Positions 1 to 64,000 of a stretch of DNA of 64,000 bases are shown piece after piece. Made by a program: the position numbers and the translations under genes. The stretch covers positions 1 to 64,000 of the forward strand of contig JAFAYV010000053.1 of NCBI GenBank assembly GCA_019240115.1, read 5' to 3'. The notes beneath the pieces were generated by a model. That model was not told the DNA's origin. It searched no databases and saw only the letters and a list, made by a program, of their open reading frames with translations. The DNA is from Solirubrobacterales bacterium (lineage in GTDB: Bacteria; Actinomycetota; Thermoleophilia; Solirubrobacterales; Solirubrobacteraceae). Each line of letters begins with the position of its first letter. The stretch's first letter is position 1.

Positions 1-67
1 CGGGGCGGCCGGGGCGGCCGGGGCGCACCCGGTCGCGGCCGGGCGGAGCCCGTCGCGGCCGGTTGCA

Positions 68-784
68 GTGCAGGTGCGGTCGGTCACGCGGGTGCGTGGC
101 GGGCGGATGGTCCTCCACGGGGTGACGCTGCGCTTCGCGCCCGCCCAACTGACCGCGGTCGTCGGGCCCTCGGGCGCCGGCAAGACGACCCTGCTCGAGG
201 TGCTCGCCGGCCTCGCGCTGCCCGACGGCGGCGAGGTGCGCTTCGACGACCGCCCGCTCGGGCGCCCGAGCGCCGAGGAGCTCGCGGCCTGGCGCCGCGC
301 CCGCGTCGGCTATCTCCCCCAGGAGCCGACGCCCGTGGGCTTTCTGAGCGCGACCGAGAACGTGTCGCTCGCCCTGATCGCGCGCGGCACCCCGCGCGAC
401 GTTGCCACCGGGCGCGCCCGGGCCGCGCTGCACCGGCTCGGGCTTGCCGAGCGGCGCGAGCAACGGCTCGAGCGACTGTCGGCGGGCGAGGCACAGCGGA
501 CGGCCCTGGCGCGCGCGCTCGCCTGCGCCGACGGCCTGCTGATCGCCGACGAGCCGACCTCACGGCTCGACGAGGAGACCGCCGGCATCGTCGCCGCGAC
601 GCTCGCCGACGCGGCCCACGCCGACGGGCAGACGGTCATCTGCGCGACCCGCGACCCCCAGGTGATCGCCCGCGCCGATGAGGTCATCGACCTCAGCGGC
701 CCGACCGCCGGGCGTGATCAGCCGTCGAGGTCGATCCCGCGCGCGGCCACCGGCGCCGACTGGACGATCGACGACGTCGTCTGA
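68..784 (+). CDS. ABC transporter ATP-binding protein (LolD/MacB-like)
   Basis: ATPase subunit that would power an ABC permease at the cytoplasmic membrane. Visible motifs are Walker A GPSGAGKTT (residues 33-41), Q-loop Gln85, signature LSAGE (137-141) and Walker B LLIADE (157-162). About 238 aa is normal for the LolD/MacB class, to which the sequence looks closest. The frame stays open to the left edge through Ala/Gly-rich codons, so the GTG start used here is uncertain and the gene may be 5'-partial. Its 3' end runs 67 bases into the opposing Lrp-type gene. No permease is in the window; it would lie to the left. The substrate cannot be told. Confidence 0.85.
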   Translation: MQVRSVTRVRGGRMVLHGVTLRFAPAQLTAVVGPSGAGKTTLLEVLAGLALPDGGEVRFDDRPLGRPSAEELAAWRRARVGYLPQEPTPVGFLSATENVSLALIARGTPRDVATGRARAALHRLGLAERREQRLERLSAGEAQRTALARALACADGLLIADEPTSRLDEETAGIVAATLADAAHADGQTVICATRDPQVIARADEVIDLSGPTAGRDQPSRSIPRAATGADWTIDDVV

Positions 785-1197
785 CCGTAGGCGGCGAAGC
801 GATCGATGATCTCCTCGAGGTGCTCGACCGAGCGCACGTGGGCGGTCATGATGTAGCAGTCCTCGCCGGTGATCCGCCGGCAGTCGACGACCTCGGGGGT
901 CGCTCGCGAGAGCTCGGCCACCTGGCGCAGCTCCCGCGGCGCGGGACGGATCCGGATGACGACGGTCAGCGCCAGCCCGAGCGCGCGCGGGTCCAGGCGC
1001 GCGTGGTAGCCGAGGATCACCTCGTCGCGCTCCAGCCGCGCGAGACGCTCGCTGACCGCCGGCGGCGAGAGCCCCACCCGGCGCCCGAGCTCGGCAAGCG
1101 TGAGCCGGGCGTGGGCCTGCAGCTCGGCGAGCAGCCGCAGGTCCGTGGCATCGAGTTCAACGGATCGGGCACTCGACTGCCGTCGGATCACAGTCAT
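718..1197 (-). CDS. Lrp/AsnC-family transcriptional regulator
   Basis: DNA-binding regulator of the feast/famine family, usually an amino-acid-responsive oligomer. The N-terminal winged HTH is clear (LDATDLRLLAEL, then LTLAELGRRVGLSPPAVSER), followed by a RAM/SIMPL ligand-binding domain (CRRITGEDCYIMTAHVRS). The ATG at 1197 gives 159 aa, the usual family length; a further in-frame start upstream would add 34 non-homologous residues. It is divergent from the EamA-type transporter at 1262 with about 65 bases between them, the classic layout of an Lrp regulator controlling an amino-acid exporter. That control is inferred. Confidence 0.88.
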   Translation of the reverse strand: MTVIRRQSSARSVELDATDLRLLAELQAHARLTLAELGRRVGLSPPAVSERLARLERDEVILGYHARLDPRALGLALTVVIRIRPAPRELRQVAELSRATPEVVDCRRITGEDCYIMTAHVRSVEHLEEIIDRFAAYGQTTSSIVQSAPVAARGIDLDG

Positions 1198-1261
1198 TGT
1201 CGTAAGGATACCGTCGATCCGCCCTGCGATCGCGGGCACCAGCCGATCAAGCTGTGCCGCG

Positions 1262-2131
1262 ATGCACGCCCGCCGCCCCCGCGTTCCGCCCCACACCACC
1301 GTTCCGCCCCACGCGTACTTCGTGGTCAGCGCGATGTTCCACTACCTCGGCCCGTCGTTCGCGGTGCTGCTGTTCGCGCGCGTCGCGGTCCTCGGCGTCG
1401 CCTGGCTGCGGATCGCCTCCGCGGCCGCGATCTTCGCCGCGTGGCGACGGCCGTGGCGGATGGGCCGCGCGTTGGACGCCCACGGCCGGCGGCTGCTCCT
1501 CACGTGGGGCGCCGTGCTGGCGGTGATGAACGTCTGCTTCTACTCGGCGATCAGCCGCCTCCCGCTCGGCACGGTGTCGGCGATCGAGTTCCTGCCGGTC
1601 GTGGCGCTCGCCGCGCTCGGCGCCCGCACGCTGCGCAACGGCCTCGCGCTCGCGCTGGCGGTGCTCGGAGTCGGGCTGCTGACCGACGTTCGCCTCGCCG
1701 GCGCCGCGCTCGGCTTCGCGTTCGCGTTCGCCAACGCGATCCTGTTCGCCGCCTACATCGTGCTCGCGGACCGGGTCGCCAAGCGACCCGGACTGAGTGG
1801 GATCGACGGCCTCGGGGCGGCGATGCTCGTCGCGCTCGTGGTCGTGACGCCGATCGGCGGCTGGCGAGCGCTGCCGGCGTTCGGGGACCCGGTGGCGCTG
1901 CTCGCCGGCATCGGGGTCGGCCTGTCGTCCTCGGTGATCCCCTACGTGACCGACCAGCTCGCGATGGCGCGGCTGCCGCGCGCCACCTACGCGCTGATGG
2001 TCGCGTTGTTGCCCGCGGTCGCGAGCGTGATCGGGATCATCGTGCTCGGGCAGGTTCCGAGCCTGACCGAGGTGGTCGGTGTGCTGCTCGTGGTCGCCGG
2101 CGTCGGCGCGCATCGGGGGGGCGCGCCCTGA
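1262..2131 (+). CDS. EamA/DMT-superfamily transporter (RhtA-like)
   Basis: Inner-membrane drug/metabolite transporter with about ten hydrophobic helices in two EamA halves. It resembles RhtA-type homoserine/threonine exporters (early motif YLGPSFAVLLFARVAV, second half NAILFAAYIVLADRV). The ATG at 1262 is preferred because upstream codons overlap the divergent Lrp promoter region; the first ~15 residues are Arg/Pro-rich, so translation may start slightly later. An amino acid or related metabolite is the likely cargo given the adjacent Lrp regulator. The C-terminus stops at a TGA that abuts the remains of another transporter gene. Confidence 0.8.
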   Translation: MHARRPRVPPHTTVPPHAYFVVSAMFHYLGPSFAVLLFARVAVLGVAWLRIASAAAIFAAWRRPWRMGRALDAHGRRLLLTWGAVLAVMNVCFYSAISRLPLGTVSAIEFLPVVALAALGARTLRNGLALALAVLGVGLLTDVRLAGAALGFAFAFANAILFAAYIVLADRVAKRPGLSGIDGLGAAMLVALVVVTPIGGWRALPAFGDPVALLAGIGVGLSSSVIPYVTDQLAMARLPRATYALMVALLPAVASVIGIIVLGQVPSLTEVVGVLLVVAGVGAHRGGAP

Positions 2132-2597
2132 CCCGCGCGGGCGAGGCGGCGAGCCTCAACCTCGGGATCGTCATCGGACCGGCGCTCGCGGGGGTGCCGG
2201 CGGGGCGCTGCGCCGCGATCGGCTCGATCATCGGCACGTTCGCGCTCGCCCGGAAGAACCTCGGGCGGCGGATCGCCGGCTCCTACGCGGCGCTGGGGCT
2301 GTCGGCGCTCGCGTGGCTGCTCGCGGACGCGGTCGGCATCGGACTCGCCCTCGTCGCGCTGACCGGCGTACTCGAGGGCCCGGCGGAATTGGGGGACGAT
2401 CGCGGTGCGACGGCGCCGGGCGCCGGGCGGTCGCCCGCGGCCCGGTGATGAACACCCTCGGCAGCCTCGGTCCGGCGGCGCTGTCCACCGGCGAAGCGGT
2501 CGGAGGGGCGATCCAGCGCCCCGGGCCGACGATCCTCGGGTTCGTGGCGGCGAACCTCGTCGCGGCCGCGGTCGCCGCCCGCGCGGGACGGTTTTAA
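2131..2597 (+). pseudogene. Remnant of an MFS permease C-terminal half (frameshifted)
   Basis: Transporter-like sequence is spread over different frames. One frame, ending at 2448, reads membrane-type segments SLNLGIVIGPALAG and IGSIIGTFALARKNLGRR. A second frame then carries MNTLGSLGPAALSTGEAVGG and ends at 2597 after ILGFVAANLVAAAVAA. Joined, these match the order of the last helices of a major-facilitator exporter (an IGPALAG helix, then a 'tLgSlk.ga.s.G.a.GG' helix). No single frame covers it and no start is visible, so I read it as a decayed gene with at least one frameshift and a missing 5' half. Sequencing error in a real gene is less likely because the N-terminal half is absent. Confidence 0.6.
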
Positions 2598-2738
2598 GTG
2601 AGTGCGCCCCGGTACCGGCGGGATATGAGGCCGGACTCGGGGCGCGCTCGAGGGAGGAGAGGTACTGCGCAAGCGATGATGACACGTCGGCTCTAGAAGT
2701 CCAAGACGAGCATTTCGACAAACCTATAGGCTGAGCTT

Positions 2739-3668
2739 ATGGAACTCCGCCAGCTGCGCTACCTCGTCGCGCTCGCCGAGGAGCTCAACTTCACGCGCGC
2801 GGCGGCCCACGAGCACATCGCCCAGCCCGCGCTGTCCCAGCAGATCCGGCGGCTCGAGGAGGAGCTCGGGCTCGCGCTCGTCGAGCGCACGACCCGGCAC
2901 GTGGCGCTGACCGAGGCCGGCGAGCTGCTCGTCGTTCGCGCGCGGCGGATCCTGGCCGAGCTCGAGGCCGCCGCGTCCGAGCTCGAAGCCGTCCGCGGGG
3001 TCGAGGCGGGTCGCGTGACGATCGGAGCGATGCACACCATGGGGCCGGTCGATCTCTCGCTCGCGCTGGCGACCTTCCATGGCCAGCATCCGAACGTCGC
3101 CCTGACGGTGCGCGAGAACTCGAGCGAGGAGATGGCCGAGATGCTCCGCGTCGACGACCTCGACCTCGCGTTCCTGTCGGTGACCGAGCGCGTCGAGTCC
3201 CACGGCCTCGGGCTGCACACGCTGGTGTCCGAGGAGCTCGTCGTGCTGCTCCCCCCGGATCACCCGCTCGCCGCTCAGCTACACGTGAACATGGCCGATC
3301 TGGCCGACGAGCCGTTCATCAGCTTCCGAGCCGGCGCCCGCCTGCGTGAGCTCCTGTTCGCGGCCGGGCGCGACGCCGATTTCGAGCCGCGGGTGACGCT
3401 CGAGTCCAACGAGAGCGGGCGCATCCGGCGCCTCGTCTCGCGTGGGCTCGGCGTCGCGATCCTTCCGCGCTCGGACGCCGTCGGTCCCGGGGCCGACGTC
3501 GCGGTGACGACCCTCGCTGGCCCTCCGTTGCGGCGCGACATCACGCTCGCCTGGCGCGAGGGCCGCCGCCTGGCGCCGGCGACGACCGCGTTCCTGGAGC
3601 TTGCCCGCGACCTGTTCGACACCTCCGAGCGCAGCGACGACGCGGCCATCGAGAAGCTCTACTTCTAG
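2739..3668 (+). CDS. LysR-family transcriptional regulator
   Basis: LTTR of 309 aa. The N-terminal HTH is textbook (MELRQLRYLVALAEELNFTR, then AQPALSQQIRRLEEELGLAL), followed by a periplasmic-binding-protein-like effector domain (about 90-295). The ATG is the canonical MELRQLR start. No Shine-Dalgarno is obvious, and a TATAGG hexamer lies at 2725-2730, close enough for a leaderless or nearly leaderless message. It lies between two pseudogenes, so its original target may be gone. The effector cannot be inferred. Confidence 0.9.
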   Translation: MELRQLRYLVALAEELNFTRAAAHEHIAQPALSQQIRRLEEELGLALVERTTRHVALTEAGELLVVRARRILAELEAAASELEAVRGVEAGRVTIGAMHTMGPVDLSLALATFHGQHPNVALTVRENSSEEMAEMLRVDDLDLAFLSVTERVESHGLGLHTLVSEELVVLLPPDHPLAAQLHVNMADLADEPFISFRAGARLRELLFAAGRDADFEPRVTLESNESGRIRRLVSRGLGVAILPRSDAVGPGADVAVTTLAGPPLRRDITLAWREGRRLAPATTAFLELARDLFDTSERSDDAAIEKLYF

Positions 3669-3761
3669 ATCTGAACGCCTCGCGCGCCCACTTCTCGCCG
3701 GATTGCTGCGCAAATCCACCATGGCGCGACGGATCACGCGACGGCGGACGATCACCCGGCG

Positions 3762-4031
3762 GTGTCGGCGATCCAGAGCGAAGCTCCGCCCCTGGACGCC
3801 TGGGCGCGCGGCCTCGAGCAGCTCCTCGCCGAGCCCCGCCGCATCGGACTGGTGTTTCAGCCGGTCGTCGACCTCGCCCGCGGCGTCACCGCCGGCTACG
3901 AGGCCCTGGCCCGCTTCAACGCCGCGCCGCAGGCTCCGTCCGACCGCTGGCTGCACGCCGCCGCCGGGGTGCTGCGGGTCGAGCGCCTCGTCGATGCGCG
4001 CGCCCGCGAGGGACGCTCCCCTTGCGACTAG
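3762..4031 (+). pseudogene. Truncated EAL-domain (c-di-GMP phosphodiesterase) fragment
   Basis: The 89-aa frame contains the first strand and helix of an EAL domain: IGLVFQPVVDLARGVTAGYE followed by ALARFN and a WLHAAA helix. The E-A-L equivalent is YEALARF. A complete EAL domain needs about 240 residues; here the frame stops after roughly 60 residues of it, before the metal-binding residues, so it cannot be an active phosphodiesterase. The 3' end overlaps the stop of the opposing DUF1059 gene by four bases. Read as a gene relic; a functional mini-protein is unlikely. Confidence 0.6.
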
Positions 4032-4201
4032 GCCGCGCGGATGTGGCGGCGCACCTCGGCGAGAAGCTGCGCCGGAACCTCGGTCAGGCCGTGGTCCTCG
4101 TGCGCGTGAGCCGCGACCTGGACGAGGATGCCCTCGTCGTCGTGGGCCTTGAAGACGGCGGTGCAGCCCGGGACGACCGAGCCGCAGGCGAACTCCTTCA
4201 T
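4028..4201 (-). CDS. DUF1059 small protein
   Basis: Protein of 57 aa starting MKEFACGSVVPGCTAVF, with KAHDDEGILVQVAAHAHEDH after it, the standard DUF1059 pattern: two conserved cysteines (CG..VPGC) and a His-rich AxHAxxDHG motif that suggests metal binding. The function of the family is not established. The ATG at 4201 is chosen because it begins the conserved domain; an upstream in-frame start would add 17 unrelated residues. A near-perfect inverted repeat (4203-4240) lies immediately upstream. Confidence 0.85.
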   Translation of the reverse strand: MKEFACGSVVPGCTAVFKAHDDEGILVQVAAHAHEDHGLTEVPAQLLAEVRRHIRAA

Positions 4202-4202
4202 C

Positions 4203-4240
4203 CGAAATACCTCCGAGCCGTTGTTTGCGGAGGGTATTCG
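4203..4240. promoter_or_regulatory. Inverted repeat upstream of the DUF1059 gene
   Basis: CGAAATACCTCCG and CGGAGGGTATTCG face each other across a 12-base spacer, with one bulge. It begins two bases before the start codon of the 57-aa gene at 4201. It could be an operator or, in RNA, a 5' hairpin hiding the ribosome site. No assay-level evidence. Confidence 0.45.
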
Positions 4241-4294
4241 GCGGCTACACACAAAACTGAAGCGGGAGGGGCGAGGCGTTCTGCGCCGAAGTTC

Positions 4295-4346
4295 GTGCTA
4301 GCGACGGTTAGCACTAGTTCGACAAACATCGAACAAGTGCTATCGT
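4295..4346 (+). promoter_or_regulatory. Promoter and nested operator palindromes of the sigma-factor gene
   Basis: TTCGAC (4318-4323), a 17-base spacer and TATCGT (4341-4346) form a reasonable promoter ending 16 bases before the ATG at 4363. Two dyads surround it: GTGCTA/TAGCAC (4295-4314) and ACTAGTTCGA/TCGAACAAGT (4313-4338). GTGCTA recurs at 4337. The second dyad covers the -35 element and spacer, so a bound repressor would block polymerase. The hexamers and dyads are seen directly; their use is inferred. Confidence 0.5.
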
Positions 4347-4362
4347 CGTCGTACGAGAAATC

Positions 4363-5415
4363 ATGCGAGAGACGGAGACTGTTCTGACACGGTTTGATAA
4401 CGACGCGCATCAGGCCCCCGCGCAGGGTCTTGAGCGTCACGAAGAGAGCAAGCGCCCGCGGACCCGCGGCGAGCATGCGTCCGCGAGCGCTCCCTCGCGC
4501 CGGCGCACGGCTCGGCGCCGGCCCTCGCGTGCGGGCGAGCGCCGGGCGGCAGGGACCGAGCCCCGCGCGACGGCCGGCGTCGCGACCGGAGCGATGACCG
4601 AGAACTCGCTCGACCTGTTCCTGCGAGCGGCTCGTCAGCACCCGCTGCTGACCGCCGGCGAGGAGATCGAGCTCGCCAAGCGCATCGAGCGCGGCGACCT
4701 GGAGGCCAAGGAGCGGATGATCAACTCCAATCTGCGGCTGGTCGTCTCGCAGGCGCGCCGGTACCAGGGCCACGGGCTTCCGATGGAGGACCTCGTCCAG
4801 GAGGGCATGCTCGGCCTCATTCGCGCGGTCGAGAAGTTCGACTGGCGACGGGGATTCAAGTTCTCCACCTACGGGACGCTGTGGATCCGCCAAGCCCTGC
4901 AGCGCGGCCTGCAGAATCACGGGCGGACGATCCGCCTGCCGGTGCACGTCGCCCAGCGCCAGACGAAGGTCCGCAAGGTCGAGTCCGACCTGTCGACCAA
5001 GCTCGGTCGAGAGCCGACCGACGAGGAGATCGCCGCCGAGGCGAAGATCGACGTCGAGGAGGTCGCGGAGCTGCGTGAGCTGACCCGAGGCCTGACGAGC
5101 CTCGATCAGCCCGTCGGCGAGGATGGCGAGACGGCGTTCGGCGACCTGCTGGCCTCCGATCGTCCCGAGCCCGAGGAGGAGGTCGAGGAGACCGAGCGCC
5201 AGGAGCTCATCAGCGGCGCGGTGTCCGAGCTGCCCGAGGCCGAGCGCAGCGTCATCCGACTTCGCTTCGGCCTCGCCGGGCAGGAGCCGCTGAACCTGCG
5301 CCAGACGGGCGTCGAGCTCGGCATCCCCCTGAGCAAGGCCCGCGAGCTCGAGCAGCAGGGCCTCACCCGGCTTGCGAAGACCTCGAGCCTCGAGGAGCTG
5401 CGCCGGGCGGCCTAG
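4363..5415 (+). CDS. RNA polymerase sigma-70 family factor (group 1/2-like)
   Basis: Sigma factor of 350 aa. A basic, probably disordered N-terminus (about 1-78) precedes region 1.2 (SLDLFLRAARQHPLLTAGEE), region 2 with MEDLVQEGMLGLIRAVEKFD and the FSTYGTLWIRQALQRGLQNH core-binding/-10 recognition segment, region 3 (about 200-250) and region 4 (about 285-345). In region 4.2 the recognition helix reads ELGIPLSKARELEQQGLTRL, where housekeeping factors have a 'VTRERVRQIE'-type helix, so -35 recognition is probably altered. That, plus the operator-rich promoter, argues for a stress or developmental group-2 factor rather than RpoD. A strong hairpin follows the stop. Confidence 0.87.
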   Translation: MRETETVLTRFDNDAHQAPAQGLERHEESKRPRTRGEHASASAPSRRRTARRRPSRAGERRAAGTEPRATAGVATGAMTENSLDLFLRAARQHPLLTAGEEIELAKRIERGDLEAKERMINSNLRLVVSQARRYQGHGLPMEDLVQEGMLGLIRAVEKFDWRRGFKFSTYGTLWIRQALQRGLQNHGRTIRLPVHVAQRQTKVRKVESDLSTKLGREPTDEEIAAEAKIDVEEVAELRELTRGLTSLDQPVGEDGETAFGDLLASDRPEPEEEVEETERQELISGAVSELPEAERSVIRLRFGLAGQEPLNLRQTGVELGIPLSKARELEQQGLTRLAKTSSLEELRRAA

Positions 5416-5436
5416 CTCCGCGTGAGCACCCGATCG

Positions 5437-5472
5437 ACGACGAGCGTCGGCCTCCGGCCGGCGCTCGGTCGT
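5437..5472. terminator. Bidirectional terminator hairpin between sigma gene and ClC gene
   Basis: The arms ACGACGAGCG..GGCC and GGCC..CGCTCGGTCGT pair around a TCC loop with minor bulges. It sits between two convergent genes and touches the stop of the ClC gene. No long U-tract, as is common in very GC-rich genomes. Confidence 0.6.
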
Positions 5473-6905
5473 TAACGAGACGCGCCGTCCTCGTCGGGCG
5501 GCAGCACGCCGACGCGATCGAGCGCGTTGATCGCGGCCGTCCCGGCCGACCGCCTCGAGAGCGCGTCGGGGTCGGGGCGCAGCCGCGCCGAGTAGATCGA
5601 CGGAGCGCCGAGCCGGCGGGCGATGACGGTCGCCTCGACGACCGCGACCAGCGTCGGAGCCATGAGCGAGTCGAAGTTGCGGGTCAGCTCGAGCACGAGG
5701 ACGACGCCCGACAGCGGGCCCTGCATCGACGCCGCGAGGAAGGCCCCGCCGCCGATCACCGCGTAGCTGCCGATCGTCGACCCCGGCCACACGTGTCCCC
5801 AGAGGGTGCCGAGCACTCCGGCGAGCAGGACGCCGACGGTGAGCGTCGGGGTGAACAGCCCGCCCGGCGAGCCGACGCCGAGGCAGGACGCGGTGGCCAG
5901 CGGCTTGAGCACGAGCAACACGCAGAGCAGGCCGACGGAGAGGCGGCCGATCGCCTCGAGCTGGACGACGTTCTTGCCGTTGCCCAGTAGTTGCGGATAC
6001 CGGATCGAGACGAGGCCGAGGGTCCCGAACACCACGATCGGCGCCACGCGCCGCGCGCGCGGGCCGAGCCGGATCGCCGCCGCCTGCTGCACGATCCGCA
6101 CCCAGGCGATCCCCACCGCGCCGATGATCGGCCCCGCGAGCAGCGCCCAGACCATCTGCGTCGGGTGCAGGGCGTAGCGCGGCAGCTGGTAGGTCGGACC
6201 CGTCCCGATCGCGATCCAGGCGATCGCGGTGGCGATGACCGAGGTGGCGAGCGCCGGCAGCACGAGCGGCAGCGCGACGGTGCCGAGCAGGACCTCGAGG
6301 GCGAACAGCGCCCCGCCGAGCGGGACGTTGTAGACCGCGGCGAACCCGGCGCCGGCGCCCGAGGCGACGAGCAGCCGCCGCTGCCACACCGGAAGCTCGC
6401 CCCATTCGGCCAGCCAGCTCGCGGTTGCCGCTCCCGCCAGCTGGGGCGCGGCCTCGCGTCCCAGCGACACTCCGAGGCCGACGGTGACGATCGACAGCAC
6501 GGCGCGCGCGAGGCTGGAGACCGGCGCGACGTCGCCGGCGCGCAGCCACAGCGCGTCGGAGACCTCGGTGGCCCCGATGGCGGGGCGCCGGCGCAGCCAG
6601 CCGGCGCTGCCGGCGACGAGCAGGCCGGCGACGAGCAACGCGGCGACGTGGCGCCAGCCGGCGGCGGCGGCGACGCCGTCGAGGAACGGGCCCTGGTGAT
6701 AGCCGTAGGCGATGTGCTCGACGAGCCGCAGCAGCTCGAACAGCACCGACGCCGCCGCGCCGGTGACGGCGCCGAGCGCGACCACGATCGCCCAGAAGCG
6801 GCCGCTGTAGCCGGCGACGATGCCGCGGCCGGGGACGTTGGGCTGATACGAGGACCAGCGGGGCTGCCGCGGGCGCGAAGCGCTTGACGTCTGGGGCTCG
6901 GTCAC
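5472..6905 (-). CDS. ClC-family chloride channel / H+-Cl- antiporter
   Basis: Polytopic membrane protein of 477 aa. Family signatures are present: GVSLGREAAPQL (the GREGP-like loop keeping the gating Glu), AAVYNVPLGGALFALEVLLG, and GVGSPGGLFTPTLTVG (GxFxPxL-type). The first selectivity motif (GSGIP) is not recognisable, so ion selectivity is uncertain. No CBS domains follow the last helix. It is convergent with the sigma gene, and its start lies close to the divergent UMP-kinase-like gene. Likely role: anion transport or pH homeostasis. Confidence 0.88.
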   Translation of the reverse strand: MTEPQTSSASRPRQPRWSSYQPNVPGRGIVAGYSGRFWAIVVALGAVTGAAASVLFELLRLVEHIAYGYHQGPFLDGVAAAAGWRHVAALLVAGLLVAGSAGWLRRRPAIGATEVSDALWLRAGDVAPVSSLARAVLSIVTVGLGVSLGREAAPQLAGAATASWLAEWGELPVWQRRLLVASGAGAGFAAVYNVPLGGALFALEVLLGTVALPLVLPALATSVIATAIAWIAIGTGPTYQLPRYALHPTQMVWALLAGPIIGAVGIAWVRIVQQAAAIRLGPRARRVAPIVVFGTLGLVSIRYPQLLGNGKNVVQLEAIGRLSVGLLCVLLVLKPLATASCLGVGSPGGLFTPTLTVGVLLAGVLGTLWGHVWPGSTIGSYAVIGGGAFLAASMQGPLSGVVLVLELTRNFDSLMAPTLVAVVEATVIARRLGAPSIYSARLRPDPDALSRRSAGTAAINALDRVGVLPPDEDGASR

Positions 6906-6950
6906 ACCACCGAGCCTGTCATGCCCGCGGGCTCGGCGGTCCGTGCGGGC

Positions 6951-6956
6951 TATGCT
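6951..6956 (+). promoter_or_regulatory. -10 element TATGCT, leaderless start predicted
   Basis: TATGCT lies six bases ahead of the GTG at 6963 and no Shine-Dalgarno is visible between them. The transcript would begin at or next to the start codon. No good -35 hexamer is seen at the expected distance. Confidence 0.45.
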
Positions 6957-6962
6957 TGCCGC

Positions 6963-7715
6963 GTGTCCTCCCTCCGCTACCGCCGGGTGGTGGTCAAGCT
7001 CTCAGGGCGTGCGTTCGCCGGCTCCGCCGACTTCGGCCTGGACAGCGTCGCCCTCGGCTACGTCGCCGACCAGCTGATCGCCGCGCGCGAGCTCGGCGTG
7101 GAGGAGGCGGTCGTCGTCGGCGGCGGGAACTTCTTCCGCGGCAACGTCGCCGACGGCTGGAACATCGAACGCGCGGAGGCCGACAACATCGGCATGCTCG
7201 GGACGGTCATGAACGGGATCCTGCTCCGTGGCGTGCTCAACCATCGCGGCCTCGAGGACGTCCGCCTGATGACCGCGCTGCCGATGCCGTCGATGGCCGA
7301 GCCGTTCATCCGCCTGCGCGCGCTCGCCCATCTCGAGCGCGAGCGCATGGTCCTGCTCGCCTGCGGCATCGGCCAGCCCTACGTCACCACCGACTATCCC
7401 GCGGTGCAGCGGGCGGTGGAGCTGCGTGCCGAGGCCATCCTGCTCGCCAAGCATGGCACCGACGGCATCTACGACCGCGATCCGCGCAAGGAACCCGACG
7501 CGCTGCGCTACGACAGCCTCGGCTATCGCGACGTGCTCGAGCGCGACCTACGGGTCATGGACCAGTCGGCGATCGTGCTCGCGCGCGACCACGGCCTGCC
7601 GCTGCACGTCTTCGACTTCGACGAGCGCGACGCGATCTCGGCGATCTGCGCCGGCGAGAATCGCGGCACCTACATCTCGCCGACGACGACGTTGGTCACC
7701 TCGGTCGCCGCCTGA
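6963..7715 (+). CDS. pyrH: UMP kinase homologue (PyrH-like), stand-alone
   Basis: Amino-acid-kinase fold protein of 250 aa that by homology phosphorylates UMP to UDP. Matching motifs: YRRVVVKLSG start, VVGGGNFFRG, ADNIGMLGTVMNG, then DGIYDRDPRK. Differences from canonical PyrH are KLSGRAF (usually KLSGEAL) and ACGIGQPYVTT (usually GGTGNPFFTT). The gene is not next to tsf or frr, the normal pyrH partners, so it may be a paralogue. The GTG start at 6963 is favoured over an ATG 42 bases upstream because it begins the homology. It is divergent from ClC and ends just before a hairpin at 7741. Confidence 0.82.
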   Translation: MSSLRYRRVVVKLSGRAFAGSADFGLDSVALGYVADQLIAARELGVEEAVVVGGGNFFRGNVADGWNIERAEADNIGMLGTVMNGILLRGVLNHRGLEDVRLMTALPMPSMAEPFIRLRALAHLERERMVLLACGIGQPYVTTDYPAVQRAVELRAEAILLAKHGTDGIYDRDPRKEPDALRYDSLGYRDVLERDLRVMDQSAIVLARDHGLPLHVFDFDERDAISAICAGENRGTYISPTTTLVTSVAA

Positions 7716-7740
7716 AGAATCCCGAACCTGGATGCCTAAG

Positions 7741-7755
7741 CGACGCTGAGCGTCG
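7741..7755. terminator. Short hairpin between convergent genes
   Basis: CGACGC and GCGTCG pair around TGA, directly between the PyrH-like gene and the opposing oxidoreductase gene. It could stop transcription from both sides. The stem is only six pairs and there is no U-run. Confidence 0.4.
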
Positions 7756-7756
7756 G

Positions 7757-8713
7757 TTACTCGCCCAGGTTGCCCGGCGCGAGCGCCTCGAGCAGCTCGA
7801 GCGTCGCCGGCGGCTCGCCCATCGGGGCCAGCACGACGGTGGTGATCCCGCCGTCGACGAACTGCTGCAGGCGCGCGCGGATCTCGTCCGTCGAGCCGAG
7901 GAGGAAGATCTCGCGGATGAGCTCCTCGGGGGCGACCGCGAGGGCGCGATCGCGGTCCCCGGAGGTGTAGGCCTGCACCATCGGATCGAGCTGCTCCGCC
8001 CAGCCGAGCCACCGGAAGAACGCCGCATACACCGGCACGCTGCCGTAGGCGGTGAACATCCGCCTGGCGGTCTCCATCCCGGCGTCGGGGTCGCCGGGGA
8101 TGATGAAGAACCGGCACGCGAGCTCGCCCGCGCCGCCCGCGCGATGCGCGGCGACGACCTGGGGCAGGCCCGAGAGGGGGAGGAAGTTCGTGAACGCCCC
8201 GTCGGCGAGCTCGCCGGCGAGGCCGAGCATCTTCGCGCGCAGCGCCGCGAGCACGATCGGCACCGGCTCGGTGACCGGTCGCTCGAGCCGCAGCCCCCCG
8301 AAGCCCTTGCCGGCAGGCACCGAGAGCACGGGGCGCAGCGACTCGACGGCCTCGCGGACCCTCGTCAGCGGCTTCTCGAACGTCATCCCGTTGAAGCGCT
8401 CGACGACGACGTCCGAGGAGGAGCCGATCCCCAGCACGAAGCGGCCGCCCGAGGCCTCCTGCAGCGCCGCCGCGGTCTGGGCGAGCACCGCCGGCCCACG
8501 GGTGAACGGGTTGACGATCCCGGTGGCGAGCCGCAGCCGCTCGGTCACCGGTGCGGCGAGCGCGAGCGTCGTGAACCCGTCGGTTCCGGCCGGAGTCTCG
8601 CTCGACCACACGTCGTGGTAGCCGAGCGCCTCGACGTGGGCAAGCAGCTCGGGATGCTCGTCGAGCGGCACCCCGGCGAAGGGCACCGTGATCCCCCATC
8701 GGGTCTCGATCAC
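7757..8713 (-). CDS. LLM-class (F420-dependent-type) oxidoreductase
   Basis: Luciferase-like TIM-barrel oxidoreductase of 318 aa, a family that commonly uses F420H2 or FMN for hydride transfer. Visible signatures: WGITVPFAGVPLDE at the N-terminus, then LATGIVNPFTRGPAVLAQTA and GRFVLGIGSSSDVVVERFNG. The GTG start overlaps the stop of the upstream FadH-like gene by four bases (GTGA), so it is translationally coupled as the last gene of the five-gene operon. In this setting a reductive or dehydrogenating step on an alicyclic acid or acyl-CoA is plausible. The substrate is unknown. Confidence 0.82.
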   Translation of the reverse strand: MIETRWGITVPFAGVPLDEHPELLAHVEALGYHDVWSSETPAGTDGFTTLALAAPVTERLRLATGIVNPFTRGPAVLAQTAAALQEASGGRFVLGIGSSSDVVVERFNGMTFEKPLTRVREAVESLRPVLSVPAGKGFGGLRLERPVTEPVPIVLAALRAKMLGLAGELADGAFTNFLPLSGLPQVVAAHRAGGAGELACRFFIIPGDPDAGMETARRMFTAYGSVPVYAAFFRWLGWAEQLDPMVQAYTSGDRDRALAVAPEELIREIFLLGSTDEIRARLQQFVDGGITTVVLAPMGEPPATLELLEALAPGNLGE

Positions 8714-10824
8714 GCGCGCGAACCTATCAGGCGGGCGATCAGCGCCGGCGCCCGCAGACCCTCGCGGAACGCGCGCTCGGCGTCGAGCTCGCGCGCGTCG
8801 GCGGCCCCCCCGATGACGACGTGCGGCCGCCCGGCGGCCCGCAGCTGTGCGGCGAGCCCGTCGCGCGGCCGCTGGCCGGCGGCGATGACGACGACGTCGG
8901 CGGGCACCCGCTCCGAGCGGCCCGCCCGATCGCGAATCACCACCGCGCCGGGCTCGATGCGCTCGTAGGCGATGCCGGTCAGAGTGCGCACGCCGGCGGC
9001 CCGCAGCTCGGCGAGCAGCGCCCAGCGGGTCGTCGGGCCGAGCCGCTCCCCGACGCGCTCGCCGCGGCGCATGAGCGTCACCTCGCGGGCCGCCGGCGGC
9101 GGACGCGCGTCCCGGCCGTCGAGGCCGTAGCGCACGTAGAAGTCGGCGCGAGGATCGGCGGACCCGCGGTGGCTGAGCCGGTGAGCGACGTCGACCCCGA
9201 TCCCGCCGGCGCCGACGATCGCCGCGGTCGCGGCGGGCTCGATCGCGACCGTGCCGTCGAGGGCGGCGGCGTAGCTGAGGACGTGGGGCAAGTCGGCGCC
9301 CGGGATGCGCACCGGCGCCGGCACGACGCCCGTGGCCACGACGACGGCGTCGAATCCGGCGAGCTCGTCGGCCGCGGTCACCGGCGAGCCGAGGCGGACG
9401 TCGACGCCGAGCGCGGGGAGCTGCGCGGCGAAGTAGTCCCCGGTGCGCCCGTAGTCCTCCTTGCCGGGGATCTCCGCCGCGAGCCGGAACTGCCCGCCGA
9501 GCCGGTCGGCGGACTCGAACAGCGTCACCGCGTGTCCGGCGGCCGCGAGCGCGCGGGCCGCCTCCATCCCCGCCGGCCCTCCGCCGACCACCGCGACCTC
9601 GACCGAGGTCCGGTCGCCGCGGGCCGCGTCGCCGTCGGCCGCGTCGCGATCGGCCGCGTCGCCATCGGCCCCGTCGCCATCGGCCGCGTCGCCATCGGCC
9701 GCGTCGCGATCGGCTCCGCCGGCGAGCTCGAGCTCGCGCCCGGCGCGCGGGTTGACGACGCACGAGACCCGGCGATCGAAGATCGAGCGATCGATGCACG
9801 CCTGATCGCAGGCGATGCAGACGTTGACCGCTCGTCCGGCTCGCCCCCGGGCCACGATCTCGGCGTCGGCGAGGAACGGGCGCGCCAGCGACGCGAAGTC
9901 GGCGTCGCCGGCGGCGAGCATGTCGTCGGCGAGCGCGAGCGTGTTGATCCGATTCGACGCGATCACCGGCACGTCGACGACGTCGCGGATCGCGCGCGCC
10001 CACGGCCGCCAGGCCCCCACCGGTACGAGCGTCTGCACCGTCGGGATCCGCGCCTCGTGCCAGCCGACGCCGACGTTGAGCGCGTCGACGGTGCCGTCGG
10101 CGAGCGCGGCGGCGAGGGTCAGCACGTCCTCGGCGGCGGTCCCGCCGTCGACGAGGTCGGCGCCGGAGATGCGGTAGACGAGCGCCCGCCCGGGGCCGAG
10201 CGCCTCGCGCACGGCGGCCGCCACCCGCCGCGGGAATCGCAGCCGCCCCGCGCTGTCGCCGCCCCACTCGTCGGCGCGGAGGTTCGTCGCGGGCGCGGTG
10301 AACTGGTTGAGCAGGTAGCCCTCGGAGCCCATCAGCTCAACGCCGTCGAAGCCGAGTTGGGCGGCGCGGGCGGCGCCGGCGGCGAAGTCGGCGATCGTGG
10401 CCAGGACCTCGTCACCGGTCAGCGCTCGAGGTTCTGACCCGCTGAGGCGCGCGAACACCGCCGAGGGCGCGACCGGCCGCACGCCGAAGGACCGCTCGTC
10501 GGCGTAGCGCCCGGCGTGGAAGAGCTGGAGCAGGATCCGGCCGCCGGCCTCGTGGACCGCCTCGGCGACCCGCGCGAGCTTGCCGGCGTCGGCCCCGTCG
10601 TTCACGAAGCTGTAGTTGCGACCGCCGGCGCCCTCGCGGTTGACCGCCGACCCGCCGGTGACGATCAGCGCCGCGCCGGCGCGCGCCCGCTCCCGATAGA
10701 AGGCGGCAAGCGCGCGACCGTCATCGTCGTCGCCTTCGAGGCCGAGATGCATCGAGCCCATGACGATCCGGTGGGGCAGCGTCAGCGGGCCGATGTCGCC
10801 CGCGCGGAAGACGTGCTCGTACAC
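8710..10824 (-). CDS. fadH: NADH:flavin oxidoreductase / 2,4-dienoyl-CoA reductase (FadH-type)
   Basis: Protein of 704 aa with an Old-Yellow-Enzyme barrel (about 1-340; QLFHAGRYA, NQFTAPATNLRADEWGG), an iron-sulfur cluster motif CIACDQACIDRSI plus a later Cys (C-x2-C-x3-C-x11-C), and FAD/NAD(P)-binding domains (VAVVGGGPAGMEAARALA). That is the FMN/4Fe-4S/FAD layout of E. coli FadH, which reduces 2,4-dienoyl-CoA to an enoyl-CoA. An unusual repetitive Ala/Asp/Gly linker, coded by a 15-bp tandem repeat, joins the barrel to the FAD domain. It starts 19 bases after the acyl-CoA dehydrogenase gene. Other trimethylamine-dehydrogenase-like reactions cannot be excluded. Confidence 0.87.
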   Translation of the reverse strand: MYEHVFRAGDIGPLTLPHRIVMGSMHLGLEGDDDDGRALAAFYRERARAGAALIVTGGSAVNREGAGGRNYSFVNDGADAGKLARVAEAVHEAGGRILLQLFHAGRYADERSFGVRPVAPSAVFARLSGSEPRALTGDEVLATIADFAAGAARAAQLGFDGVELMGSEGYLLNQFTAPATNLRADEWGGDSAGRLRFPRRVAAAVREALGPGRALVYRISGADLVDGGTAAEDVLTLAAALADGTVDALNVGVGWHEARIPTVQTLVPVGAWRPWARAIRDVVDVPVIASNRINTLALADDMLAAGDADFASLARPFLADAEIVARGRAGRAVNVCIACDQACIDRSIFDRRVSCVVNPRAGRELELAGGADRDAADGDAADGDGADGDAADRDAADGDAARGDRTSVEVAVVGGGPAGMEAARALAAAGHAVTLFESADRLGGQFRLAAEIPGKEDYGRTGDYFAAQLPALGVDVRLGSPVTAADELAGFDAVVVATGVVPAPVRIPGADLPHVLSYAAALDGTVAIEPAATAAIVGAGGIGVDVAHRLSHRGSADPRADFYVRYGLDGRDARPPPAAREVTLMRRGERVGERLGPTTRWALLAELRAAGVRTLTGIAYERIEPGAVVIRDRAGRSERVPADVVVIAAGQRPRDGLAAQLRAAGRPHVVIGGAADARELDAERAFREGLRAPALIARLIGSRA
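9622..9711. repeat. 15-bp tandem repeat (6 copies) inside the FadH-like gene
   Basis: Six consecutive copies of a GGCCGCGTCGCCATC-like unit with one or two changes each. It is in frame and adds an Asp/Ala/Gly-rich linker between the OYE and FAD domains. Copy number could vary between strains without breaking the frame. Confidence 0.9.
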
Positions 10825-10843
10825 GCGCGGCGCCTGGTACCCG

Positions 10844-12010
10844 CTACCGCAGCAGGTCGCGCGCGATCACGGTCTTCTGGATCTCGTTCGTGCCCTCCTC
10901 GAAGCGCTGGGCCCGCGCGTCGCGGTAGACCCGCTCAATCGGGCTCGACGACCAGTAGCCGATCCCGCCGTGGACCTGGAGCGCGTCGTCGGTGACCCGT
11001 TGGAGCATCGTGACCGCGAACAGCTTGCTCATCGCGGAGGCGGCGTTGGCGTCGCCCCCGGCCTCCCACGTCTGCGCCGACTGCATGACGAGCGCCCGGG
11101 CGGCCTGGATCTCGGTCGCCATCTCGGCGAGCGTGAACGCGATCGCCTGGCGCTTGGCGATCACCTTGCCGAACGTCTCGCGGCGCTGGGCGTACTCGAG
11201 CGCGAGGTCGAACGCCCGCTGGGCGAGGCCGACGCAGGTCATCGCCACCGCGATCCGGCTCGGGGCCAGGAAGCCGCTGAGCGCCACGCCGAGCCCGTCG
11301 CCCTCCTCGCCGAGCCGGTTGGCCACCGGCACCGGCGCACGATCGAACACGAACTGGCCGTGGTCGGTGCCGCGCACGCCCATCGTCTCGGGCATGACGG
11401 TGGCGTCGATCCCCTCGCCGTGCGGCGGCACGAGCAGCGCCACCGTCCCGTCGGCTCCGGTCGTTCCCTCCACGCGCGCGAACAGCAGCAGGTAGTCGGC
11501 GATCGTGCCGAACGTGATCAGGTGCTTCTCGCCGCTGAGGTAGTAGGTGTCGCCCTCGCGCACGACGCTGCAGCGCAGGTCGGCGCCGGTGCCCGCGGTC
11601 GGCTCGGTGAGCGTGAACGCGACCTTGATGTCGCCGGCGACGAGCGGCAGCACGAAGCGCTCGCGCTGCTGCAGCGAAGCGTGGGAATCGACCGGACGCC
11701 AGACGCCATTGCAGACGTGGACGATCATCCGCAGCGATGCGTGGGACATCGCGAACAGCTCGAGCAGCGGCAGGTACTGGGTGAAGGGCAGGCCCCGGCC
11801 GCCGTAGGCCACGGGCGCCGCGAGGTTCAGGTAGCCGCGATCGCGCAGCTGCACCCAGAGCGCCATCGGGACCGCGCGCTCGCGCTCGATCCGCTGCGCC
11901 CAGCGCTCGCCGTCGTCGGCGACGTAGTCGCGGACCTCCTCGGTCAGCGCGGCCAGCTCGGCCTCGGGCATCGGGGAGGGAGTCGTGTCGGCGACGGGGG
12001 CTGTCGTCAT
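10844..12010 (-). CDS. Acyl-CoA dehydrogenase
   Basis: FAD-dependent acyl-CoA dehydrogenase of 388 aa, introducing a 2,3 double bond and passing electrons to ETF. Recognisable segments: AFTLTEPTAGTGADLRCSV (FAD-binding loop), RETFGKVIAKRQAIAFTLAE, and the C-terminal LQVHGGIGYWSSSPIERVYR with RFEEGTNEIQK. The ATG overlaps the stop of the CoA ligase gene by four bases (ATGA), so the two are coupled. With that ligase and the dienoyl-CoA reductase it forms a set able to oxidise or isomerise a cyclic acyl-CoA. Chain or ring specificity cannot be read from the sequence. Confidence 0.9.
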   Translation of the reverse strand: MTTAPVADTTPSPMPEAELAALTEEVRDYVADDGERWAQRIERERAVPMALWVQLRDRGYLNLAAPVAYGGRGLPFTQYLPLLELFAMSHASLRMIVHVCNGVWRPVDSHASLQQRERFVLPLVAGDIKVAFTLTEPTAGTGADLRCSVVREGDTYYLSGEKHLITFGTIADYLLLFARVEGTTGADGTVALLVPPHGEGIDATVMPETMGVRGTDHGQFVFDRAPVPVANRLGEEGDGLGVALSGFLAPSRIAVAMTCVGLAQRAFDLALEYAQRRETFGKVIAKRQAIAFTLAEMATEIQAARALVMQSAQTWEAGGDANAASAMSKLFAVTMLQRVTDDALQVHGGIGYWSSSPIERVYRDARAQRFEEGTNEIQKTVIARDLLR

Positions 12011-13590
12011 GTCGCTACCGCCTTTTTCGGCTCCGCGACCAGTCGCTGCGCCCGCTCGCGGAGGATGAACTTCTGGATCTTGCCCGATGGCGTGCGCGGG
12101 AGCTCGGGGACGATCTCGAGGCGCTCGGGCCAGTAGGCCTTGGTCACGCGCCGGCCCTCGAGGTACTCCTGCATCGCCTCGAACTCGAGCTCGCCGCCGC
12201 TCGCGAGCACGACGAACGCGCACGCGCGCTCGCCGAGGCGCGGGTCGGGCATGGCGACGATCGCCGCTTCGGCGATCGCGGGATGGTCGTAGAGGAGCTG
12301 CTCGATCTCGGCGACCGGCACCTTCTCGCCGCCCCGGTTGACGATGTCGCGGACCCGGCCGGTGATCCGCAGTTGGCCGTCGGCGTCGAGCGTCGCCAGG
12401 TCGCCGCTCCGGTACCAGCCGTCGGCGGTGATCGCCTCGGCGGTCAGGTCGGGACGGTTCAGATACCCGGTGAACAGGCAGTCGGTCAGTACCTCGAAGT
12501 TCCCTTCGACCCCGGGCCCGAGCACGCGCCCGGCGTCGTCGACGATGCGCAGCGAGACATTGGGCATCGGCCCGCCGTCGGTCGTCCACGCCCGCTCGGG
12601 AGGCGCGCCGGGGGTGAACGCGGCGCCCAGGCAGCTCTCGGTGGTCCCCCAGGCGCCTCCGACCTCGGCGCCGAGCACGGCGCGCGCCTCCCGGGCGAGC
12701 GCGCGCGGGATCGCTGCCCCGGTGGCCACGAACGTCCGCAGTGCCTCCGGCGCGCCGGCGTCGCGCGCCTCGGCGACGAGGTCGGCGAGGAACGGCGTGG
12801 CGGCCTGCGTGAACGTCGCCCCGAAGCGCCGCGTCGCGTCAAGGCCGACGCGGGGGTCCCATACCTCCTGGACGAGCTGGGTGGCGCCGAGGCGCAGCGC
12901 GATCCACATCCCGTAGAGAAAGCCGGTCTGGTGGGCGAGCGGCGAGGGGATGTAGATGACGTCCCGGGCGGTCAGCCCGAAGTGGGCGATGTGCGCGTCC
13001 GCCGCCCTGGTCAGAACGTCGTGGCGATGCAGGACCCCCTTGGGTTCGCCGGTGGAGCCCGAGGTGAACAGCAGCTGGGCGCTGTCGCAGCCGCGCGGAC
13101 GGCGGGCGGCGAGCGCCGCCGGGTCCGGCTCGGCGCCGGTCAGCTCCTCGTGCTGAGGGGTTCCGAGCACGATCACGTGCTCGAGCTCGGGCGCCACGAG
13201 GCCGGCGGCGAGCGCGGCGTGGTCGCGTCCGCGGAACCGCCCCGGGACGACGAGGACCCGCACCCGGCCGGCGCGGAGCATGAACTCGAGCTCGCGGGCG
13301 CCGAAGATCGGCATCAGCGGCTCGCACACCGCCCCGACGCGAAGCGTCGCCAGGGCCACGGTCAGGAACTCGAGTCGGTTGGGCAGCTGGAAGGCGACGT
13401 TCTCGCCGGCCGCGACCCCGAGCGCGACCAGCCCGGCGGCGGCTCGGTCGACCTCGGCGGCGAGCCCGCCCCAGGTGATCTGGCGGTCGGCGCCGTCGGA
13501 GCCGACCGCGATCGCCGCCAGGTCGTCGGCCCGGCGCTGGGCGTGCGCGTCGAGGTCGTCGAGGATCAGGGCGCAGGACGCCGTCGTCAC
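12007..13590 (-). CDS. Acyl-CoA synthetase / AMP-dependent CoA ligase (AliA/CaiC-like)
   Basis: Adenylate-forming ligase of 527 aa that would activate a carboxylic acid with ATP and CoA. Core motifs: LLFTSGSTGEPKGVLHRHD (P-loop, A3), GAWGTTESCLGAAF (A5), GWYRSGDLATLDADGQLRIT (A7/A8), then a PRTPSGKIQK Lys motif (A10). Overall it looks closest to cyclohexanecarboxylate- or crotonobetaine-CoA ligases. The GTG start overlaps the EPSPS-like gene's stop by four bases. Position directly after a shikimate-type enzyme suggests the substrate is a cyclohexene or cyclohexadiene carboxylate; this is inference. Confidence 0.88.
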   Translation of the reverse strand: MTTASCALILDDLDAHAQRRADDLAAIAVGSDGADRQITWGGLAAEVDRAAAGLVALGVAAGENVAFQLPNRLEFLTVALATLRVGAVCEPLMPIFGARELEFMLRAGRVRVLVVPGRFRGRDHAALAAGLVAPELEHVIVLGTPQHEELTGAEPDPAALAARRPRGCDSAQLLFTSGSTGEPKGVLHRHDVLTRAADAHIAHFGLTARDVIYIPSPLAHQTGFLYGMWIALRLGATQLVQEVWDPRVGLDATRRFGATFTQAATPFLADLVAEARDAGAPEALRTFVATGAAIPRALAREARAVLGAEVGGAWGTTESCLGAAFTPGAPPERAWTTDGGPMPNVSLRIVDDAGRVLGPGVEGNFEVLTDCLFTGYLNRPDLTAEAITADGWYRSGDLATLDADGQLRITGRVRDIVNRGGEKVPVAEIEQLLYDHPAIAEAAIVAMPDPRLGERACAFVVLASGGELEFEAMQEYLEGRRVTKAYWPERLEIVPELPRTPSGKIQKFILRERAQRLVAEPKKAVAT

Positions 13591-14906
13591 TCGCGGCCCC
13601 CGACCGCCGCCGGCACCCGCGGCGTGACCGCGGCCGGGATCCCGATCGCGTTCATGTGCTCGAGGAACTCGGGATAGGAGATGCGGTAGGCGTGGGGATA
13701 GGAGAGCTCGGTCACCCCGGTCGCGGTCGAGCCGGCGATCCCCAGCGCCATCAGCACGCGGTGGTCGTTGAACGAGGACAGCGCGGCGCCGCGGAGCCCG
13801 GGGACGCCCTGAAACTCCAGGTCGGTCCCGTCGAACTCGATCCGCGCCCCCATCCGCCGCAGCTGGAGCATCGAGGCGACGCGATCGGACTCCTTGAGGC
13901 GGACGTGGGCGACGTGCGAGAGCACCGTGCGCCCGCGCGCGCGGCTGGCCAGGGTGGAGAGGATCGGGACCATGTCGGGGATGTCGCGGCAGTCGAGGCG
14001 GCCCGCGACCGGGGGCGTGCCGTCGTGGTCGATCGAGATCGACAGTCCGTCGGCGGCGAAGCGCATCGGCACCCCGACGCCCTGCAGCTCCTCGAGCACC
14101 GAGGCCTCGGGATGGCCGTGGATCGGCTGCAGGCTGCGGAAGGTGACGCGCGACGGATGCAGCGCGCACGCGGTCAGCCCGAAAGCCGCGGAGCCGATGT
14201 CCGGGGGCAGGACGACGTCGGCGGCGACCGGCTGCTGGCCGGGTTCGATCGAGAACTCGCGCCAGTCCTCGCGGGCGATCACCGTCATGCCGAACTGCCG
14301 CATCATCTCGATCGTCAGCTCGAGGTAGGGACGCTCGTTGAGGTCGCCGCGGATCTCGATCGTCGTCGGTTCCTGCGCGAACGGGGCGATCATCATCAGC
14401 CCCGAGATCCACTGGGAGAGTGTGCCGTCGATGCGAATCCGGCCGCCGCGGGGGCGGCCCGGGTGGACGGTGACCGGCAGGCCCTGGCCCTCGTAGTCGA
14501 TCCGCACCCCCATCCGCTTCAGCGCCCGGAGCAGCGGGCCGATCGGCCGGCGCTTGAAGTAGCGCTGTCCGACGATCCGCACCGGCCGGTCGGCGAGCGC
14601 CGCCAGTCCAATGAGGAAGTACAGCGTCGTGCCCGAGCTGCCGACCGACACCTCGTCGCTGCGTGGGGAGAAGCCGGTGGCGCCGCGCACCCGCCAGCCG
14701 TCGCCGACCGCGCGGACGTCGGTGCCGAGGCCGCGGAGTGCCTGCACGGTGAAGTTGACGTGCCGAGCGTCGGTGCGCTGGACGATCGTGCTCTCCCCGG
14801 GGGCCAGCGCGGCGAGCATCAGCGCCCGGTGGGCGTGGTATTTGGACGGCGGGATGACGATCTCGCCCTCGAGGGGGGCCTTGGGCTTGGCGACCAGCAG
14901 ACGCAT
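13587..14906 (-). CDS. Divergent EPSP-synthase-family protein (AroA-like)
   Basis: Protein of 439 aa with the enolpyruvyl-transferase fold along its whole length (PPSKYHAHRALMLAALA, GTLSQWISGLMM, RLKESDRVASM, SSFNDHRVLMALGI). The ATG at 14906 has AGGAG just upstream; longer starts add unrelated residues. By E. coli AroA numbering (from memory) K22, R27, R124, Q171, D313, K340, E341, R344, H385 and R386 are kept, but S23 is Tyr, R100 is Tyr96, S169 is Leu and K411 is Ile409. Such changes at phosphate/PEP-contact positions argue against ordinary EPSP synthesis. It leads an operon with a CoA ligase, an acyl-CoA dehydrogenase and a dienoyl-CoA reductase, so it probably acts on shikimate or a relative. 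Confidence 0.82.
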   Translation of the reverse strand: MRLLVAKPKAPLEGEIVIPPSKYHAHRALMLAALAPGESTIVQRTDARHVNFTVQALRGLGTDVRAVGDGWRVRGATGFSPRSDEVSVGSSGTTLYFLIGLAALADRPVRIVGQRYFKRRPIGPLLRALKRMGVRIDYEGQGLPVTVHPGRPRGGRIRIDGTLSQWISGLMMIAPFAQEPTTIEIRGDLNERPYLELTIEMMRQFGMTVIAREDWREFSIEPGQQPVAADVVLPPDIGSAAFGLTACALHPSRVTFRSLQPIHGHPEASVLEELQGVGVPMRFAADGLSISIDHDGTPPVAGRLDCRDIPDMVPILSTLASRARGRTVLSHVAHVRLKESDRVASMLQLRRMGARIEFDGTDLEFQGVPGLRGAALSSFNDHRVLMALGIAGSTATGVTELSYPHAYRISYPEFLEHMNAIGIPAAVTPRVPAAVGGRE

Positions 14907-15603
14907 CTGGGGTTCTCCTGTCGGGGCGGGGCTGCAAGCCCCGGCGGACGACCCGGTACGGCCGGGCGCACACCCGAGGGGCGGGGGGACGACCGACGGG
15001 CAGACTACCCGCGCCCGCGGCCGGATTCGGCCCCCCGAACGGTGGGTTTTTGCGTCCCCATAGGCGACGCGCCGGCGCGGGACCGCGGAAAGGATCGTCC
15101 CCATGCGTCACGGGGGCGGTTGTCCGAGGGCGCGCGTGTTCGGGTCTGGGTCACTCCGACTGCCGGCCGAGCGGTCGTCGCGAGCGAGCGCGCAGGATCG
15201 ATGGGATGCAATCGTGGGTGGGTCGCGGTCGCCCGCGGGAAGGTTGCGGGGCCAGCCGCTGAATCGAATCGACCGAACCCCGCGCATCCCGGCTGGGCTC
15301 GGTGCAAATGATCTTCGTGACCGACGACAAGGCGCCAAGGCTCGCCGCGGGGATGGGGGGTTCGGTGAGAAATCTCCGGGCACGAGCGTGCGGCAGGATG
15401 GGGGGTTCGGTGAGAAATCTCCGGGCACGAGCGTGCGGGAGCTCGACGGAAGCAATCGGCGCACCGATCCGGTTGCCGCTGGATCGGCGCGGCGATCCGG
15501 TTTGCGGCCGGCATGTCCGTCGCCGTGCCACGAGGCTGCTCGATCGCGCGCCGCGCGCCGGTCGCTCGAGGAGATCGCCCCACCGCTGACGGCGGAGTGA
15601 CGC
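14907..15603. other. Non-coding region of about 700 bases
   Basis: Open frames exist here on both strands, but none resembles a known domain; they are Arg/Pro/Ser-rich and codon-shadow-like. The region must hold the promoter of the EPSPS-like operon (only its AGGAG ribosome site, a few bases 5' of the start, is clear) and the 3' end of the citrate-synthase-like gene. Its one striking element is a 43-bp direct repeat. Confidence 0.6.
15351..15438. repeat. 43-bp perfect direct repeat (two copies, 2-base gap)
   Basis: Copies at 15351-15393 and 15396-15438 are identical. Each contains GAGAAATCTC, a short dyad, and GCACGAGCGTGC, a 5+5 dyad. It begins with GGATGGGGGGTTCGG. It could be a dispersed repeat, a protein-binding pair or a recent tandem duplication. 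Not coding as far as I can see. Confidence 0.9.
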
Positions 15604-16695
15604 TCACCTGCCGACCGCCGACAGTGGTCGCGGTCCCGCCCCCACGTACAAGGCCGCCGGACGGATGAGGCGCCCCGTCCGGTGCTGCTCGGCGATGTGC
15701 GCCGACCATCCCGCGGTCCGCGCGCACACGAACAAGGGCGTGAACAGCGTCTGCGGCACCCGCGCATGGTCGAGCACGACCGCCGACCAGAACTCGACGT
15801 TGGTGGCGAGCACGCGATCGGGCTTGTGCTCGGCGAGCGCGGCCAGCGCCGCTCGCTCGAGCTCGGCGGCCACCTGCAGCCGCGGCGAACGCAGCCGCTC
15901 GGCGGTCTGGCGCAGCGCCCGCGCACGCGGATCCTCGGCGCGGTACACGCGGTGGCCGAAGCCCATGATCCGCTCCCCGCGGTCAAGCAGCCCTCGCACG
16001 TGAGCGTCGGCGTCCCCCTCGCGCTCGACGGCGTCGAGCATCCTCAGCACGCGCGCGGGCGCGCCGCCGTGCAGCGGCCCCGACAGCGCGCCGACCGCGC
16101 CGCTGAGGGCGGCGGCGACATCGGCGCCGGTGGAGGCGATGATCCGGGCGGCGAACGTCGAGGCGTTCATCCCGTGCTCGGCCGCGGTGATCCAGTAGGC
16201 GTCGATCGCGGCCGCTCGGTCGGGGTCGGCCTCGCCGCGCCAGCGCAGCAGGAAGCGCTCGGCGAGGGTCCGTCCCCCGTCGATGACGCCGTCGGGCACC
16301 GGAGCGGTCCCGACCCCGCGCGCCGACTGGGCGACGAAGGACAGCGTCGTCGCGGCGACCCGCGCGAGCTGGTCGCGCACGACCTCGGGGCTTGAGTCGA
16401 CGAGCGGCGCCAGCCCCCATTCGGGCGCCAGCGCGGCGATCGCCGACTGCACGTCAACGCGCGTATCGCCTGTCCGCAGGCTCAGCGGGTGGGTTCCGGC
16501 CGGCGGCAGCGGGCGGTCGGGCCGTCCGTCGACGAGCAGGCCCCAGACCCCCTCGAACGGCAGCGCGCCGACGAGCTCCTCGACGTCGACGCCGCGATAG
16601 CGCAACGAGCCGCCGTCGCGGTCGGGCTCGGCGATCGCGGTCGCGAACGCCAGCACGCCCTCCAACCCGTCGTGCACATCGTCGATCGTCGGCAT
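15604..16695 (-). CDS. Citrate synthase family protein
   Basis: Citrate/2-methylcitrate-synthase-like enzyme of 363 aa that condenses an acyl-CoA with a 2-oxoacid. The catalytic set is present: GPLHGGAPARV (His), GFGHRVYRAEDP (His), and VEFWSAVVLDHARVPQTLFT (Asp), with a GWSAHIAEQ segment after it. The ATG at 16695 is preceded by GGAG at a good distance. Slightly shorter than classic GltA and closest to the small 'citrate synthase 2' type. It is divergent from an HTH-containing homologue, with a palindrome between them. Whether the substrate is acetyl- or propionyl-CoA cannot be decided. Confidence 0.85.
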   Translation of the reverse strand: MPTIDDVHDGLEGVLAFATAIAEPDRDGGSLRYRGVDVEELVGALPFEGVWGLLVDGRPDRPLPPAGTHPLSLRTGDTRVDVQSAIAALAPEWGLAPLVDSSPEVVRDQLARVAATTLSFVAQSARGVGTAPVPDGVIDGGRTLAERFLLRWRGEADPDRAAAIDAYWITAAEHGMNASTFAARIIASTGADVAAALSGAVGALSGPLHGGAPARVLRMLDAVEREGDADAHVRGLLDRGERIMGFGHRVYRAEDPRARALRQTAERLRSPRLQVAAELERAALAALAEHKPDRVLATNVEFWSAVVLDHARVPQTLFTPLFVCARTAGWSAHIAEQHRTGRLIRPAALYVGAGPRPLSAVGR

Positions 16696-16750
16696 TGCGT
16701 CTCCTTCCGGTCTCGGTTTCGCCCGACAGGCTCGATGGCGCACGCATGCA

Positions 16751-16764
16751 GATCAACGTTGATC
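16751..16764. promoter_or_regulatory. 14-bp perfect palindrome between divergent citrate-synthase genes
   Basis: GATCAACGTTGATC is a perfect dyad, and TTGATCACGTCAA overlaps it as a second, looser one. It lies 11 bases before the nearest start on the right and 56 before the one on the left. A good candidate operator, perhaps for the HTH of the neighbouring protein itself. Confidence 0.6.
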
Positions 16765-16774
16765 ACGTCAATAT

Positions 16775-18022
16775 ATGTTCATGACGACGATGACGACCGA
16801 GCAGGTCGCGCGCCGGCTCGGCGTCAAGCGCGAGACCGTCTACGCCTACGTCAGCCGCGGCCTGCTCGCGCGCGCCCCCGCCACCGACCGCCGCCGCGGA
16901 TCGCGCTTCAACGCCGACGAGGTCGAGCGCCTCGCCGGACGCGCCCGCCGCGCCGACCGCTCGAGCGCGCTCGAGGTCGTGATCGAGACCCAGCTGACCC
17001 GGCTCGATCCCGCCGGTCGGCTCGCCTTTCGCGGGCGCGACGCCGTCGAGCTCGCGCGGTTTCGCAGCTTCGAGGACGTCGCCGGGCTGCTGTGGGGCGG
17101 GGACGCCGGGGCGCCGTGGGATCTCGATCCCGCCTCGGCGCGCCTCGTCGCTCGGCTCGGCGCCGACCTCGGCGTGCCGGCGCCGTCGGTCGACGTCATC
17201 CCGGTCGTCGTCGCCGCGCTCGCCGCCGGCGACCCGCTGCGCGGCGACCGCCGTCCTGAGGCGGTGCGGCGGTCGGGGGCGCGGATCCTCGCCGGCACGC
17301 TCGACGGTCTGGCGGGCGGCTCGGCTTCCCCGGGCGGCTCGGCTTCCCCGGACGGCTCGGCTTCCCCGGGCGGCCCGGGCGCCGCGGCGCGACTGTGGTC
17401 GGCGCTGTGCGGCGGCGCGCGTCATCCTCGCCCGGCGCAGGTGGCGGCGCTCGACGCGGCGCTCGTCCTCCTCGCCGATCACGAGCTCGCCGCCTCGACG
17501 CTCGCCGCGCGGGTGGCGGCGTCGGCGTGGGCCGACCCGTACCGGGTCGTGCTCGCGGGCCTCGGGCCGCTCGGAGGGACGCTGCACGGAGCCGCGTCGG
17601 AGTCGATCGAGCGGCTGCTCGCCGAGATCTCCGAACCCGACGGCGCGTTCGCCGCGCTCGAGCGGGTCGTCGCCGCCGGGGGACCGGGCGCCGGGGTGGC
17701 CGGCTTCGGGCACCCGGTCTACCGCGACCGCGATCCCCGAGCCGACCACCTGCTCGATCGCATCGCGCCGGTCGCCGACGACCCCGATCGCGCGCGGACC
17801 GTCGCCGCCGTGCTGAGCGCGGCCGCGGCGCTGAAGCTCCCCGCACCGAACGCCGATCTGGCGCTCGCCGCCCTCGCCCGCGCGATGGGCCTCGTTCCCG
17901 GCTCGGCGGCGATCATCTTCACCGTGGCGCGCATCGCCGGCCTGATCGCCCACGCGATCGAGGAGTACCCGCACCGGCTGCGCTTCCGCCCGCGCGCCAC
18001 CTACGTCGGGGCGGGCGGATGA
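16775..18022 (+). CDS. Citrate synthase family protein with N-terminal HTH
   Basis: Fusion of 415 aa. Residues about 6-60 form a MerR/excisionase-type helix-turn-helix (TTEQVARRLGVKRETVYAYV, then a GSRFNADEVERL wing). The remainder is a citrate-synthase fold with GTLHGAASESI (His), GFGHPVYRDRDP (His) and PNADLALAAL (Asp), so the catalytic triad appears intact. A Gly/Ser/Ala/Pro linker coded by an 18-bp repeat interrupts the large domain. Three ATGs lie in the first six codons, so the exact start is open. The HTH suggests either self-regulation from the adjacent palindrome or DNA-tethered metabolic sensing. Similar HTH-citrate synthases occur in other actinobacteria, from memory. Confidence 0.85.
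   Translation: MFMTTMTTEQVARRLGVKRETVYAYVSRGLLARAPATDRRRGSRFNADEVERLAGRARRADRSSALEVVIETQLTRLDPAGRLAFRGRDAVELARFRSFEDVAGLLWGGDAGAPWDLDPASARLVARLGADLGVPAPSVDVIPVVVAALAAGDPLRGDRRPEAVRRSGARILAGTLDGLAGGSASPGGSASPDGSASPGGPGAAARLWSALCGGARHPRPAQVAALDAALVLLADHELAASTLAARVAASAWADPYRVVLAGLGPLGGTLHGAASESIERLLAEISEPDGAFAALERVVAAGGPGAGVAGFGHPVYRDRDPRADHLLDRIAPVADDPDRARTVAAVLSAAAALKLPAPNADLALAALARAMGLVPGSAAIIFTVARIAGLIAHAIEEYPHRLRFRPRATYVGAGG
17315..17368. repeat. 18-bp in-frame tandem repeat (3 copies)
   Basis: Three copies of GGCGGCTCGGCTTCCCCG (third with one change) code a GGSASP-type linker in the HTH-citrate synthase. Length change by whole units would keep the frame. Confidence 0.9.
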
Positions 18023-18249
18023 CGGTTGGGCGGTCGGGCCGGGGCGCCAGCCGAGCAGCGCCGAGGACCGTGGCCGACGATGGACGAATGGCGTGAGCGC
18101 GATCGCGACGCGAGCGTGACGCCGGAGAGCGCGGAGAGCGCGGAGAGCGCGACAACCGGTAGCCGGGCACGACACGTCTGGCGGATGCCGTATTCGACCA
18201 GCCCCGCAACATCGATTGCGGGCGAGAGGCGTGGGTAAGAACCCTGCAG

Positions 18250-19257
18250 ATGTCCGGGCAGACGAGGGTGTATCGCGACGAGGACGCCGACGTCGAACGC
18301 ATACGCGGGCGTCGGGTCGCGATCCTGGGCTTCGGAAACCAGGGCGCGGCGCAAGCTCAGAACCTGCGCGACAGCGGCGTCACGGCGATTCGCATCGGCA
18401 ACCGTGACGACGAGTACCGTGACGCGGCCCTTGCGGCGGGCTTCGAGGTGGTTTCGCTCACCGAGGCGGCGACATGGGGTGAGATCGTCTTCTTGCTCGT
18501 GCCCGACGAAGTCCAGCCCGCCGTGTTTGGCAACGAGGTCGGCCCGGGGCTGCAACCGGGCGACGCGCTCGTGGTCGCGTCGGGCTACAACGTTGCTTTC
18601 GGCCTGCTCGACGCACCCGAGGGAGTCGATCTGGTGATGGTCGCGCCGCGGATGATCGGCGCGTCGGTGCGGGAGCGCTACCAGGCCGCCGAGCCGTATC
18701 CGTGCTTTGTGTCAGTGGAACGCGATCGCAGCGGCGAGGCCCTGTCGATTGCGCTCGCGATCGGGCGGGCGATCGGCGCCACGCGCGGCGGTGCCGTTGC
18801 CTCCTCGGCACGCGAGGAGGCGGCGCTCGACCTCTTCTCCGAGCAGGCGCTATGGCCGATGATCCTCGCGGCGCTGGGGTCGGCGTACGAGGTTCTGCAC
18901 GACGCCGGCTTCTCCGACGCGGCGATCCTCAACGAGCTCTACCTCTCGGGAGAGCCGGCCGAGATCTTCACGCAGATGGCAGAGCAGGGTCTGTTCGAGC
19001 AGCTCCCGCTGCACTCGCACACGAGCCAGTACGGTCAACTTCGCGCGCTGCTCGCCGGCATCGGAGATGGGCTGCAGGAGCGCTTCTCCCGGGTGCTGCA
19101 CCACGAGATCCTCTCCGGCGCGTTCGCGCGCGAATGGTCGGATGTCCTGACCGAGGACCCCGAGGCGCTGCAGCGAATGCACGCGCGGGCGCGCGAGCTG
19201 CCGATCGCCAGGGCGGAGGCGCGGGTGCGTGCCGCACCTTCAGCGGGCGGCACATGA
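18250..19257 (+). CDS. Ketol-acid reductoisomerase-like protein (IlvC paralogue)
   Basis: Protein of 335 aa with the KARI layout: a Rossmann domain starting AILGFGNQGAAQAQNLRDSG (GFGNQG at 27-32) and an all-helical knotted domain (EEAALDLFSEQALWPMI, ILNELYLSGEPAEI). KARI isomerises and reduces acetohydroxy acids for branched-chain amino acids. Here the substrate-loop motif normally reading VAPKGPGH is VAPRMIGAS, and no ilvB, ilvN or leu genes are adjacent, so it is more likely a specialised paralogue than the housekeeping enzyme. A run of three GAGAGCGCG units (18125-18151) lies in the 5' region. Start ATG is the only good candidate. Confidence 0.75.
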   Translation: MSGQTRVYRDEDADVERIRGRRVAILGFGNQGAAQAQNLRDSGVTAIRIGNRDDEYRDAALAAGFEVVSLTEAATWGEIVFLLVPDEVQPAVFGNEVGPGLQPGDALVVASGYNVAFGLLDAPEGVDLVMVAPRMIGASVRERYQAAEPYPCFVSVERDRSGEALSIALAIGRAIGATRGGAVASSAREEAALDLFSEQALWPMILAALGSAYEVLHDAGFSDAAILNELYLSGEPAEIFTQMAEQGLFEQLPLHSHTSQYGQLRALLAGIGDGLQERFSRVLHHEILSGAFAREWSDVLTEDPEALQRMHARARELPIARAEARVRAAPSAGGT

Positions 19258-19332
19258 TGCATTGGCCCATCCGCCCGCCCATCGCGCGCGACATCCCGAA
19301 GGACGTCTGAATCAGGATCGCATGGCGCGTCC

Positions 19333-20295
19333 CTAGGCCGCCCCGGCGAGCCGCGTCACGATCGACCGCGCGGCCTGCGCCATCTCGGGCGGGGCGAGGA
19401 CCTCCATCGGCGCGTCGAGGGTCGCCATCCAGACCAGGAACGAGCGCGACCACGGACCGGCGGTCGTCACCACGCAGGCCTCGTGACCGTCTGCCTCGAC
19501 GCTCGCATACCGCGCGGGGATGCGGCGGCGGGCGGCCGCGGCGGTCAGGCCGAGCCGCAGGCGGCCGGGCGCGGCGGCGGAATCGGTCTCGTGCTGGCGA
19601 CGCAGCTGACCCTGCACGTAGGCTGCGGGGTCGCCGCCGGGCACGGTGCGCCGGGCGCCGCGGCCGTCCTGGCGCAGGCGGCCGCGGATCCGGTCGATGC
19701 GGAAGGTGCGCCAGTCGTCGCGATCGAGGTCGAAGGCGACGACGTACCAGCGGTGGCCGCTGTGCACGACGGCGGCCGGCTCCGCGGTCCGGTGCGAGGC
19801 CCGCTCGTCGCGTGCGACGTAGGAGAAGCGGATCCGGGCGCGGTCGCGGCAGGCGTCGGCGAGATCGGTCAGGAGGTCGGGGTCGATCTGCGGCCCGGCG
19901 CCCGGGAACGTGGAGGTGGCGTCGCCGAGCGCGGAGACGCGACGGCGCAGGCGCGACGGGAGGACCTGCTGGAGCTTGAGGAGCGCGCGCATCGAGGTCT
20001 CCTCGATCCCGGCGATCGATCCCGAGGCGGCGGTGCGCAGCCCGACCGCGACCGCCACCGCCTCGGCGTCGTCGAGCAGGAGCGGCGGCAGCTCGCCGCC
20101 GGCGCCGAGCCGATAGCCGCCAGCCACGCCTGGCGCGGCCTCGACGGGATAGCCGAGCGAGCGCAGCTTGTCGATGTCGCGGCGGATCGTGCGCGGCCCG
20201 ACCTCGAGCCGCTCGGCGAGCTCGGGGCCGGTCCACTCGCGCCGCAGCTGGAGCAGCGAGAGGAGGGCGAGGAGTCGCGCGGAGGTCTGAACCAC
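19333..20295 (-). CDS. YafY-type HTH/WYL-domain transcriptional regulator
   Basis: Regulator of 320 aa. An N-terminal winged HTH (WTGPELAERLEVGPRTIRRD) precedes a WYL-type ligand-sensing domain (about 140-230, with HRWYVVAFDLDRDDWRTFRI) and a WCX-like C-terminus. Such proteins often control the divergent neighbouring gene. The intergenic space to the DHA2 exporter holds two 14-bp direct repeats 31 bases apart, a likely operator. The ligand is unknown. Confidence 0.87.
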   Translation of the reverse strand: MVQTSARLLALLSLLQLRREWTGPELAERLEVGPRTIRRDIDKLRSLGYPVEAAPGVAGGYRLGAGGELPPLLLDDAEAVAVAVGLRTAASGSIAGIEETSMRALLKLQQVLPSRLRRRVSALGDATSTFPGAGPQIDPDLLTDLADACRDRARIRFSYVARDERASHRTAEPAAVVHSGHRWYVVAFDLDRDDWRTFRIDRIRGRLRQDGRGARRTVPGGDPAAYVQGQLRRQHETDSAAAPGRLRLGLTAAAARRRIPARYASVEADGHEACVVTTAGPWSRSFLVWMATLDAPMEVLAPPEMAQAARSIVTRLAGAA

Positions 20296-20322
20296 GGCAG
20301 GCAGGATGACACAGAACGCGGA

Positions 20323-20367
20323 CTGAAGCTGACCGCAATTACGCTAACCAGGTCTGAAGCTGACCGC
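20323..20367. promoter_or_regulatory. Operator-like direct repeats, 31-bp period
   Basis: CTGAAGCTGACCGC occurs at 20323-20336 and 20354-20367, the same face of the helix three turns apart. It is between the WYL regulator and the exporter, 21 bases before the exporter start. Probably the regulator's binding sites. Confidence 0.6.
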
Positions 20368-20388
20368 GTTAGTCGAGAGGGTTGCGGC

Positions 20389-21846
20389 ATGTCAACACTC
20401 GCTCTCACCCCATCACCGGCCGAGGCGCGCGAGCGCCCGACCCCCCGCGCGGCGTGGCTCGGATTCCTCGTGGTCCTCACCGCCGCCGTCATGGATCTGC
20501 TCGACTCGACGATCGCGCAGACCGCCGCCCCCGCGATCCGCCGCAGCCTCGGCGGGTCCTACGCCGAGCTGGAGTGGATCTCGGCCGCCTACACCCTCGC
20601 GATGTCGGTGACCCTGCTGCTCGGCAGCCGGCTCGGCGACATCGTCGGGCGCCGGCGGGTGCTGCTGGCCGGGATCACTGGGTTCACCGGCGCCTCGGTG
20701 CTGTGCTCGCTGGCGCCGAGCCCGGGAGCGCTGATCGCCGGTCGCGTGCTCCAGGGCGTCGTCGCGGCGATTATGGTCCCGCAGGGCTTCGGGCTGATCC
20801 GCGAGCTGTTCGGGGACGACGGCCAGCAGAAGGCGTTCGGCGTCTTCGGTCCGGTCATGGGCCTGGCCGCGATCGCCGGCCCGCTCGTCGGCGGCGGCTT
20901 GATCAACCTCGACGTCCTCGGCGCGGGCTGGCGCGCGATCTTCCTCGTCAACGTGCCGCTCGGGCTGGCAGCGATCGTCGCCGGCATTCGCTATTTGCCA
21001 CGCCTGGAGCCGGTGACCCCGGAGGCGCGTCTCGATCCGACCAGCATCGCGATGGCGATGATCGGCGGCGTCGCCCTCGTCTACCCGCTCATCCAGGGGC
21101 GCGAGCACGGGTGGCCGGCCTGGTCGTTCGTCATGCTCGCCGTCGGCGTCGTCATCCTCATCGCCTTCGCGGCGCTCCAGGGTCGGCGCTCGCGCGGCGG
21201 CCGGGCGCCGCTCGTCGAGCCGTCGATCCTCCGTCGGCGCCCCTACGTCGCCGGACTCGCGGTCGTGACCGGGTTCATCGGCGCGATGGGCGGGATGATG
21301 ATCGCGCTCAACGTCACCTACCAGACGGGGTTGGGCTTCACCCCCTGGGCCTGCGGCCTGGCCACCGTCGCGATCCCGGTCGCGGCGATCGCGGGCTCGA
21401 TCACGTCCTCGGCGCTGCTGCCCAAGATCGGCCGTCGCACGATGCACATCGGCATCGTGGTGATGGCCGCCGGACTGGCCACTGCCGACGTCGTGCTCCA
21501 CGCGGCGGGCGGCGGCGTCAGCGCCTGGGACCTCGCCGCCCCGCTCGCGCTGACCGGCCTCGGCATGGGGATGGTGTTCGTGCCGATGTTCGACGTCATC
21601 CTCGCCGGCGTCGAGCCCCACCAGCTCGGCTCGGCCTCGGGCCTGCTCGAGTCCATCCAGCAGCTGGCGATGTCGATCGGGATCGCCGCCGTCGGCACGG
21701 TTCTCTTCGACCGCCTCGGCTCCGGCCACGGCGCGGCGGCGTTCGTCGACGCCGCCGTGCACGCCCTGCCGGTCGCCATCGCGCTGCTGGGCGTCGCCTG
21801 GGTGGGGGTGTTCTGGTTGCCCCGCCACGCGCGCGGCAGTCACTGA
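20389..21846 (+). CDS. MFS exporter, DHA2 (EmrB/QacA) family
   Basis: Drug:H+ antiporter of 485 aa with about 14 membrane helices. Motif A appears as LGSRLGDIVGRRRVLLAGIT, and the N-terminal DSTIAQTAAPAIRRSL matches the 'D.TIVNVALP' motif D1. The ATG at 20389 follows a purine-rich GAGAGGG. It is divergent from the WYL regulator and presumably repressed by it. A GC-rich repeat tract lies just after the stop. Substrate unknown; efflux of a toxic organic compound is typical. Confidence 0.88.
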   Translation: MSTLALTPSPAEARERPTPRAAWLGFLVVLTAAVMDLLDSTIAQTAAPAIRRSLGGSYAELEWISAAYTLAMSVTLLLGSRLGDIVGRRRVLLAGITGFTGASVLCSLAPSPGALIAGRVLQGVVAAIMVPQGFGLIRELFGDDGQQKAFGVFGPVMGLAAIAGPLVGGGLINLDVLGAGWRAIFLVNVPLGLAAIVAGIRYLPRLEPVTPEARLDPTSIAMAMIGGVALVYPLIQGREHGWPAWSFVMLAVGVVILIAFAALQGRRSRGGRAPLVEPSILRRRPYVAGLAVVTGFIGAMGGMMIALNVTYQTGLGFTPWACGLATVAIPVAAIAGSITSSALLPKIGRRTMHIGIVVMAAGLATADVVLHAAGGGVSAWDLAAPLALTGLGMGMVFVPMFDVILAGVEPHQLGSASGLLESIQQLAMSIGIAAVGTVLFDRLGSGHGAAAFVDAAVHALPVAIALLGVAWVGVFWLPRHARGSH

Positions 21847-21860
21847 CGGACGATCGGGCG

Positions 21861-21948
21861 GGCGCGACTCCCGCGGGCCCGAGTCCCGGGGGCGCGACTC
21901 CCGCGGGCGCGACTCCCGGGGGCGCGACTCCGGGCGGGCGCGACTCCG
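21861..21948. repeat. Imperfect GC-rich tandem repeat after the exporter gene
   Basis: Units resembling GGCGCGACTCCCGCGG or GGCGCGACTCCCGGGG repeat about five to six times with small changes. It fills the gap between two converging genes. Could form stem structures acting as a terminator. No coding evidence. Confidence 0.8.
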
Positions 21949-21964
21949 GCCGGGCCCGCGCCCG

Positions 21965-22240
21965 CTACTGCCCGACCGAGAACAGCGCCTCGAGGTCGTG
22001 GCGCGAGTAGGCCTCGAAGGCGACCATCGTCTGCGTGCGGCGCACGCCGGGCAGCTGGGTCAGCCGGCCGGTGACGACCTGGGCGAGCTGATCCTGCTCG
22101 CGCAGCCGCAGCATGACGACGAAGTCCCAGTCGCCTGTGACCGAGTAGGCCTCGGCGACCCCCTCGATGTCGGCGAGTTCGCCGCCGAGCGTCTGCAGCG
22201 CCGTGCCTTCGGCCTGGATGAGAACGATTGCGTGGGTCAC
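21965..22240 (-). CDS. Stand-alone Lrp/AsnC ligand-binding (RAM) domain protein
   Basis: Protein of 91 aa consisting only of the effector/oligomerisation domain: VTHAIVLIQAEGTALQTLGG, VTGDWDFVVMLRLREQDQL, TQTMVAFEAYSRHD. It has no HTH, so it cannot bind DNA by itself; such proteins form dimeric barrels that sense amino acids or tune full-length Lrp proteins. The GTG start is where the homology begins; longer frames add Arg/Ala-rich junk. Divergent from an ornithine-cyclodeaminase-family gene, which fits amino-acid sensing. Confidence 0.8.
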   Translation of the reverse strand: MTHAIVLIQAEGTALQTLGGELADIEGVAEAYSVTGDWDFVVMLRLREQDQLAQVVTGRLTQLPGVRRTQTMVAFEAYSRHDLEALFSVGQ

Positions 22241-22356
22241 CGGGTAGCGCGCCACGCAGGCTACCGATTGACCGAGGGCCCCGTCCTTGGCAGAGTCCGC
22301 GCCCCCCATGGACCAGCCACCCACTCGGCGCGAGCGGACGCCCCTGCTGCGGGCTG

Positions 22357-23331
22357 ATGCGCGTCCTCCTGCTCTCCGCTGACGACGTGCGCCAGGCGCT
22401 CGCGCCGGCCGCGTGCGAGCGAGCGATGGCGCAGGTGCTCGTCGCCCGGGCGCGCGGGCAGGCCACCAACCCGCTGCGCACGGTGATGCGCGTGTCGGGC
22501 GCAACGACGTTCATGGGCCTGATGCCCGCCTACGCGTCGACCGGCGGGTCGGGCACGTTCGCGGTCAAGGCGCTCTGCCTGGCGCCGACGAACCCGTCGC
22601 GCGGCCTCGACACCCATCAGGGAGTGGTGACGCTGTTCGACGGCGTGACCGGCATGCCGCAGGCGATCCTCAACGCCTCGGCGGTCACCGAGGTGCGGAC
22701 CGCCGCGGTCACCGCCGCCGCGACCCGGCTGCTGGCGCGCCCCGACGCGCGCCGACTCGCGATCCTCGGCGCCGGCGTCCAGGCGCGCTCGCACCTGCGG
22801 GCGCTCGCCGCGGTCCGCCCCTGGACCGAGGTCCGCGTATTCGCGCCGACCTCCGAGCACGCGCGAGCCCTGGGCGAGATCGTGCCCGAGGTGACCGTGG
22901 CGGCCAGCGCCCAGGAGGCGCTCGACGACGCCGACGTCGTCACGACGGTGACGAGCGCGCTCGAGCCCGTCCTCGATCACCTCTGGCTGGCGTCCGGCGC
23001 GCACGTCAACGCGATCGGAGCGAGCTCGCTGAGCGCGCGCGAGCTCCCGGTCCGGACGGTCGCCGCGGCCGCGCTGTACTGCGACAGTCGCGAGTCGCTG
23101 CGCCACGAGGCCTCCGAGTTCCGCCTCGCGATCGAGCAGGGCCTGATCGACGAGCACCACGTCCGCGCCGAGCTCGGCGAGGTCCTCGCGGGACTCGCCG
23201 CCGGGCGCCGCAGCCCCGACGAGCTCACCGTTTTCCGCTCGCTCGGGATCGGCGTCGAGGATCTGGCGGCCGCCTCGCTCGCCGTCGACGTCGCCCACGG
23301 CCGCGGCCTCGGGGTCGAGGTCGATCTGTGA
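22357..23331 (+). CDS. Ornithine cyclodeaminase / mu-crystallin family protein
   Basis: NAD(P)-dependent enzyme of 324 aa. The Rossmann motif is ARRLAILGAGVQARSHLRAL, preceded by the substrate-side segment LNASAVTEVRTAAVTAAATR typical of the family. Members include ornithine cyclodeaminase, alanine dehydrogenase and ketimine reductases, and these cannot be told apart here. The ATG at 22357 (MRVLLLSADDVR) is the natural start. Its neighbour across the divergent gap is an Lrp sensor domain, suggesting an amino-acid substrate. Confidence 0.85.
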   Translation: MRVLLLSADDVRQALAPAACERAMAQVLVARARGQATNPLRTVMRVSGATTFMGLMPAYASTGGSGTFAVKALCLAPTNPSRGLDTHQGVVTLFDGVTGMPQAILNASAVTEVRTAAVTAAATRLLARPDARRLAILGAGVQARSHLRALAAVRPWTEVRVFAPTSEHARALGEIVPEVTVAASAQEALDDADVVTTVTSALEPVLDHLWLASGAHVNAIGASSLSARELPVRTVAAAALYCDSRESLRHEASEFRLAIEQGLIDEHHVRAELGEVLAGLAAGRRSPDELTVFRSLGIGVEDLAAASLAVDVAHGRGLGVEVDL

Positions 23332-23389
23332 TCGCGCTCGCCCCGATCGACGCGGCTCGGGAAGTGGCACCGGCGACAGCCAGATGACG

Positions 23390-23594
23390 GGCCAGGATCT
23401 CGCGGAACTCCTGCAACGTCTCCCGGTGCCGAGGAACGTGCCCTGCAGCGCGCCCGAGTAGTAGCCGGGTCCTGCTCCGCCCAGCCGACACGAACGTTGT
23501 ACTGCGCCAGCTCGCGCGCCGCCTTAACGACGACGCGGCCCTCCGCGTCGAGGATGAGCGTGCGGGCACCGCCGGTGCCTTCGTCGACACCCAT
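23390..23594 (-). pseudogene. N-terminal fragment of an FGGY carbohydrate kinase
   Basis: The frame opens MGVDEGTGGARTLILDAEGR and continues to VGWAEQDP, the start of glycerol/xylulose/ribulose kinases (D-x-G-T-x-x-R nucleotide loop, GW.EQDP). After about 42 residues the homology ends and nothing kinase-like follows in any frame, so roughly 450 residues are missing. It sits just upstream of the SDR/GlpD polyol genes, which may once have formed a catabolic set with it. The 3' limit given is approximate. Confidence 0.6.
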
Positions 23595-23709
23595 GACGTA
23601 TCCCTCGCTCGTTGCCTCACCCTCCGTATCGCCGACTCCCGAGCGATCGTCCCGAGGGTCCCCTGCGTGGTCGGCACAGCCGTCACCTCATGGCCGGTCG
23701 TGGGCTCGG

Positions 23710-24480
23710 CTACCACTTGGTGAACCCCCCGTCGATGAGGAGGTCGGCGCCGGTCGTGAACGACGCGGCATCGCTCGCCAGGAACACCGTGGGCCCGACG
23801 AGGTCGTCTGGAGTTCCGACCCGGCCCATGGGGGTGTCATCCGCGAACTGGGTCATGCGCTCCTCCCACTCAGGCCCACTGGTCATAGCCGTGGCTATGT
23901 ATCCGGGGCTGATGGAGTTGACCCGCACGCCCCGCCGGCCCCATTCGAGGGCCAGGCTCGCGGTGAGGTGCTTGACACCCGCCTTCGACGCGTTGTAGTG
24001 AGCTTGCTGCAGTCCGCGGTTGGCGATCGTCGCCGACATCGAGGCGATATTGATGATCGAGCCCTGTCCTCTGTCCAGCATGACCTTCCCCTCGGCCCGG
24101 CAGCACACGAACACGCCGGTCAAGTTGGTGTCGATCAGCCGACCCCAGAGCTCATCCGTCATGTCCTCGGCGGGCGAGGAGCTGTTGATCCCGGCGCAGT
24201 TGACGGCAATGTCGAGCGCGCCGAGTCGCTCTGTGTGCTCCGCCATCGCCCGGTCCACGGCCGACGGGTCCGTCACATCGGCAATGAGGGAGATCGCGGT
24301 TCGCTGAAGTCCGCCGATCGCATCGAGCGTGGCCGACAGCCCCTCCTCCTGGCTGGCCAGATCCAGGCAGCTGACGTCCGCCCCCTGCTCGGCCAAGCCC
24401 GCGGCCAGCCTTTGCCCGATGCCGCTGCCGGCCCCGGTCACCAGCGCCGTCCTCCCCGTCAGGTCAAATAAGGTGGCCAT
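23710..24480 (-). CDS. Short-chain dehydrogenase/reductase (polyol/sugar type)
   Basis: Classical SDR of 256 aa: cofactor loop TGAGSGIGQRLAAGLAEQGA, the VNCAGINSS (NAG-type) motif, catalytic Ser in IINIASMSATIANRGLQ, YNASKAGVKHL (YxxxK) and C-terminal GADLLIDGGFTKW. CLDLA after strand 2 carries an acidic residue, which favours NAD. Closest in feel to sugar-alcohol dehydrogenases, consistent with a neighbouring glycerol-3-phosphate dehydrogenase and the kinase remnant. A GAGGAG ribosome site precedes the ATG. Confidence 0.87.
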   Translation of the reverse strand: MATLFDLTGRTALVTGAGSGIGQRLAAGLAEQGADVSCLDLASQEEGLSATLDAIGGLQRTAISLIADVTDPSAVDRAMAEHTERLGALDIAVNCAGINSSSPAEDMTDELWGRLIDTNLTGVFVCCRAEGKVMLDRGQGSIINIASMSATIANRGLQQAHYNASKAGVKHLTASLALEWGRRGVRVNSISPGYIATAMTSGPEWEERMTQFADDTPMGRVGTPDDLVGPTVFLASDAASFTTGADLLIDGGFTKW

Positions 24481-24733
24481 AGTGCCCAACTCCTCGCTCG
24501 GTTTTCCGTCGTGACGCACGTCCGCCTCCGCACCTCGCGCCTGCGGGCGTGCGGGAACGGACACGCTGGTGGTGCTTGCCAGAGATGCGCTCGCCGCGCC
24601 GTGCACCTCGTGACCTCTCCTACCCGACCGTCAGCGCGGGAATCTGGACCCGATGGCCCCCGCCGATGCGCCGCCGGCGCCCGGCGGAACGCGCTCTGGC
24701 CGCCCGCCTGAGGCTCTGCACCGCGCCGGGCGG

Positions 24734-26443
24734 TCATGAGGGCACGTCACGACGATGGCACCCCACCCGCCGACCTCGCGGCCTCGGCCCACTCCGATGA
24801 CCGGGGGACTCCGCCCGGCCGCCGGAAGGCACGGCGGCCATAGCCGAGCCGTCACGGCCGGGGACGGCGAAGCGCTGCACGTATCGCCGGTAGTCCTCGA
24901 CCTCTTCGGTGGTCCGCCGCGAGTCCCAGCCGATGTCGCGCGCGATGATCCGCGCGGCGCGCTCGGCGCACCCCAGGCCCCTGTCCGGGCTCAGGCCCGC
25001 CATGGTCCGGCGCATCAGCGCGTCGGTGAGCGTCTGCGCGAGCTCCTCCCTGAACGCGAAGATCAACTCGGCGCCGATCGCGCCGGTGCTCTCGTGAAAC
25101 GGCGAGAGAAGCTCCGGCGATCCCGCCCCGACTCTCAGCACATCCGCGGCCCGCGAGCCGTACACGTCGACGAGGCGGTCCGCAACGGGACCGGAGAGGC
25201 CGCTCGAGGTCGCAAACGCGTTCCGGAAGTGGTCGAGGTCGGCCACCTTCGCCCCCGGGAGCGACAGGTCCCGGGTGACGCACGGGGGCGGCTTGCGCCC
25301 GAGGAGGGCGAATACCTTGTCCACCGTCTCCTCGGCCAGGCTCCGGTAGGTGGTCAGCTTGCCGCCGACGATGGACACCAGGCCACGGATCTCAGGAGCA
25401 TGATCGTGGATGATGTGGCTGCGGGGAAGTTTCCACTCCGACCGCCCCGGCAGATATGGCAACGGCCGTATCCCGCTGTAGGTGAAGAGGATGTCGTCGG
25501 GCGTGAGGTCCGCGCCGGGGATGAGGCGGTTGGTCTCGGTCAGGAGGTAGTCGATCTCGTCCTCGTCGGCGCGGGCTTCCCCGGGGTCGTCATCGAAGCG
25601 GCGGTCGGTGGTGCCGATGAGATATCGGCCATCCCAGGGGACGACCAGGATGAGGCGTCCGTCCGCCTGGGATTCGTAATAGACGGCATCCGTCAGCGCT
25701 CCGGGAAACGGATCCACGACCAAATGGCTGCCCTTCGTGCCGCCGATGAGCCTCTCGACGGGCTCGCCCGCAGCCTTGAACACCGAGTCGACCCACGGGC
25801 CGGCCGCGTTGACGATGACATCGCCCCGCAGCTCGTGGCGTGCGCACGTCATCGCGTCGGTGTACCGAACGCCGCGCGCGTGGCCGTTCTCCATCAGCAG
25901 GCCGTCCACCGCAGCATGCGTGTGAATCACCGCGCCGTCGGCGCGAGCGGCGAGCACCGTCTCCACACAGAGCCGCTCGGGCCACATGACCTGCCCATCG
26001 ATATACACCGCCGCTCCGCTCAGGCCCTCACGGTTCATGCCCGGAAAGCGTTCGAGGGTCTCCTCCCGGGACAGGATCCGATGTCTCGACGCGGTCTTGT
26101 CGAAGGAGAGCGCGTCATAGGCGATCATGCCGGTTCGGATCATCCACGGCGGGCGCTTGTTGTGCCCGTAGAACGGCATCAGGAGCGGCACCGGCTTGAC
26201 CAGATGTGGTGCCAGGCGGAGCAGGCGCTCGCGTTCACGGAGCGACTCGCGCACCAGCCGCACGTCAAGCTGCTCGAGGTAGCGAAGACCACCGTGGATC
26301 AGTCGTCCCGACCAGCTTGAAGTGCCGCTCCCGAAGTCCTCCTTCTCGAGCAACGCGACCCGCAGGCCGCGCGCGGCGGCGTCGCGGGCGATGCCCGCGC
26401 CATTGATGCCGGCCCCGATCGTGATCAGATCGAACGGCAGCAT
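24734..26443 (-). CDS. glpD: Aerobic glycerol-3-phosphate dehydrogenase (GlpD/GlpA-like)
   Basis: FAD enzyme of 569 aa oxidising glycerol-3-phosphate to dihydroxyacetone phosphate at the membrane, feeding quinones. Motifs: FDLITIGAGINGAGIARDAA (dinucleotide loop), GSGTSSWSGRLIHGGLRYLE, IRPLPYLPGRSEWKLPRSH, VGGKLTTYRSLAEETVDK and a C-terminal helical domain. The ATG at 26443 has GAGGTGAC directly upstream. A TATACT -10 and a CCAGGCGCCTGG palindrome lie about 155 bases 5', giving a long leader. No glpK or glpF is intact nearby; only an FGGY fragment remains. Confidence 0.9.
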   Translation of the reverse strand: MLPFDLITIGAGINGAGIARDAAARGLRVALLEKEDFGSGTSSWSGRLIHGGLRYLEQLDVRLVRESLRERERLLRLAPHLVKPVPLLMPFYGHNKRPPWMIRTGMIAYDALSFDKTASRHRILSREETLERFPGMNREGLSGAAVYIDGQVMWPERLCVETVLAARADGAVIHTHAAVDGLLMENGHARGVRYTDAMTCARHELRGDVIVNAAGPWVDSVFKAAGEPVERLIGGTKGSHLVVDPFPGALTDAVYYESQADGRLILVVPWDGRYLIGTTDRRFDDDPGEARADEDEIDYLLTETNRLIPGADLTPDDILFTYSGIRPLPYLPGRSEWKLPRSHIIHDHAPEIRGLVSIVGGKLTTYRSLAEETVDKVFALLGRKPPPCVTRDLSLPGAKVADLDHFRNAFATSSGLSGPVADRLVDVYGSRAADVLRVGAGSPELLSPFHESTGAIGAELIFAFREELAQTLTDALMRRTMAGLSPDRGLGCAERAARIIARDIGWDSRRTTEEVEDYRRYVQRFAVPGRDGSAMAAVPSGGRAESPGHRSGPRPRGRRVGCHRRDVPS

Positions 26444-26598
26444 GTCACCTCGCCGGAGAGCGTCTCCGTCAGCCTCCGTGCCAGCGGCGGCATGGTGCGC
26501 ACGGCCCAAGGTCACCCTCGGCTCCTCGGTGGTCGTCCATCGAGCCGCTTGAGGCCGAGCAGCATGGACATGCCGGTCACGCGCCCTGCAGCGCGGCG

Positions 26599-26618
26599 AG
26601 TATATGCCAGGCGCCTGG
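26599..26618 (-). promoter_or_regulatory. Putative glpD promoter with palindromic operator
   Basis: On the minus strand TATACT (26604-26599) is a good -10 element. The perfect 12-bp palindrome CCAGGCGCCTGG (26607-26618) lies just upstream, in the spacer, where a repressor would block polymerase. No clear -35. Confidence 0.45.
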
Positions 26619-26622
26619 AAGC

Positions 26623-26646
26623 GGCCGCGCCGGTTTTGGCGCGGCC
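26623..26646 (-). terminator. Hairpin terminator after the PaaK operon
   Basis: GGCCGCGCC and GGCGCGGCC form a perfect nine-pair stem around a six-base loop. It lies 45 bases downstream of the last gene of the PaaK operon and just upstream of the glpD promoter, separating the two units. Confidence 0.7.
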
Positions 26647-26691
26647 GGCTCTCGCCCGAACCCCGGAAGCGGGTCCAGCGCGGCCGCTGAG

Positions 26692-26895
26692 TCAGATGCC
26701 GAGGTCGGAGAGGTGCTCGTACTCGAGCGCGAGCCCGGTGACCGCCTGGTGCACGAGGGCGAGCGCGGCGCGGACGTTGGCCGCGACGTTGGGAGCGAGC
26801 TCGGGATCGGCGGCGAGCCACTTGAGCTGCGCGTAGACGGCGAGCACCCGCTCCTCGGTCTCGGTGCACTCGTCGCCGAGCAGGTCGCGAGTCAC
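26692..26895 (-). CDS. Small helical protein coupled to the PaaK-type ligase (67 aa)
   Basis: I do not recognise a family. The 67 residues read as two or three amphipathic helices (TETEERVLAVYAQLKWLAAD, then NVRAALALVHQAVTGLALEY). The GTG start overlaps the ligase stop by four bases (GTGA), so it is translationally coupled and probably made in step with the ligase. It may be an accessory subunit or chaperone. Acidic/hydrophobic composition, no signal peptide. Confidence 0.7.
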   Translation of the reverse strand: MTRDLLGDECTETEERVLAVYAQLKWLAADPELAPNVAANVRAALALVHQAVTGLALEYEHLSDLGI

Positions 26896-28241
26896 GGCGA
26901 AGCCCCCAGCGGGACTTCGCGCCGGTCGACGGTGCGCCGCGCCTTGAGCTCGAAGCGCGGCAGGGCGCCGGCGGCCGCGAGCTCGACGCGGAAGTTCAAC
27001 CCCTCGTGGGCCTGCGCGAGCTCGCCGTGCAGGCGGTCGCGCAGCTCGGGCCATCGCTGCACCGAGACCTCGGCCCGCAGCTCGACGCACAGGCTGATCT
27101 CGTCGCGGACGCCCTCGCGGAAGATGACCGTCTGGAACTCGTCGACCTCGGCGTGCTCGCGGACGATCGCCTCGATCGCGCGGGGGTAGACGTTCGTCCC
27201 GCGGACGATCCGCATGTCATCGACGCGACCGAGGATGCCGCCCTCGTAGATGTCGAGGGTCCGCCCGCACCCGCACCGGGCCGCCGGGACCTTGCAGACG
27301 AGGTCGCCGGTGCGATAGCGCAGGAGCGGAATCGCACCCCGGCCGAAGGACGTGACGACGCGCTCGCCGGGCTCGCCGCGGGCGATGGGCTCGAGGGTCA
27401 CCGGGTCGATCACCTCCTCGATCACATGGTCCTCGATGATGTGGGTGCCGCCCGGCTGATGGGCGCACTCGAAGACCATGATGGTGCCGATCTCGGTCAT
27501 CCCGGCGGTGTCGAACGCCCGCGCTCCCCACTGCGCCTCGATCAGCGCCTTCGTCTGCGGGATCGAGCCCGCGGGCTCGCCGGAGAGGATGACCCGCCGC
27601 ACCGCCGATCCGCGCAGGTCGATGCCGTGAGCCTCGGCCTCCTGGGCAAGGCGCAGCGCATAGGTGGGCGTCGAGGCGACGACGGTGGCGCCGAAGGCGA
27701 TGATCTGACGCACCCGCGCCTCGGTCGTCTGCGCGCCGCCGGGGATGTTGAGGACGCCGATCTTCTCCATCGCGTAGTGCAGGCCCCAGAAGCCGATGAA
27801 CGAGCCGTAGCCGAAGGCGATGTAGGCGGTGTCGGCGGGACGGACCCCGCAGCCCCAGACCGCGTAGGACCACAGCTCGGCCGCCCACGCCCAGTCCTTG
27901 CGCGAGTCCAGCGCGCGCAGCGGCTCGCGCCCGGTCGTGCCCGAGGTGGTGTGGATCCGGATCGCTCCCTCGCCGTCGATCGTCGGCAGCTCGCCGTAGG
28001 GCGGGCGCTCGCGCTGGGAGTTCATCCAGTCGTCGCGGGTCAGCATCGGCAGTCGCCGCAGGTCGTCGAGCGAGCGCAGCGCGTCGGGATCGACCCCGGC
28101 GAGCGCGCGCCGGTACCAGGGGCTGCGCTGCGCCGCCCATGCGGTGTGCCGCCGGAGCTTGGCCATCTGCAGCGCCTCGAGACGCGACCGTTCGAGCGTT
28201 TCGGTCTTCGGGTTCCAGAACGGGCTCGCCGCCGCGGCCAT
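26892..28241 (-). CDS. Phenylacetate-CoA ligase family protein (PaaK-like)
   Basis: Adenylate-forming CoA ligase of 449 aa. Motifs: IHTTSGTTGREPLRALDSRK (P-loop), FDTAGMTEIGTIM (A5), LLRYRTGDLVCKV (A7), then CGCGRT and the GRVDDMRIVRGTNVYPRAIE hinge typical of PaaK. These enzymes activate phenylacetate, benzoate-type and related aryl acids. Located beside an aromatic-CoA monooxygenase operon and a tryptophan-dioxygenase gene, anthranilate or another aryl acid is the likely substrate; this is inference. Followed by a coupled 67-aa gene. Divergent from an F420-type oxidoreductase with a 60-base promoter region. Confidence 0.88.
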   Translation of the reverse strand: MAAAASPFWNPKTETLERSRLEALQMAKLRRHTAWAAQRSPWYRRALAGVDPDALRSLDDLRRLPMLTRDDWMNSQRERPPYGELPTIDGEGAIRIHTTSGTTGREPLRALDSRKDWAWAAELWSYAVWGCGVRPADTAYIAFGYGSFIGFWGLHYAMEKIGVLNIPGGAQTTEARVRQIIAFGATVVASTPTYALRLAQEAEAHGIDLRGSAVRRVILSGEPAGSIPQTKALIEAQWGARAFDTAGMTEIGTIMVFECAHQPGGTHIIEDHVIEEVIDPVTLEPIARGEPGERVVTSFGRGAIPLLRYRTGDLVCKVPAARCGCGRTLDIYEGGILGRVDDMRIVRGTNVYPRAIEAIVREHAEVDEFQTVIFREGVRDEISLCVELRAEVSVQRWPELRDRLHGELAQAHEGLNFRVELAAAGALPRFELKARRTVDRREVPLGASP

Positions 28242-28264
28242 GTGGCCGCGGACGATACCTGACG

Positions 28265-28293
28265 TTGTTCCGGAGTTCTATGTCGAGTATCGT
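28265..28293 (+). promoter_or_regulatory. Promoter TTGTTC-N17-TATCGT, leaderless transcript predicted
   Basis: TTGTTC (28265-28270) and TATCGT (28288-28293) are separated by 17 bases. The expected start site falls at or next to the GTG at 28302, and there is no Shine-Dalgarno. TATCGT is also seen upstream of the sigma gene. Confidence 0.6.
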
Positions 28294-28301
28294 CGGCGCG
28301 C

Positions 28302-29228
28302 GTGGACTACGGGGTCTTCCTGCCGGTCTCGGGCTCGGCTGCGACCCGCGACGGGCTGCGCCATGCGGCGCAGACGGCCGAGCGGCTGCGCTTCAGCACC
28401 GTATGGGCCGCCGACCGGATCGTCATCCCCTGGCAGATCGACACCGCGTACGCCTACAGCTGGTCGGGAACGTTCATCGTGCCGCCCGAGAAGCCGTTCC
28501 TCGACACGATGACGGCGCTCGCCTTCCTCGCCGGGGCGACCGATCGGATCGGGCTCGGGATCAGCGTCCTGGTCACCACCTACCGCAACACGCTGCACTG
28601 GGCCAAGGTGGCGGCGACGATCGACCGGCTCTCGGAGGGACGGTTCATCTGCGGGGTCGGGATCGGCTGGATGCGCGAGGAGTTCGAGGCCCTCGGACTC
28701 GGAGAGCGCTTCGAGCAGCGCGCCGCGCTGGGCGAGGAGCAGATGGCAGTCGCGCACAATCTCTTCTCCGAGTCGCACGCGAGCTTCCACGGCGCGTTCC
28801 ACGACTACGACGACATCGCCTTCGAGCCCAAGGCCCACGGAGCCCGGATCCCGATCTGGTGCGGCGGCGAGAGCCGCGGCGCCCAGCGGCGCGCCGGCCG
28901 CCAGGCCGACGCCTGGTTTCCGTACTTCACCGAGATCACCCCGCAGGGCCTGCGCGAGCGCTTCGAGTACGTGCGCGAGACCGCCGCCGCTGCCGGGCGC
29001 GATCCCGACAGCGTGCGCCTGAACTGCTGTCTGCCCGTGGAGGTCACCGACGCGCCGATCGAACAGGATCCGCAGCGCCTGCGCGGCACGCCGCAGCAGA
29101 TCGCGCACGCCCTGGCGGCCTTCGAGGCGGTGGGCGTCGAGCACGTGGCGCTGCAGTTCCTCGTCGGGCGCTTCCCGGAGCGACTCGCGCAGATGGAGCG
29201 GCTCGCCCCCGCGATCATGCCGACCTAA
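28302..29228 (+). CDS. LLM-class F420-dependent-type oxidoreductase
   Basis: Luciferase-like oxidoreductase of 308 aa (MDYGVFLPVSGSAATRDGLR; LAGATDRIGLGISVLVTTYR; GRFICGVGIGWMREEFEALG; PIWCGGESRGAQRRAG), matching the F420-dependent actinobacterial subfamily. The GTG start appears to be leaderless. It is divergent from the PaaK-type ligase and lies in the aromatic-CoA region, so a redox role on an aromatic-derived intermediate is possible. No substrate can be assigned. Confidence 0.85.
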   Translation: MDYGVFLPVSGSAATRDGLRHAAQTAERLRFSTVWAADRIVIPWQIDTAYAYSWSGTFIVPPEKPFLDTMTALAFLAGATDRIGLGISVLVTTYRNTLHWAKVAATIDRLSEGRFICGVGIGWMREEFEALGLGERFEQRAALGEEQMAVAHNLFSESHASFHGAFHDYDDIAFEPKAHGARIPIWCGGESRGAQRRAGRQADAWFPYFTEITPQGLRERFEYVRETAAAAGRDPDSVRLNCCLPVEVTDAPIEQDPQRLRGTPQQIAHALAAFEAVGVEHVALQFLVGRFPERLAQMERLAPAIMPT

Positions 29229-29274
29229 GGGCCCACGACTTCCTAATTGACGGCTCCGGCGGCGTCTGGACGCG

Positions 29275-30054
29275 CTAGCGGGCAACGAAGGCGAGCACGC
29301 GCGAGGGGCTGCCGGTGCCCTCGACGAGGCGCAGCGGCGCCACGACGAGGAGCGCGCCGGTCGCCGGCAGCGCCGCGAGGTGGGCGAGCGAGGTGAGGCC
29401 ATAGCGGCCCGCGCCGAGCAGGAAGTTGTGGACCGGGAAAGCCGGATCGAACCCGCCCGCGGCGCCGGCGTCGATGCCGACCGTCTCGACGCCGAAGCCG
29501 ACCACCCCGGGATGCCGGGCGAGCCACCGTGCCGCGCCCACGTCGGGTCCCGGCGTCACCGGACCCTCCGGTCCGGCGTTGATAAACGCCGCCTCGTCCT
29601 GGGCGCGCGCGTCCCAGCCCGTGCGATAGAGCACCCAGGCGCCGTCGGGGATCGCGCCGTGCTCGGCCTCGAAGGCATCGAGGTGCTCGGCCGTCAGCAG
29701 GTGGCCGGGATCGGCGGCGACCGCGGCGGCGTGGTCGACGACGACCGCCGGGCCGACGAGCCGACGCGGCGGGATCGAGCCGACGTCCTCGCCGTCGCGG
29801 CCGGTGATCCAGTGGATCGGCGCGTCGAGGTGGGTGCCGGTGTGCTCGCCGAGCTCGAGCACGTCCCACGCCCACGCCGGGCCGTCGTCGTCGAAGCGGC
29901 TGAGCGGCCGGCGCGAGAGGTGCGGGGTGTTGGCGAACGGCTCCGGGAGCACGAGCACCGGCGTCGTCTCCGACAGCGGTTGGGTGAGGTCGACGACCTG
30001 CACCGAGCCGTCGGCGAGAGCGGCGAGGAGATCGGTGACGGCGGGACTGGGCAC
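29275..30054 (-). CDS. Cyclase family protein (kynurenine-formamidase fold)
   Basis: Metal-dependent hydrolase of 259 aa in the cyclase/KynB family. The diagnostic motif HTGTHLDAPIHWITG (H-x-G-T-H-x-D-x-P-x-H) is intact, preceded by VVDLTQPLSETTPVL. Family members hydrolyse N-formylkynurenine, isatin and cyclic amides. Close to tryptophan 2,3-dioxygenase (38285), so kynurenine formamidase is a natural guess, but the immediate partner 25 bases upstream is a ThDP enzyme, which suggests ring or diketone hydrolysis instead. Sequence alone does not settle it. Confidence 0.82.
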   Translation of the reverse strand: MPSPAVTDLLAALADGSVQVVDLTQPLSETTPVLVLPEPFANTPHLSRRPLSRFDDDGPAWAWDVLELGEHTGTHLDAPIHWITGRDGEDVGSIPPRRLVGPAVVVDHAAAVAADPGHLLTAEHLDAFEAEHGAIPDGAWVLYRTGWDARAQDEAAFINAGPEGPVTPGPDVGAARWLARHPGVVGFGVETVGIDAGAAGGFDPAFPVHNFLLGAGRYGLTSLAHLAALPATGALLVVAPLRLVEGTGSPSRVLAFVAR

Positions 30055-30079
30055 GAGGTCTCCTTCCCGGGTCGGCGCG

Positions 30080-31783
30080 CTAACCCGCGCGGAACGCTTC
30101 CGTGAGCCAGTCGGCGCACACGGCCGGGTTGACCTTGGCGTCGAGGACCATCGGTCCCGATCCGTTGCGCAGCCAGTCGTGCAGCGGCCCGAGATCGGCG
30201 ATCGAGCGCACCGTCATGCCCGCGGCGCCCGCGGCCCGCGCGATGCGCGCGAGGTCGGCGTCGGGGAACCGGACCGGCGCGAGGTCCTCGCCCATCGGCC
30301 CGAAGTGATGGACCTCGGCGCCGTAGGCGGCGTCGTCGTAGACGGCCACGAGCAGCCGCACGCCGAACCGCGCGGCGGTCTCGATCTCGGCGAGCGAGAG
30401 GAACGCGCCGCCGTCGCCGAGGACCGCGACCATGACCCGATCCGGCCGGGCGACGGCACCGCCGATCGCGGGGCCCAGCGCGAGCCCGACGGCCTGGAAG
30501 GCGTTGATGAACAGCCACGAGCGCGCGTCGGGAACGTCGAGGTAGAAGGACGGATACCCCTGGAAGTGCCCGGAGTCCACGGCGACCGCGACCTCGCCCC
30601 CGAGCGCGTCGGCGAGCGCGATCCCGAGCGTGCGGGGGTCGATGTGCTCGGCGGTGCTCTGCTCGGCGTAGGGCTCGTGGCGCCAGTGCCCGCGGGCGAT
30701 CCGCGGCGCGAGCTCGGGGGTGCGCCAGCCGGCCGGGGCATCGCCGCCGCGCTCGAGCTGCGCGAGCAGCGCCTGGGCGGTGAGCGCGGTGTCGCCGACG
30801 ATGCCGAGCGCCACCGGGAGGTTGGCGCCGATCGCGTCGGGATCGAGATCGACCTGGACGACGCGGGTGCCGTCACCGATCAGCTCGCGGTGGCGCGTCG
30901 TCCAGTGGTTGAGCGTCGCGCCGAACGAGATCACGACGTCGGCGGCGGCGATCAGCTCGGCGGCGACGGGCGAGGCGAACCCGCCGGAGATCCCGAGGTC
31001 GAACGGGTCGCCGGCGAACAGGCCCTTGGCGACCGCGGAAGTGGCGAGCAGCGCCCCGGCGCGCGCGGCAAGCGCCGCGATGTCGGGTCCGGCGTCGGCG
31101 AGGACGGCGCCGCGGCCGCCGATCAGGAGGGGACGCTGCGCGTCGCGCAGGATCTCCGCCGCCTCGGCGACCGCCGCGGGGCGAGGAGCGGGGGTCGCGG
31201 GAATCGACGACCACGGCGGCAGGAGGCGTCCGCCGTCGGGCACCGGGAGGGTCTGCAGGTCGATCGGGAGCATGAGGACGACCGGGCGGCGCTCGACCTC
31301 GGCGCGGCGCAGCGCCCGGGCGGCGTCGGCGGCCGCGCTCGCCGGCCCGTGGACGCGGTCGGCGACCGCCCCGACCGCCTCGACGAGCCCGTGCTGGTCG
31401 ATGCGGAAGTTCGAGCGCCGCGCGCCGGCGGGGGTCTCCCCGGCGAGCACGACGAGCGGCGTGCGGCTCTTGACGGCCTCGGTGAGCGCGGTCAGGGTGT
31501 TGGTCAGCCCGGGCCCCTGGTGGACCGAGACGACGCCCACCCGGCCGGTCGTCCGCGCCCAGCCGTCGGCCATGCCCGTGGCGCCGGCCTCGTGGCGGGC
31601 CGCGAAGTAGCGGGCGCCGGCGGCGACGAGCGCGTTGGTGGCGACCGCGTTGCCGCTGCCGATGAGGCCGAACACGGTGTCGACGCCGAGCGCCCCGAGC
31701 GCGTGCCCGACGACCTGGGCCACGGTGGTTCCGGCGACCGGCGCGCGGTCCTGCCTGTCGATCGCCGGCGCGGCTGCATCCAC
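30080..31783 (-). CDS. Thiamine-diphosphate-dependent enzyme (acetolactate-synthase-like)
   Basis: ThDP enzyme of 567 aa with the three-domain layout: PYR domain with the catalytic Glu in RHEAGATGMADGWARTTG, a central domain (LLIGGRGAVLADAG) and a PP domain with GDGGAFLSLAEIETAARFG and then VYDDAAYGAEVHHFG. In the metal-binding motif the usual Asn is Asp (YDD). No FAD-specific or regulatory-subunit gene is adjacent, so it is unlikely to be the housekeeping acetolactate synthase. It shares a transcription unit with the cyclase-family hydrolase. Candidate reactions: C-C cleavage of a 1,2-diketone or decarboxylation of a 2-oxoacid. Confidence 0.85.
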   Translation of the reverse strand: MDAAAPAIDRQDRAPVAGTTVAQVVGHALGALGVDTVFGLIGSGNAVATNALVAAGARYFAARHEAGATGMADGWARTTGRVGVVSVHQGPGLTNTLTALTEAVKSRTPLVVLAGETPAGARRSNFRIDQHGLVEAVGAVADRVHGPASAAADAARALRRAEVERRPVVLMLPIDLQTLPVPDGGRLLPPWSSIPATPAPRPAAVAEAAEILRDAQRPLLIGGRGAVLADAGPDIAALAARAGALLATSAVAKGLFAGDPFDLGISGGFASPVAAELIAAADVVISFGATLNHWTTRHRELIGDGTRVVQVDLDPDAIGANLPVALGIVGDTALTAQALLAQLERGGDAPAGWRTPELAPRIARGHWRHEPYAEQSTAEHIDPRTLGIALADALGGEVAVAVDSGHFQGYPSFYLDVPDARSWLFINAFQAVGLALGPAIGGAVARPDRVMVAVLGDGGAFLSLAEIETAARFGVRLLVAVYDDAAYGAEVHHFGPMGEDLAPVRFPDADLARIARAAGAAGMTVRSIADLGPLHDWLRNGSGPMVLDAKVNPAVCADWLTEAFRAG

Positions 31784-31859
31784 TGTCGCGCATCGTACAA
31801 CCGAGCGCCGGGCCGGTCGCGGCTTGAGCTAGCGTGTGCGAGGGGATGGTGACCTGCTG

Positions 31860-32729
31860 ATGGCCGCGGCGCGGGGAACGGAGGGACTGCAGCCACAGGA
31901 CCTGGTGCTGACGATGTTCGGCGCCCACGTGCGCCGGCCCGGCGAGACCGTCTGGTCGGGGGGCATGGTGGAGATCCTCGAGCGGCTCGACTTCACGCCC
32001 GGCGCGGCTCGGGCGGCGCTCGCCCGACTCGTCAACCGCGACCTGCTCGAGCGCACCCGGGACGGCCGCCTCGTCCACTACTCGCTGACCGCGCGCGCCG
32101 CCGCGCTGCTCGCCGACGGCGACCGACGCATCTTCAGCTTCGGGCGCACTCGGCCCGCCGACGCGTGGACGGTGCTCTGGCACGCGATTCCCGAGGCCCA
32201 GCGCGTCGCCCGCTCGCGCTTCGCCACCCGGCTGCGTTTCCTCGGCTTCGGCGCCGTCCAGGACGCGACCTGGGTGGCGGCGCGCGACCGCGAGCAGGAG
32301 GTCCGCCAGCTCCTGCGCGAGCTCGAGATCGAGCCGTACGCGTCGATCCTCGTCGGACGGCTGTCCCGAGGGCTGTTGCCGATCGCGCTCGTCGCCCAGG
32401 CGTGGCGGCTGGACCTGACCGTTGGGCGCTACGAGGCGTTCCTGGCGGAGTTCGAGTCGCTGCGCTGCCTCGAGGTCCGCGCCGGCCTGTCGCCCGTCGA
32501 CGCCTTCAAGCGCCGGACGCTGATGCTGCATCGCTTCCGCTCCTTCCCCTCAATCGATCCCGAGCTGCCCGAGTCGGTCGACTCGGTCGGCGCCCTGCGC
32601 GCCCGCGCGGTCGCGTGCTTCGACGAGGTCTACGGTGAGCTCGAGGAGTTCGCCACCGCCTACTTCCGCGCCGTCGCCCAGCCCGCGTGCAAGCCGATCG
32701 CGCGTGTGGGCGCAATGGATGACATCTGA
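31860..32729 (+). CDS. PaaX-family transcriptional regulator
   Basis: Regulator of 289 aa matching PaaX: a winged HTH (DLVLTMFGAHVRRPGETVWS; TPGAARAALARLVNRDLLER) followed by the PaaX-like core (RRIFSFGRTRPADAWTVLWH) and a C-terminal domain (FRSFPSIDPELPE). PaaX proteins are repressors that respond to aryl-CoA thioesters. Here it precedes the SDR/hydratase/RidA/dehydrogenase/monooxygenase operon and is divergent from the ThDP/cyclase unit, so it may control both. ATG at 31860 is preferred; a GTG 24 bases upstream is possible. Confidence 0.88.
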   Translation: MAAARGTEGLQPQDLVLTMFGAHVRRPGETVWSGGMVEILERLDFTPGAARAALARLVNRDLLERTRDGRLVHYSLTARAAALLADGDRRIFSFGRTRPADAWTVLWHAIPEAQRVARSRFATRLRFLGFGAVQDATWVAARDREQEVRQLLRELEIEPYASILVGRLSRGLLPIALVAQAWRLDLTVGRYEAFLAEFESLRCLEVRAGLSPVDAFKRRTLMLHRFRSFPSIDPELPESVDSVGALRARAVACFDEVYGELEEFATAYFRAVAQPACKPIARVGAMDDI

Positions 32730-32748
32730 CCCGGGTCGGGTGTAGACT
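32719..32748 (+). promoter_or_regulatory. Promoter ATGACA-N18-TAGACT upstream of the aromatic-CoA operon
   Basis: ATGACA (32719-32724) and TAGACT (32743-32748) are 18 bases apart, ending 11 bases before the SDR start codon. The -35 overlaps the last codons of the paaX-type gene. Leader would be about five bases, nearly leaderless. Confidence 0.5.
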
Positions 32749-32759
32749 GTGGGCTGCCG

Positions 32760-33506
32760 ATGGGCCGTTACGTCGTCGTCACGGGAGGCAGCCGCGGGAT
32801 CGGTCGGGAGATCGTCGCCCGGTTTGCCGCTCTCGGCGACGATGTCATCGCGATCGCTCGCGATGCCGCGGCGCTGCGTGAGGTGGCCGCCGAGCATCCC
32901 GGCAGCGTGCGCGGCATCGAGTGCGACCTCGCGGAGCCCGACCGCGTCGTCGCGCTGATGCGCGGTTTCGACGAGGTCGACGTCCTCGTCAACAACGCCG
33001 GCGTCGCCGACAGCGCGCCGCTGCACCGCACGAGCCTCGAATGCTGGCAGCGGCTGCTGGCGATCAACGCGACCGCCGCGTTCCTGTGCACGCGCGAGGT
33101 GATCGTCGGCATGCGCGAGCGCGACCGCGGGCGGATCATCACCGTCGCCTCGACCGCGGGGCGCGTCGGCGCCGCCTACGCCAGCGCCTATGCGGCCTCC
33201 AAGCATGCCGCGGTCGGGCTCATGCGCTCGGCGGCCGCCGAGCTCCGGGGGACCGGCGTCACCGCCAACGCCGTCTGTCCCGCGTACGCCGACACCGAGA
33301 TGACCGCCGCGTCGATCGAACGGATCGCGCAGCGCACCGGGCGCAGCCGCGACGACGGCGCCGTGGCGCTCGCCTCGACGTCGCCCCTGGGGCGATTGCT
33401 CGCGCCCGGCGAGGTCGCGGCCGCCGTGACGTGGCTGGCCTCCCCGGAGGCTTCGAGCATCAACGGACAGACCCTGATTCTCGACGGAGGAGGCATCCAG
33501 ACGTGA
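32760..33506 (+). CDS. SDR-family 3-hydroxyacyl-CoA dehydrogenase/reductase-like
   Basis: Classical SDR of 248 aa: VVVTGGSRGIGREIVARFAA, VLVNNAGVADSAPLHR, catalytic IITVASTAGRVGAAYASAYA then ASKHAAVGLM (YxxxK), and the C-terminus SINGQTLILDGGGIQT. First gene of a five-gene operon; its stop overlaps the start of the hydratase gene by four bases. In that company it most likely oxidises a 3-hydroxyacyl-CoA in a beta-oxidation-like sequence. Confidence 0.87.
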   Translation: MGRYVVVTGGSRGIGREIVARFAALGDDVIAIARDAAALREVAAEHPGSVRGIECDLAEPDRVVALMRGFDEVDVLVNNAGVADSAPLHRTSLECWQRLLAINATAAFLCTREVIVGMRERDRGRIITVASTAGRVGAAYASAYAASKHAAVGLMRSAAAELRGTGVTANAVCPAYADTEMTAASIERIAQRTGRSRDDGAVALASTSPLGRLLAPGEVAAAVTWLASPEASSINGQTLILDGGGIQT

Positions 33507-34330
33507 CGATCTTCCGCGCCTCGGCGCCCCTGACCGAGAGCTGGGGCCACTTCGACTTCGCGGTGCACGACGGCGTCGCCCGCATCACGTTCAACCGTCC
33601 CGATCGCCTCAACCCGCTGACCTTCGAGGCCTACGCCGATCTGCGCGACCTGCTCGCCGAACTGCCCCTGCGCGGCGACGCCCGCTCGGTGATCATCACG
33701 GGGCAGGGGCGCGGCTTCTGCTCGGGCGGCGACGTCGAGGAGATCATCGGCGAGCTGCAGACGTTCAAGGCCGCCGATCTCCTCGAGTTCACCCGCATGA
33801 CCGGCCAGATGATCCGGGCGATCCGCGACTGTCCGCTGCCGGTGGTCGCCGCGATCAATGGGATTGCCGCCGGCGCCGGGACCGTCGTCGCGCTCGCCGC
33901 GGACTTCCGGCTGCTCGCCGACACCGCCTCGTTCCAGTTCCTGTTCACCCGCGTCGGGCTGTCGGGCGCCGACATGGGCGCCGCCTACCTGCTGCCACGC
34001 GTCGTCGGGCTCGGCCGCGCCACCGAGCTGCTGATGCTCGGCGATCGGATCGACGCACCGCGCGCGCTCGAGATCGGCCTCGCCACCGAGGTGATGGCGG
34101 GCGCGGAGCTGATGGAGCGCGCCGAGGCGCTCGCGCGGCGGCTCGCCGACGGCCCCGCGCTCGCCTTCGCGACGACCAAACGGCTGATCTCCCGCGAGCT
34201 CGACATGGACCTCGCCGGCGCGGTCGAGTTCGACGCCGCCAACCAGGCGCTGCTGATGCTCGCCGACGACCACCGCGAGTTCTACGCCGCGTGGGCGGAG
34301 AAGCGCCCGCCGCAGTGGAAGGGGTCCTGA
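33503..34330 (+). CDS. Enoyl-CoA hydratase/isomerase family protein
   Basis: Crotonase-fold protein of 275 aa. The oxyanion-hole and acid/base segments are recognisable: GQGRGFCSGGDVEEIIGELQ, VVAAINGIAAGAGTVVALAA, and GLSGADMGAAYLLPRVVG. The position usually Glu in hydratases reads Ala-Asp (GADMG), so hydration, isomerisation and ring hydrolysis are all possible. The GTG start overlaps the SDR stop (GTGA). Four bases separate it from RidA. Confidence 0.87.
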   Translation: MTIFRASAPLTESWGHFDFAVHDGVARITFNRPDRLNPLTFEAYADLRDLLAELPLRGDARSVIITGQGRGFCSGGDVEEIIGELQTFKAADLLEFTRMTGQMIRAIRDCPLPVVAAINGIAAGAGTVVALAADFRLLADTASFQFLFTRVGLSGADMGAAYLLPRVVGLGRATELLMLGDRIDAPRALEIGLATEVMAGAELMERAEALARRLADGPALAFATTKRLISRELDMDLAGAVEFDAANQALLMLADDHREFYAAWAEKRPPQWKGS

Positions 34331-34333
34331 GCG

Positions 34334-34747
34334 ATGGCCAACGAGATCATCAACACCCCGTCGCTCGGCGACCCCGTCGGCTTCGCCCACGCCGTCGCCG
34401 CCGACTGCAACGGCCGGCTCGTGTTCCTCGGCGGGCAGACCGCGCTGACCCCCGAGGGCACGATCTCGGGTCCGAGCCTGCCCGAGCAGCTCGACGTCGC
34501 CGCCGGCAACGTCGTGGCGGCGCTGCGGACCGCCGGCGGTGAGCCGCGGGACATCGTCTCGATGCAGATCTTCGTCACCGACCCGGCCGACTACAGGCGC
34601 CAGCTCCCCGCGCTGGGCCGCGTGTGGCGGGCGCACTTCGGGCACCACTTCCCGGCGACCGGCCTGTTCGGCGTCACCCGGCTGTTCGACGACGAGGCGC
34701 TGATCGAGCTGATGGCGGTCGCCGTCGTCCCCGCGGTGCGACGATGA
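34334..34747 (+). CDS. RidA/YjgF/YER057c family protein
   Basis: Enamine/imine deaminase-fold protein of 137 aa with VFLGGQTALTPEGTI, VVAALRTAGGEPRDIVSMQI and FVTDPADYRR. RidA hydrolyses reactive enamines to ketones and ammonia. Standing between a hydratase and an acyl-CoA dehydrogenase gene, and upstream of an anthraniloyl-CoA-type monooxygenase, it is well placed to remove the amino group from a non-aromatic 2-amino-cyclohexene-carboxyl-CoA. That use is inferred. Its stop overlaps the next start (ATGA). Confidence 0.88.
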   Translation: MANEIINTPSLGDPVGFAHAVAADCNGRLVFLGGQTALTPEGTISGPSLPEQLDVAAGNVVAALRTAGGEPRDIVSMQIFVTDPADYRRQLPALGRVWRAHFGHHFPATGLFGVTRLFDDEALIELMAVAVVPAVRR

Positions 34748-35931
34748 CGACGGCCACCTCGTCGCCCGCCTCCGCGCTCGACGCCCACCTCGACGCCGGC
34801 GCGCGCGAGCTGCTCGCCGACACCGAGCGCCGGGCCAGCGAGGTGTTCGCGCCGCTCGCGCGACGCGGACGCGACGGCGAGGTCGATCGGGCGCTGCTGG
34901 CCGCCCTCGCCGAGCAGGGGCTGCTCGCGCGTCTGCTCAGCCGCGACGCCGGCGGCTGGCGGTCGGAGATCTCGGCGCTGGCGCTGTGCCTGATCCGCGA
35001 GGGCCTGGCCCGCTGGTGCACCGCCGCCGAGACCGCGTTCGCGATGCAGGGGCTCGGCAGCTTCCCGCTGCTGCAGTCGGGCACCCGGGAGGCGATCGAG
35101 GAGTGGATCCCGCGGGTCGCCTCCGGCGAGGCCGCCGCAGGGTTCGCCCTGTCCGAGCCCCAGGCGGGCAGCGACGTCGCCGGGCTCGCGCTGTCGGCGA
35201 GGCGCGACGACGACGCCGGTGGCTGGCGGTTGAACGGCCAGAAGACCTGGATCTCCAACGCCCCCGACGCCGACGTCTACTCCGTGTTCGCGCGCACGAC
35301 GCCCGGCGCGGGCGCGCGGGGGCTGACCGCGTTCCTCGTGCCCGGAGGCGCTGAGGGGCTGATCGGGCACCGGATCGAGCTCGTCTCGCCGCATCCGATC
35401 GGGACGCTCGTGTTCGAGGACGTGCGCGTCCCGCCGGAATACGTGCTCGGCGAGGTCGACCACGGGTTCGCGGTGGCGATGCGAACGCTCGACATGTTCC
35501 GGCCGAGCGTCGGCGCGTTCGCCGTGGGGATGGCGCGGGCGGCGATCGACGCGACCATCGCGTACACGAGCGAGCGCGAGGCGTTCGGGGGCCCGCTGGC
35601 CCGGATGCAGGCCGTCCGCCATCGCCTCGCCGACGTCGCCACCCGGGTGCAGGCGGCGCGCCTGCTCGTCCACGCGGCGGCCTCGGCGTACGACGCCGGG
35701 GTCTCACCCACGACCGAGGCGGCGGCGATGGCCAAGCTGATGGCGACCGAGGTCGCGCAGGAGGCCGTCGACGCGGCCATCCAGCTGCACGGTGCGACCG
35801 CGTTGCGACGCGGCCACCTGCTCGAGCACCTGTATCGCGAGGTGCGCGCGCCGCGGATCTACGAGGGAGCGTCCGAGATCCAGCGCGAGATCATCGCGCG
35901 CGCGATGTTCGCCCGGACAGAGGGGCGATGA
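34744..35931 (+). CDS. Acyl-CoA dehydrogenase
   Basis: FAD acyl-CoA dehydrogenase of 395 aa: FALSEPQAGSDVAGLALSAR, then NGQKTWISNAPDADVYSVFA, REAFGGPLARMQAVRHRLAD, QLHGATALRRGHLLEHLYRE, and RIYEGASEIQREIIAR with the usual catalytic-Glu neighbourhood. Overlaps RidA upstream and the monooxygenase-reductase downstream by four bases each. Most likely oxidises a ring-derived acyl-CoA in the same pathway. Confidence 0.9.
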   Translation: MTTATSSPASALDAHLDAGARELLADTERRASEVFAPLARRGRDGEVDRALLAALAEQGLLARLLSRDAGGWRSEISALALCLIREGLARWCTAAETAFAMQGLGSFPLLQSGTREAIEEWIPRVASGEAAAGFALSEPQAGSDVAGLALSARRDDDAGGWRLNGQKTWISNAPDADVYSVFARTTPGAGARGLTAFLVPGGAEGLIGHRIELVSPHPIGTLVFEDVRVPPEYVLGEVDHGFAVAMRTLDMFRPSVGAFAVGMARAAIDATIAYTSEREAFGGPLARMQAVRHRLADVATRVQAARLLVHAAASAYDAGVSPTTEAAAMAKLMATEVAQEAVDAAIQLHGATALRRGHLLEHLYREVRAPRIYEGASEIQREIIARAMFARTEGR

Positions 35932-38288
35932 GGGTCGCGATCCGCGGCGGGGGCCCGGGCGGCCTATACGCGGCGATCCTGCTCCGCCGGCTCGACCACG
36001 AGGTGACGGTGTGGGAGCGCAACGCCCACGACGACACGTTCGGCTTCGGCGTCGTCTTCTCCGACGAGACGCTCGCCGGCTTCCAAGCCGCGGATCCGCC
36101 GACCTATCGCGCGATCGCCGACAGCTTCGCGCGCTGGGGCGAGATCGACATCTTCTACCGCGGCGAGCGTCGAACTTCGGGCGGACACGGGTTCTCGGCG
36201 TTGAGCCGCAAGCGGCTGCTGACGATCCTGCAGGATCGGGCGGTTGCGCTCGGAGCCGACGTGCACTTCCTCACCGAGTCGCCGCCGCTGGAGGAGCTCT
36301 GCGCCGGCCACGACCTCGTCATCGGGGCTGACGGGGTCAACAGCGCGACGCGTACCGAGCGCGCGGAGGCGTTCGCGCCGAGCATCGACCGTCGGCTGTC
36401 GAAGTTCATGTGGCTCGGCACCGATCTCGTCTTCGAGGCGTTCACCTTCCACATCGTGGAGACCGAGTGGGGGGTGTTCCAGATCCACGCCTACCCATAC
36501 GACGACACGATGAGCACCTTCATCGTCGAGACCGACGAGGCGACCTGGCAGCGCGCCGGCCTGCACCGCAGCGAGGCGCTCGAACTCGCGCCGGGCGTCA
36601 GCGACGAGGCGAGCATCGACGTCTGCCGGCGCCTGTTCGCCGACATCCTCGATGGACACGAGCTGATCGGATCGGGCTCGCGCTGGCTGAACTTCAACAC
36701 GGTGCGCAACGCCCGCTGGCACGACGGCAACGTCGTCCTGCTCGGCGACGCGGCGCACACCGCCCACTTCTCGATCGGCTCGGGTACGAAGCTCGCGATG
36801 GAGGACGCGATCGCGCTCGCCTGGGCATTTCGCGCCGCCGGGGACGGGGGCGACGTCGGACCGGTCCTGCAGCGCTACGAGGATGCGCGGCGCGACGACG
36901 TCGCGAGCACCCAGCGCGCGGCCCAGGCGAGCCTCGAGTGGTTCGAGAACATCGCACGCTACGTCGGCCAGACCGCCGACGAGTTCGCCTTCAACCTCCT
37001 CACCCGCAGCCGCCGGATCACCTACGACAACCTCCGGATGCGCGACGACGCCTTCGTGGACGGCGTCGACGACACCTTCGCCGCTCGCGCCATGCCCGAG
37101 CTCGAGGGCGATCCACCGCCGCCGATGTTCTTCCCCTTCCGCCTCCGCGCGCTCGAGCTCTCAAACCGCGTCGTCGTCTCGCCCATGGACATGTACGCCG
37201 CGCAGGACGGGCGGGTCGGCGACTTCCACCTCGTCCACCTCGGCAGCCGCGGCGTCGGCGGCGCCGGCCTCGTCATGACCGAGATGGTCTGCGTCTCGTC
37301 CGAGGGGCGGATCACGCTCGGCTGCGGCGGCCTCTACGACGACGACCAGATCGCTGGGTGGGCGCGGATCGTCGCCTTCATCCACGGGCAGACGCGCGCG
37401 AAGATCGGCTGCCAGATCGGCCACAGCGGCCGCAAGGGCTCGACGCGGCTGCTCTGGGAGGGCGACCACGAGCCGCTGCAACGCGGCTGGCCGGTGATCG
37501 CGCCCTCGCCGCTGCCCTACTTCCCGCACAGCCCCGTGCCGCGCGAGATGACCCGCGCCGACCTCGAGCAGGTGCGCGGCGAGTTCGTTGCCGCCGCGCG
37601 GCGCGCCGAGGCGTGCGGGTTCGACCTGCTTGAGATCCACATGGCGCACGGCTACCTGCTCTCGTCGTTCCTCTCCCCGCTGACCAACGTCCGCGAGGAC
37701 GAGTTCGGCGGTGATCTGGCGGGGCGCGCCCGGTTCCCGCTCGAGGTGTTCGCCGCCTGCCGCGCGGTCTGGCCCGCCGAGAAGCCGATGGCGGCCCGGA
37801 TCTCCGCCACCGATTGGGTGCCGGGCGGCTTCACCGGCGGCGACGCGGTCGCGCTCGCCCGCATGCTCGCCGACCACGGCTGCGACCTCGTCGACGTCTC
37901 GACCGGCCAGGTGTCGCCCGACCAGCGTCCGGCCTACGGGCGCAGCTACCAGACCCCGTTCGCCGACCGGATCCGCCACGAGGTGGACATCGCGACGATG
38001 GCGGTGGGCGCGATCTCCAGCCACGAGGATGTCAACACGATCATCCTCTCGGGCCGGGCCGATCTGTGCGCGCTGGGGCGACCGCACCTCTACGACCCGT
38101 ACTGGACGTTGCACGCGGCGGCCGAGCAGGGCCTCGGCGAGGAGCCGTGGATCGTCAACTACCGCGCCGGCAGCCGGCGGCCGAACGACGGGCGCGCGGA
38201 GGCCGCCAAGGCGCCGCCGCGGGCGTCGCACGACGGCGCGCCGGCGGCGCCGCAGCGTTTTGCACCGCGGGCGGTCGCGTCGCCCTAG
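35928..38288 (+). CDS. Bifunctional anthraniloyl-/salicylyl-CoA monooxygenase-reductase
   Basis: Fusion of 786 aa. Residues 1 to about 390 are a class A FAD monooxygenase (VAIRGGGPGGLYAAILLRR; DLVIGADGVNSATRTER; VVLLGDAAHTAHFSIGSGTK). Residues about 400-740 are an Old-Yellow-Enzyme/FMN domain (FFPFRLRALELSNRVVVSPM; CQIGHSGRKGSTRL; LSPLTNVREDEFGGDLAGRA). This is the layout of 2-aminobenzoyl-CoA monooxygenase/reductase (Azoarcus) and of salicylyl-CoA 5-hydroxylases. The first half hydroxylates the aryl-CoA and the second can reduce the ring. Neighbouring RidA and tryptophan dioxygenase favour anthraniloyl-CoA. Last gene of its operon; its TAG shares the palindrome CTAG with the opposing gene's stop. 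Confidence 0.88.
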   Translation: MRVAIRGGGPGGLYAAILLRRLDHEVTVWERNAHDDTFGFGVVFSDETLAGFQAADPPTYRAIADSFARWGEIDIFYRGERRTSGGHGFSALSRKRLLTILQDRAVALGADVHFLTESPPLEELCAGHDLVIGADGVNSATRTERAEAFAPSIDRRLSKFMWLGTDLVFEAFTFHIVETEWGVFQIHAYPYDDTMSTFIVETDEATWQRAGLHRSEALELAPGVSDEASIDVCRRLFADILDGHELIGSGSRWLNFNTVRNARWHDGNVVLLGDAAHTAHFSIGSGTKLAMEDAIALAWAFRAAGDGGDVGPVLQRYEDARRDDVASTQRAAQASLEWFENIARYVGQTADEFAFNLLTRSRRITYDNLRMRDDAFVDGVDDTFAARAMPELEGDPPPPMFFPFRLRALELSNRVVVSPMDMYAAQDGRVGDFHLVHLGSRGVGGAGLVMTEMVCVSSEGRITLGCGGLYDDDQIAGWARIVAFIHGQTRAKIGCQIGHSGRKGSTRLLWEGDHEPLQRGWPVIAPSPLPYFPHSPVPREMTRADLEQVRGEFVAAARRAEACGFDLLEIHMAHGYLLSSFLSPLTNVREDEFGGDLAGRARFPLEVFAACRAVWPAEKPMAARISATDWVPGGFTGGDAVALARMLADHGCDLVDVSTGQVSPDQRPAYGRSYQTPFADRIRHEVDIATMAVGAISSHEDVNTIILSGRADLCALGRPHLYDPYWTLHAAAEQGLGEEPWIVNYRAGSRRPNDGRAEAAKAPPRASHDGAPAAPQRFAPRAVASP

Positions 38289-39145
38289 AGCGCGCTTCGG
38301 ATCTGCCAGAGGTCGGGGAACGCGGGGCGCAGCAGCGTCCTCGCCAGGGTCGCGGCCCCCGAGGTGCCGCCGGTGCCGCGCTTGTCGCCGATCGTCCGGC
38401 GGACCATCTGGACGTGGCGGTAGCGCCACTCCATGACCGCCTCGTCGAGGTCGACCATCCGCTCGCAGAGACGCGCCGCGTCGCCGTCGTCGCGGTAGAC
38501 GGCGAGCAGCGCGCGCTGGACGCCCTCTGACGGCGCAGCCGGTGCGGTGACGTCGCGCCGCAGCGCGTCGGCGGGGATCGGATAGCCCCGCGCGGCGAGA
38601 TAGCCGAGGAAGCCGTCGTACAGCGACGGCTCCCGGAGCGCGGCGGCGATCGCGGCGTGCTCGGGCGCCCGCGGATCGTAGGGGGCGAGCATCGCCTCCG
38701 GCTCGCGGCGCCCGAGCATCGCCTCCAGGCGCCGGAACTGCGCCGACTGAAAGCCGCTGCCCTCCTGCAGGCGGTCGCGGAACGCGGTGAACTGCAGCGG
38801 GGTCATCGTCTCGAGCACGTCGATCTGGGCGACGACCGTCTTGAGCACGGTCAGCATCCGCGTGACCGTCGCCAGCGCCTGCGAGGTGGCGACGGCGTTC
38901 AGCTGGCGGCGGAACTGCGCGCCCTCGTGCAGCAGCTGCTTGAACCACAGCTCGTAGACCTGATGGATGACGATGAACAGCAGCTCGTCGTGCTCCTCGG
39001 AGCGCGGGCGCTGAGCCCCGAGCAGCTCGTCGAGCGCGAGGTAGGTGCTGTAGTTCAGCGCCTCCCGGTGGGGCGCCGAGGTCGGCCCAGACGTGGCCTT
39101 TGCGGTCGCCAGGCCCCCGCCCCTCCCGCGGCGATCGGACCTCAG
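38285..39145 (-). CDS. kynA: Tryptophan 2,3-dioxygenase
   Basis: Haem dioxygenase converting L-tryptophan to N-formylkynurenine. The homology covers the complete family: LNYSTYLALDELLGAQ, EEHDELLFIVIHQVYELWFK, FQSAQFRRLEAMLGRR, WRYRHVQMVRRTIGDKRGTG (haem His, GTGGTSG loop) and AFPDLWQIR. The frame has no ATG, GTG or TTG before the conserved N-terminus (first ATG is at 38857, mid-protein). A CTG at 39145 overlaps the upstream gene's stop as CTGA, matching the ATGA/GTGA overlaps elsewhere, so I take it as a non-standard start giving 286 aa. Other CTG codons further in are possible. Confidence 0.85.
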   Translation of the reverse strand: MRSDRRGRGGGLATAKATSGPTSAPHREALNYSTYLALDELLGAQRPRSEEHDELLFIVIHQVYELWFKQLLHEGAQFRRQLNAVATSQALATVTRMLTVLKTVVAQIDVLETMTPLQFTAFRDRLQEGSGFQSAQFRRLEAMLGRREPEAMLAPYDPRAPEHAAIAAALREPSLYDGFLGYLAARGYPIPADALRRDVTAPAAPSEGVQRALLAVYRDDGDAARLCERMVDLDEAVMEWRYRHVQMVRRTIGDKRGTGGTSGAATLARTLLRPAFPDLWQIRSAL

Positions 39146-39450
39146 CGCGTCGCGGTCGTCGCCAGGGACGACATCACCACCTCGCCGATGTCGCTCTGCT
39201 GCAGCTTGACGAGCTCATCGATGTGCTCCGCGACCCACGCGGCCGCGGAGTCCTGCGCGGCGTCGGCTTGCGCCGAGGACGCCCAGTGCGACACCGAGAA
39301 CAGCCCCGCCGATGCCGCGATGAGCTCGTAGGACTGAAATCCCGGCCGCCCGCGGAAGATCTCGAGCATCCCGCCGGGCTCCTGCACCCTGCGCACCACC
39401 TCCTCGAAGGTCCCCGATTTCAACCTGTAGAAGGCGACACGAACATGCAT
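39142..39450 (-). CDS. ABM-fold small monooxygenase-like protein
   Basis: Protein of 102 aa resembling the antibiotic-biosynthesis-monooxygenase dimeric alpha/beta barrel (MHVRVAFYRLKSGTFEEVVR; GRPGFQSYELIAA; WASSAQADAAQDSAAAWVAE). Such proteins act as cofactor-free oxygenases, haem-related proteins or stress proteins. It is upstream of, and coupled to, tryptophan 2,3-dioxygenase. A role with haem or quinonoid intermediates is possible but unproven. Confidence 0.75.
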   Translation of the reverse strand: MHVRVAFYRLKSGTFEEVVRRVQEPGGMLEIFRGRPGFQSYELIAASAGLFSVSHWASSAQADAAQDSAAAWVAEHIDELVKLQQSDIGEVVMSSLATTATR

Positions 39451-39659
39451 GGTTCACCCTTTCGCGAACGGCGGTACGACCTCGAAGGCTAGGCACCGTG
39501 CGTGGCGGCGTCAACGCTCCCTATACTCGTGCACCTGCCCCCCGGCCACGGCACGGCCCTCGGGCACCGACTCGTGGAGCGCTGTCGCATGGGGGTTCAG
39601 CATCAGTCACCAACAGCCGGGAAGGCCCCAGCGATGGCGGCGCACCCGCGAGGTCAATA

Positions 39660-42245
39660 ATGGCCACGGGCGACGCCGAAGCACTGTCGGCAACCAAGCG
39701 CCGCCTGCTGCAACAGCGTCTGAGTGGTGCCGCCGCGGCCACTGCGCCGAGCTCGGGGTCGATCCCGCGCCGGGCTGACTCGGGCCCGGCGCGCCTCTCG
39801 CCGCTGCAGGAGCAGCTCTGGTACTTCAGTCGCCTGGCGCCCGACAGCCTGGTCTTCAACGAGGCCGCGACGATCCGCAAGGAGGGCCCGCTCGACGTCT
39901 CAGCCCTCTCGGTCGCCTTGACCGAGCTCGTGCGACGTCACGAGATCCTGCGGTCGACATTCGAGGTGGTCGATGGCGAGCCGATGCAGCTCGTCGGTCC
40001 AGCGCCCGCATTTGACCTACCGGTCAGCGACATCAGCGGCCTGCCGGCGGCGGAGCGGGAGCGCGAGGCCGCGCGGCTGGCGGCCATACAGGCCAAATGT
40101 CCGTACGACCTGGCGCGTGGGCCGCTCGTGCGGTTCCTGCTCGTCCGCTTCGCGCCCGACCACCACCGCCTGTACCTGGCCCTGCACCAACTCGTCTTCG
40201 ACTGCTTCAGCCTCTACCGCGTCGTCGTCCCGGAGCTCGTCGCCTGCTATGACGCCGCCCGTGCGGGACGTGAGCCCTCCCTGGCCGAGCCCGCGATCCA
40301 ATACGCGGACTACGCGGCCTGGCTGCGCGCGCGAGCGACCGCAGGCGAGCTCGGTCAGCGGATCGACCACTGGCGCGACCACCTCGCGCAGGCGCCGGCG
40401 GTGGAGCTGCCGCTCGACCATCCGCGGCCCCGGCAGCGGCGGTTTCAGGGCGCCGTCGAGCGCCCGAACGTCCCCCGAGAGCTGGCCGACGAGCTGCGCG
40501 CGCTGGGTCGGTCGCGTGGGGCCACGCTCTTCCAGGTCCTGGGCGCGGCGTTCGCGATCCTCCTGCACCGCCTGTCCGGCCGTGAGGAGGTCGTGTTCGG
40601 GACGCTCGGCGATCTCCGCGATCGACCCGTGCTCGAGGACATGGTCGGCTACTGCGTCACGCCGATGGTGCTCCGGGCCCAGCTGAATGACGACCCCGGG
40701 TTCGGCGATCTCGTCGAGCGGATCCGAGGCGAGCTGCTCACCGGTCTGAGCCATCTGGTGCCATTCGACCAGCTCGTCCGCGAGCTTGCGCCGCGGCGGG
40801 AGCCCGGTGCCAACCCGATCTTCCAGACGGCGCTCGTGCTCGCGCCACCGCCGCCGGCATGCGACCCGGCCTGGAGCATCCGCCAGGTCGAGCCCGAGGC
40901 GGGCAACGTGGTCGACAACGCGAAGCTCGACCTGCTCGTCGAGCTCGACGAGTGCCCCGACGGCCGCCTTGATTGCCGGCTGATCTACGACGTCGACCTG
41001 TTCACGCCCGTGACCGCGGCCCGCCTGGCCCGCGACTGGGTCGCGCTCCTGCAGGACATCGCAGCCGGACCGGGTCGTCGCGTCTCCGAGCTCTCCCGGG
41101 GCGCCGAAGGGCGCCACGTTGAACCCGTCCTCGGCGATGACCTCGCGCATCGCGCGCCCGCATCCGGTCGCACCGGCGACGATCGGGCGATAGAGCGCGC
41201 GGCGCCGCGCACCGCGCTCGAGGCGGAAGTGGCGGCGATCTGGGCGCGCACGCTGGGCGTGGACCGCATCGGCGTCGACGATGGCTTCTTCGAGCTCGGC
41301 GGCGACTCGCTCGGCGCCATGCGGCTGCTCGTCGAGCTGCACCGGCAGCTCGGCGAAGAGATCCCGCTGTCGGCCTTCGTCGAAGGTCGCGTGACGGTCT
41401 CGTCTCTCGCCGCGGCCGTCGAGGCCCTGCGCAACCGCCGAGCGGACGATCAGCGTGCCGACTCACGAGGCCGCAACGTGGTCGCGATTCAGCCGCACGG
41501 CACCCTGCCGATCCTGTTCGTCGCGCTTGCCGACGAGCGGAGCCTGCTCGCCCTGCGCCACCTCACGGGGCCGCTGGGCGCCGACCAACCGATGCTCGCC
41601 CTGCTTCCGGATCGCATGAAGCGGCGCTTTGACCGCTCGGGCACGGTGCAGGAGCTGGCTGACCCGATGCTCGAGACGGTCCGCGCCGCCCAGCCGCACG
41701 GTCCGTACTTCCTGGCGGGCTACTCGTTGGGCGGGATGTTCGCCTACGAGATCGCGGGCCGGCTGCGCGCGGCCGGAGAGCAGGTGGCGTGGCTCGGCTT
41801 GCTCGACACCTGCACGTCGGATTTCATCGCTCGTCGCTGGCAGCTGCGCAAGCGCGTCGTTCGAGGCTGGAAGGCGGGGCCGCGAGCGGCGGCGCGCAAG
41901 TTCGAGGAGGTCGCGTGGCGCGAGATCGCGGCGCTGCTGGTCCGCCTGCGTCTCCGCGAGCCACAGCTGAGCGACGTCTTCGATCACCGGGGCGCGCTGG
42001 CGCTCGCCGCCGCCTACGCATGCGCCGGCCATGACGCGCCGATGGACCTGTTCGCGACCGACGACACGGTGATGGGAGCCGGCAGCGACTCTCTGGGCTG
42101 GAGCGAGGTCCACCGCGGCCGGCTCACGGTTCACCGCCTGGGCGGTGATCATCTCCTGATGTTCGACGACCCCTACGTGGGCGTGCTGTCAGAGATGGTC
42201 ACCCGCAGTGCCCGGGAGGCTCTGCAGGCCGTGCAGGTCGGCTGA
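39660..42245 (+). CDS. NRPS-like C-PCP-TE protein without adenylation domain
   Basis: Protein of 861 aa. A condensation domain (about 43-470: LSPLQEQLWYFSRLAPDSLV, RRHEILRSTF, NPIFQTALVL) is followed by a carrier domain with DDGFFELGGDSLGAMRLL (Ser550) and a type I thioesterase with AGYSLGGMFAYE (Ser689) and GGDHLLMFDDP (His). The condensation motif HHxxxDG reads HQLVFDC (176-182): the second His is Gln and the Gly is Cys. No adenylation domain exists here or nearby. It may load an acyl group from another source and transfer or release it, possibly acylating a glycan precursor. The 3' end overlaps a converging glycosyltransferase gene by 57 bases. Confidence 0.87.
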   Translation: MATGDAEALSATKRRLLQQRLSGAAAATAPSSGSIPRRADSGPARLSPLQEQLWYFSRLAPDSLVFNEAATIRKEGPLDVSALSVALTELVRRHEILRSTFEVVDGEPMQLVGPAPAFDLPVSDISGLPAAEREREAARLAAIQAKCPYDLARGPLVRFLLVRFAPDHHRLYLALHQLVFDCFSLYRVVVPELVACYDAARAGREPSLAEPAIQYADYAAWLRARATAGELGQRIDHWRDHLAQAPAVELPLDHPRPRQRRFQGAVERPNVPRELADELRALGRSRGATLFQVLGAAFAILLHRLSGREEVVFGTLGDLRDRPVLEDMVGYCVTPMVLRAQLNDDPGFGDLVERIRGELLTGLSHLVPFDQLVRELAPRREPGANPIFQTALVLAPPPPACDPAWSIRQVEPEAGNVVDNAKLDLLVELDECPDGRLDCRLIYDVDLFTPVTAARLARDWVALLQDIAAGPGRRVSELSRGAEGRHVEPVLGDDLAHRAPASGRTGDDRAIERAAPRTALEAEVAAIWARTLGVDRIGVDDGFFELGGDSLGAMRLLVELHRQLGEEIPLSAFVEGRVTVSSLAAAVEALRNRRADDQRADSRGRNVVAIQPHGTLPILFVALADERSLLALRHLTGPLGADQPMLALLPDRMKRRFDRSGTVQELADPMLETVRAAQPHGPYFLAGYSLGGMFAYEIAGRLRAAGEQVAWLGLLDTCTSDFIARRWQLRKRVVRGWKAGPRAAARKFEEVAWREIAALLVRLRLREPQLSDVFDHRGALALAAAYACAGHDAPMDLFATDDTVMGAGSDSLGWSEVHRGRLTVHRLGGDHLLMFDDPYVGVLSEMVTRSAREALQAVQVG

Positions 42246-43124
42246 ACGCGACTTCTGCATCTCCGGGGGCTGCTCTCCGGGGGACCAGATGAGCCGGGGA
42301 TCCGCGACCGGCGGCAGCATCCGCGTGGGCTTGGAGTCGAGCTCGAGGAACGCCGGCCGCCAGTTGTCGTGCGGGTCGCGGCTGGGACCGAGACGCTCGA
42401 CGAGGATCGTGTACAGCACGCGGCGGCCGTCGCGGAACGCGCGGAGGTTGCTGACCCCGTGCCTGCGCTCGGCCTCGACGCTCGGCACCTCACATACCTT
42501 CAGGCCGGCTCGGGCAACCCGCACGTTGATCAGCGTCTCGACCTCGAACCCGACGCAGTCGACCTGCATGTGGGGCAGGCATCGCGTCCAGAAGGCGTTG
42601 TACCCGTAGCACAGGTCGGTGTAGCGGGTCCCGTACATGAGGTTGACGATGCCGCCGAGCGCGCGGTTGCCCGCCCGGCGCAGCCGGGTGATGTCGAGCG
42701 AGCCCCCGCCGGCGATGAAGCGCGAGCCCTTGACGAAGTCCGCCCCGTCCTGAAGCGGGGCGAGAAAGCGCGGAATCTCCGCGGGGTCGGTGGAGCCGTC
42801 GGCGTCGAGCATCACGATGATGTCGCCGCGGGCCGCCGCGAACCCGCAGGCGAGCGCGTTGCCCTTGCCGAAGCCGTCCTGCAGCACGATCCGGATGTCG
42901 GGGCGCAGCGCCTTGGCGACCTCGACGGTGTCGTCCACCGAGTGACCGTCGACGAGCACGACCTCGTCGACGCCGTACGGGATCCGCGGCAGGACATGCG
43001 GCAGGTTCGCCGCCTCGTTGAGCGTCGGAATCACGACGCTGATGACAGCGCCGCGCGGCTCGCCGCCGCCGAAGGTCGCGCGATCGAGCTCTGTCATCGC
43101 GTGAAAAACGATCCGTGCCGACAC
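42189..43124 (-). CDS. Family 2 glycosyltransferase (polyprenyl-phosphate sugar type)
   Basis: GT2 enzyme of 311 aa related to dolichol/polyprenyl-phosphate mannosyltransferases: ISVVIPTLNEAANLPHVLPR, VLVDGHSVDDTVEVAKAL, GKGNALACGFAAARGDIIVM, LDADGSTDPAEIPRF (DxD-type), and GSRFIAGGGSLDITRLRRAG. No membrane anchor is evident at the C-terminus. The GTG at 43124 is used; an ATG at 43097 is an alternative. A good promoter lies 37 bases upstream. It probably supplies a lipid-linked sugar for the surface glycan built by this region. Confidence 0.86.
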   Translation of the reverse strand: MSARIVFHAMTELDRATFGGGEPRGAVISVVIPTLNEAANLPHVLPRIPYGVDEVVLVDGHSVDDTVEVAKALRPDIRIVLQDGFGKGNALACGFAAARGDIIVMLDADGSTDPAEIPRFLAPLQDGADFVKGSRFIAGGGSLDITRLRRAGNRALGGIVNLMYGTRYTDLCYGYNAFWTRCLPHMQVDCVGFEVETLINVRVARAGLKVCEVPSVEAERRHGVSNLRAFRDGRRVLYTILVERLGPSRDPHDNWRPAFLELDSKPTRMLPPVADPRLIWSPGEQPPEMQKSRSADLHGLQSLPGTAGDHL

Positions 43125-43160
43125 ATCCTTCTGCCCCCGTCCGTTGTGGGAAGGCCCCGC

Positions 43161-43189
43161 ACTGTACTGAATTGCGGATTGATTAGCAA
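43161..43189 (-). promoter_or_regulatory. Promoter TTGCTA-N17-TACAGT (minus strand)
   Basis: TTGCTA (43189-43184), 17 bases, then TACAGT (43166-43161), driving the glycosyltransferase that starts at 43124. The region is notably AT-richer than its surroundings. Confidence 0.65.
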
Positions 43190-43213
43190 TAGTCAGGTTT
43201 GAGGAGTTTCCGG

Positions 43214-43252
43214 ACGATCCGCCCGTTTCGTTTGCGCACGATCCGCCCGTTT
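43214..43252. repeat. 15-bp direct repeat upstream of the glycosyltransferase
   Basis: ACGATCCGCCCGTTT occurs at 43214-43228 and 43238-43252, 24 bases apart. Just upstream of the minus-strand promoter; it could be a pair of activator sites or part of a dispersed repeat. Confidence 0.75.
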
Positions 43253-43282
43253 CCGCAGCGCGGAAGCGAGGGCAGCAGCGCC

Positions 43283-43531
43283 CTAGCCCGTGGCGCGATC
43301 TCTGACGGGCGGATCGGCGTGCCGCGGCGTCGCTCGGCTGGCCTCGGGCCGACTGGGCGTCATCGCCTCGACGGCGCTCCGGGTCAGGCGCAGTCGCCGG
43401 CCGGGCGTGAGTCCGGGCGCGGTGACCACCTCCACCCAGACGAGCGCATCATCGAAGGAGAGGACTCGGTAAACGGCCCGCGTGCCGAGTTTCGTCAGGC
43501 TACGATGCTCATTCACCTCGATGGAGGCCAC
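43283..43531 (-). CDS. Small hypothetical protein (82 aa)
   Basis: Not recognised. After an N-terminal VASIEVNEHRSLTKLGTRAV it reads as a small beta-rich domain (YRVLSFDDALVWVEVVTAPG, LTPGRRLRLTRSAVEAM) with a Pro/Arg-rich tail. The strand pattern and good codon composition suggest a real gene. The GTG start lies 60 bases after the GMC oxidoreductase stop, so it probably belongs to the same transcript. Function unknown. Confidence 0.6.
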   Translation of the reverse strand: MASIEVNEHRSLTKLGTRAVYRVLSFDDALVWVEVVTAPGLTPGRRLRLTRSAVEAMTPSRPEASRATPRHADPPVRDRATG

Positions 43532-43590
43532 AGTACCCTGCGCCGCCGGACTGGCGTGCAGGTTCGCGCCCGGCCCGACCCCCGGGCCGC

Positions 43591-45324
43591 TCAGCCGCGG
43601 CGCAACATCCGGCGCAACCTGTCGGCCAGCCTGAGCGCGAACACCACGACCATGAACGTCGAGTTCGCCTGCCCGGAGGTGACGAACGCCGAACTGCTGG
43701 CCACGGTCAGGTCGTCGAAGCCGTGCACCGCGAGGTCGGGCGTCAGCACCCCGTCCTGCGGTCGGGCCGACATCCGCGTCGTCCCGGCCTGGTGAAAACC
43801 GCCGCCCGCCCGCGCGGCGACTGCAGCCGCCACGTCGGCGTCGATGTACTCGAGGCGACCGCGCGCGTGCCGGCGCAGGTACGCGTCCCACTGCTCGTGC
43901 GCCCTCACCACGCCGGCCACGTCGGCGTCGGAGAAACGCAGGTCGATGTCCAGGCGGGGCATTCCGATCGCGTCGACCTCTCGAGACAGCGTCACGCGGC
44001 TCTCCGCTGCGGGCAGGTGCTCGCCGTGATACTGGAAGGGGTACGTGTTCGCCGCGCTGTAGACGAAGAACCCGGGCACGCGGCGGCGGCGGGCCAGGAA
44101 GCGACGGGCGCCGAAGGCGACGACGAAGCGGGCCGCCGCCCGTCGATCCGCGATGAGGTTCCGGGCGTGCGCGCGCAGCGGCCCGGCGGCGGCCGGGCCG
44201 TACGGGCTGCCGGGCACGATGCGTCCCGTGAGCGCCTCGCGCTGAGCATCGGCCGCGAACATCCCGCCGAGCGGGGAGACGAGGGCGAGGTAGGCGAACG
44301 ACAGGGCGCCGCTTCCGTGGCTGGGATCGGGAAGATCGGGATTGGCGACCCACCCGACGATGTTGGGCAGTCCGAGTCGCTTCTGAGCCGCACCGCTGAA
44401 CGAGAAGCGCCGCCGGACGTAGACGCCGTCGAGGTCGCGCTCGTACCCGAACACGGTCGCCTGCGGCGGCGTGTCGAAGTGGATCCTCGCGACCGTGCCC
44501 TCCATGTGGGCCATGTACCAGCGCCCGAGGTGGCCGGAGTGGTCGCCGATCGACCCGCCCTCGGGTCCGGGCGAGGCCATCAGGAGGCGGGTCGTCTCCA
44601 ACCCTCCGCATGCGAGCACGTATCGACGCGCGCGCACGGTGGCGCGGCGCCCGCCGAGCCCGCGCAGCTCCAGGTGGTCCACGCGACGCTGACCGGGGAC
44701 GAGCACCACCCGGCTGCACGTCAGGCCGGTCATCAGTCGGACGCGGGTCGAGGACTTCAGCCGCGCGCTGTACTCGCGCCCGAAATCGGTCGGCAGAGAC
44801 CAGCGCTCGAACGTGGACGTGCGCACGTCACCGTTCGGCAGGCCCGGGACGATGCTCGGCGGAAGGTGGGGCAGGCGGCTGCCGTCGAACGCCGCGCGGC
44901 CGCACACGAACCAGTCGCACGCCCGCTGGAAGAAGGGCGCGATGTCGTCGTAGAGGACGGGCCAGGCGCCGTGTCCGACCAGGTCGCGACGCTCGAAATC
45001 GATCGGATCAAAGGGCACGCACCGACCGCCCCAGATCGCGGAGGCGCCGCCCACCTGACGCCGGGCGGCGATCGACATCGGCGCGTGTCGCTCGGGATCC
45101 CATCCCGCCGCGGCGGCGAGCTCCTGCACGTCGGCGCGAAACCCGCGCTCTCCGCTCTCGACCAGCAGGACGTCGAAGCCGCCGGCGGCGAGCTCGAGCG
45201 CGGTGACGATTCCGGCGGGTCCCGAGCCGACGACGGCGACGTCGGCCGAGATGTCCGCCTCGGGCGCCACCGCACGGGCGTTCTCGATCAGCCTCGGGCC
45301 CCCCGGCTCGGGGGATGTGCGCAA
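43591..45324 (-). CDS. GMC-type FAD oxidoreductase
   Basis: FAD enzyme of 577 aa oxidising an alcohol or sugar. ADVAVVGSGPAGIVTALELA is the dinucleotide loop, GGASAIWGGRCVPFDPIDFE the GMC signature region, LACGGLETTRLL the middle motif, and GGGFHQAGTTRMSARPQDGV with the VTSGQANSTF segment holds the C-terminal catalytic His region. The best start is TTG at 45324 because RLIENARA, conserved in relatives, lies upstream of the next GTG. That start overlaps the aldo/keto reductase gene by 37 bases. Likely substrate: a glycan unit or its alcohol. Confidence 0.85.
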   Translation of the reverse strand: MRTSPEPGGPRLIENARAVAPEADISADVAVVGSGPAGIVTALELAAGGFDVLLVESGERGFRADVQELAAAAGWDPERHAPMSIAARRQVGGASAIWGGRCVPFDPIDFERRDLVGHGAWPVLYDDIAPFFQRACDWFVCGRAAFDGSRLPHLPPSIVPGLPNGDVRTSTFERWSLPTDFGREYSARLKSSTRVRLMTGLTCSRVVLVPGQRRVDHLELRGLGGRRATVRARRYVLACGGLETTRLLMASPGPEGGSIGDHSGHLGRWYMAHMEGTVARIHFDTPPQATVFGYERDLDGVYVRRRFSFSGAAQKRLGLPNIVGWVANPDLPDPSHGSGALSFAYLALVSPLGGMFAADAQREALTGRIVPGSPYGPAAAGPLRAHARNLIADRRAAARFVVAFGARRFLARRRRVPGFFVYSAANTYPFQYHGEHLPAAESRVTLSREVDAIGMPRLDIDLRFSDADVAGVVRAHEQWDAYLRRHARGRLEYIDADVAAAVAARAGGGFHQAGTTRMSARPQDGVLTPDLAVHGFDDLTVASSSAFVTSGQANSTFMVVVFALRLADRLRRMLRRG

Positions 45325-46334
45325 AGCTCACCGTCGACCAGCGCCATGAACGCGTCGAGGTCTCGGGATCCGTCCGCGGCCGCTGTGCACGCCTGCGCGG
45401 ACGCGCGCACGTGGCTCACGCGCGTGGTGGCGAACAGCACCACCCCCGCCGGATTCCGGCGCGCCGCCGCGCCGAGCAGGAGCCCGGCGACCACCTCGGC
45501 ATTCGTGCAGTCGGTGCCGACCGCCTCATGCCATCGGCGACCGCGGGCGGGATCCGCGGCGACATGGGAGACGATCTCGCCGGTCGCCCCGAGCACACCG
45601 AAGATGATCCGCGCTCGGTCCGCCGCCGCGTGGGCCTCGACGCGATCGCAGGACAGGATGTCGTCGCGAATCTGCAGCACCGGCGGTCGCACCGGCAGGG
45701 CGCCGGCGACGGCGATGCTGGGCGCCGCCTCGCCCGCGACCCCCCAGGCACGGATCTTCCCCGATCGCCGGGCGTCCTCCAGAAAGCCACAGGCGTCGTC
45801 GGAGCCGATGCTGTCGGGCTCGGGATCATGCAGCAGGAGGAGGTCGAGGTAGTCGGTGTCGAGCCGTCGCAGGCTGTGCTCGAGCCCGTCCCGTGCCGCC
45901 GCCGCATCGAAGCCCGTCGCGCGGTACAGAAACGAGCCGGCACGGCCCGACGACGGTCCGCGCGCGCTCTGCACCGCGCGGCGCTTGAGGGCCGGCGAGG
46001 CCCGCAGCAGCCGGCGGAACGGTCCCTGGGCGCGAGCCAGCGGCCACACCGCCGGCCGCGGCGCGATCCCGAACTTCGTCGCGAGGACCACGTTGTCGCG
46101 CCGGCGGCGGGCGAAGCGGCCGAGATCGCGCTCGGCCAGACCGAGCCCGTACATCGGCGCGGTGTCGAAGTGGCGCACGCCGGCGTCGAACGCGGCGTGA
46201 AGGACTCGCGTCCGCTGGGCTCGGCCGGGCTCGGCGTACAGGCCGGCGCAGCCGAAGCCGAGCGGGGTCGTCACGAGATCGGTGCCCGGAAACGTGACCG
46301 TGGGAGTGGCGAGATCTGCGAGTGGCTCGGGCAC
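45288..46334 (-). CDS. Aldo/keto reductase
   Basis: AKR of 348 aa, NADPH-dependent (beta/alpha)8 barrel: TPLGFGCAGLYAEPGRAQRT, HFDTAPMYGLGLAERDLGRF (Asp, Tyr), LATKFGIAPRPAVWP (Lys), LDLLLLHDPEPDSIG (His). The full catalytic tetrad is recognisable. The GTG start lies about 70 bases after the upstream glycosyltransferase. It is paired with a GMC oxidoreductase, giving an oxidation/reduction couple that could epimerise a sugar carbon. Inference only. Confidence 0.85.
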   Translation of the reverse strand: MPEPLADLATPTVTFPGTDLVTTPLGFGCAGLYAEPGRAQRTRVLHAAFDAGVRHFDTAPMYGLGLAERDLGRFARRRRDNVVLATKFGIAPRPAVWPLARAQGPFRRLLRASPALKRRAVQSARGPSSGRAGSFLYRATGFDAAAARDGLEHSLRRLDTDYLDLLLLHDPEPDSIGSDDACGFLEDARRSGKIRAWGVAGEAAPSIAVAGALPVRPPVLQIRDDILSCDRVEAHAAADRARIIFGVLGATGEIVSHVAADPARGRRWHEAVGTDCTNAEVVAGLLLGAAARRNPAGVVLFATTRVSHVRASAQACTAAADGSRDLDAFMALVDGELCAHPPSRGARG

Positions 46335-46402
46335 GGGTTGGCGATGATGCTCGCGACCGGGTGGGAAGGCCGACGGGCACGATACCGCCCGCGTGTCGCG
46401 GC

Positions 46403-47698
46403 TCACGCGCGGCGCTGACGGACCCGCAGGATCCGCGGCCTCCAGGTGGCGCGGCGAAACACCGAGGCGGCGGCGCTCGCGGTGTACGCGAACGGGCCGA
46501 CGGCCATCCCGAGCAACTCGAGCATCGTGTAGGAGATCGGGTATCCCAACCCTCGCGGGGCGTTCTTCCGCGATCTCGGGTCCAGGACGTAGGCGATGCC
46601 CGCCGGAATCCTGGCCACCAACCCGCGCCGAGGCCCGATGAACAGGTGCTTGCACAACATCGCGGTCAGGCCCACGCCATAGGTGAACGCCCGTCTGCGA
46701 ATGCCCGCGTAGCTGCGCGGATGGGCGTGGAAGACGAGCGCTGCCGGGTCGTACACGAGCGTGTACCCCCTGAGCAGCACGGCCACGAGCATGTCCATGT
46801 CCTCGCCGCCGCACGTCGGGGTGCCGATGCCGAGGAATGGATCCAGCCCGCCGATCTCGCGGGCGACCTCGGTGCGAAACGCCATGTTCGCGCCCGAGCC
46901 CAGGTGCCCCGCCGCGTAGGGCAGCAGGCGGTTGTGCTCGGTGGGCTGGTCAGCGATCGAGAACTCGCGGCGTTCGAATCCCTTGCCGAACGCGGCGAAC
47001 CGCTCGAACATCACCTGAAACTCGGTGTCGAGGGACAGCGGCATGATCAGCCCCGTGACGCAGCCGACTTCCGGCGTGAACGCGTCCGCGATCGCGCGCA
47101 ACCAACCGCGGTCGACGACGACGTCGTCGTCGGTGAAGGCGACGACCTCACCGGTGGCCCAGGCGAGGCCGGCGTTCCGGGTGTGCGCGCTGCCCACGTG
47201 GGGCTCCTCGAGATAGCGCAGCGCCGGCTCATCGGGGAAGCTCTCGGCGATCGCGCGTGCCGAGCCCGAGCGGTCGGGGGCGTTCTCCACCACGATCACC
47301 TCGAAGTCCTCGTAGTCGCAGGCGAGAACGCTGCGCAGGCACCGGAGCACGGACTCGGTCCTCGCGCACGTGCAGACGACGACGCTGATGCGCGGCGTCG
47401 ATGGCCGCGGGTTCGATGCCGGCCGCTGCACGGCAGCCGGCGCCGGGAGCCGGCCGACGGCCGAGGCGACCTCGCTCGCGTCGACGCGGCCGTCGGCGTC
47501 CGCGACAACCGTCGCGACGCCGAACGGGCGACGGCTTCGCCTGGCGATCAGCAGCGCCCCTCGACAGGGAGCCCCGCTCGCGGTTCGCAGCACCAGCGAT
47601 CGCGGTTCGGCGTCGACGTCGACGACCTCCACCGCGGAGGGCACTACCACGCGGCCGTCGACGGTCGTGGTGAAGTCTCCTGCGGCGCGCTCAGACAA
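46403..47698 (-). CDS. Family 2 glycosyltransferase with N-terminal extension
   Basis: GT2 enzyme of 431 aa. A short beta-rich extension (1-100) precedes the GT-A domain (PRISVVVCTCARTESVLRCL; EVIVVENAPDRSGSARAIAE; VVAFTDDDVVVDRGWLRAIA; the acceptor-site segment TPTCGGEDMDMLVAVLL). Two hydrophobic segments near the C-terminus suggest membrane association. First gene of the minus-strand unit, divergent from the deacetylase. Donor and acceptor sugars are unknown. Confidence 0.87.
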   Translation of the reverse strand: MSERAAGDFTTTVDGRVVVPSAVEVVDVDAEPRSLVLRTASGAPCRGALLIARRSRRPFGVATVVADADGRVDASEVASAVGRLPAPAAVQRPASNPRPSTPRISVVVCTCARTESVLRCLRSVLACDYEDFEVIVVENAPDRSGSARAIAESFPDEPALRYLEEPHVGSAHTRNAGLAWATGEVVAFTDDDVVVDRGWLRAIADAFTPEVGCVTGLIMPLSLDTEFQVMFERFAAFGKGFERREFSIADQPTEHNRLLPYAAGHLGSGANMAFRTEVAREIGGLDPFLGIGTPTCGGEDMDMLVAVLLRGYTLVYDPAALVFHAHPRSYAGIRRRAFTYGVGLTAMLCKHLFIGPRRGLVARIPAGIAYVLDPRSRKNAPRGLGYPISYTMLELLGMAVGPFAYTASAAASVFRRATWRPRILRVRQRRA

Positions 47699-47786
47699 CG
47701 TCGGGCACGATAGACCTCGGGCGGCGATGCCGCGCCAGCGCGGCGTGGCCGCCGATCGCAGGCGTTAGCCTGGGGCGCGAACGTCG

Positions 47787-48581
47787 ATGGTCCGCGCCAC
47801 ACCGATCCTCCTGTACCACGCGGTGTCCAACGCGAGCACCGGTTCCATCGCGGAATTCACCGTGTCCCCGGGGCGCTTCGCCGAGCAGCTGGACGCGATC
47901 GTCGACTGCGGCGCGCAGACGCTGACCGTATCGGAGTACGTCGACGCGATTCGCCGTGATCGACCGCCGCTGGCGGACCGCACGGTGCTCGTGACCTTCG
48001 ACGACGGCTACGCCGACACCCACGACGCGGCCGTGCCGCAACTGCTGGCGCGGGGGATCCGCTCGACGGTGTACGTCACCACCGGATACCTCGGCCGGCA
48101 GCGTGGACCGGGGGGGCTGGCGATGCTCGACGACGCCCGCCTCGCTGCGCTCGCGCAGGCCGGCGTCGAGATCGGCGGGCACACCCACAGCCATCCTCAG
48201 CTCGACGTGATCCCGGCGCGGCGGGCGTCCGAGGAGATCGTCGGCTGCAAGAGGACCCTCGAGTCCGCGCTCGGTCGACGAGTGCGCACGTTCGCCTATC
48301 CCCACGGCTACTCGAGCCCGAACGTGCGACGTCTCGTGCGCGCGGCCGGCTACGACTCGGCCTGCGCGGTCATGAACGCGCTGGCCAACCCGGCGGGAGA
48401 TCCGTTCCGGATCGCCAGGCTGACCGTGACGGCGACCACCACGACCTCCGAGATCGCGGGCTGGATCGCAGGCGCCGGCCGGTCGCCGGCGCCCCGCACC
48501 GAGCGGCTGCAGACACGCGCCTGGCGGACCTACCGCCGGTGCGCGGTCCGATTGGGGATTCGTCCCACAGTCGAATGCTGA
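47787..48581 (+). CDS. Polysaccharide deacetylase (CE4/NodB)
   Basis: Protein of 264 aa with the NodB domain: VLVTFDDGYADTHDAAVPQL (catalytic Asp and metal Asp), GGHTHSHPQLDVIP (HxxxH metal site), RTFAYPHGYSSPNVRRLVR. These remove N- or O-acetyl groups from polysaccharides. No signal peptide is visible, so it may act on a cytoplasmic or lipid-linked precursor. A TAGCCT hexamer lies 15 bases before the start. Its stop overlaps the flippase start by seven bases. Confidence 0.88.
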   Translation: MVRATPILLYHAVSNASTGSIAEFTVSPGRFAEQLDAIVDCGAQTLTVSEYVDAIRRDRPPLADRTVLVTFDDGYADTHDAAVPQLLARGIRSTVYVTTGYLGRQRGPGGLAMLDDARLAALAQAGVEIGGHTHSHPQLDVIPARRASEEIVGCKRTLESALGRRVRTFAYPHGYSSPNVRRLVRAAGYDSACAVMNALANPAGDPFRIARLTVTATTTTSEIAGWIAGAGRSPAPRTERLQTRAWRTYRRCAVRLGIRPTVEC

Positions 48582-49966
48582 CGCGCCTTCGGCGCGCGCA
48601 GACTCGCACGCACCCGTCGACCACGCTTCTGCGCAGCGCGTACAGCCTCGCGCTCAACGTGATCCTCACCTCGGGGCTCGGCCTCGGGTTCTGGGTCCTG
48701 GCGGCGCGGATCTTCCCGAGCGCGACGGTCGGCCGCGACTCCGCCCTGGTGGCCGCGATGATGACGCTGTCGGCGATCTGCCAGCTCAACCTCCTCAGCG
48801 CGCTGCCCCGCTTCCTGCCGATCGTTCGCCACCGCCCGGAGCGCGTCGTCTGGGGGTCGTATCTGCTGACGGGCGTGGTGTCCGTCCTCGGCGCGACCGC
48901 CTTCGTGCTCATCGCCCCGGCCGCCTCACACAGCTACCGCTTCCTCTCGGCTCGGCCCGCGCTCGGGCTCCTGTTCGTCGCCTCGGTCGTCGTCTGGGGG
49001 GTGTTCGCGCTCCAGGACGCGGTGCTGACCGCCGCGCGGCGCGCCGTGTGGGTGCCGGTCGAGAACGCGATCTTCGGGGTGCTGAAGATCGCCGCGTTGC
49101 CGGTGACGCTGGCGCTGGCCTCAGCGACGCCGGTGTTCGTCGCCTGGAACGTTCCGGTCGTCGCCCTCGTCATCCCGGTCAACCTGTTCATCTTCCTCCG
49201 AGTGCTGCGCACGCCGCTCGCTGCACCGGGTGGGCTGACGCCGATCGAGCGCTTCGGGCTTCGCGGTCTGGTCAGGTTCCTGGCCGCGGACTACGCCGCC
49301 TCCGTTCTGATGCAGGCCGCCTGCGGCCTGCTTCCGGTGCTCGTCGTCGCGCTCCTCGGCGCACGATCGGGCGCGTACTTCTACATGCCGTTCACGCTCA
49401 TCGTCGCCTTGGACACGATGTTCGCGGGGGTCCTGCAGCCGCTCACCGTCGAGGGAGCGCTCGCCGAGGCGCGACTTCCCGAGCTCGCCCGGGAGATCGT
49501 GCGCCACTTCGGCTGGCTGGCGGTCTTCGCGGTCGTCGTGCTCGCCGGGGGAGCGAGCCGCATCCTCGCGCTGTACGGGCCGGAGTACGCACGTCACGGC
49601 GCGCCGGTGCTCAGGATGATCGCGCTGGCGAGCCTCTTCCGAGCGATCACCGGGACCTACATGGCGATCTGTCGAGTGGAGGGCCGAGCCGGGCGAATCC
49701 TCGCCACCCAGGTCGTCACGTTCGTGCTGGTGGTCGCGCTCGTCGCGGTGCTCGCGCCCTCGCACGGCCTGCAGGGCGTGGGCGTCGCCTGGCTGGTCGC
49801 GAACGCGGTCGTCACGGGGGGGACGATCTGGCACGTGATCGCCGTGCTCCGGCGCCCCTCGCGGGACGCGCCGGAAGCGGCGCCGCCGGCCACTGTGCCT
49901 CCCGCGGCATCCCCGCTGCCACCGCCGCCGGCTCCGGAAGTGCCGGGCGGAGGCACGCTGCGGTGA
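48575..49966 (+). CDS. Polysaccharide flippase (Wzx/MATE-like)
   Basis: Multi-pass membrane protein of 463 aa with about 12-14 helices in the oligosaccharide-flippase pattern (SAYSLALNVILTSGLGLGFW; GRDSALVAAMMTLSAICQLN; a terminal VGVAWLVANAVV). It should move lipid-linked glycans across the membrane. A Pro/Ala-rich tail ends the protein. The ATG at 48575 lies inside the end of the deacetylase gene and the stop overlaps the GH5 start (GTGA), so three genes are coupled. Confidence 0.83.
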   Translation: MLTRLRRAQTRTHPSTTLLRSAYSLALNVILTSGLGLGFWVLAARIFPSATVGRDSALVAAMMTLSAICQLNLLSALPRFLPIVRHRPERVVWGSYLLTGVVSVLGATAFVLIAPAASHSYRFLSARPALGLLFVASVVVWGVFALQDAVLTAARRAVWVPVENAIFGVLKIAALPVTLALASATPVFVAWNVPVVALVIPVNLFIFLRVLRTPLAAPGGLTPIERFGLRGLVRFLAADYAASVLMQAACGLLPVLVVALLGARSGAYFYMPFTLIVALDTMFAGVLQPLTVEGALAEARLPELAREIVRHFGWLAVFAVVVLAGGASRILALYGPEYARHGAPVLRMIALASLFRAITGTYMAICRVEGRAGRILATQVVTFVLVVALVAVLAPSHGLQGVGVAWLVANAVVTGGTIWHVIAVLRRPSRDAPEAAPPATVPPAASPLPPPPAPEVPGGGTLR

Positions 49967-51282
49967 GAATCACCGCCCTCGCGAGAGTCGCCGCGGTCAC
50001 CGCCGCGCTCCTCGGGGTCGCGACGGTGGCGCTGGCGGCGTTACCGTCCGGTTCGCGCGGGTGCTCCCGTGCCGCCTTTCCCTCCGTCCTGCACACGGAT
50101 GGTCGGCGGCTCGTCGATGCGAAGGGCTGCACCCTTCCGGTGATGAAGGGCTTCAGCATCCAGATCGGCCCATGGTCCCAGAAGACCATGGACTCGATCG
50201 CGGCCGCCGGGGCCCGATTCGAGCGCCTGGTCGTGTTCTGGGACTCGCTGCAATCCACCGACTGCTCCGCCCTCTCGGCCGCCGGCGAGACATACGTCGC
50301 CGAGGTCGATCAGCAGCTCGCGCGGGCGCGAGCTGCCGGCATCTACACCGAGCTCGACCTCCACCTGCACGTCGGCAGGGTCCCCGCGTGCGCGACCGGC
50401 GGCGCCACCGAGCTCGACGAGTACATGGCCCACGGACGATGGATCACCCGGTTTCTCGCCCACCGCTACGGGAGCCCGTCGAGTCCCGAGTACACGGCGG
50501 ACGTCGTCGGGTTCGGCTTGAACGAGCCCCCGCCGGTCTCCGAGCCCCCGCCGGCCGATTCCAACACGATCATGGAGGAGGACCAGTCGAGGATGCTGAG
50601 CTGGGTCCGAGGGCCGGGAGGGGCCGGGGGCGATGCGCCCCGATGGATCGGCTTCGTCGCCTACGCCTACGCGAACTCGACGCCGATCTTCAACGCCCTG
50701 CCGGGGCAGAAGGACCAGTGCTCCGCGTGCGCGGACGCCAACCCGACCGCTTACGCCTCCGTCGGTGGCAACGTCATCCTCGACTTCCACGACTACCTGC
50801 TCGGATGCACGAGCGCCTGGGAGACCTCCCACCCCGGCTCCCCGCCCAGCGACTGCGACGGACGAGAATACGACGGCGAGGTCGACAACGACAGCGACCG
50901 CGGATGGGAAGTCAACGCCGGAGAATCGAGGTACACGACCTATCCGATCAGGGGCGAGCGGGAGGCGACCGCGCGCGCCCAACTCGCCAACTACATCCAC
51001 CCGTATGCGGCGTTCACCAGGGAGGCCGACATCCCGCTGATGATCGGCGAGTTCGGCTGGGATGCGGCGGTCAACACCTCGGGCGCCCGGCGGTACCTCT
51101 CAGATCTCGTGGCGTCGTGGTCGTCCGCGTCTCCAGCGGTCGAGCTCGAGTGGGACTACGACGTCGCCGACAGTAACGACGGCTGGGCTTCGGATCCGGG
51201 GCGCAGCGCGTCGGGCAGCGACCTCCGCGGTTGGTCGCGCTTCGCGACCGCCTTCCTGGCCTCCCGGTCCGGGCGGCGCTGA
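49963..51282 (+). CDS. Secreted glycoside hydrolase family 5-like enzyme
   Basis: Protein of 439 aa. The N-terminus (VRITALARVAAVTAALLGVA, then TVALAAL) looks like a signal peptide. The barrel shows the family-A pattern: FSIQIGPWSQKTMDSIAAAG, GFGLNEPP (acid/base Glu after Asn), and LMIGEFGWD (nucleophile Glu). It would cut a beta-glycan outside the membrane, perhaps trimming the polymer exported by the adjoining flippase. Three bases separate it from a converging membrane-protein gene. Exact GH5 subfamily not determined. Confidence 0.82.
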   Translation: MRITALARVAAVTAALLGVATVALAALPSGSRGCSRAAFPSVLHTDGRRLVDAKGCTLPVMKGFSIQIGPWSQKTMDSIAAAGARFERLVVFWDSLQSTDCSALSAAGETYVAEVDQQLARARAAGIYTELDLHLHVGRVPACATGGATELDEYMAHGRWITRFLAHRYGSPSSPEYTADVVGFGLNEPPPVSEPPPADSNTIMEEDQSRMLSWVRGPGGAGGDAPRWIGFVAYAYANSTPIFNALPGQKDQCSACADANPTAYASVGGNVILDFHDYLLGCTSAWETSHPGSPPSDCDGREYDGEVDNDSDRGWEVNAGESRYTTYPIRGEREATARAQLANYIHPYAAFTREADIPLMIGEFGWDAAVNTSGARRYLSDLVASWSSASPAVELEWDYDVADSNDGWASDPGRSASGSDLRGWSRFATAFLASRSGRR

Positions 51283-51285
51283 GCG

Positions 51286-53082
51286 CTACCGCACGCGATA
51301 GATGTCCGCGTCCGGGTTGCGGTAGACGAGCTTGAAGTGACTGGAGGCGGCGAGCTTGCGGTTGATCACCGTGCCCCAATCCGGGGGTAGGCCGTATGAG
51401 CTGACCGCGTACTCGATCTGGCCGGTCGTCAGGATGAGGAACGCCGGCCCGGTGTGCTTCCCGATCTCGCGGACGATGCCGGCGGGGGTGCTGACATCCA
51501 GATCGTCGATGTAGTTGTAGTCGGCGAACTTCCTCCAGCGCCAGGTGATCCCGTTCACCATCATCGCGGTCAGCGTCGACCCCGGCGGCGCGAGACGGTA
51601 GAGCGCCTGCACCGCGACGATCTCCCCGGGTCGAACCTGCTCGAAGCTCTCGTTGCCGAAGCGCGCGACGAAGTAGGACGGCACCACGATCGCCGTCACG
51701 AGGATGAACGCGACGATCCCGCGCCACGACCATCGCAGGGCCGCTCGCGAGATCGCGTCCACGATGAGGCAGATCATGAACGGCAGCGTGTACAGGTACA
51801 CCCGCAGCGGCACCTCGCCACCGTAGGACTGAAGGACGAGCAACAGGAACGGCGCCCCGGCCAGGAGCACGAGAGTCAGGTCGAGAGGGCGGCGGCGAAG
51901 CCCCGACCAGACGCAGGCGCCGGCCGCGAGGAACCACAGGGCGACGGCGATCAGGAGGCGGAGGTAGACGACGGCCAGATGAGCGGTGGAGCCGGCGAGC
52001 CGGCTCGAGAGCCCGGTGGAGACCGTCGTCACGCCGCCGGAGCCGAACAGGACGGCAACGTGGCCGCTCCAATAGTCGATCCCGGCGTAACTCAGCCAGA
52101 CGACGATCAACAGGATCAGGATCGCCGGCAGGCTCGTCACTCGACACCGTCGGAGGACCACGAGCGCCACGAGGTCCATGGCAAGCGCGATCGGTGTCAG
52201 CTGATGCGACATGGTGATGGCGATCGCGCCGATGACGACGATCGCGAAGACACCCGCGGCCTGGCTCGCCGTGAGGCTCATCCCGGACGGGGACCACCAC
52301 GGCAGGTAGACCCGTTCCCCCGGCGACCAGCGCGCGGCGATGCCCCGGCGCTCCAGCCAGGCACCCACCTGTCGGGCGCGCGGAAGCTGCCACGCGTCGG
52401 TCTGTGAGAACGCGGCGACCACGACGGCGATGATCGCCAGGAACAGGAAGTAGGCGAAGCCCTGCGGCGAGAAGTAGTCCTGCCCGACCCAGTTGAGCGC
52501 CACGAAGAGCCAGACGACGATCCACGGCGCTCCTCGTCGCCGGAGCGAGAGCTTCGCGATGACGAAGATCGGGAGCGCGAAGAACAGATCGCTGATCGCC
52601 GGCGTCCACCGCAGCAGCGGCAGCGCTGAGCTCCAGCCGTTGAAGCCGACGAAGGCTCCGGCGGTCGTGAAGAAGCCCGGCCAGAAGAACCGCGCGTCCA
52701 GGTTGTAGGGATGTCCGTGCCGGATGAAGGCGTTGACGAATCCGACGCTGATCCAGGCGCTGGGAAACGGTGGCTCGTGCTCGAGGAACCCGGGCAGGCC
52801 GTGGAGGAGCAGGACCCAGGCGACGACGTGCAGGCCGAGGCGCGGCCCGCTGAGGGCCGGAGCCGAGACGTGCAGCGCGAAGCTCACCACGAGCATGGCG
52901 AGCGCCAGCCAGACGAGCACGGGCACCACGGAGATCAGGCCGTAGCCGCCGATCGCGGCCGGGGCGACCTTCTGCGCGCTCACCATCGCCGCGACCGATG
53001 CGGCGAGGGCCACTGCCCCCGCGACGTTGCGGACCTGCCCGGCCAGATCACGACTCGGCCCTTGCGCGCGCGCGCGGGTCAC
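51286..53082 (-). CDS. Large polytopic membrane protein (glycan-cluster)
   Basis: Protein of 598 aa with about 12 or more hydrophobic helices and a soluble C-terminal tail (ILTTGQIEYAVSSYGLPPDW). A conserved-looking loop after the first helices (LEHEPPFPSAWISVGFVNAF; GHPYNLDARFFWPGFFTTAG) resembles membrane glycosyltransferases or polysaccharide polymerases, but no family motif is certain. The GTG at 53082 is chosen as the start just before the first helix. Probable role: glycan polymerisation or sugar transfer at the outer face of the membrane. Confidence 0.72.
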   Translation of the reverse strand: MTRARAQGPSRDLAGQVRNVAGAVALAASVAAMVSAQKVAPAAIGGYGLISVVPVLVWLALAMLVVSFALHVSAPALSGPRLGLHVVAWVLLLHGLPGFLEHEPPFPSAWISVGFVNAFIRHGHPYNLDARFFWPGFFTTAGAFVGFNGWSSALPLLRWTPAISDLFFALPIFVIAKLSLRRRGAPWIVVWLFVALNWVGQDYFSPQGFAYFLFLAIIAVVVAAFSQTDAWQLPRARQVGAWLERRGIAARWSPGERVYLPWWSPSGMSLTASQAAGVFAIVVIGAIAITMSHQLTPIALAMDLVALVVLRRCRVTSLPAILILLIVVWLSYAGIDYWSGHVAVLFGSGGVTTVSTGLSSRLAGSTAHLAVVYLRLLIAVALWFLAAGACVWSGLRRRPLDLTLVLLAGAPFLLLVLQSYGGEVPLRVYLYTLPFMICLIVDAISRAALRWSWRGIVAFILVTAIVVPSYFVARFGNESFEQVRPGEIVAVQALYRLAPPGSTLTAMMVNGITWRWRKFADYNYIDDLDVSTPAGIVREIGKHTGPAFLILTTGQIEYAVSSYGLPPDWGTVINRKLAASSHFKLVYRNPDADIYRVR

Positions 53083-53155
53083 GCTGAGGGCCCGTGGAGC
53101 CGCCTGGCGCCGCCGGGCGTGCCTCGAAGGCGGGCGTCTTTGCAGGGAGCGGCCA

Positions 53156-54022
53156 CTAAGCACCGGCGGGCCCCAGAGCGCTCGCGTCGAAGGGTCGTAG
53201 TCGCGCTCCGAGGCGCGGCCAGACGTCGGCGTGCGGGACGTGCGTGGCAGGACGGACGAGACCGAGCACGCTGTCGGCGCGGATCGGGAGCCGTAGCGGG
53301 AGCCGCTCCGCGGCACGCATCGCCACGTAGACGGGGGGCCACGCGACCGGGACCACGGTCGGCTGGCGGCCCTGCTCGGCGGCGAGGGCACGGATGATGT
53401 CCGCGAACCGGACGCCGGCGGGATGGGCGAGGCCGACGGCGTCGTCGGGCATCGCGGCGCCGGCGATCACCTTCACGACGGCGGACGCCATGTCGTGGGC
53501 ATGGACGGTGAACTGGCGGCGCGATCCCCCGATCACGGGAATGACCGGGAACCGGGCGAGGCGACCGAGAGCCTGGACCATTCCGCCCGGCTCTCCCCCG
53601 TACACGAGCCCGAGCCGCACGACCTGCCCCTGTCGGAGCAGGACCTCGCGCTCGGACGCGAGCTTCGCGCGTCCGTAGAGCTGACGCGTGCCCGCGTATG
53701 CCGACATCGACGAGATGAAGCAGAAGCGAGCGTCGCAGCTTGCCGCCAGCGCCAGCAGCCGCTGCGTGCCCGCGACATTGACACGGGCGATGTCGGCGGC
53801 GCGCGTCACCGACATGTCATAGGCACAGTGCACGACCACGTCGATCCCCTGCAACAGGCGAGAGTCGGGTCGGCCGCCGAGCTCGTAGTAGCGCCAGGCG
53901 CCGCCGGGCGGCTGACGGCGGTCGAGTGCGACGACGTCGTGACCCGCCTCGGTGGCCGCGCGGGCGACGTGTCGGCCGACGTAGCCCTGCGAGCCGGTGA
54001 TCGCCACCGCGAGTGCGTTCAT
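53156..54022 (-). CDS. NAD-dependent epimerase/dehydratase
   Basis: Extended SDR of 288 aa: AVAITGSQGYVGRHVARAAT (GxxGxxG), VVHCAYDMSV, SSMSAYAGTRQLYGRAKLAS (YxxxK), and RLGLVYGGEPGGMVQALGR. Typically modifies nucleotide sugars. The ATG at 54022 overlaps the stop of the iron-sulfur GMC gene by four bases (ATGA). Confidence 0.86.
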   Translation of the reverse strand: MNALAVAITGSQGYVGRHVARAATEAGHDVVALDRRQPPGGAWRYYELGGRPDSRLLQGIDVVVHCAYDMSVTRAADIARVNVAGTQRLLALAASCDARFCFISSMSAYAGTRQLYGRAKLASEREVLLRQGQVVRLGLVYGGEPGGMVQALGRLARFPVIPVIGGSRRQFTVHAHDMASAVVKVIAGAAMPDDAVGLAHPAGVRFADIIRALAAEQGRQPTVVPVAWPPVYVAMRAAERLPLRLPIRADSVLGLVRPATHVPHADVWPRLGARLRPFDASALGPAGA

Positions 54023-55611
54023 GATCGAGGATCCAGCACTTCTGTCGCGATGCGGTGAGCGTTGGCCATGACCGAGAGCGTGAACGTGGTGGCGGCCACC
54101 GACGGCAGCACCGCACCGTCCACCATGTGAATGCGGTGCCACTCAGACAGTCGTCCGAGCGTGTCCGTCTCCATGGCGCCCATCCGCGGCGCCCCGGTCA
54201 CGTGGGGGAAGGAGCCGCCGAAATGGTAACTCTTGGCGGCCCCGGAGACGCGCGCGGCGGGCAGGACGGGCCAGAGGTCGAGCGCGGGCGCGACCCTCAG
54301 CATGCGAGCGAACACCCGCCGCAGGACACCGGCCGTCGACGGATTCGGCGTCGCGGTCACGGACACCGAGGGCAGCCGGTCCGGATGGCGCCGTCCGATA
54401 TCGAGCCGGATCCCGGGGGAATCCCACGACGGGAGGTATCCGAGCGCGGCGATGGTCCGTCGCAGGATCGTTCGCTGCATCGGCGGGCAGCGGCGCACCC
54501 ACGTCGGCAGCGCATCGTCGAATGACGAGTTGTACGGGTACAGGTGAAATTGGGCCATGTCCAAGCCGGGACGGCCGTATGACACCAGCATGTTGCACTG
54601 GTTCAACGTGAAGGTGCTGAGGGTGCGGGGATCGGGCTGCGGACGAGCCGAGAGGAAGGGCAGCACGACCTGTACCGACTCCTGCAGGTTCACCGTTGCC
54701 GTCGACGGACGGGCGGAGTTCACGGCCAGCTGCGTGCTCCCGATGCCGCCGCAGGCCACGAATACGCGATCGGCTCTCACGGTGGTGAGCTCGCCGGTGT
54801 CGACCGCGCGCGCCTTGACCCATGCACCGCCGGCATCCTCACCGACCCGGCAGGCGAGCATTCCGGGTCGGTAGCTCACCCGGCCCGACACGCTCAGGTC
54901 GGCGAGCGTTTGCGAGGCCGAGTAGATGAGGCCGTAGGGACAGCCCGTCAGGCAGAGGCCGCACTCGATGCACCTCGGAGCGTCGAACGCCAGTCGCGCT
55001 TGGCCGACCGTGACGTCGCGCCGGCGTACCGCGTCTCGGTGCCGGTGATAGCGCGCGAGCAGCGCGGCGACGGCCGGCGACAGTGCCGGCAGTGCGGTGG
55101 CCCGGGCGAGGAGGGGCAGGACCTCGCTGTAGTCATCATCCGCGGCGGCGTACGGGAGGTGCCGGAGGATCGCCGCGTAGTGAGGCAGTAGCTCGTCGTA
55201 GGCCACCGGCCAGCGGTCGATGGTGGCGCGGCTGAAGGGCATGATCTGCGCGCCCCACACGTTCGAGAAGCCACCGAAGGCGGCCGAGACAGCTCGCGCG
55301 TTGGCCCCCGCCGCGGCCGTCAGGGCGGTGCGCTGTCCTCTGTCGCGGTAGGGGAAGTCAGAGCCGAACAGGAGCTTCTGCGGGAGCTCGCCCCGGGCGC
55401 CCGGAGACTGCGGCGGCGCCACCTCGCGGGCGATCGGCTCCCCCCAATCGGCGGGCTGCAGTCTCGCCGCACGTTCCACCGCGACCCGCTTGTCGCCTTC
55501 CAGACGCTCGCCGATGTCGAGGATCTCGACCTCGGTGCGCCCCGTGGACGTCGCTGCCAGGGCGACCGCCGCCGACGCGGGGCCGGCGCCGATCACGACT
55601 ACTCTGGGCAC
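54019..55611 (-). CDS. GMC-type oxidoreductase with a four-Cys iron-sulfur motif
   Basis: FAD enzyme of 530 aa. VVVIGAGPASAAVALAA is the dinucleotide loop and FGGFSNVWGAQIMPFSRATI the GMC signature region; the C-terminus has SYHFGGSFPH and MVDGAVLPSVAATTFTLSVM. Uniquely in this window, residues 214-224 read CIECGLCLTGC followed by PYG, the spacing of one [4Fe-4S] cluster (C-x2-C-x2-C-x3-C-P). That suggests electrons leave through an iron-sulfur centre to a carrier rather than to oxygen. The GTG start lies within the end of the upstream glycosyltransferase (13-base overlap). Confidence 0.84.
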   Translation of the reverse strand: MPRVVVIGAGPASAAVALAATSTGRTEVEILDIGERLEGDKRVAVERAARLQPADWGEPIAREVAPPQSPGARGELPQKLLFGSDFPYRDRGQRTALTAAAGANARAVSAAFGGFSNVWGAQIMPFSRATIDRWPVAYDELLPHYAAILRHLPYAAADDDYSEVLPLLARATALPALSPAVAALLARYHRHRDAVRRRDVTVGQARLAFDAPRCIECGLCLTGCPYGLIYSASQTLADLSVSGRVSYRPGMLACRVGEDAGGAWVKARAVDTGELTTVRADRVFVACGGIGSTQLAVNSARPSTATVNLQESVQVVLPFLSARPQPDPRTLSTFTLNQCNMLVSYGRPGLDMAQFHLYPYNSSFDDALPTWVRRCPPMQRTILRRTIAALGYLPSWDSPGIRLDIGRRHPDRLPSVSVTATPNPSTAGVLRRVFARMLRVAPALDLWPVLPAARVSGAAKSYHFGGSFPHVTGAPRMGAMETDTLGRLSEWHRIHMVDGAVLPSVAATTFTLSVMANAHRIATEVLDPRS

Positions 55612-56591
55612 ACCGGTGCGGACGCGGGGTCGGCGGCCGCGGCCTGCGGCGGCGGACCGAGGCCTCTGGTGGCCGCCGGCCCGGTCACGCCGAGGCGGAG
55701 GGAGATCCTGCCGACGAGGTGGCCAAGGCCGGCGAGCAGGAGGCCCGCGACGCTGGCGACGGCGCACAGCGGCCGGCGCTCACCGGCCGCGAGCACGTAA
55801 CGGGGCACCGCGTTGCGCAGGATCGACCAACCGAACGCCACGTCGGCGTTCAGGTTCCCCGCCTCCTCCATGTCCCGGTAGGCGAGCACCTTGCCGCGGT
55901 TCACCGTGAAGCACCGGCGCCAGAAGTACGACCATGTGAGCCGTTGGGCCGTCACATGGTGGGCGACCTGGATCGACGGGTCATAGACGACGCTTTCCGG
56001 CCCGTAGTGGTGAATGAGCCGGTGGCTGAGGTCCATGTCGTCGTGATCATCGGAATGAAAGCCGCGCACGGCCAGCGCGGCGGCGGTGCGCACGGACATC
56101 GCCGCGCCGATGAGCCGGCCCACCGGCTCCCTCTCGGTGGGAAGCCCGCGGTAGGCGCACCCGAACACCCAGTCGAACTCGTCGGGAAACCACGTCGGGC
56201 GGTCACGTTCGAATCGAGGCCTCGGCGAGCATCCGATGGCTTGGACGTGCGGCTCGCGGTTGTAGAGCTCGGCCAGGCGCAGCAACCAGTCGGGTCCCGC
56301 GCACGCGTCATCGTCCAGGAACGCGACCGCGTCGCCCCGCGCGATCTCGAGCGCCGTGTTCCTCGCGGAGCCGAGCCGTCCGAAATGGCGGTTCTCGATC
56401 ACGCGGACGCCGCCCGCGCTCTCGCGCCAGGCCTCCCGGCAGCGCTCGGCGAGCTCGGGATTGTGGTCGATGCAGACGATGATCTCCGCCGGCTCGAGGG
56501 TCTGCGCACGCGCGGACGCGACGGCTCCAAGCAGGCGCGGCCAGCGGGCCTCCGTGTAGGCGCAGATGACGACGCTGAACGAGAGCGACAT
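55599..56591 (-). CDS. Family 2 glycosyltransferase
   Basis: GT2 enzyme of 330 aa: FSVVICAYTEARWPRLLGAV, EIIVCIDHNPELAERCREAW, RGDAVAFLDDDACAGPDWLL (DDD metal site), and GFHSDDHDDMDLSHRLIHHY with the catalytic ED-type acidic pair as DD. A hydrophobic C-terminal segment may anchor it. Part of the minus-strand glycan unit 57969 to 51286. Confidence 0.86.
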   Translation of the reverse strand: MSLSFSVVICAYTEARWPRLLGAVASARAQTLEPAEIIVCIDHNPELAERCREAWRESAGGVRVIENRHFGRLGSARNTALEIARGDAVAFLDDDACAGPDWLLRLAELYNREPHVQAIGCSPRPRFERDRPTWFPDEFDWVFGCAYRGLPTEREPVGRLIGAAMSVRTAAALAVRGFHSDDHDDMDLSHRLIHHYGPESVVYDPSIQVAHHVTAQRLTWSYFWRRCFTVNRGKVLAYRDMEEAGNLNADVAFGWSILRNAVPRYVLAAGERRPLCAVASVAGLLLAGLGHLVGRISLRLGVTGPAATRGLGPPPQAAAADPASAPVCPE

Positions 56592-56620
56592 CTACGCTCC
56601 CCGCCTCGCGGTCAGCGCTC

Positions 56621-56869
56621 TCACCGGATGACGAGGAACCGGACGATGACCAGGAGCACCGCAACCGCCCACAGCGCGGTCGCACAACGCCACAGCGCCT
56701 TGCGAAACCCCACTGACAGCGCGAACACGCGCAGGTCTGCGAGTTGCATGACGAGGAGCAGGACGACGGTGAGGGCGGTCAGGCCGAGCCCGTAGCGCGC
56801 GGCGGGTCTGATGGTCGCCGCCGCCCAGATCGAGGCGGTGGCGCCGGCGAGCGGCGCGGCGATGGTCAA
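56621..56869 (-). CDS. Small two-helix membrane protein (82 aa)
   Basis: The sequence contains two hydrophobic stretches (YGLGLTALTVVLLLVMQLAD and ATALWAVAVLLVIVRFLVIR). No family recognised. The only plausible start is TTG at 56869, overlapping the stop of the upstream gene as TTGA and directly preceded by GAAGGAG. Likely a small partner of the next membrane protein in glycan assembly. Confidence 0.6.
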   Translation of the reverse strand: MTIAAPLAGATASIWAAATIRPAARYGLGLTALTVVLLLVMQLADLRVFALSVGFRKALWRCATALWAVAVLLVIVRFLVIR

Positions 56870-57228
56870 CTCCTTCGCAGCGACGTGGACTGCGCCAGCT
56901 GGATCATGACCCCGATCAGCGTCACGCTCAGGACCGCCAGTGCGCACGGCCTCCACGAGAAGGCCTTGATGTAGGTCACCGCCTGCGCGACGCAGACGTT
57001 CACCGCCAACGAGAACATGATCACCAGGACCGCGTTCAACTCGCGATCCTTCAGTCCGAGGATGGGCACGAACGCCAGTCCCGGCGCGGCGACGACGATG
57101 AACGACGCAGCGGCGAAGCGGAGCGGACCATGCGGAGTCGCGAAGATCAGCGCCTCGGAGACCAGGCTGAGGAGCGCGACCAGACTTGCCAGCTGCCAGC
57201 GTCTCACCGGGGCTCGCGAGCGTAGCAC
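56866..57228 (-). CDS. Small polytopic membrane protein (120 aa)
   Basis: About four hydrophobic helices (WQLASLVALLSLVSEALIFA; FAAASFIVVAAPGLAFVPIL; VLVIMFSLAVNVCVAQAVTY; ALAVLSVTLIGVMIQLAQ). The AAPGLAFVP stretch recalls the start of DUF1616-type membrane proteins found in glycan loci, but I would not assign it. Translationally linked to the following 82-aa gene. Confidence 0.65.
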   Translation of the reverse strand: MLRSRAPVRRWQLASLVALLSLVSEALIFATPHGPLRFAAASFIVVAAPGLAFVPILGLKDRELNAVLVIMFSLAVNVCVAQAVTYIKAFSWRPCALAVLSVTLIGVMIQLAQSTSLRRS

Positions 57229-57243
57229 CGAGGAGTTCGACGC

Positions 57244-57969
57244 TCAGCGGCTCGCCAGCAGGTGCGACGAGTCCAGCCAGCGGACCGAGAACCCCCGGTC
57301 GCGGAGCAGGGCGAGGATGCGCATCGGCTCGTGTCGCAGGCCCCGACGGGTCAGGGCCGCGAAGTGCATCTCCACGACGACCGCGCGCGCCGACCGCAGG
57401 GTCGTCGTCAGACCGTCGAGAACCTCGCCCTCGAATCCCTCGACGTCGATCTTGACGAGACTGGGCGCGGGCACTCCCTCGTCGAGGAGCGAGTCTCCTC
57501 GCATGACCCGAACGGAGAGTGCGCCGGGAGCCTCCCCGAGGTGGCTCGCCTGTCCGTCGACGACGAACGACATCGTTCCCTCCTCGCGGGCGAGCGCCCC
57601 GGCGACGATCGACAGCCGGTCGGCAGGCGCCAGGGAGCGCAACTCGTCGACGTGCTCCGGAACCGGCTCGATCGCGACGACATGGCCGTCCGGGCCGACG
57701 CGATCGAGGAACTGGCGCGTGTAGAAGCCCACGTTGGCGCCGATGTCCCAGATGCAATCGCCCGGTCGGGCGAGCGGCAACACCTCCCGGTTGGTGCGCT
57801 TCTCGCCGATCAGGCGCGTGTAGATCGAGATCAGGAGCCGATGGATGCGCGGATGCGCGTTGAGCTGCCCGTGCACGGCCACCAACGCCTTCGCGACGGC
57901 GTCCTGCCTGGACCGAGCGCGGTCGTGAGCGGTCATCTCGCTCGATCTGGTTCGGACGATCGTCTCCAT
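57244..57969 (-). CDS. FkbM-family methyltransferase
   Basis: SAM-dependent O-methyltransferase of 241 aa. Motif I is CIWDIGANVGFYTRQFLDRV; the FkbM hallmarks VVAIEPVPEHVDELR and SLVKIDVEGFEGEVLDGL are present, with VVVEMHF near the end. Such enzymes methylate hydroxyls of sugars or polyketides, so it probably decorates the glycan. First gene of the minus-strand unit running to 51286. The ATG at 57969 or an ATG 33 bases further in could be used. Confidence 0.87.
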   Translation of the reverse strand: METIVRTRSSEMTAHDRARSRQDAVAKALVAVHGQLNAHPRIHRLLISIYTRLIGEKRTNREVLPLARPGDCIWDIGANVGFYTRQFLDRVGPDGHVVAIEPVPEHVDELRSLAPADRLSIVAGALAREEGTMSFVVDGQASHLGEAPGALSVRVMRGDSLLDEGVPAPSLVKIDVEGFEGEVLDGLTTTLRSARAVVVEMHFAALTRRGLRHEPMRILALLRDRGFSVRWLDSSHLLASR

Positions 57970-58052
57970 TCTGGCGTGGCACGAAACGCTACAGCAACGT
58001 CCGATCGGCAGGAGCCAATAAGTGGAGAACTACTGAGCATTGATGTTGGAGC

Positions 58053-58070
58053 CCGACCCCTTCGGGTCGG
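58053..58070 (-). terminator. Terminator-like hairpin downstream of tRNA-Ile
   Basis: CCGACCC and GGGTCGG form a perfect seven-pair stem with a four-base loop, 17 bases past the tRNA 3' end on the minus strand. No U-tract. Confidence 0.55.
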
Positions 58071-58087
58071 ACCCGGGGCCTTCGCAT

Positions 58088-58160
<73 letters not shown>

Positions 58161-58180
58161 GGGGGCGCGTCCAGTCTAAC

Positions 58181-58230
58181 GCGCCGAGCTGGCCAGATCA
58201 GCGTGCGCCGGGCTGGCCGGATCAGCGTGC
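58181..58230. repeat. 26-bp imperfect direct repeat upstream of tRNA-Ile
   Basis: GCGCCGAGCTGGCCAGATCA with GCGTGC after it (58181-58206) recurs at 58205-58230 with two changes. It lies between the parB stop and the tRNA; it may overlap the tRNA promoter region. Confidence 0.75.
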
Positions 58231-58237
58231 CCTGAGG

Positions 58238-59107
58238 TCATGTCGCGCGTGGGTCCGACAGGCGGCGCGCGAGCTCGAGCGCCTCCTGGACCGACTGGAA
58301 GCTCAGGTGAGCGCGGTAGCCGCCGGCGACGGCGGTCACCTCGACCTCGCGTCCCAGGGCCGTCTCGAGCGTGTCGTTGATCTCGATGAGCGCCGCCTCC
58401 TGATCGGGGTGCAGGCTCCGCGGGCGGCGCCGCGGGCTCTGCTTACCGCGTTCCCCTCGGGCGCGCGCCTCGAGCTCGCGCACCGACCAGCGCGCGTCGA
58501 CCGCCTGACGAGCGAGGCGACGCCGATCGGACTGCTCGGAGGCGAGCAGCAGCGCGCGCCCGTGCCCCTCGGTCAGCCGACCCTCGCCGATCAGGTCGAG
58601 CGCCTCGTCGGGAAGGTCGAGCAGCCGGATGAGGTTGGAAACCGCGACCCGGCCGCGCCCGACGCGCTGGCCGACCTCCTCGCGCGAGAGCCCGAGCTCC
58701 TCGGTCAGCGCGGCGCAGGCGCGTGCCGCCTCGACCGGGTCGAGATCCTCGCGGGCCATGTTCTCGATCAGCGCGAGCTCAAGCGACGCGGCGTCGTCGT
58801 GGTGGCGCACGATCGCCGGAATCGTCTCGAGCTCGGCGATGGCCGCCGCCCGCCACCGTCGCTCACCGGCGATCAGCTCGTAGGTCCCCGACGGCCGCGG
58901 GCGCACCAGGACCGGCTGTAGCACGCCGCGGGCGCGGAGCGACTCGGCGAGCGCGAGCAGCGCCTCCTCGTCAAAGCGCCGCCGCGGCTGCTGGGGGCTC
59001 GGCGCGATCATCTCGAGCGGCACCTGACGCAGCTCCTCCATCGCGTCGGTCGGCGCGACCGACAGGATCGCCGCCAGGCCCCGTCCCATCCGCGGGGTCT
59101 CAGCCAC
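58238..59107 (-). CDS. parB: ParB chromosome-partitioning protein
   Basis: CTP-dependent DNA clamp of 289 aa that loads at parS. Visible: MGRGLAAIL N-terminal ParA-activating peptide, LEMIAPSPQQPRRRFDEEAL, YELIAGERRWRAAAIAE (CTP-binding box), ALIENMAREDLDPVEAARAC, HTH LSREEVGQRVGRGRVAVSNL and a C-terminal dimer domain. The GTG at 59107 is chosen because AGGAGGTGG stands at the right distance; an ATG at 59089 would begin at MGRGL. It overlaps parA by eight bases. Its parS sites lie at 60581 and 60628. Confidence 0.94.
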   Translation of the reverse strand: MAETPRMGRGLAAILSVAPTDAMEELRQVPLEMIAPSPQQPRRRFDEEALLALAESLRARGVLQPVLVRPRPSGTYELIAGERRWRAAAIAELETIPAIVRHHDDAASLELALIENMAREDLDPVEAARACAALTEELGLSREEVGQRVGRGRVAVSNLIRLLDLPDEALDLIGEGRLTEGHGRALLLASEQSDRRRLARQAVDARWSVRELEARARGERGKQSPRRRPRSLHPDQEAALIEINDTLETALGREVEVTAVAGGYRAHLSFQSVQEALELARRLSDPRAT

Positions 59108-59857
59108 GGGCGGCCACCTCCTTGGCGAGCTCGAAGTACGCATCGGCGCCCGCGCAGTGCGGGTCATAGTGGATGACCGGCTTGCCGAAGCTCGGAGCCT
59201 CGCCGACCCGGACGTTGCGCGGGATGACGGTGTCGAACACGAGCTCGGGGAAGTGCCGCCGGACCTCCGACTCGACGTCCTGCGCCAGCCGCGTCCGGTG
59301 GTCGGCCATCGTCAGCAGCATGCCCGCGATCGTCAGCCGTGGGTTGAGCTCGCGCTGGACGAGCTGCAGCGTGTCGAGCAGGCCCGCAAGCCCCTCGAGC
59401 GCGAAGTACTCGGCCTGCACCGGCACGATCACGCGATCGGCGGCGACGAGCGCGTTGACGGTCAGCGGGCCGAGCGACGGCGGGCAGTCGAGCAGCACGA
59501 AGGCATAGCGGCCCCGGATCGGCGCCAGGGCGTCGCGCAGCCGGTTCTCTGACCCCGGCACCCGGGGCAGCTCCATCGCCGCCGCGGCGAGATCCGGCCC
59601 GGCGGGGACGACGCCGAGATGCGTGATCGTGCTCGGCAGGATGGTCTCGGCGAGGGGCCGGTCGCCGAGCAGCGCGTCGTAGACGGTCGGCGTCGTGCGC
59701 TTGTCGATGCCGAGGCCGATCGTCGCGTTGGCCTGCGGGTCGACGTCGATCAGGAGCGACTCATAACCCGCCTCGGCGACGCACGCGGCGAGGTTGACGG
59801 CGGTCGTCGTCTTGCCGACCCCGCCCTTCTGGTTGGCGATCGCATAGACGGTCCCCA
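59100..59857 (-). CDS. parA: ParA/Soj chromosome-partitioning ATPase
   Basis: Walker-type ATPase of 252 aa: IANQKGGVGKTTTAVNLAAC (deviant Walker A with signature Lys), LLIDVDPQANATIGLG, FVLLDCPPSLGPLTVNALVA (Walker B), and VPVQAEYFALEGL. Works with ParB/parS to move and organise the origin region. The ATG at 59857 (MGTVYAIANQKGG) is the standard start. Order rsmG-parA-parB is conserved near bacterial origins. Confidence 0.95.
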
Positions 59858-59868
59858 TGGCGTCCAAG

Positions 59869-60597
59869 CTAGCGCCGGACGCGGTCAGACGGCCCGCCGA
59901 GCGGGCGTTTGCGCGCTGCCCCGGGCCTGCGCGGAAAGCCCGGGGGCGTCGGTGCCCGCTTGAGCATGACCTGCAGATGGCGGTGCTCGGCGCCGGGATA
60001 CGGGACGACCGGGAGCGGCGGGCGGACCTCGAGCCCGAGCTGCTCGCCGGCGCGCTCGCCGGCGCGCTCCTCGTCGGGATCTCGGCGGCCGCGCCACAGC
60101 ACAAGCGCGCCGCCGACGCGCAGGAGCGGCGCCGCGTACTCGGCGACGACCGCCGGCGCCGCCAGGGCCCGCGCGGTGACGAGGTCGTGCGCGCCGAGGC
60201 CGGCGGTCCACGCCTCGGCGCGTCCGCGCACGACCCTGACGTTGGTCAGCTCGCAGGCGAGCCGGGCACGCTCGAGGAACTCGCACTTGCGGCCGTTGCT
60301 CTCGACAAGGGCGACGCTCGCGTGGGGGCGGGCGACCGCGAGGGCCAGCCCCGGCAGCCCCGCGCCGGAGCCGAGGTCGGCGATCGCCGTCGCTCGGGCT
60401 AGCTCGGGGAGTTGGAGCGCGACGAGCGAGTCGGCGAGATGGTCGTCGGCGATCGGCCCGGGGTCACGGATCGTCGTCGGCGCGTCCGGGTCGGCCGCGA
60501 GCAGCCCGGCGAGCGCCGCGAGTCGTCGGGTCGCGAGATCGTCGAGGTCATAGGCTGCGGCGACCCGTTCGACGTTGCGATGTTTCACGTGAAACAT
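59869..60597 (-). CDS. rsmG: 16S rRNA (guanine-N7)-methyltransferase RsmG
   Basis: SAM-dependent enzyme of 242 aa that methylates G527 of 16S rRNA. Motifs: IRDPGPIADDHLADSLVALQ, then AIADLGSGAGLPGLALAVAR (motif I), and VALVESNGRKCEFLERA. The first codons (MFHVKHRNVERV) are a parS site read as protein, so the start codon at 60597 lies inside parS. No Shine-Dalgarno is visible there; a GTG a few codons in is an alternative start. A basic tail of about 25 residues ends the protein. Confidence 0.88.
   Translation of the reverse strand: MFHVKHRNVERVAAAYDLDDLATRRLAALAGLLAADPDAPTTIRDPGPIADDHLADSLVALQLPELARATAIADLGSGAGLPGLALAVARPHASVALVESNGRKCEFLERARLACELTNVRVVRGRAEAWTAGLGAHDLVTARALAAPAVVAEYAAPLLRVGGALVLWRGRRDPDEERAGERAGEQLGLEVRPPLPVVPYPGAEHRHLQVMLKRAPTPPGFPRRPGAARKRPLGGPSDRVRR
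60581..60596. promoter_or_regulatory. parS site 1
   Basis: TGTTTCACGTGAAACA, an exact match to the universal ParB-binding consensus and a perfect 16-bp palindrome. It overlaps the start of rsmG. Confidence 0.95.
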
Positions 60598-60627
60598 CGG
60601 GCTGCGGCGACCCGTTCGACGTTGCGA

Positions 60628-60643
60628 TGTTTCACGTGAAACA
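60628..60643. promoter_or_regulatory. parS site 2
   Basis: TGTTTCACGTGAAACA, exact consensus, 47 bases from site 1 in the tandem duplicate. Confidence 0.95.
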
Positions 60644-61089
60644 TCGGGCCGCGGCGGGCGCACCGGTCTCGTCCGGCACGCGTCGGTGACCGGCGAATGC
60701 ACGTCCGTGACCGGCAGGGGGAGCGGCGGGCATGGTCGAGAGCAGCAGGCGCATACCAGCGAGGGGCAGGCGACCCGCAGATGCACCACGACCGACATCC
60801 GGGCCCGCCTGCCAGATTCGGGTCAGAAGGCCTTCTGTTCATACACGAGAGATGTGATCGGAGAACGGCGCGCCGATCCGGGCTCTCCTGCACCTCGCCG
60901 CGCCGTTGTCGTGTCCTGAACCTCGGCGCCCGAATCTCGCCGCCCGTTGTCGCGTCCCGACCCGTCGGGGCCCGAATGCGACAAATCTGCACAGCGCCTC
61001 CGGATTTTCCCGTCTCGCTGCGCTCAGCGCCTCCGATGCGACATATCGCGGCGGCGGGTGCGGGTTTTGTCGCATCGACCACCCGTGGG

Positions 61090-61105
61090 CGTTTCACGTG
61101 AAACG
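61090..61105. promoter_or_regulatory. parS-like site 3 (two end mismatches)
   Basis: CGTTTCACGTGAAACG keeps the 14-bp core GTTTCACGTGAAAC and differs from consensus only at both outer bases. It probably still binds ParB. Confidence 0.8.
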
Positions 61106-61110
61106 TCGGC

Positions 61111-61214
61111 CACTCCACGCCTCGCCGCGGCGCCCCACTCCACGCCTCGTGGCGCCTACTCCACGCCTCGCGGGGCGCCACGCGGCGCGGCGCCCTACTC
61201 GATGCTTCGCGGCG
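61111..61214. repeat. Imperfect repeat array (CTCCACGCCTCG units)
   Basis: Four or so units of about 22-30 bases built on CACTCCACGCCTCGCGGCGCC, the last ones diverged (CTCGATGCTTCGCGGCGCC). Non-coding, next to parS-like site 3. Confidence 0.75.
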
Positions 61215-61289
61215 CCCGGCTGCGGACCCCCGACATCCCCGGGCTCCCACGACCGCGAGCCCGCCCGGCTCAGGCTGACCCAGACCGGC

Positions 61290-61757
61290 TCAGGCGACAA
61301 GTGGGGCGACCACCAAGTGCCGCGACGGCTCCTGACCCTCGCTGTAGGTCTCCACGTCCCGCCGATCCTTCAGGTGCTCGTGGATGACCTTGCGCTCTGG
61401 AGCGCTCATCGCCTCGAGCGGGACCGGCCGTCGGGTGTCCTTCGCCGCCTGGGCGGCCTGATCCGCGGCCTGTCGCAAGCTCGTCGCACGCCGCTCGCGG
61501 TAGCCGGCAGCGTCGACGACGACCGCCACGCGCTCGCCGGTGCGCGCGACCGCGATCCGATAGGCGAGGTGCTGGATCGCGTCGATCGTCTGGCCGTGGT
61601 GGCCGATCAGCAGCCCGAGGTCGTCGCCGACATACTCGGCGACGAGCGCATCCTCGGTGTCGTACAGCTCGACCTCGGCCCCGACGTCCGCGGCGGCGGC
61701 GATTCGCTCCATCACCTCACGGACGCGCTCGCCGACCCGGTCGCGGTTCGCCGACAT
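61290..61757 (-). CDS. jag: Jag/KhpB-type KH-R3H RNA-binding protein
   Basis: Protein of 155 aa with a KH domain (AEYVGDDLGLLIGHHGQTID) followed by an R3H domain (RPVPLEAMSAPERKVIHEHL, KDRRDVETYSEGQEPSRHLV). No N-terminal Jag domain. It binds RNA and is linked to cell-wall and division control in other bacteria. The ATG at 61757 lies two bases after the yidC stop. Place after yidC is conserved. Confidence 0.9.
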   Translation of the reverse strand: MSANRDRVGERVREVMERIAAAADVGAEVELYDTEDALVAEYVGDDLGLLIGHHGQTIDAIQHLAYRIAVARTGERVAVVVDAAGYRERRATSLRQAADQAAQAAKDTRRPVPLEAMSAPERKVIHEHLKDRRDVETYSEGQEPSRHLVVAPLVA

Positions 61758-61759
61758 CG

Positions 61760-63073
61760 TCAGCGGCGCCGGCCGGAGCGCTTCTTCTTCTTGCGCGGCG
61801 ACTTCGGCGGCGGTGCGCCGCGCGCGGCGGTGCTCACCGGCGCCTGCTTGGCGCCGTCGCCGTCGCCGGGCAGGACCTTCGAGCGCAGCGTCGCGCCGAG
61901 CCCGCCGCTCCCGCCGTTGGTTGCCTTCGCCTTGCTGCTGCTCCGCTTGCTCGCGCCACCACCGCCGCCGCTCGTTGCCTTGGCGCCGCCGGCGCCGTCG
62001 CCGTTCGTCGCCCGATCGTCGCCGGTCGCATTGCTCCCGCCGGACGCCCTGGCGCCGCCAGACGCCTTCGCGCGCCCCGCCCGCGTCTGCTTGGCCCCCG
62101 AGCGCGCCGGCGACCCGCCGCTCGATCGTCCACCCGACGTCGGCGCCGAGCTCGGCCCCGGGCCCCCGCCGCCCGCATTCCTCTGGGCGTTGCTCAGCGA
62201 CTCCATCAACCGGCCCATCAACCCGCCGCCGCCCGAGCGCGAGCCCGCGCCGCCAGTGGCCGCGCCGCCAGTGGCCGCGGACCCACCACCCCCCGCGACG
62301 GCAGCCGCGTTCGCCGCTCGAACCGGCCCGATCCGGCGTCTGACGATGTACTGCTGTCCGATCGTCCACGTGTTCGTCGTGATCCAGTAGACGAGCACGC
62401 CCGCGGGGAAGCGCAGGACGACGAACACGAACACCAGCGGGAACAGCATCATCATCCGGCGCTGCATCGGGTCGGTCGCCGCCGCCGACATCATCATCGT
62501 CGAGGCGAGCTGCGTGCCCACGTAGAGGACGAGCAGGACGATGAGCGTCACGCCTGTCGCCTTCGCGGTCAGGTCGTGGATGAAGAGGAAATTCGCGCCG
62601 TGCCCGCCGCACACCGTCGTCTGCCCCAATGCCCGAGACACCGGTATGTGGTGCTTCGCCGCGTACGCTGACTGGAACGCCTTCTGCACCCCCGGACAGA
62701 TGTCGGTCCGCAGGCTCTTGCGCAGCATGTAGTACAGCGACACGAACACCGGCAACTGCGCGACGAGCGGCAGGCAGGAGGAGAACGGACTGAAGTTGTT
62801 CTCCTTATAGAACTTCATCATCTCCTGCTGCTGGCGCTGCTTGTCCTCCTTGTACTTGTTCTGCAGCGCCTTGAGCTCGGGGGCGAGCTGCTGCATCCGC
62901 ACCATGCCCTTGATCTGCTTCAGCGTCAGGGGGATCATCGCCGCGCGGACGACGATCGTCAGCAGCACGATCGACCAGCCCCAGGGGATCCCGACGCCAT
63001 TGTGGAAGAACTTGATGACCGCCTCGAAGACGTCGATCAGCGGTTGGAAGACGTTGGCGGTGACGAGCATCAT
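61760..63073 (-). CDS. yidC: YidC/Oxa1 membrane protein insertase with long low-complexity tail
   Basis: Insertase of 437 aa. Residues 1 to about 255 hold the five-helix core (WGWSIVLLTIVVRAAMIPLT with the key Arg in the groove; PLTLKQIKGMVRMQQLAPEL; PVFVSLYYMLRKSL; VLVYWITTNTWTIGQQYIVR). Residues about 265-437 are a Gly/Ala/Ser/Lys-rich disordered tail ending KKKKRSGRRR, basic enough to touch ribosomal RNA. The tail is longer than usual. Start overlaps the yidD stop (TGATG). Confidence 0.93.
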   Translation of the reverse strand: MMLVTANVFQPLIDVFEAVIKFFHNGVGIPWGWSIVLLTIVVRAAMIPLTLKQIKGMVRMQQLAPELKALQNKYKEDKQRQQQEMMKFYKENNFSPFSSCLPLVAQLPVFVSLYYMLRKSLRTDICPGVQKAFQSAYAAKHHIPVSRALGQTTVCGGHGANFLFIHDLTAKATGVTLIVLLVLYVGTQLASTMMMSAAATDPMQRRMMMLFPLVFVFVVLRFPAGVLVYWITTNTWTIGQQYIVRRRIGPVRAANAAAVAGGGGSAATGGAATGGAGSRSGGGGLMGRLMESLSNAQRNAGGGGPGPSSAPTSGGRSSGGSPARSGAKQTRAGRAKASGGARASGGSNATGDDRATNGDGAGGAKATSGGGGGASKRSSSKAKATNGGSGGLGATLRSKVLPGDGDGAKQAPVSTAARGAPPPKSPRKKKKRSGRRR

Positions 63074-63333
63074 CAGGAGCTCACGGCGGTTGCGCTGGCC
63101 TTGAACAGGCGCTGGTCCTCGACCGGGTCAACGCCGCCGGCGCTCCACGGGTTGCACCGGAGCAACCTCCAGGCCGCCAGCACGAGTCCACGAAGTATGC
63201 CGAACCGCTGCACCGCCTGCGCGGCATACTCCGAGCACGACGGATAGTACCGGCAGTGCTGGCCCAGCGCCGGGGAGATGACCAGCTGATAGGCCCGGAT
63301 CGGGCCCACGAGCACCCAGCGCGTACGCTTCAT
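63073..63333 (-). CDS. yidD: YidD membrane protein insertion efficiency factor
   Basis: Protein of 86 aa with the family signature: VGPIRAYQLVISPALGQHCR, YYPSCSEYAAQAVQRFG, and RLLRCNPWSAGGVDPV. Assists YidC. Its ATG overlaps the rnpA stop (ATGA). Confidence 0.95.
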   Translation of the reverse strand: MKRTRWVLVGPIRAYQLVISPALGQHCRYYPSCSEYAAQAVQRFGILRGLVLAAWRLLRCNPWSAGGVDPVEDQRLFKASATAVSS

Positions 63334-63764
63334 CGCGCGCTCGCGCCCCGGGTCGGCGCGGCGTCGGCGCCGGACACCCGGTCGATGAGCTCGGCGAGCG
63401 CGCGCCGCATCCCGGCCAGGCCCTCGCGCTCGGCGAGACCGTGCGCGCCCCGGCGCGCGACGACGACCGCGTCGCTCCCGCCGGGCAGGCGGGCGCTCTC
63501 GTGCGCGAACGCCTCGCGCAGGAGCCGCTTGACCCGGTTGCGCTCCACGGCGCCCCCGACCTTGCGCGACACCGACAGGCCGAGCCTCGGCGCGCCGTCG
63601 TCGGCCGAACGCGGGAACACGTAGAGCACGAGGTCGGGGCCGGCGTGGGACCGACCGTGGCGAAAGACGCGATCGAAGTCGGCGCTGCGCGAGAGGCGCC
63701 CTCGCCCTGGCCGCTGGACGGAGCCCGACTCTGGCCGCTGGACGGAGCCCGACCCCACGCCCAT
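63330..63764 (-). CDS. rnpA: Ribonuclease P protein component
   Basis: RnpA of 144 aa; joins RNase P RNA to process tRNA 5' ends. Signature region SVSRKVGGAVERNRVKRLLR is intact, preceded by FDRVFRHGRSHAGPDLVLYV. The first ~20 residues include a duplicated GSVQRP unit coded by a 24-bp tandem repeat and lie outside the fold. Start ATG overlaps the rpmH stop (TGATG). Confidence 0.94.
   Translation of the reverse strand: MGVGSGSVQRPESGSVQRPGRGRLSRSADFDRVFRHGRSHAGPDLVLYVFPRSADDGAPRLGLSVSRKVGGAVERNRVKRLLREAFAHESARLPGGSDAVVVARRGAHGLAEREGLAGMRRALAELIDRVSGADAAPTRGASAR
63707..63754. repeat. 24-bp tandem duplication at the 5' end of rnpA
   Basis: Two copies of a 24-base unit (second differs in its last base) encode a repeated GSVQRP stretch at the RnpA N-terminus. 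Confidence 0.9.
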
Positions 63765-63898
63765 CAGACGGTCAGCCGCTGACGGCCCTTCGCGCGTCGG
63801 CGCTTGAGCGTCGAGCGCCCGGCGCGCGTCTGCATTCGCGCGCGAAACCCGTGCGTGCGGGCCCGCTTGCGCTTCTTCGGCTGATAGGTGCGCTTCAT
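63764..63898 (-). CDS. rpmH: Ribosomal protein bL34
   Basis: 44 aa: [20 protein letters not shown] followed by [19 protein letters not shown], an unmistakable bL34. First gene of the conserved rpmH-rnpA-yidD-yidC-jag unit; dnaA and oriC normally lie just upstream, which is beyond the right edge. Its stop overlaps the rnpA start by one base. Confidence 0.97.
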
Positions 63899-63927
63899 GG
63901 CAGGGGTGCTCGGAAAGGCAGCGATCG

Positions 63928-63933
63928 AGTATA
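63928..63933 (-). promoter_or_regulatory. -10 element TATACT upstream of rpmH
   Basis: On the minus strand TATACT lies 29 bases before the rpmH start codon. A matching -35 is not clear. Confidence 0.5.
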
Positions 63934-64000
63934 CGCAGGCGCCGATCGCGCGCCTCGGGGGCGGCGTCCGGAGAAGCCCTGCTTCGCCTCGAACTCCTTT

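What the first reader, a model, noticed from the sequence alone, without database searches (positions are those of the whole stretch)
7757..14906. Candidate shikimate-to-alicyclic-acyl-CoA operon led by an EPSP-synthase homologue
Five overlapping or closely spaced minus-strand genes combine an EPSPS-family protein, an acyl-CoA ligase, an acyl-CoA dehydrogenase, a FadH-type dienoyl-CoA reductase and an F420-type oxidoreductase. From memory, the cyclohexanecarboxyl-CoA pathway of ansatrienin and phoslactomycin producers converts shikimate to a saturated ring acid using the same kinds of enzyme, including an EPSPS-like protein. Here no polyketide genes are near, so the product might instead prime omega-cyclohexyl lipids or another metabolite. 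The F420-type enzyme could be a new reductase in such a pathway.
Basis: partly seen in the sequence, partly recalled or inferred. Interest (0 to 1): 0.82.

Follow-up and report, generated by a model that had tools for sequence, protein, structure and literature searches.

The report
Cyclohexane-acid operon with swapped reductase
This gene set most likely turns shikimate into a saturated six-carbon ring that caps membrane fats, and in this soil-bacterium lineage the usual final reducing enzyme seems to have been replaced by an unrelated one that uses the rare cofactor F420.

Summary
In detail: five minus-strand genes, 7757-14906, three junctions overlapping by 4 bases and one 19-base gap. The genome (Solirubrobacteraceae; its genus includes Conexibacter sp. 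S30A1) also holds a canonical aroA and murA, so the EPSPS homologue is a third copy. It falls on its own fully supported branch with 36 relatives that share S23Y, S169L and S197E while keeping most enolpyruvyl-transfer residues. The cassette EPSPS-ligase-acyl-CoA dehydrogenase-FabL-type SDR-FadH recurs in Lentzea, Streptomyces, Conexibacter and Eremiobacterota. Its ligase/dehydrogenase/SDR/FadH core also occurs in Alicyclobacillus acidocaldarius, the classic maker of omega-cyclohexyl fatty acids from shikimate. The cyclohexanecarboxyl-CoA reading is therefore well supported; membrane-lipid priming is the likeliest use. Correction: A. acidocaldarius lacks the EPSPS-like gene and has a second ligase/dehydrogenase pair instead, so that entry enzyme is replaceable. 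New point: the window's genus has repeatedly lost the FabL/ChcA-type SDR, and lineages that lost it carry an F420-type luciferase-like reductase beside the operon, from two subfamilies. Four of five SDR-bearing relatives have none; one has both. This suggests an F420-dependent enoyl-CoA reductase replaced the SDR. Chemistry and product are inferred, not shown. Verdict: new variant of a known kind.

The parts
13587..14906 (-). CHC-type EPSP-synthase paralogue (439 aa), first gene; S23Y/S169L/S197E/K411I; probably activates unphosphorylated shikimate for elimination
   Evidence: passes TIGR01356 (299.5 vs 287.25 bits), yet lies on a separate 100/100 branch and is a third PF00275 copy
12007..13590 (-). 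Alicyclic-acid CoA ligase (527 aa)
   Evidence: best NCBIfam TIGR03208 cyclohexanecarboxylate-CoA ligase, 497 bits, below its 792 cut-off; AMP-forming motifs and catalytic Lys kept
10844..12010 (-). Acyl-CoA dehydrogenase-fold enzyme (388 aa), catalytic Glu kept; best NCBIfam hits include acryloyl-CoA reductase and cyclohexane-1-carbonyl-CoA dehydrogenase, all below cut-off
8710..10824 (-). FadH-type 2,4-dienoyl-CoA reductase (704 aa), catalytic Tyr/His and four 4Fe-4S cysteines kept
   Evidence: (E. coli 2,4-dienoyl-CoA reductase 1ps9, 491 bits)
7757..8713 (-). Luciferase-like (LLHT) F420-type reductase (318 aa), proposed replacement of the FabL/ChcA-type SDR
   Evidence: TIGR03841 198 bits, cut-off 213.65; Mer, 85 bits
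10825..10843 (.). 19-base ACAD-FadH junction where the SDR gene stands in relatives (L034, L047, L201, L202)

Best explanation
An operon that makes cyclohexanecarboxyl-CoA (or a close alicyclic acyl-CoA) from shikimate, most likely to prime omega-cyclohexyl fatty acids. Inferred steps: the EPSPS-like enzyme uses its retained PEP-side machinery on unphosphorylated shikimate, with Glu and Tyr replacing serines that bind shikimate 3-phosphate, so that a hydroxyl can be eliminated; the ligase makes the CoA thioester; FadH reduces the dienoyl-CoA; the dehydrogenase-fold enzyme and the F420-dependent LLHT reduce or rearrange the remaining enoyl-CoA bonds, the LLHT replacing the FabL/ChcA-type SDR lost in this lineage; the acyl-CoA then primes fatty acid synthesis through KAS III. 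Shown here: gene content, orthology, residue substitutions, linkage, SDR loss and F420 biosynthesis genes. Not shown: substrates, products, cofactor use, lipid content.
For: Own branch of CHC-type proteins (37 rows, 28) apart from AroA and MurA, support 100/99 and 100/100. Invariant S23Y, S169L, S197E with K22, R27, G96, R124, Q171, D313, K340, E341, R344, H385, R386 kept. All 12 carrier genomes examined have further PF00275 copies, including AroA and MurA in those checked. Cassette in Lentzea, Kitasatospora, Streptomyces, Eremiobacterota, Conexibacter, with KAS III pairs upstream in Lentzea and Kitasatospora. Ligase-ACAD / FadH-SDR cluster in genome G461, whose contig C1 of 3,018,755 bp equals the published A. 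acidocaldarius DSM 446 chromosome; that strain has about 51% omega-cyclohexane C17:0 and 33% C19:0 (PMC3035248). Ligase orthologue in 24 of 41 genomes of that family. CHC-CoA of the asukamycin pathway enters omega-cyclohexyl fatty acids (PMC4147253). SDR is FabL-like and lost in 11 of 16 operon genomes of the genus, two of them single-contig; an LLHT is adjacent in 10 of those 11 versus 1 of 5 SDR carriers. CofD and FbiC genes in G000.
Against: A. acidocaldarius and 18 other genomes of its family with the ligase lack the EPSPS-like gene, so that step is not obligatory. No omega-cyclohexyl fatty acid report was found for this genus. SDR/LLHT complementarity rests on few independent events, Fisher p 0.013 without tree correction, and G016 has both. 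The LLHT falls just below its family cut-off and F420 binding is untested. No KAS III gene was seen beside the window operon. The EPSPS-like protein passes the AroA model cut-off.
Confidence: 0.72

Rival explanations
1. The operon makes a related alicyclic or still unsaturated/hydroxylated ring acyl-CoA (for example cyclohexenyl or dihydroxycyclohexadienyl) for a small secondary metabolite, not a membrane lipid.
For: The FabL/ChcA-type SDR is absent from the genome. Homologous cassettes lie beside KAS III and biosynthetic genes in Lentzea and Kitasatospora. FadH is also missing beside the operon in DBS9H8 (L075).
Against: No PKS or NRPS-like gene was recognised near the operon among the called genes. 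The operon is held by 16 of the 28 genus genomes sampled, window included, broader than usual for a special metabolite. An LLHT stands where the SDR is lost.
Confidence: 0.17
2. Catabolic operon: degradation of cyclohexanecarboxylate or of shikimate/quinate through CoA esters.
For: The ligase and dehydrogenase resemble cyclohexanecarboxylate-degradation models TIGR03208 and NF043006.
Against: Both are far below the equivalog cut-offs (497 vs 792; 188 vs 650). FadH and the FabL-like SDR of relatives are reductases. The EPSPS-like enzyme keeps PEP-side residues. No hydratase, thiolase or ring-opening gene is in the cassette. The core occurs in an omega-cyclohexyl fatty acid producer.
Confidence: 0.06
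3. The EPSPS-like protein is a working second AroA that happens to head an unrelated operon.
For: It passes the TIGR01356 aroA cut-off (299.5 vs 287.25) and keeps most catalytic residues.
Against: Separate canonical AroA beside a prephenate-dehydrogenase-like gene in the genome; 100/100 separate branch; S23Y, S169L, S197E invariant in the group; linkage kept across phyla.
Confidence: 0.05

Closest known systems
Cyclohexylcarbonyl-CoA gene clusters of Streptomyces (ansatrienin, phoslactomycin, asukamycin)
   Same: By recollection, the same enzyme kinds in the same order (EPSPS homologue, ligase, acyl-CoA dehydrogenase, dienoyl-CoA reductase, plus an SDR reductase ChcA). The cassette found here in Lentzea, Kitasatospora and Streptomyces has these kinds, with a FabL-like SDR.
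   Different: No polyketide genes nearby; the SDR is gone and an F420-type LLHT ends the operon. The reference protein sequences themselves were not available for comparison.
Omega-cyclohexyl fatty acid cluster of Alicyclobacillus acidocaldarius DSM 446 (genome G461, locus L192)
   Same: Orthologous ligase, acyl-CoA dehydrogenase and FadH in one cluster, with a FabL-like SDR.
   Different: The Alicyclobacillus cluster lacks the EPSPS-like gene and has a second ligase and dehydrogenase instead; genes lie in two divergent arms; no LLHT was recognised.
E. coli AroA (EPSP synthase, 1g6s)
   Same: Same fold family (167 bits); K22, R27, R124, Q171, D313, K340, E341, R344, H385, R386 kept.
   Different: S23Y, R100Y, S169L, S197E, K411I; separate branch.
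F420-dependent luciferase-like hydride transferases (Mer, Apd6, LxmJ)
   Same: Same superfamily; Apd6 and LxmJ reduce carbon-carbon double bonds (PMC8498797); Mer is the best solved relative (85 bits).
   Different: The term 'enoyl' does not occur in that review; an acyl-CoA substrate would be new as far as found here.

Membership tests
CHC-CoA (cyclohexylcarbonyl-CoA) biosynthesis cassette | EPSPS-like, alicyclic ligase, acyl-CoA dehydrogenase and FadH genes linked in one operon | tested here: met
CHC-CoA (cyclohexylcarbonyl-CoA) biosynthesis cassette | 1-cyclohexenylcarbonyl-CoA reductase of the SDR type (ChcA-like) present | tested here: not met
   Absent from the operon; best SDR in genome 162 bits versus 447-478 for orthologues. 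The claim is therefore 'a variant that works like it', not a standard member
CHC-CoA (cyclohexylcarbonyl-CoA) biosynthesis cassette | Sequence kinship to the ansatrienin/phoslactomycin cluster proteins | not testable with these tools
   Those sequences and papers are not held; only the Streptomyces, Lentzea and Kitasatospora loci were compared
CHC-CoA (cyclohexylcarbonyl-CoA) biosynthesis cassette | Product derived from shikimate | not testable with these tools
   Needs labelling and mass spectrometry
AroA (EPSP synthase) | Shikimate 3-phosphate binding residues S23, S169, S170, S197, K340 | tested here: not met
   S23Y, S169L, S197E in all CHC-type rows with a letter there (36, 37, 37); S170 and K340 kept
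AroA (EPSP synthase) | Groups with AroA in a tree | tested here: not met
   Separate branch, 100/100
AroA (EPSP synthase) | Scores above the curated aroA model cut-off (TIGR01356) | tested here: met
   299.5 vs 287.25 bits
FadH 2,4-dienoyl-CoA reductase | Catalytic Tyr and His and 4Fe-4S cysteines | tested here: met
   Invariant in 17 sequences; 491 bits to 1ps9
F420-dependent luciferase-like hydride transferase | Scores above a curated F420 subfamily cut-off | tested here: inconclusive
   198.2 vs 213.65 for TIGR03841; relative L066 208.5
F420-dependent luciferase-like hydride transferase | Host can make F420 | tested here: met
   CofD 258.6 vs 257.45 and CofH/FbiC 410.9 vs 374.1 on contig C19
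Cyclohexanecarboxylate-CoA ligase TIGR03208 | Score above equivalog cut-off | tested here: not met
   496.9 vs 792.3; same level (477-502) in the A. acidocaldarius, Kitasatospora and L096 ligases

The most novel reading that the evidence does not exclude
An F420H2-dependent luciferase-like enzyme has replaced the NADPH-dependent FabL/ChcA-type enoyl-CoA reductase in alicyclic acyl-CoA synthesis, from at least two LLHT subfamilies within one genus, and the CHC-type EPSPS paralogue is an enzyme that uses PEP chemistry on unphosphorylated shikimate to drive its dehydration.
Probability: 0.4. Interest if true: 0.78.

Novelty: new variant of a known kind. Interest (0 to 1): 0.6.

Why it matters
If right, it places shikimate-derived cyclohexyl acyl-CoA synthesis in a little-known soil and acid-mine lineage and in other phyla, gives a residue signature that separates a protein likely to be annotated 'AroA' from true EPSP synthase, and points to an F420-dependent enoyl-CoA reductase. 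It also shows two apparently interchangeable entries to the pathway (EPSPS-like, or a second ligase plus dehydrogenase), which makes the first step, dehydration of shikimate, directly testable.

Tried and rejected
Second AroA: rejected by a separate aroA and murA, the tree and the pocket residues. Chance clustering: rejected by conserved order and co-divergence. SDR elsewhere in the genome: none of orthologue strength. PF01933 as an F420 marker: not discriminating (it rings in E. coli), so TIGR01819 and TIGR03551 were used. Papers on lipids of Conexibacter S30A1/DBS9H8: none held. The asukamycin paper is not held. My expectation that all Alicyclobacillus with omega-cyclohexyl lipids carry the EPSPS-like gene was wrong. 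The first tree left out the E. coli-like AroA class by a labelling slip of mine; one search repeats it with that class. A motif check used a pattern that could not match the CHC-type motif; it was used only to confirm that the other loci carry ordinary AroA motifs. A structure prediction was not run: residue mapping by alignment was judged enough.

Full report
Observation. The five genes are at 7757-14906 on the minus strand as described: EPSPS-like 13587-14906, ligase 12007-13590, acyl-CoA dehydrogenase (ACAD) 10844-12010, FadH/OYE 8710-10824, luciferase-like (LLM, or LLHT) 7757-8713. Three junctions overlap by 4 nt and one gap is 19 nt, so one operon is likely. Pfam and NCBIfam agree with the family names. 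An amino-acid-kinase-family gene (UMP kinase-like) lies convergently downstream and a citrate-synthase-family gene upstream.

Host. The window is G000:C32 in a 4.03 Mb, 99-contig assembly. Named relatives with the same operon at 73-83% EPSPS identity are Solirubrobacterales MAGs, Conexibacter sp. S30A1 and Conexibacter sp. DBS9H8. In the genus 15 of 27 sampled relatives carry the orthologue; in other genera of the family and order only AroA-level matches were seen.

The EPSPS homologue is not AroA. The genome has three PF00275 proteins: a canonical AroA next to a prephenate-dehydrogenase-like gene, MurA, and this one. A phylum-wide profile search is bimodal: orthologues at 523-889 bits, everything else at 228 or less. 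Trees with MurA and with both AroA classes including E. coli put all CHC-type sequences on one branch (100/99 and 100/100). In an alignment of 37 CHC-type and 27 AroA sequences the CHC type has S23Y (36 of 36 with a letter), S169L (37 of 37; the alignment has a gap next to this site, so S169 or S170 may be the lost one), S197E (37 of 37), R100Y or Q, and K411I or G. K22, R27, G96, R124, Q171, D313, K340, E341, R344, H385 and R386 are kept. From general knowledge of the E. coli enzyme, S169, S170, S197 and K340 hold the 3-phosphate of shikimate 3-phosphate, S23 and R27 its carboxylate, and K22, R124, R344 and R386 the PEP side. The inference is an enzyme with PEP-side chemistry but a substrate without the phosphate. 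It does pass the automatic aroA cut-off (299.5 vs 287.25 bits), so public annotation will tend to call it AroA.

The cassette elsewhere. The single named-genome scan and neighbour comparison show EPSPS-ligase-ACAD-SDR-FadH in Lentzea, Streptomyces sp. G-G2, Conexibacter RYN_242, a Solirubrobacterales MAG and Eremiobacterota MAGs, and EPSPS-ligase-ACAD-SDR in Kitasatospora mediocidica and a Rubrobacteraceae MAG. In Alicyclobacillus the same genes sit in two divergent arms. Some Streptomyces (L088, L091, L097, L101) hold the EPSPS-like gene alone. Pairwise identities of ligase, ACAD, SDR and FadH follow those of the EPSPS-like protein (r 0.89-0.95). In Lentzea and Kitasatospora KAS III genes lie just upstream, fitting use of the product as a starter unit. 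The SDR is closest to FabL and has a conserved Tyr and Lys spaced Y-x6-K (Y160 and K167 in alignment A3), which fits an enoyl reductase; ChcA of Streptomyces is, from memory, an SDR enoyl-CoA reductase.

Link to a phenotype. Among 41 genomes of the family of Alicyclobacillus mengziensis, 24 hold the cassette ligase at 773 bits or more, the next tier being 595 or less. Genome G461 has a contig of 3,018,755 bp, exactly the published chromosome length of A. acidocaldarius DSM 446 (PMC3035248), whose fatty acids are about 51% omega-cyclohexane C17:0 and 33% C19:0; that paper's reference list includes the formation of these acids from shikimate. Its cluster (L192) is ACAD2-ligase2-SDR-FadH divergent from ligase-ACAD. 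It has no CHC-type EPSPS; only 5 of the 41 genomes do. Two clusters with the EPSPS-like gene lack ligase2-ACAD2 (L197, L198), seven of eight inspected clusters without it have the pair (the eighth, L195, is cut by a contig end), and A. mengziensis has both. So the ligase/ACAD/FadH/SDR core goes with omega-cyclohexyl lipids, and the entry step seems to have two forms. In the asukamycin producer CHC-CoA also primes omega-cyclohexyl fatty acids (PMC4147253). Sulfobacillus genomes were likewise reported to hold genes for omega-alicyclic fatty acids (PMC4378227).

The reductase swap. SDR orthologues (447-478 bits) occur in G007, G016, G019, G022, G023 and G027; in all other genomes of the genus the best SDR is at 186 bits or less. 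Of 16 genus genomes with the operon, 11 lack it, including the single-contig G011 and G015. Ten of those 11 have an LLM gene next to the operon; the eleventh (G003) is cut by a contig end. Of the 5 with the SDR, one (G016) has an LLM gene as well (Fisher p 0.013, not corrected for kinship). Two positions and subfamilies are used: downstream, TIGR03841-like, in the window and G016; upstream, TIGR03619-like, in nine others; the two are only distantly alike. A third subfamily, TIGR03617, follows the SDR in G157. G016 (SDR, FadH and LLM) looks like the state before SDR loss and the window like the state after, with 19 bases left between ACAD and FadH. The genome has CofD and FbiC genes, so it can probably make F420. 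Known LLHT reductases act on carbon-carbon double bonds in Apd6 and LxmJ (PMC8498797), so an enoyl-CoA substrate is plausible but not shown.

Likely working, with status. Step 1, EPSPS-like activation and dehydration of shikimate: inferred from residues. Step 2, CoA ligation: inferred from family (TIGR03208 best, below cut-off; the same level in A. acidocaldarius). Step 3, dienoyl-CoA reduction by FadH: well supported by residues. Step 4, remaining enoyl reductions by the ACAD-fold enzyme and the LLHT: inferred. Step 5, priming of fatty acids: inferred from Alicyclobacillus. No lipid data were found for this genus.

Verdict. The case is a variant of a known pathway with an apparently replaced reductase, in a new taxonomic setting.

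Noticed in passing
L191-L194, L196, L199, L200 versus L197, L198, L099: In Alicyclobacillaceae the CHC-type EPSPS gene and a second ligase/acyl-CoA dehydrogenase pair look like alternative entries to the same pathway; A. mengziensis has both.
   Followed up: partly
L088, L091, L097, L101: Streptomyces of the violaceusniger type keep a lone CHC-type EPSPS gene (a LysR-like regulator gene beside it in L088 and L091) without the rest of the cassette.
   Followed up: no
L086:9977-11254: Lentzea sp. NBRC 105346 has a second CHC-type EPSPS copy beside NRPS-like genes, apart from its full cassette (L078).
   Followed up: no
window 9622-9714: 15-base tandem repeat (6.2 copies) inside the FadH gene encodes an Asp/Gly/Ala-rich linker between its two domains.
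   Followed up: no
window 15351-15440: Two nearly identical 45-base direct repeats upstream of the operon.
   Followed up: no
window 15604-18022: Divergent pair of citrate-synthase-family genes; the second has extra N-terminal sequence that looks like a MerR-type helix-turn-helix.
   Followed up: no
L203:5427-7423 (G019): ACAD-SDR pair of the cassette without a recognised EPSPS or ligase, possibly a remnant.
   Followed up: no
window 28302-29225: A further LLM gene, above the TIGR03619 cut-off (213 vs 166.9), elsewhere in the window.
   Followed up: no
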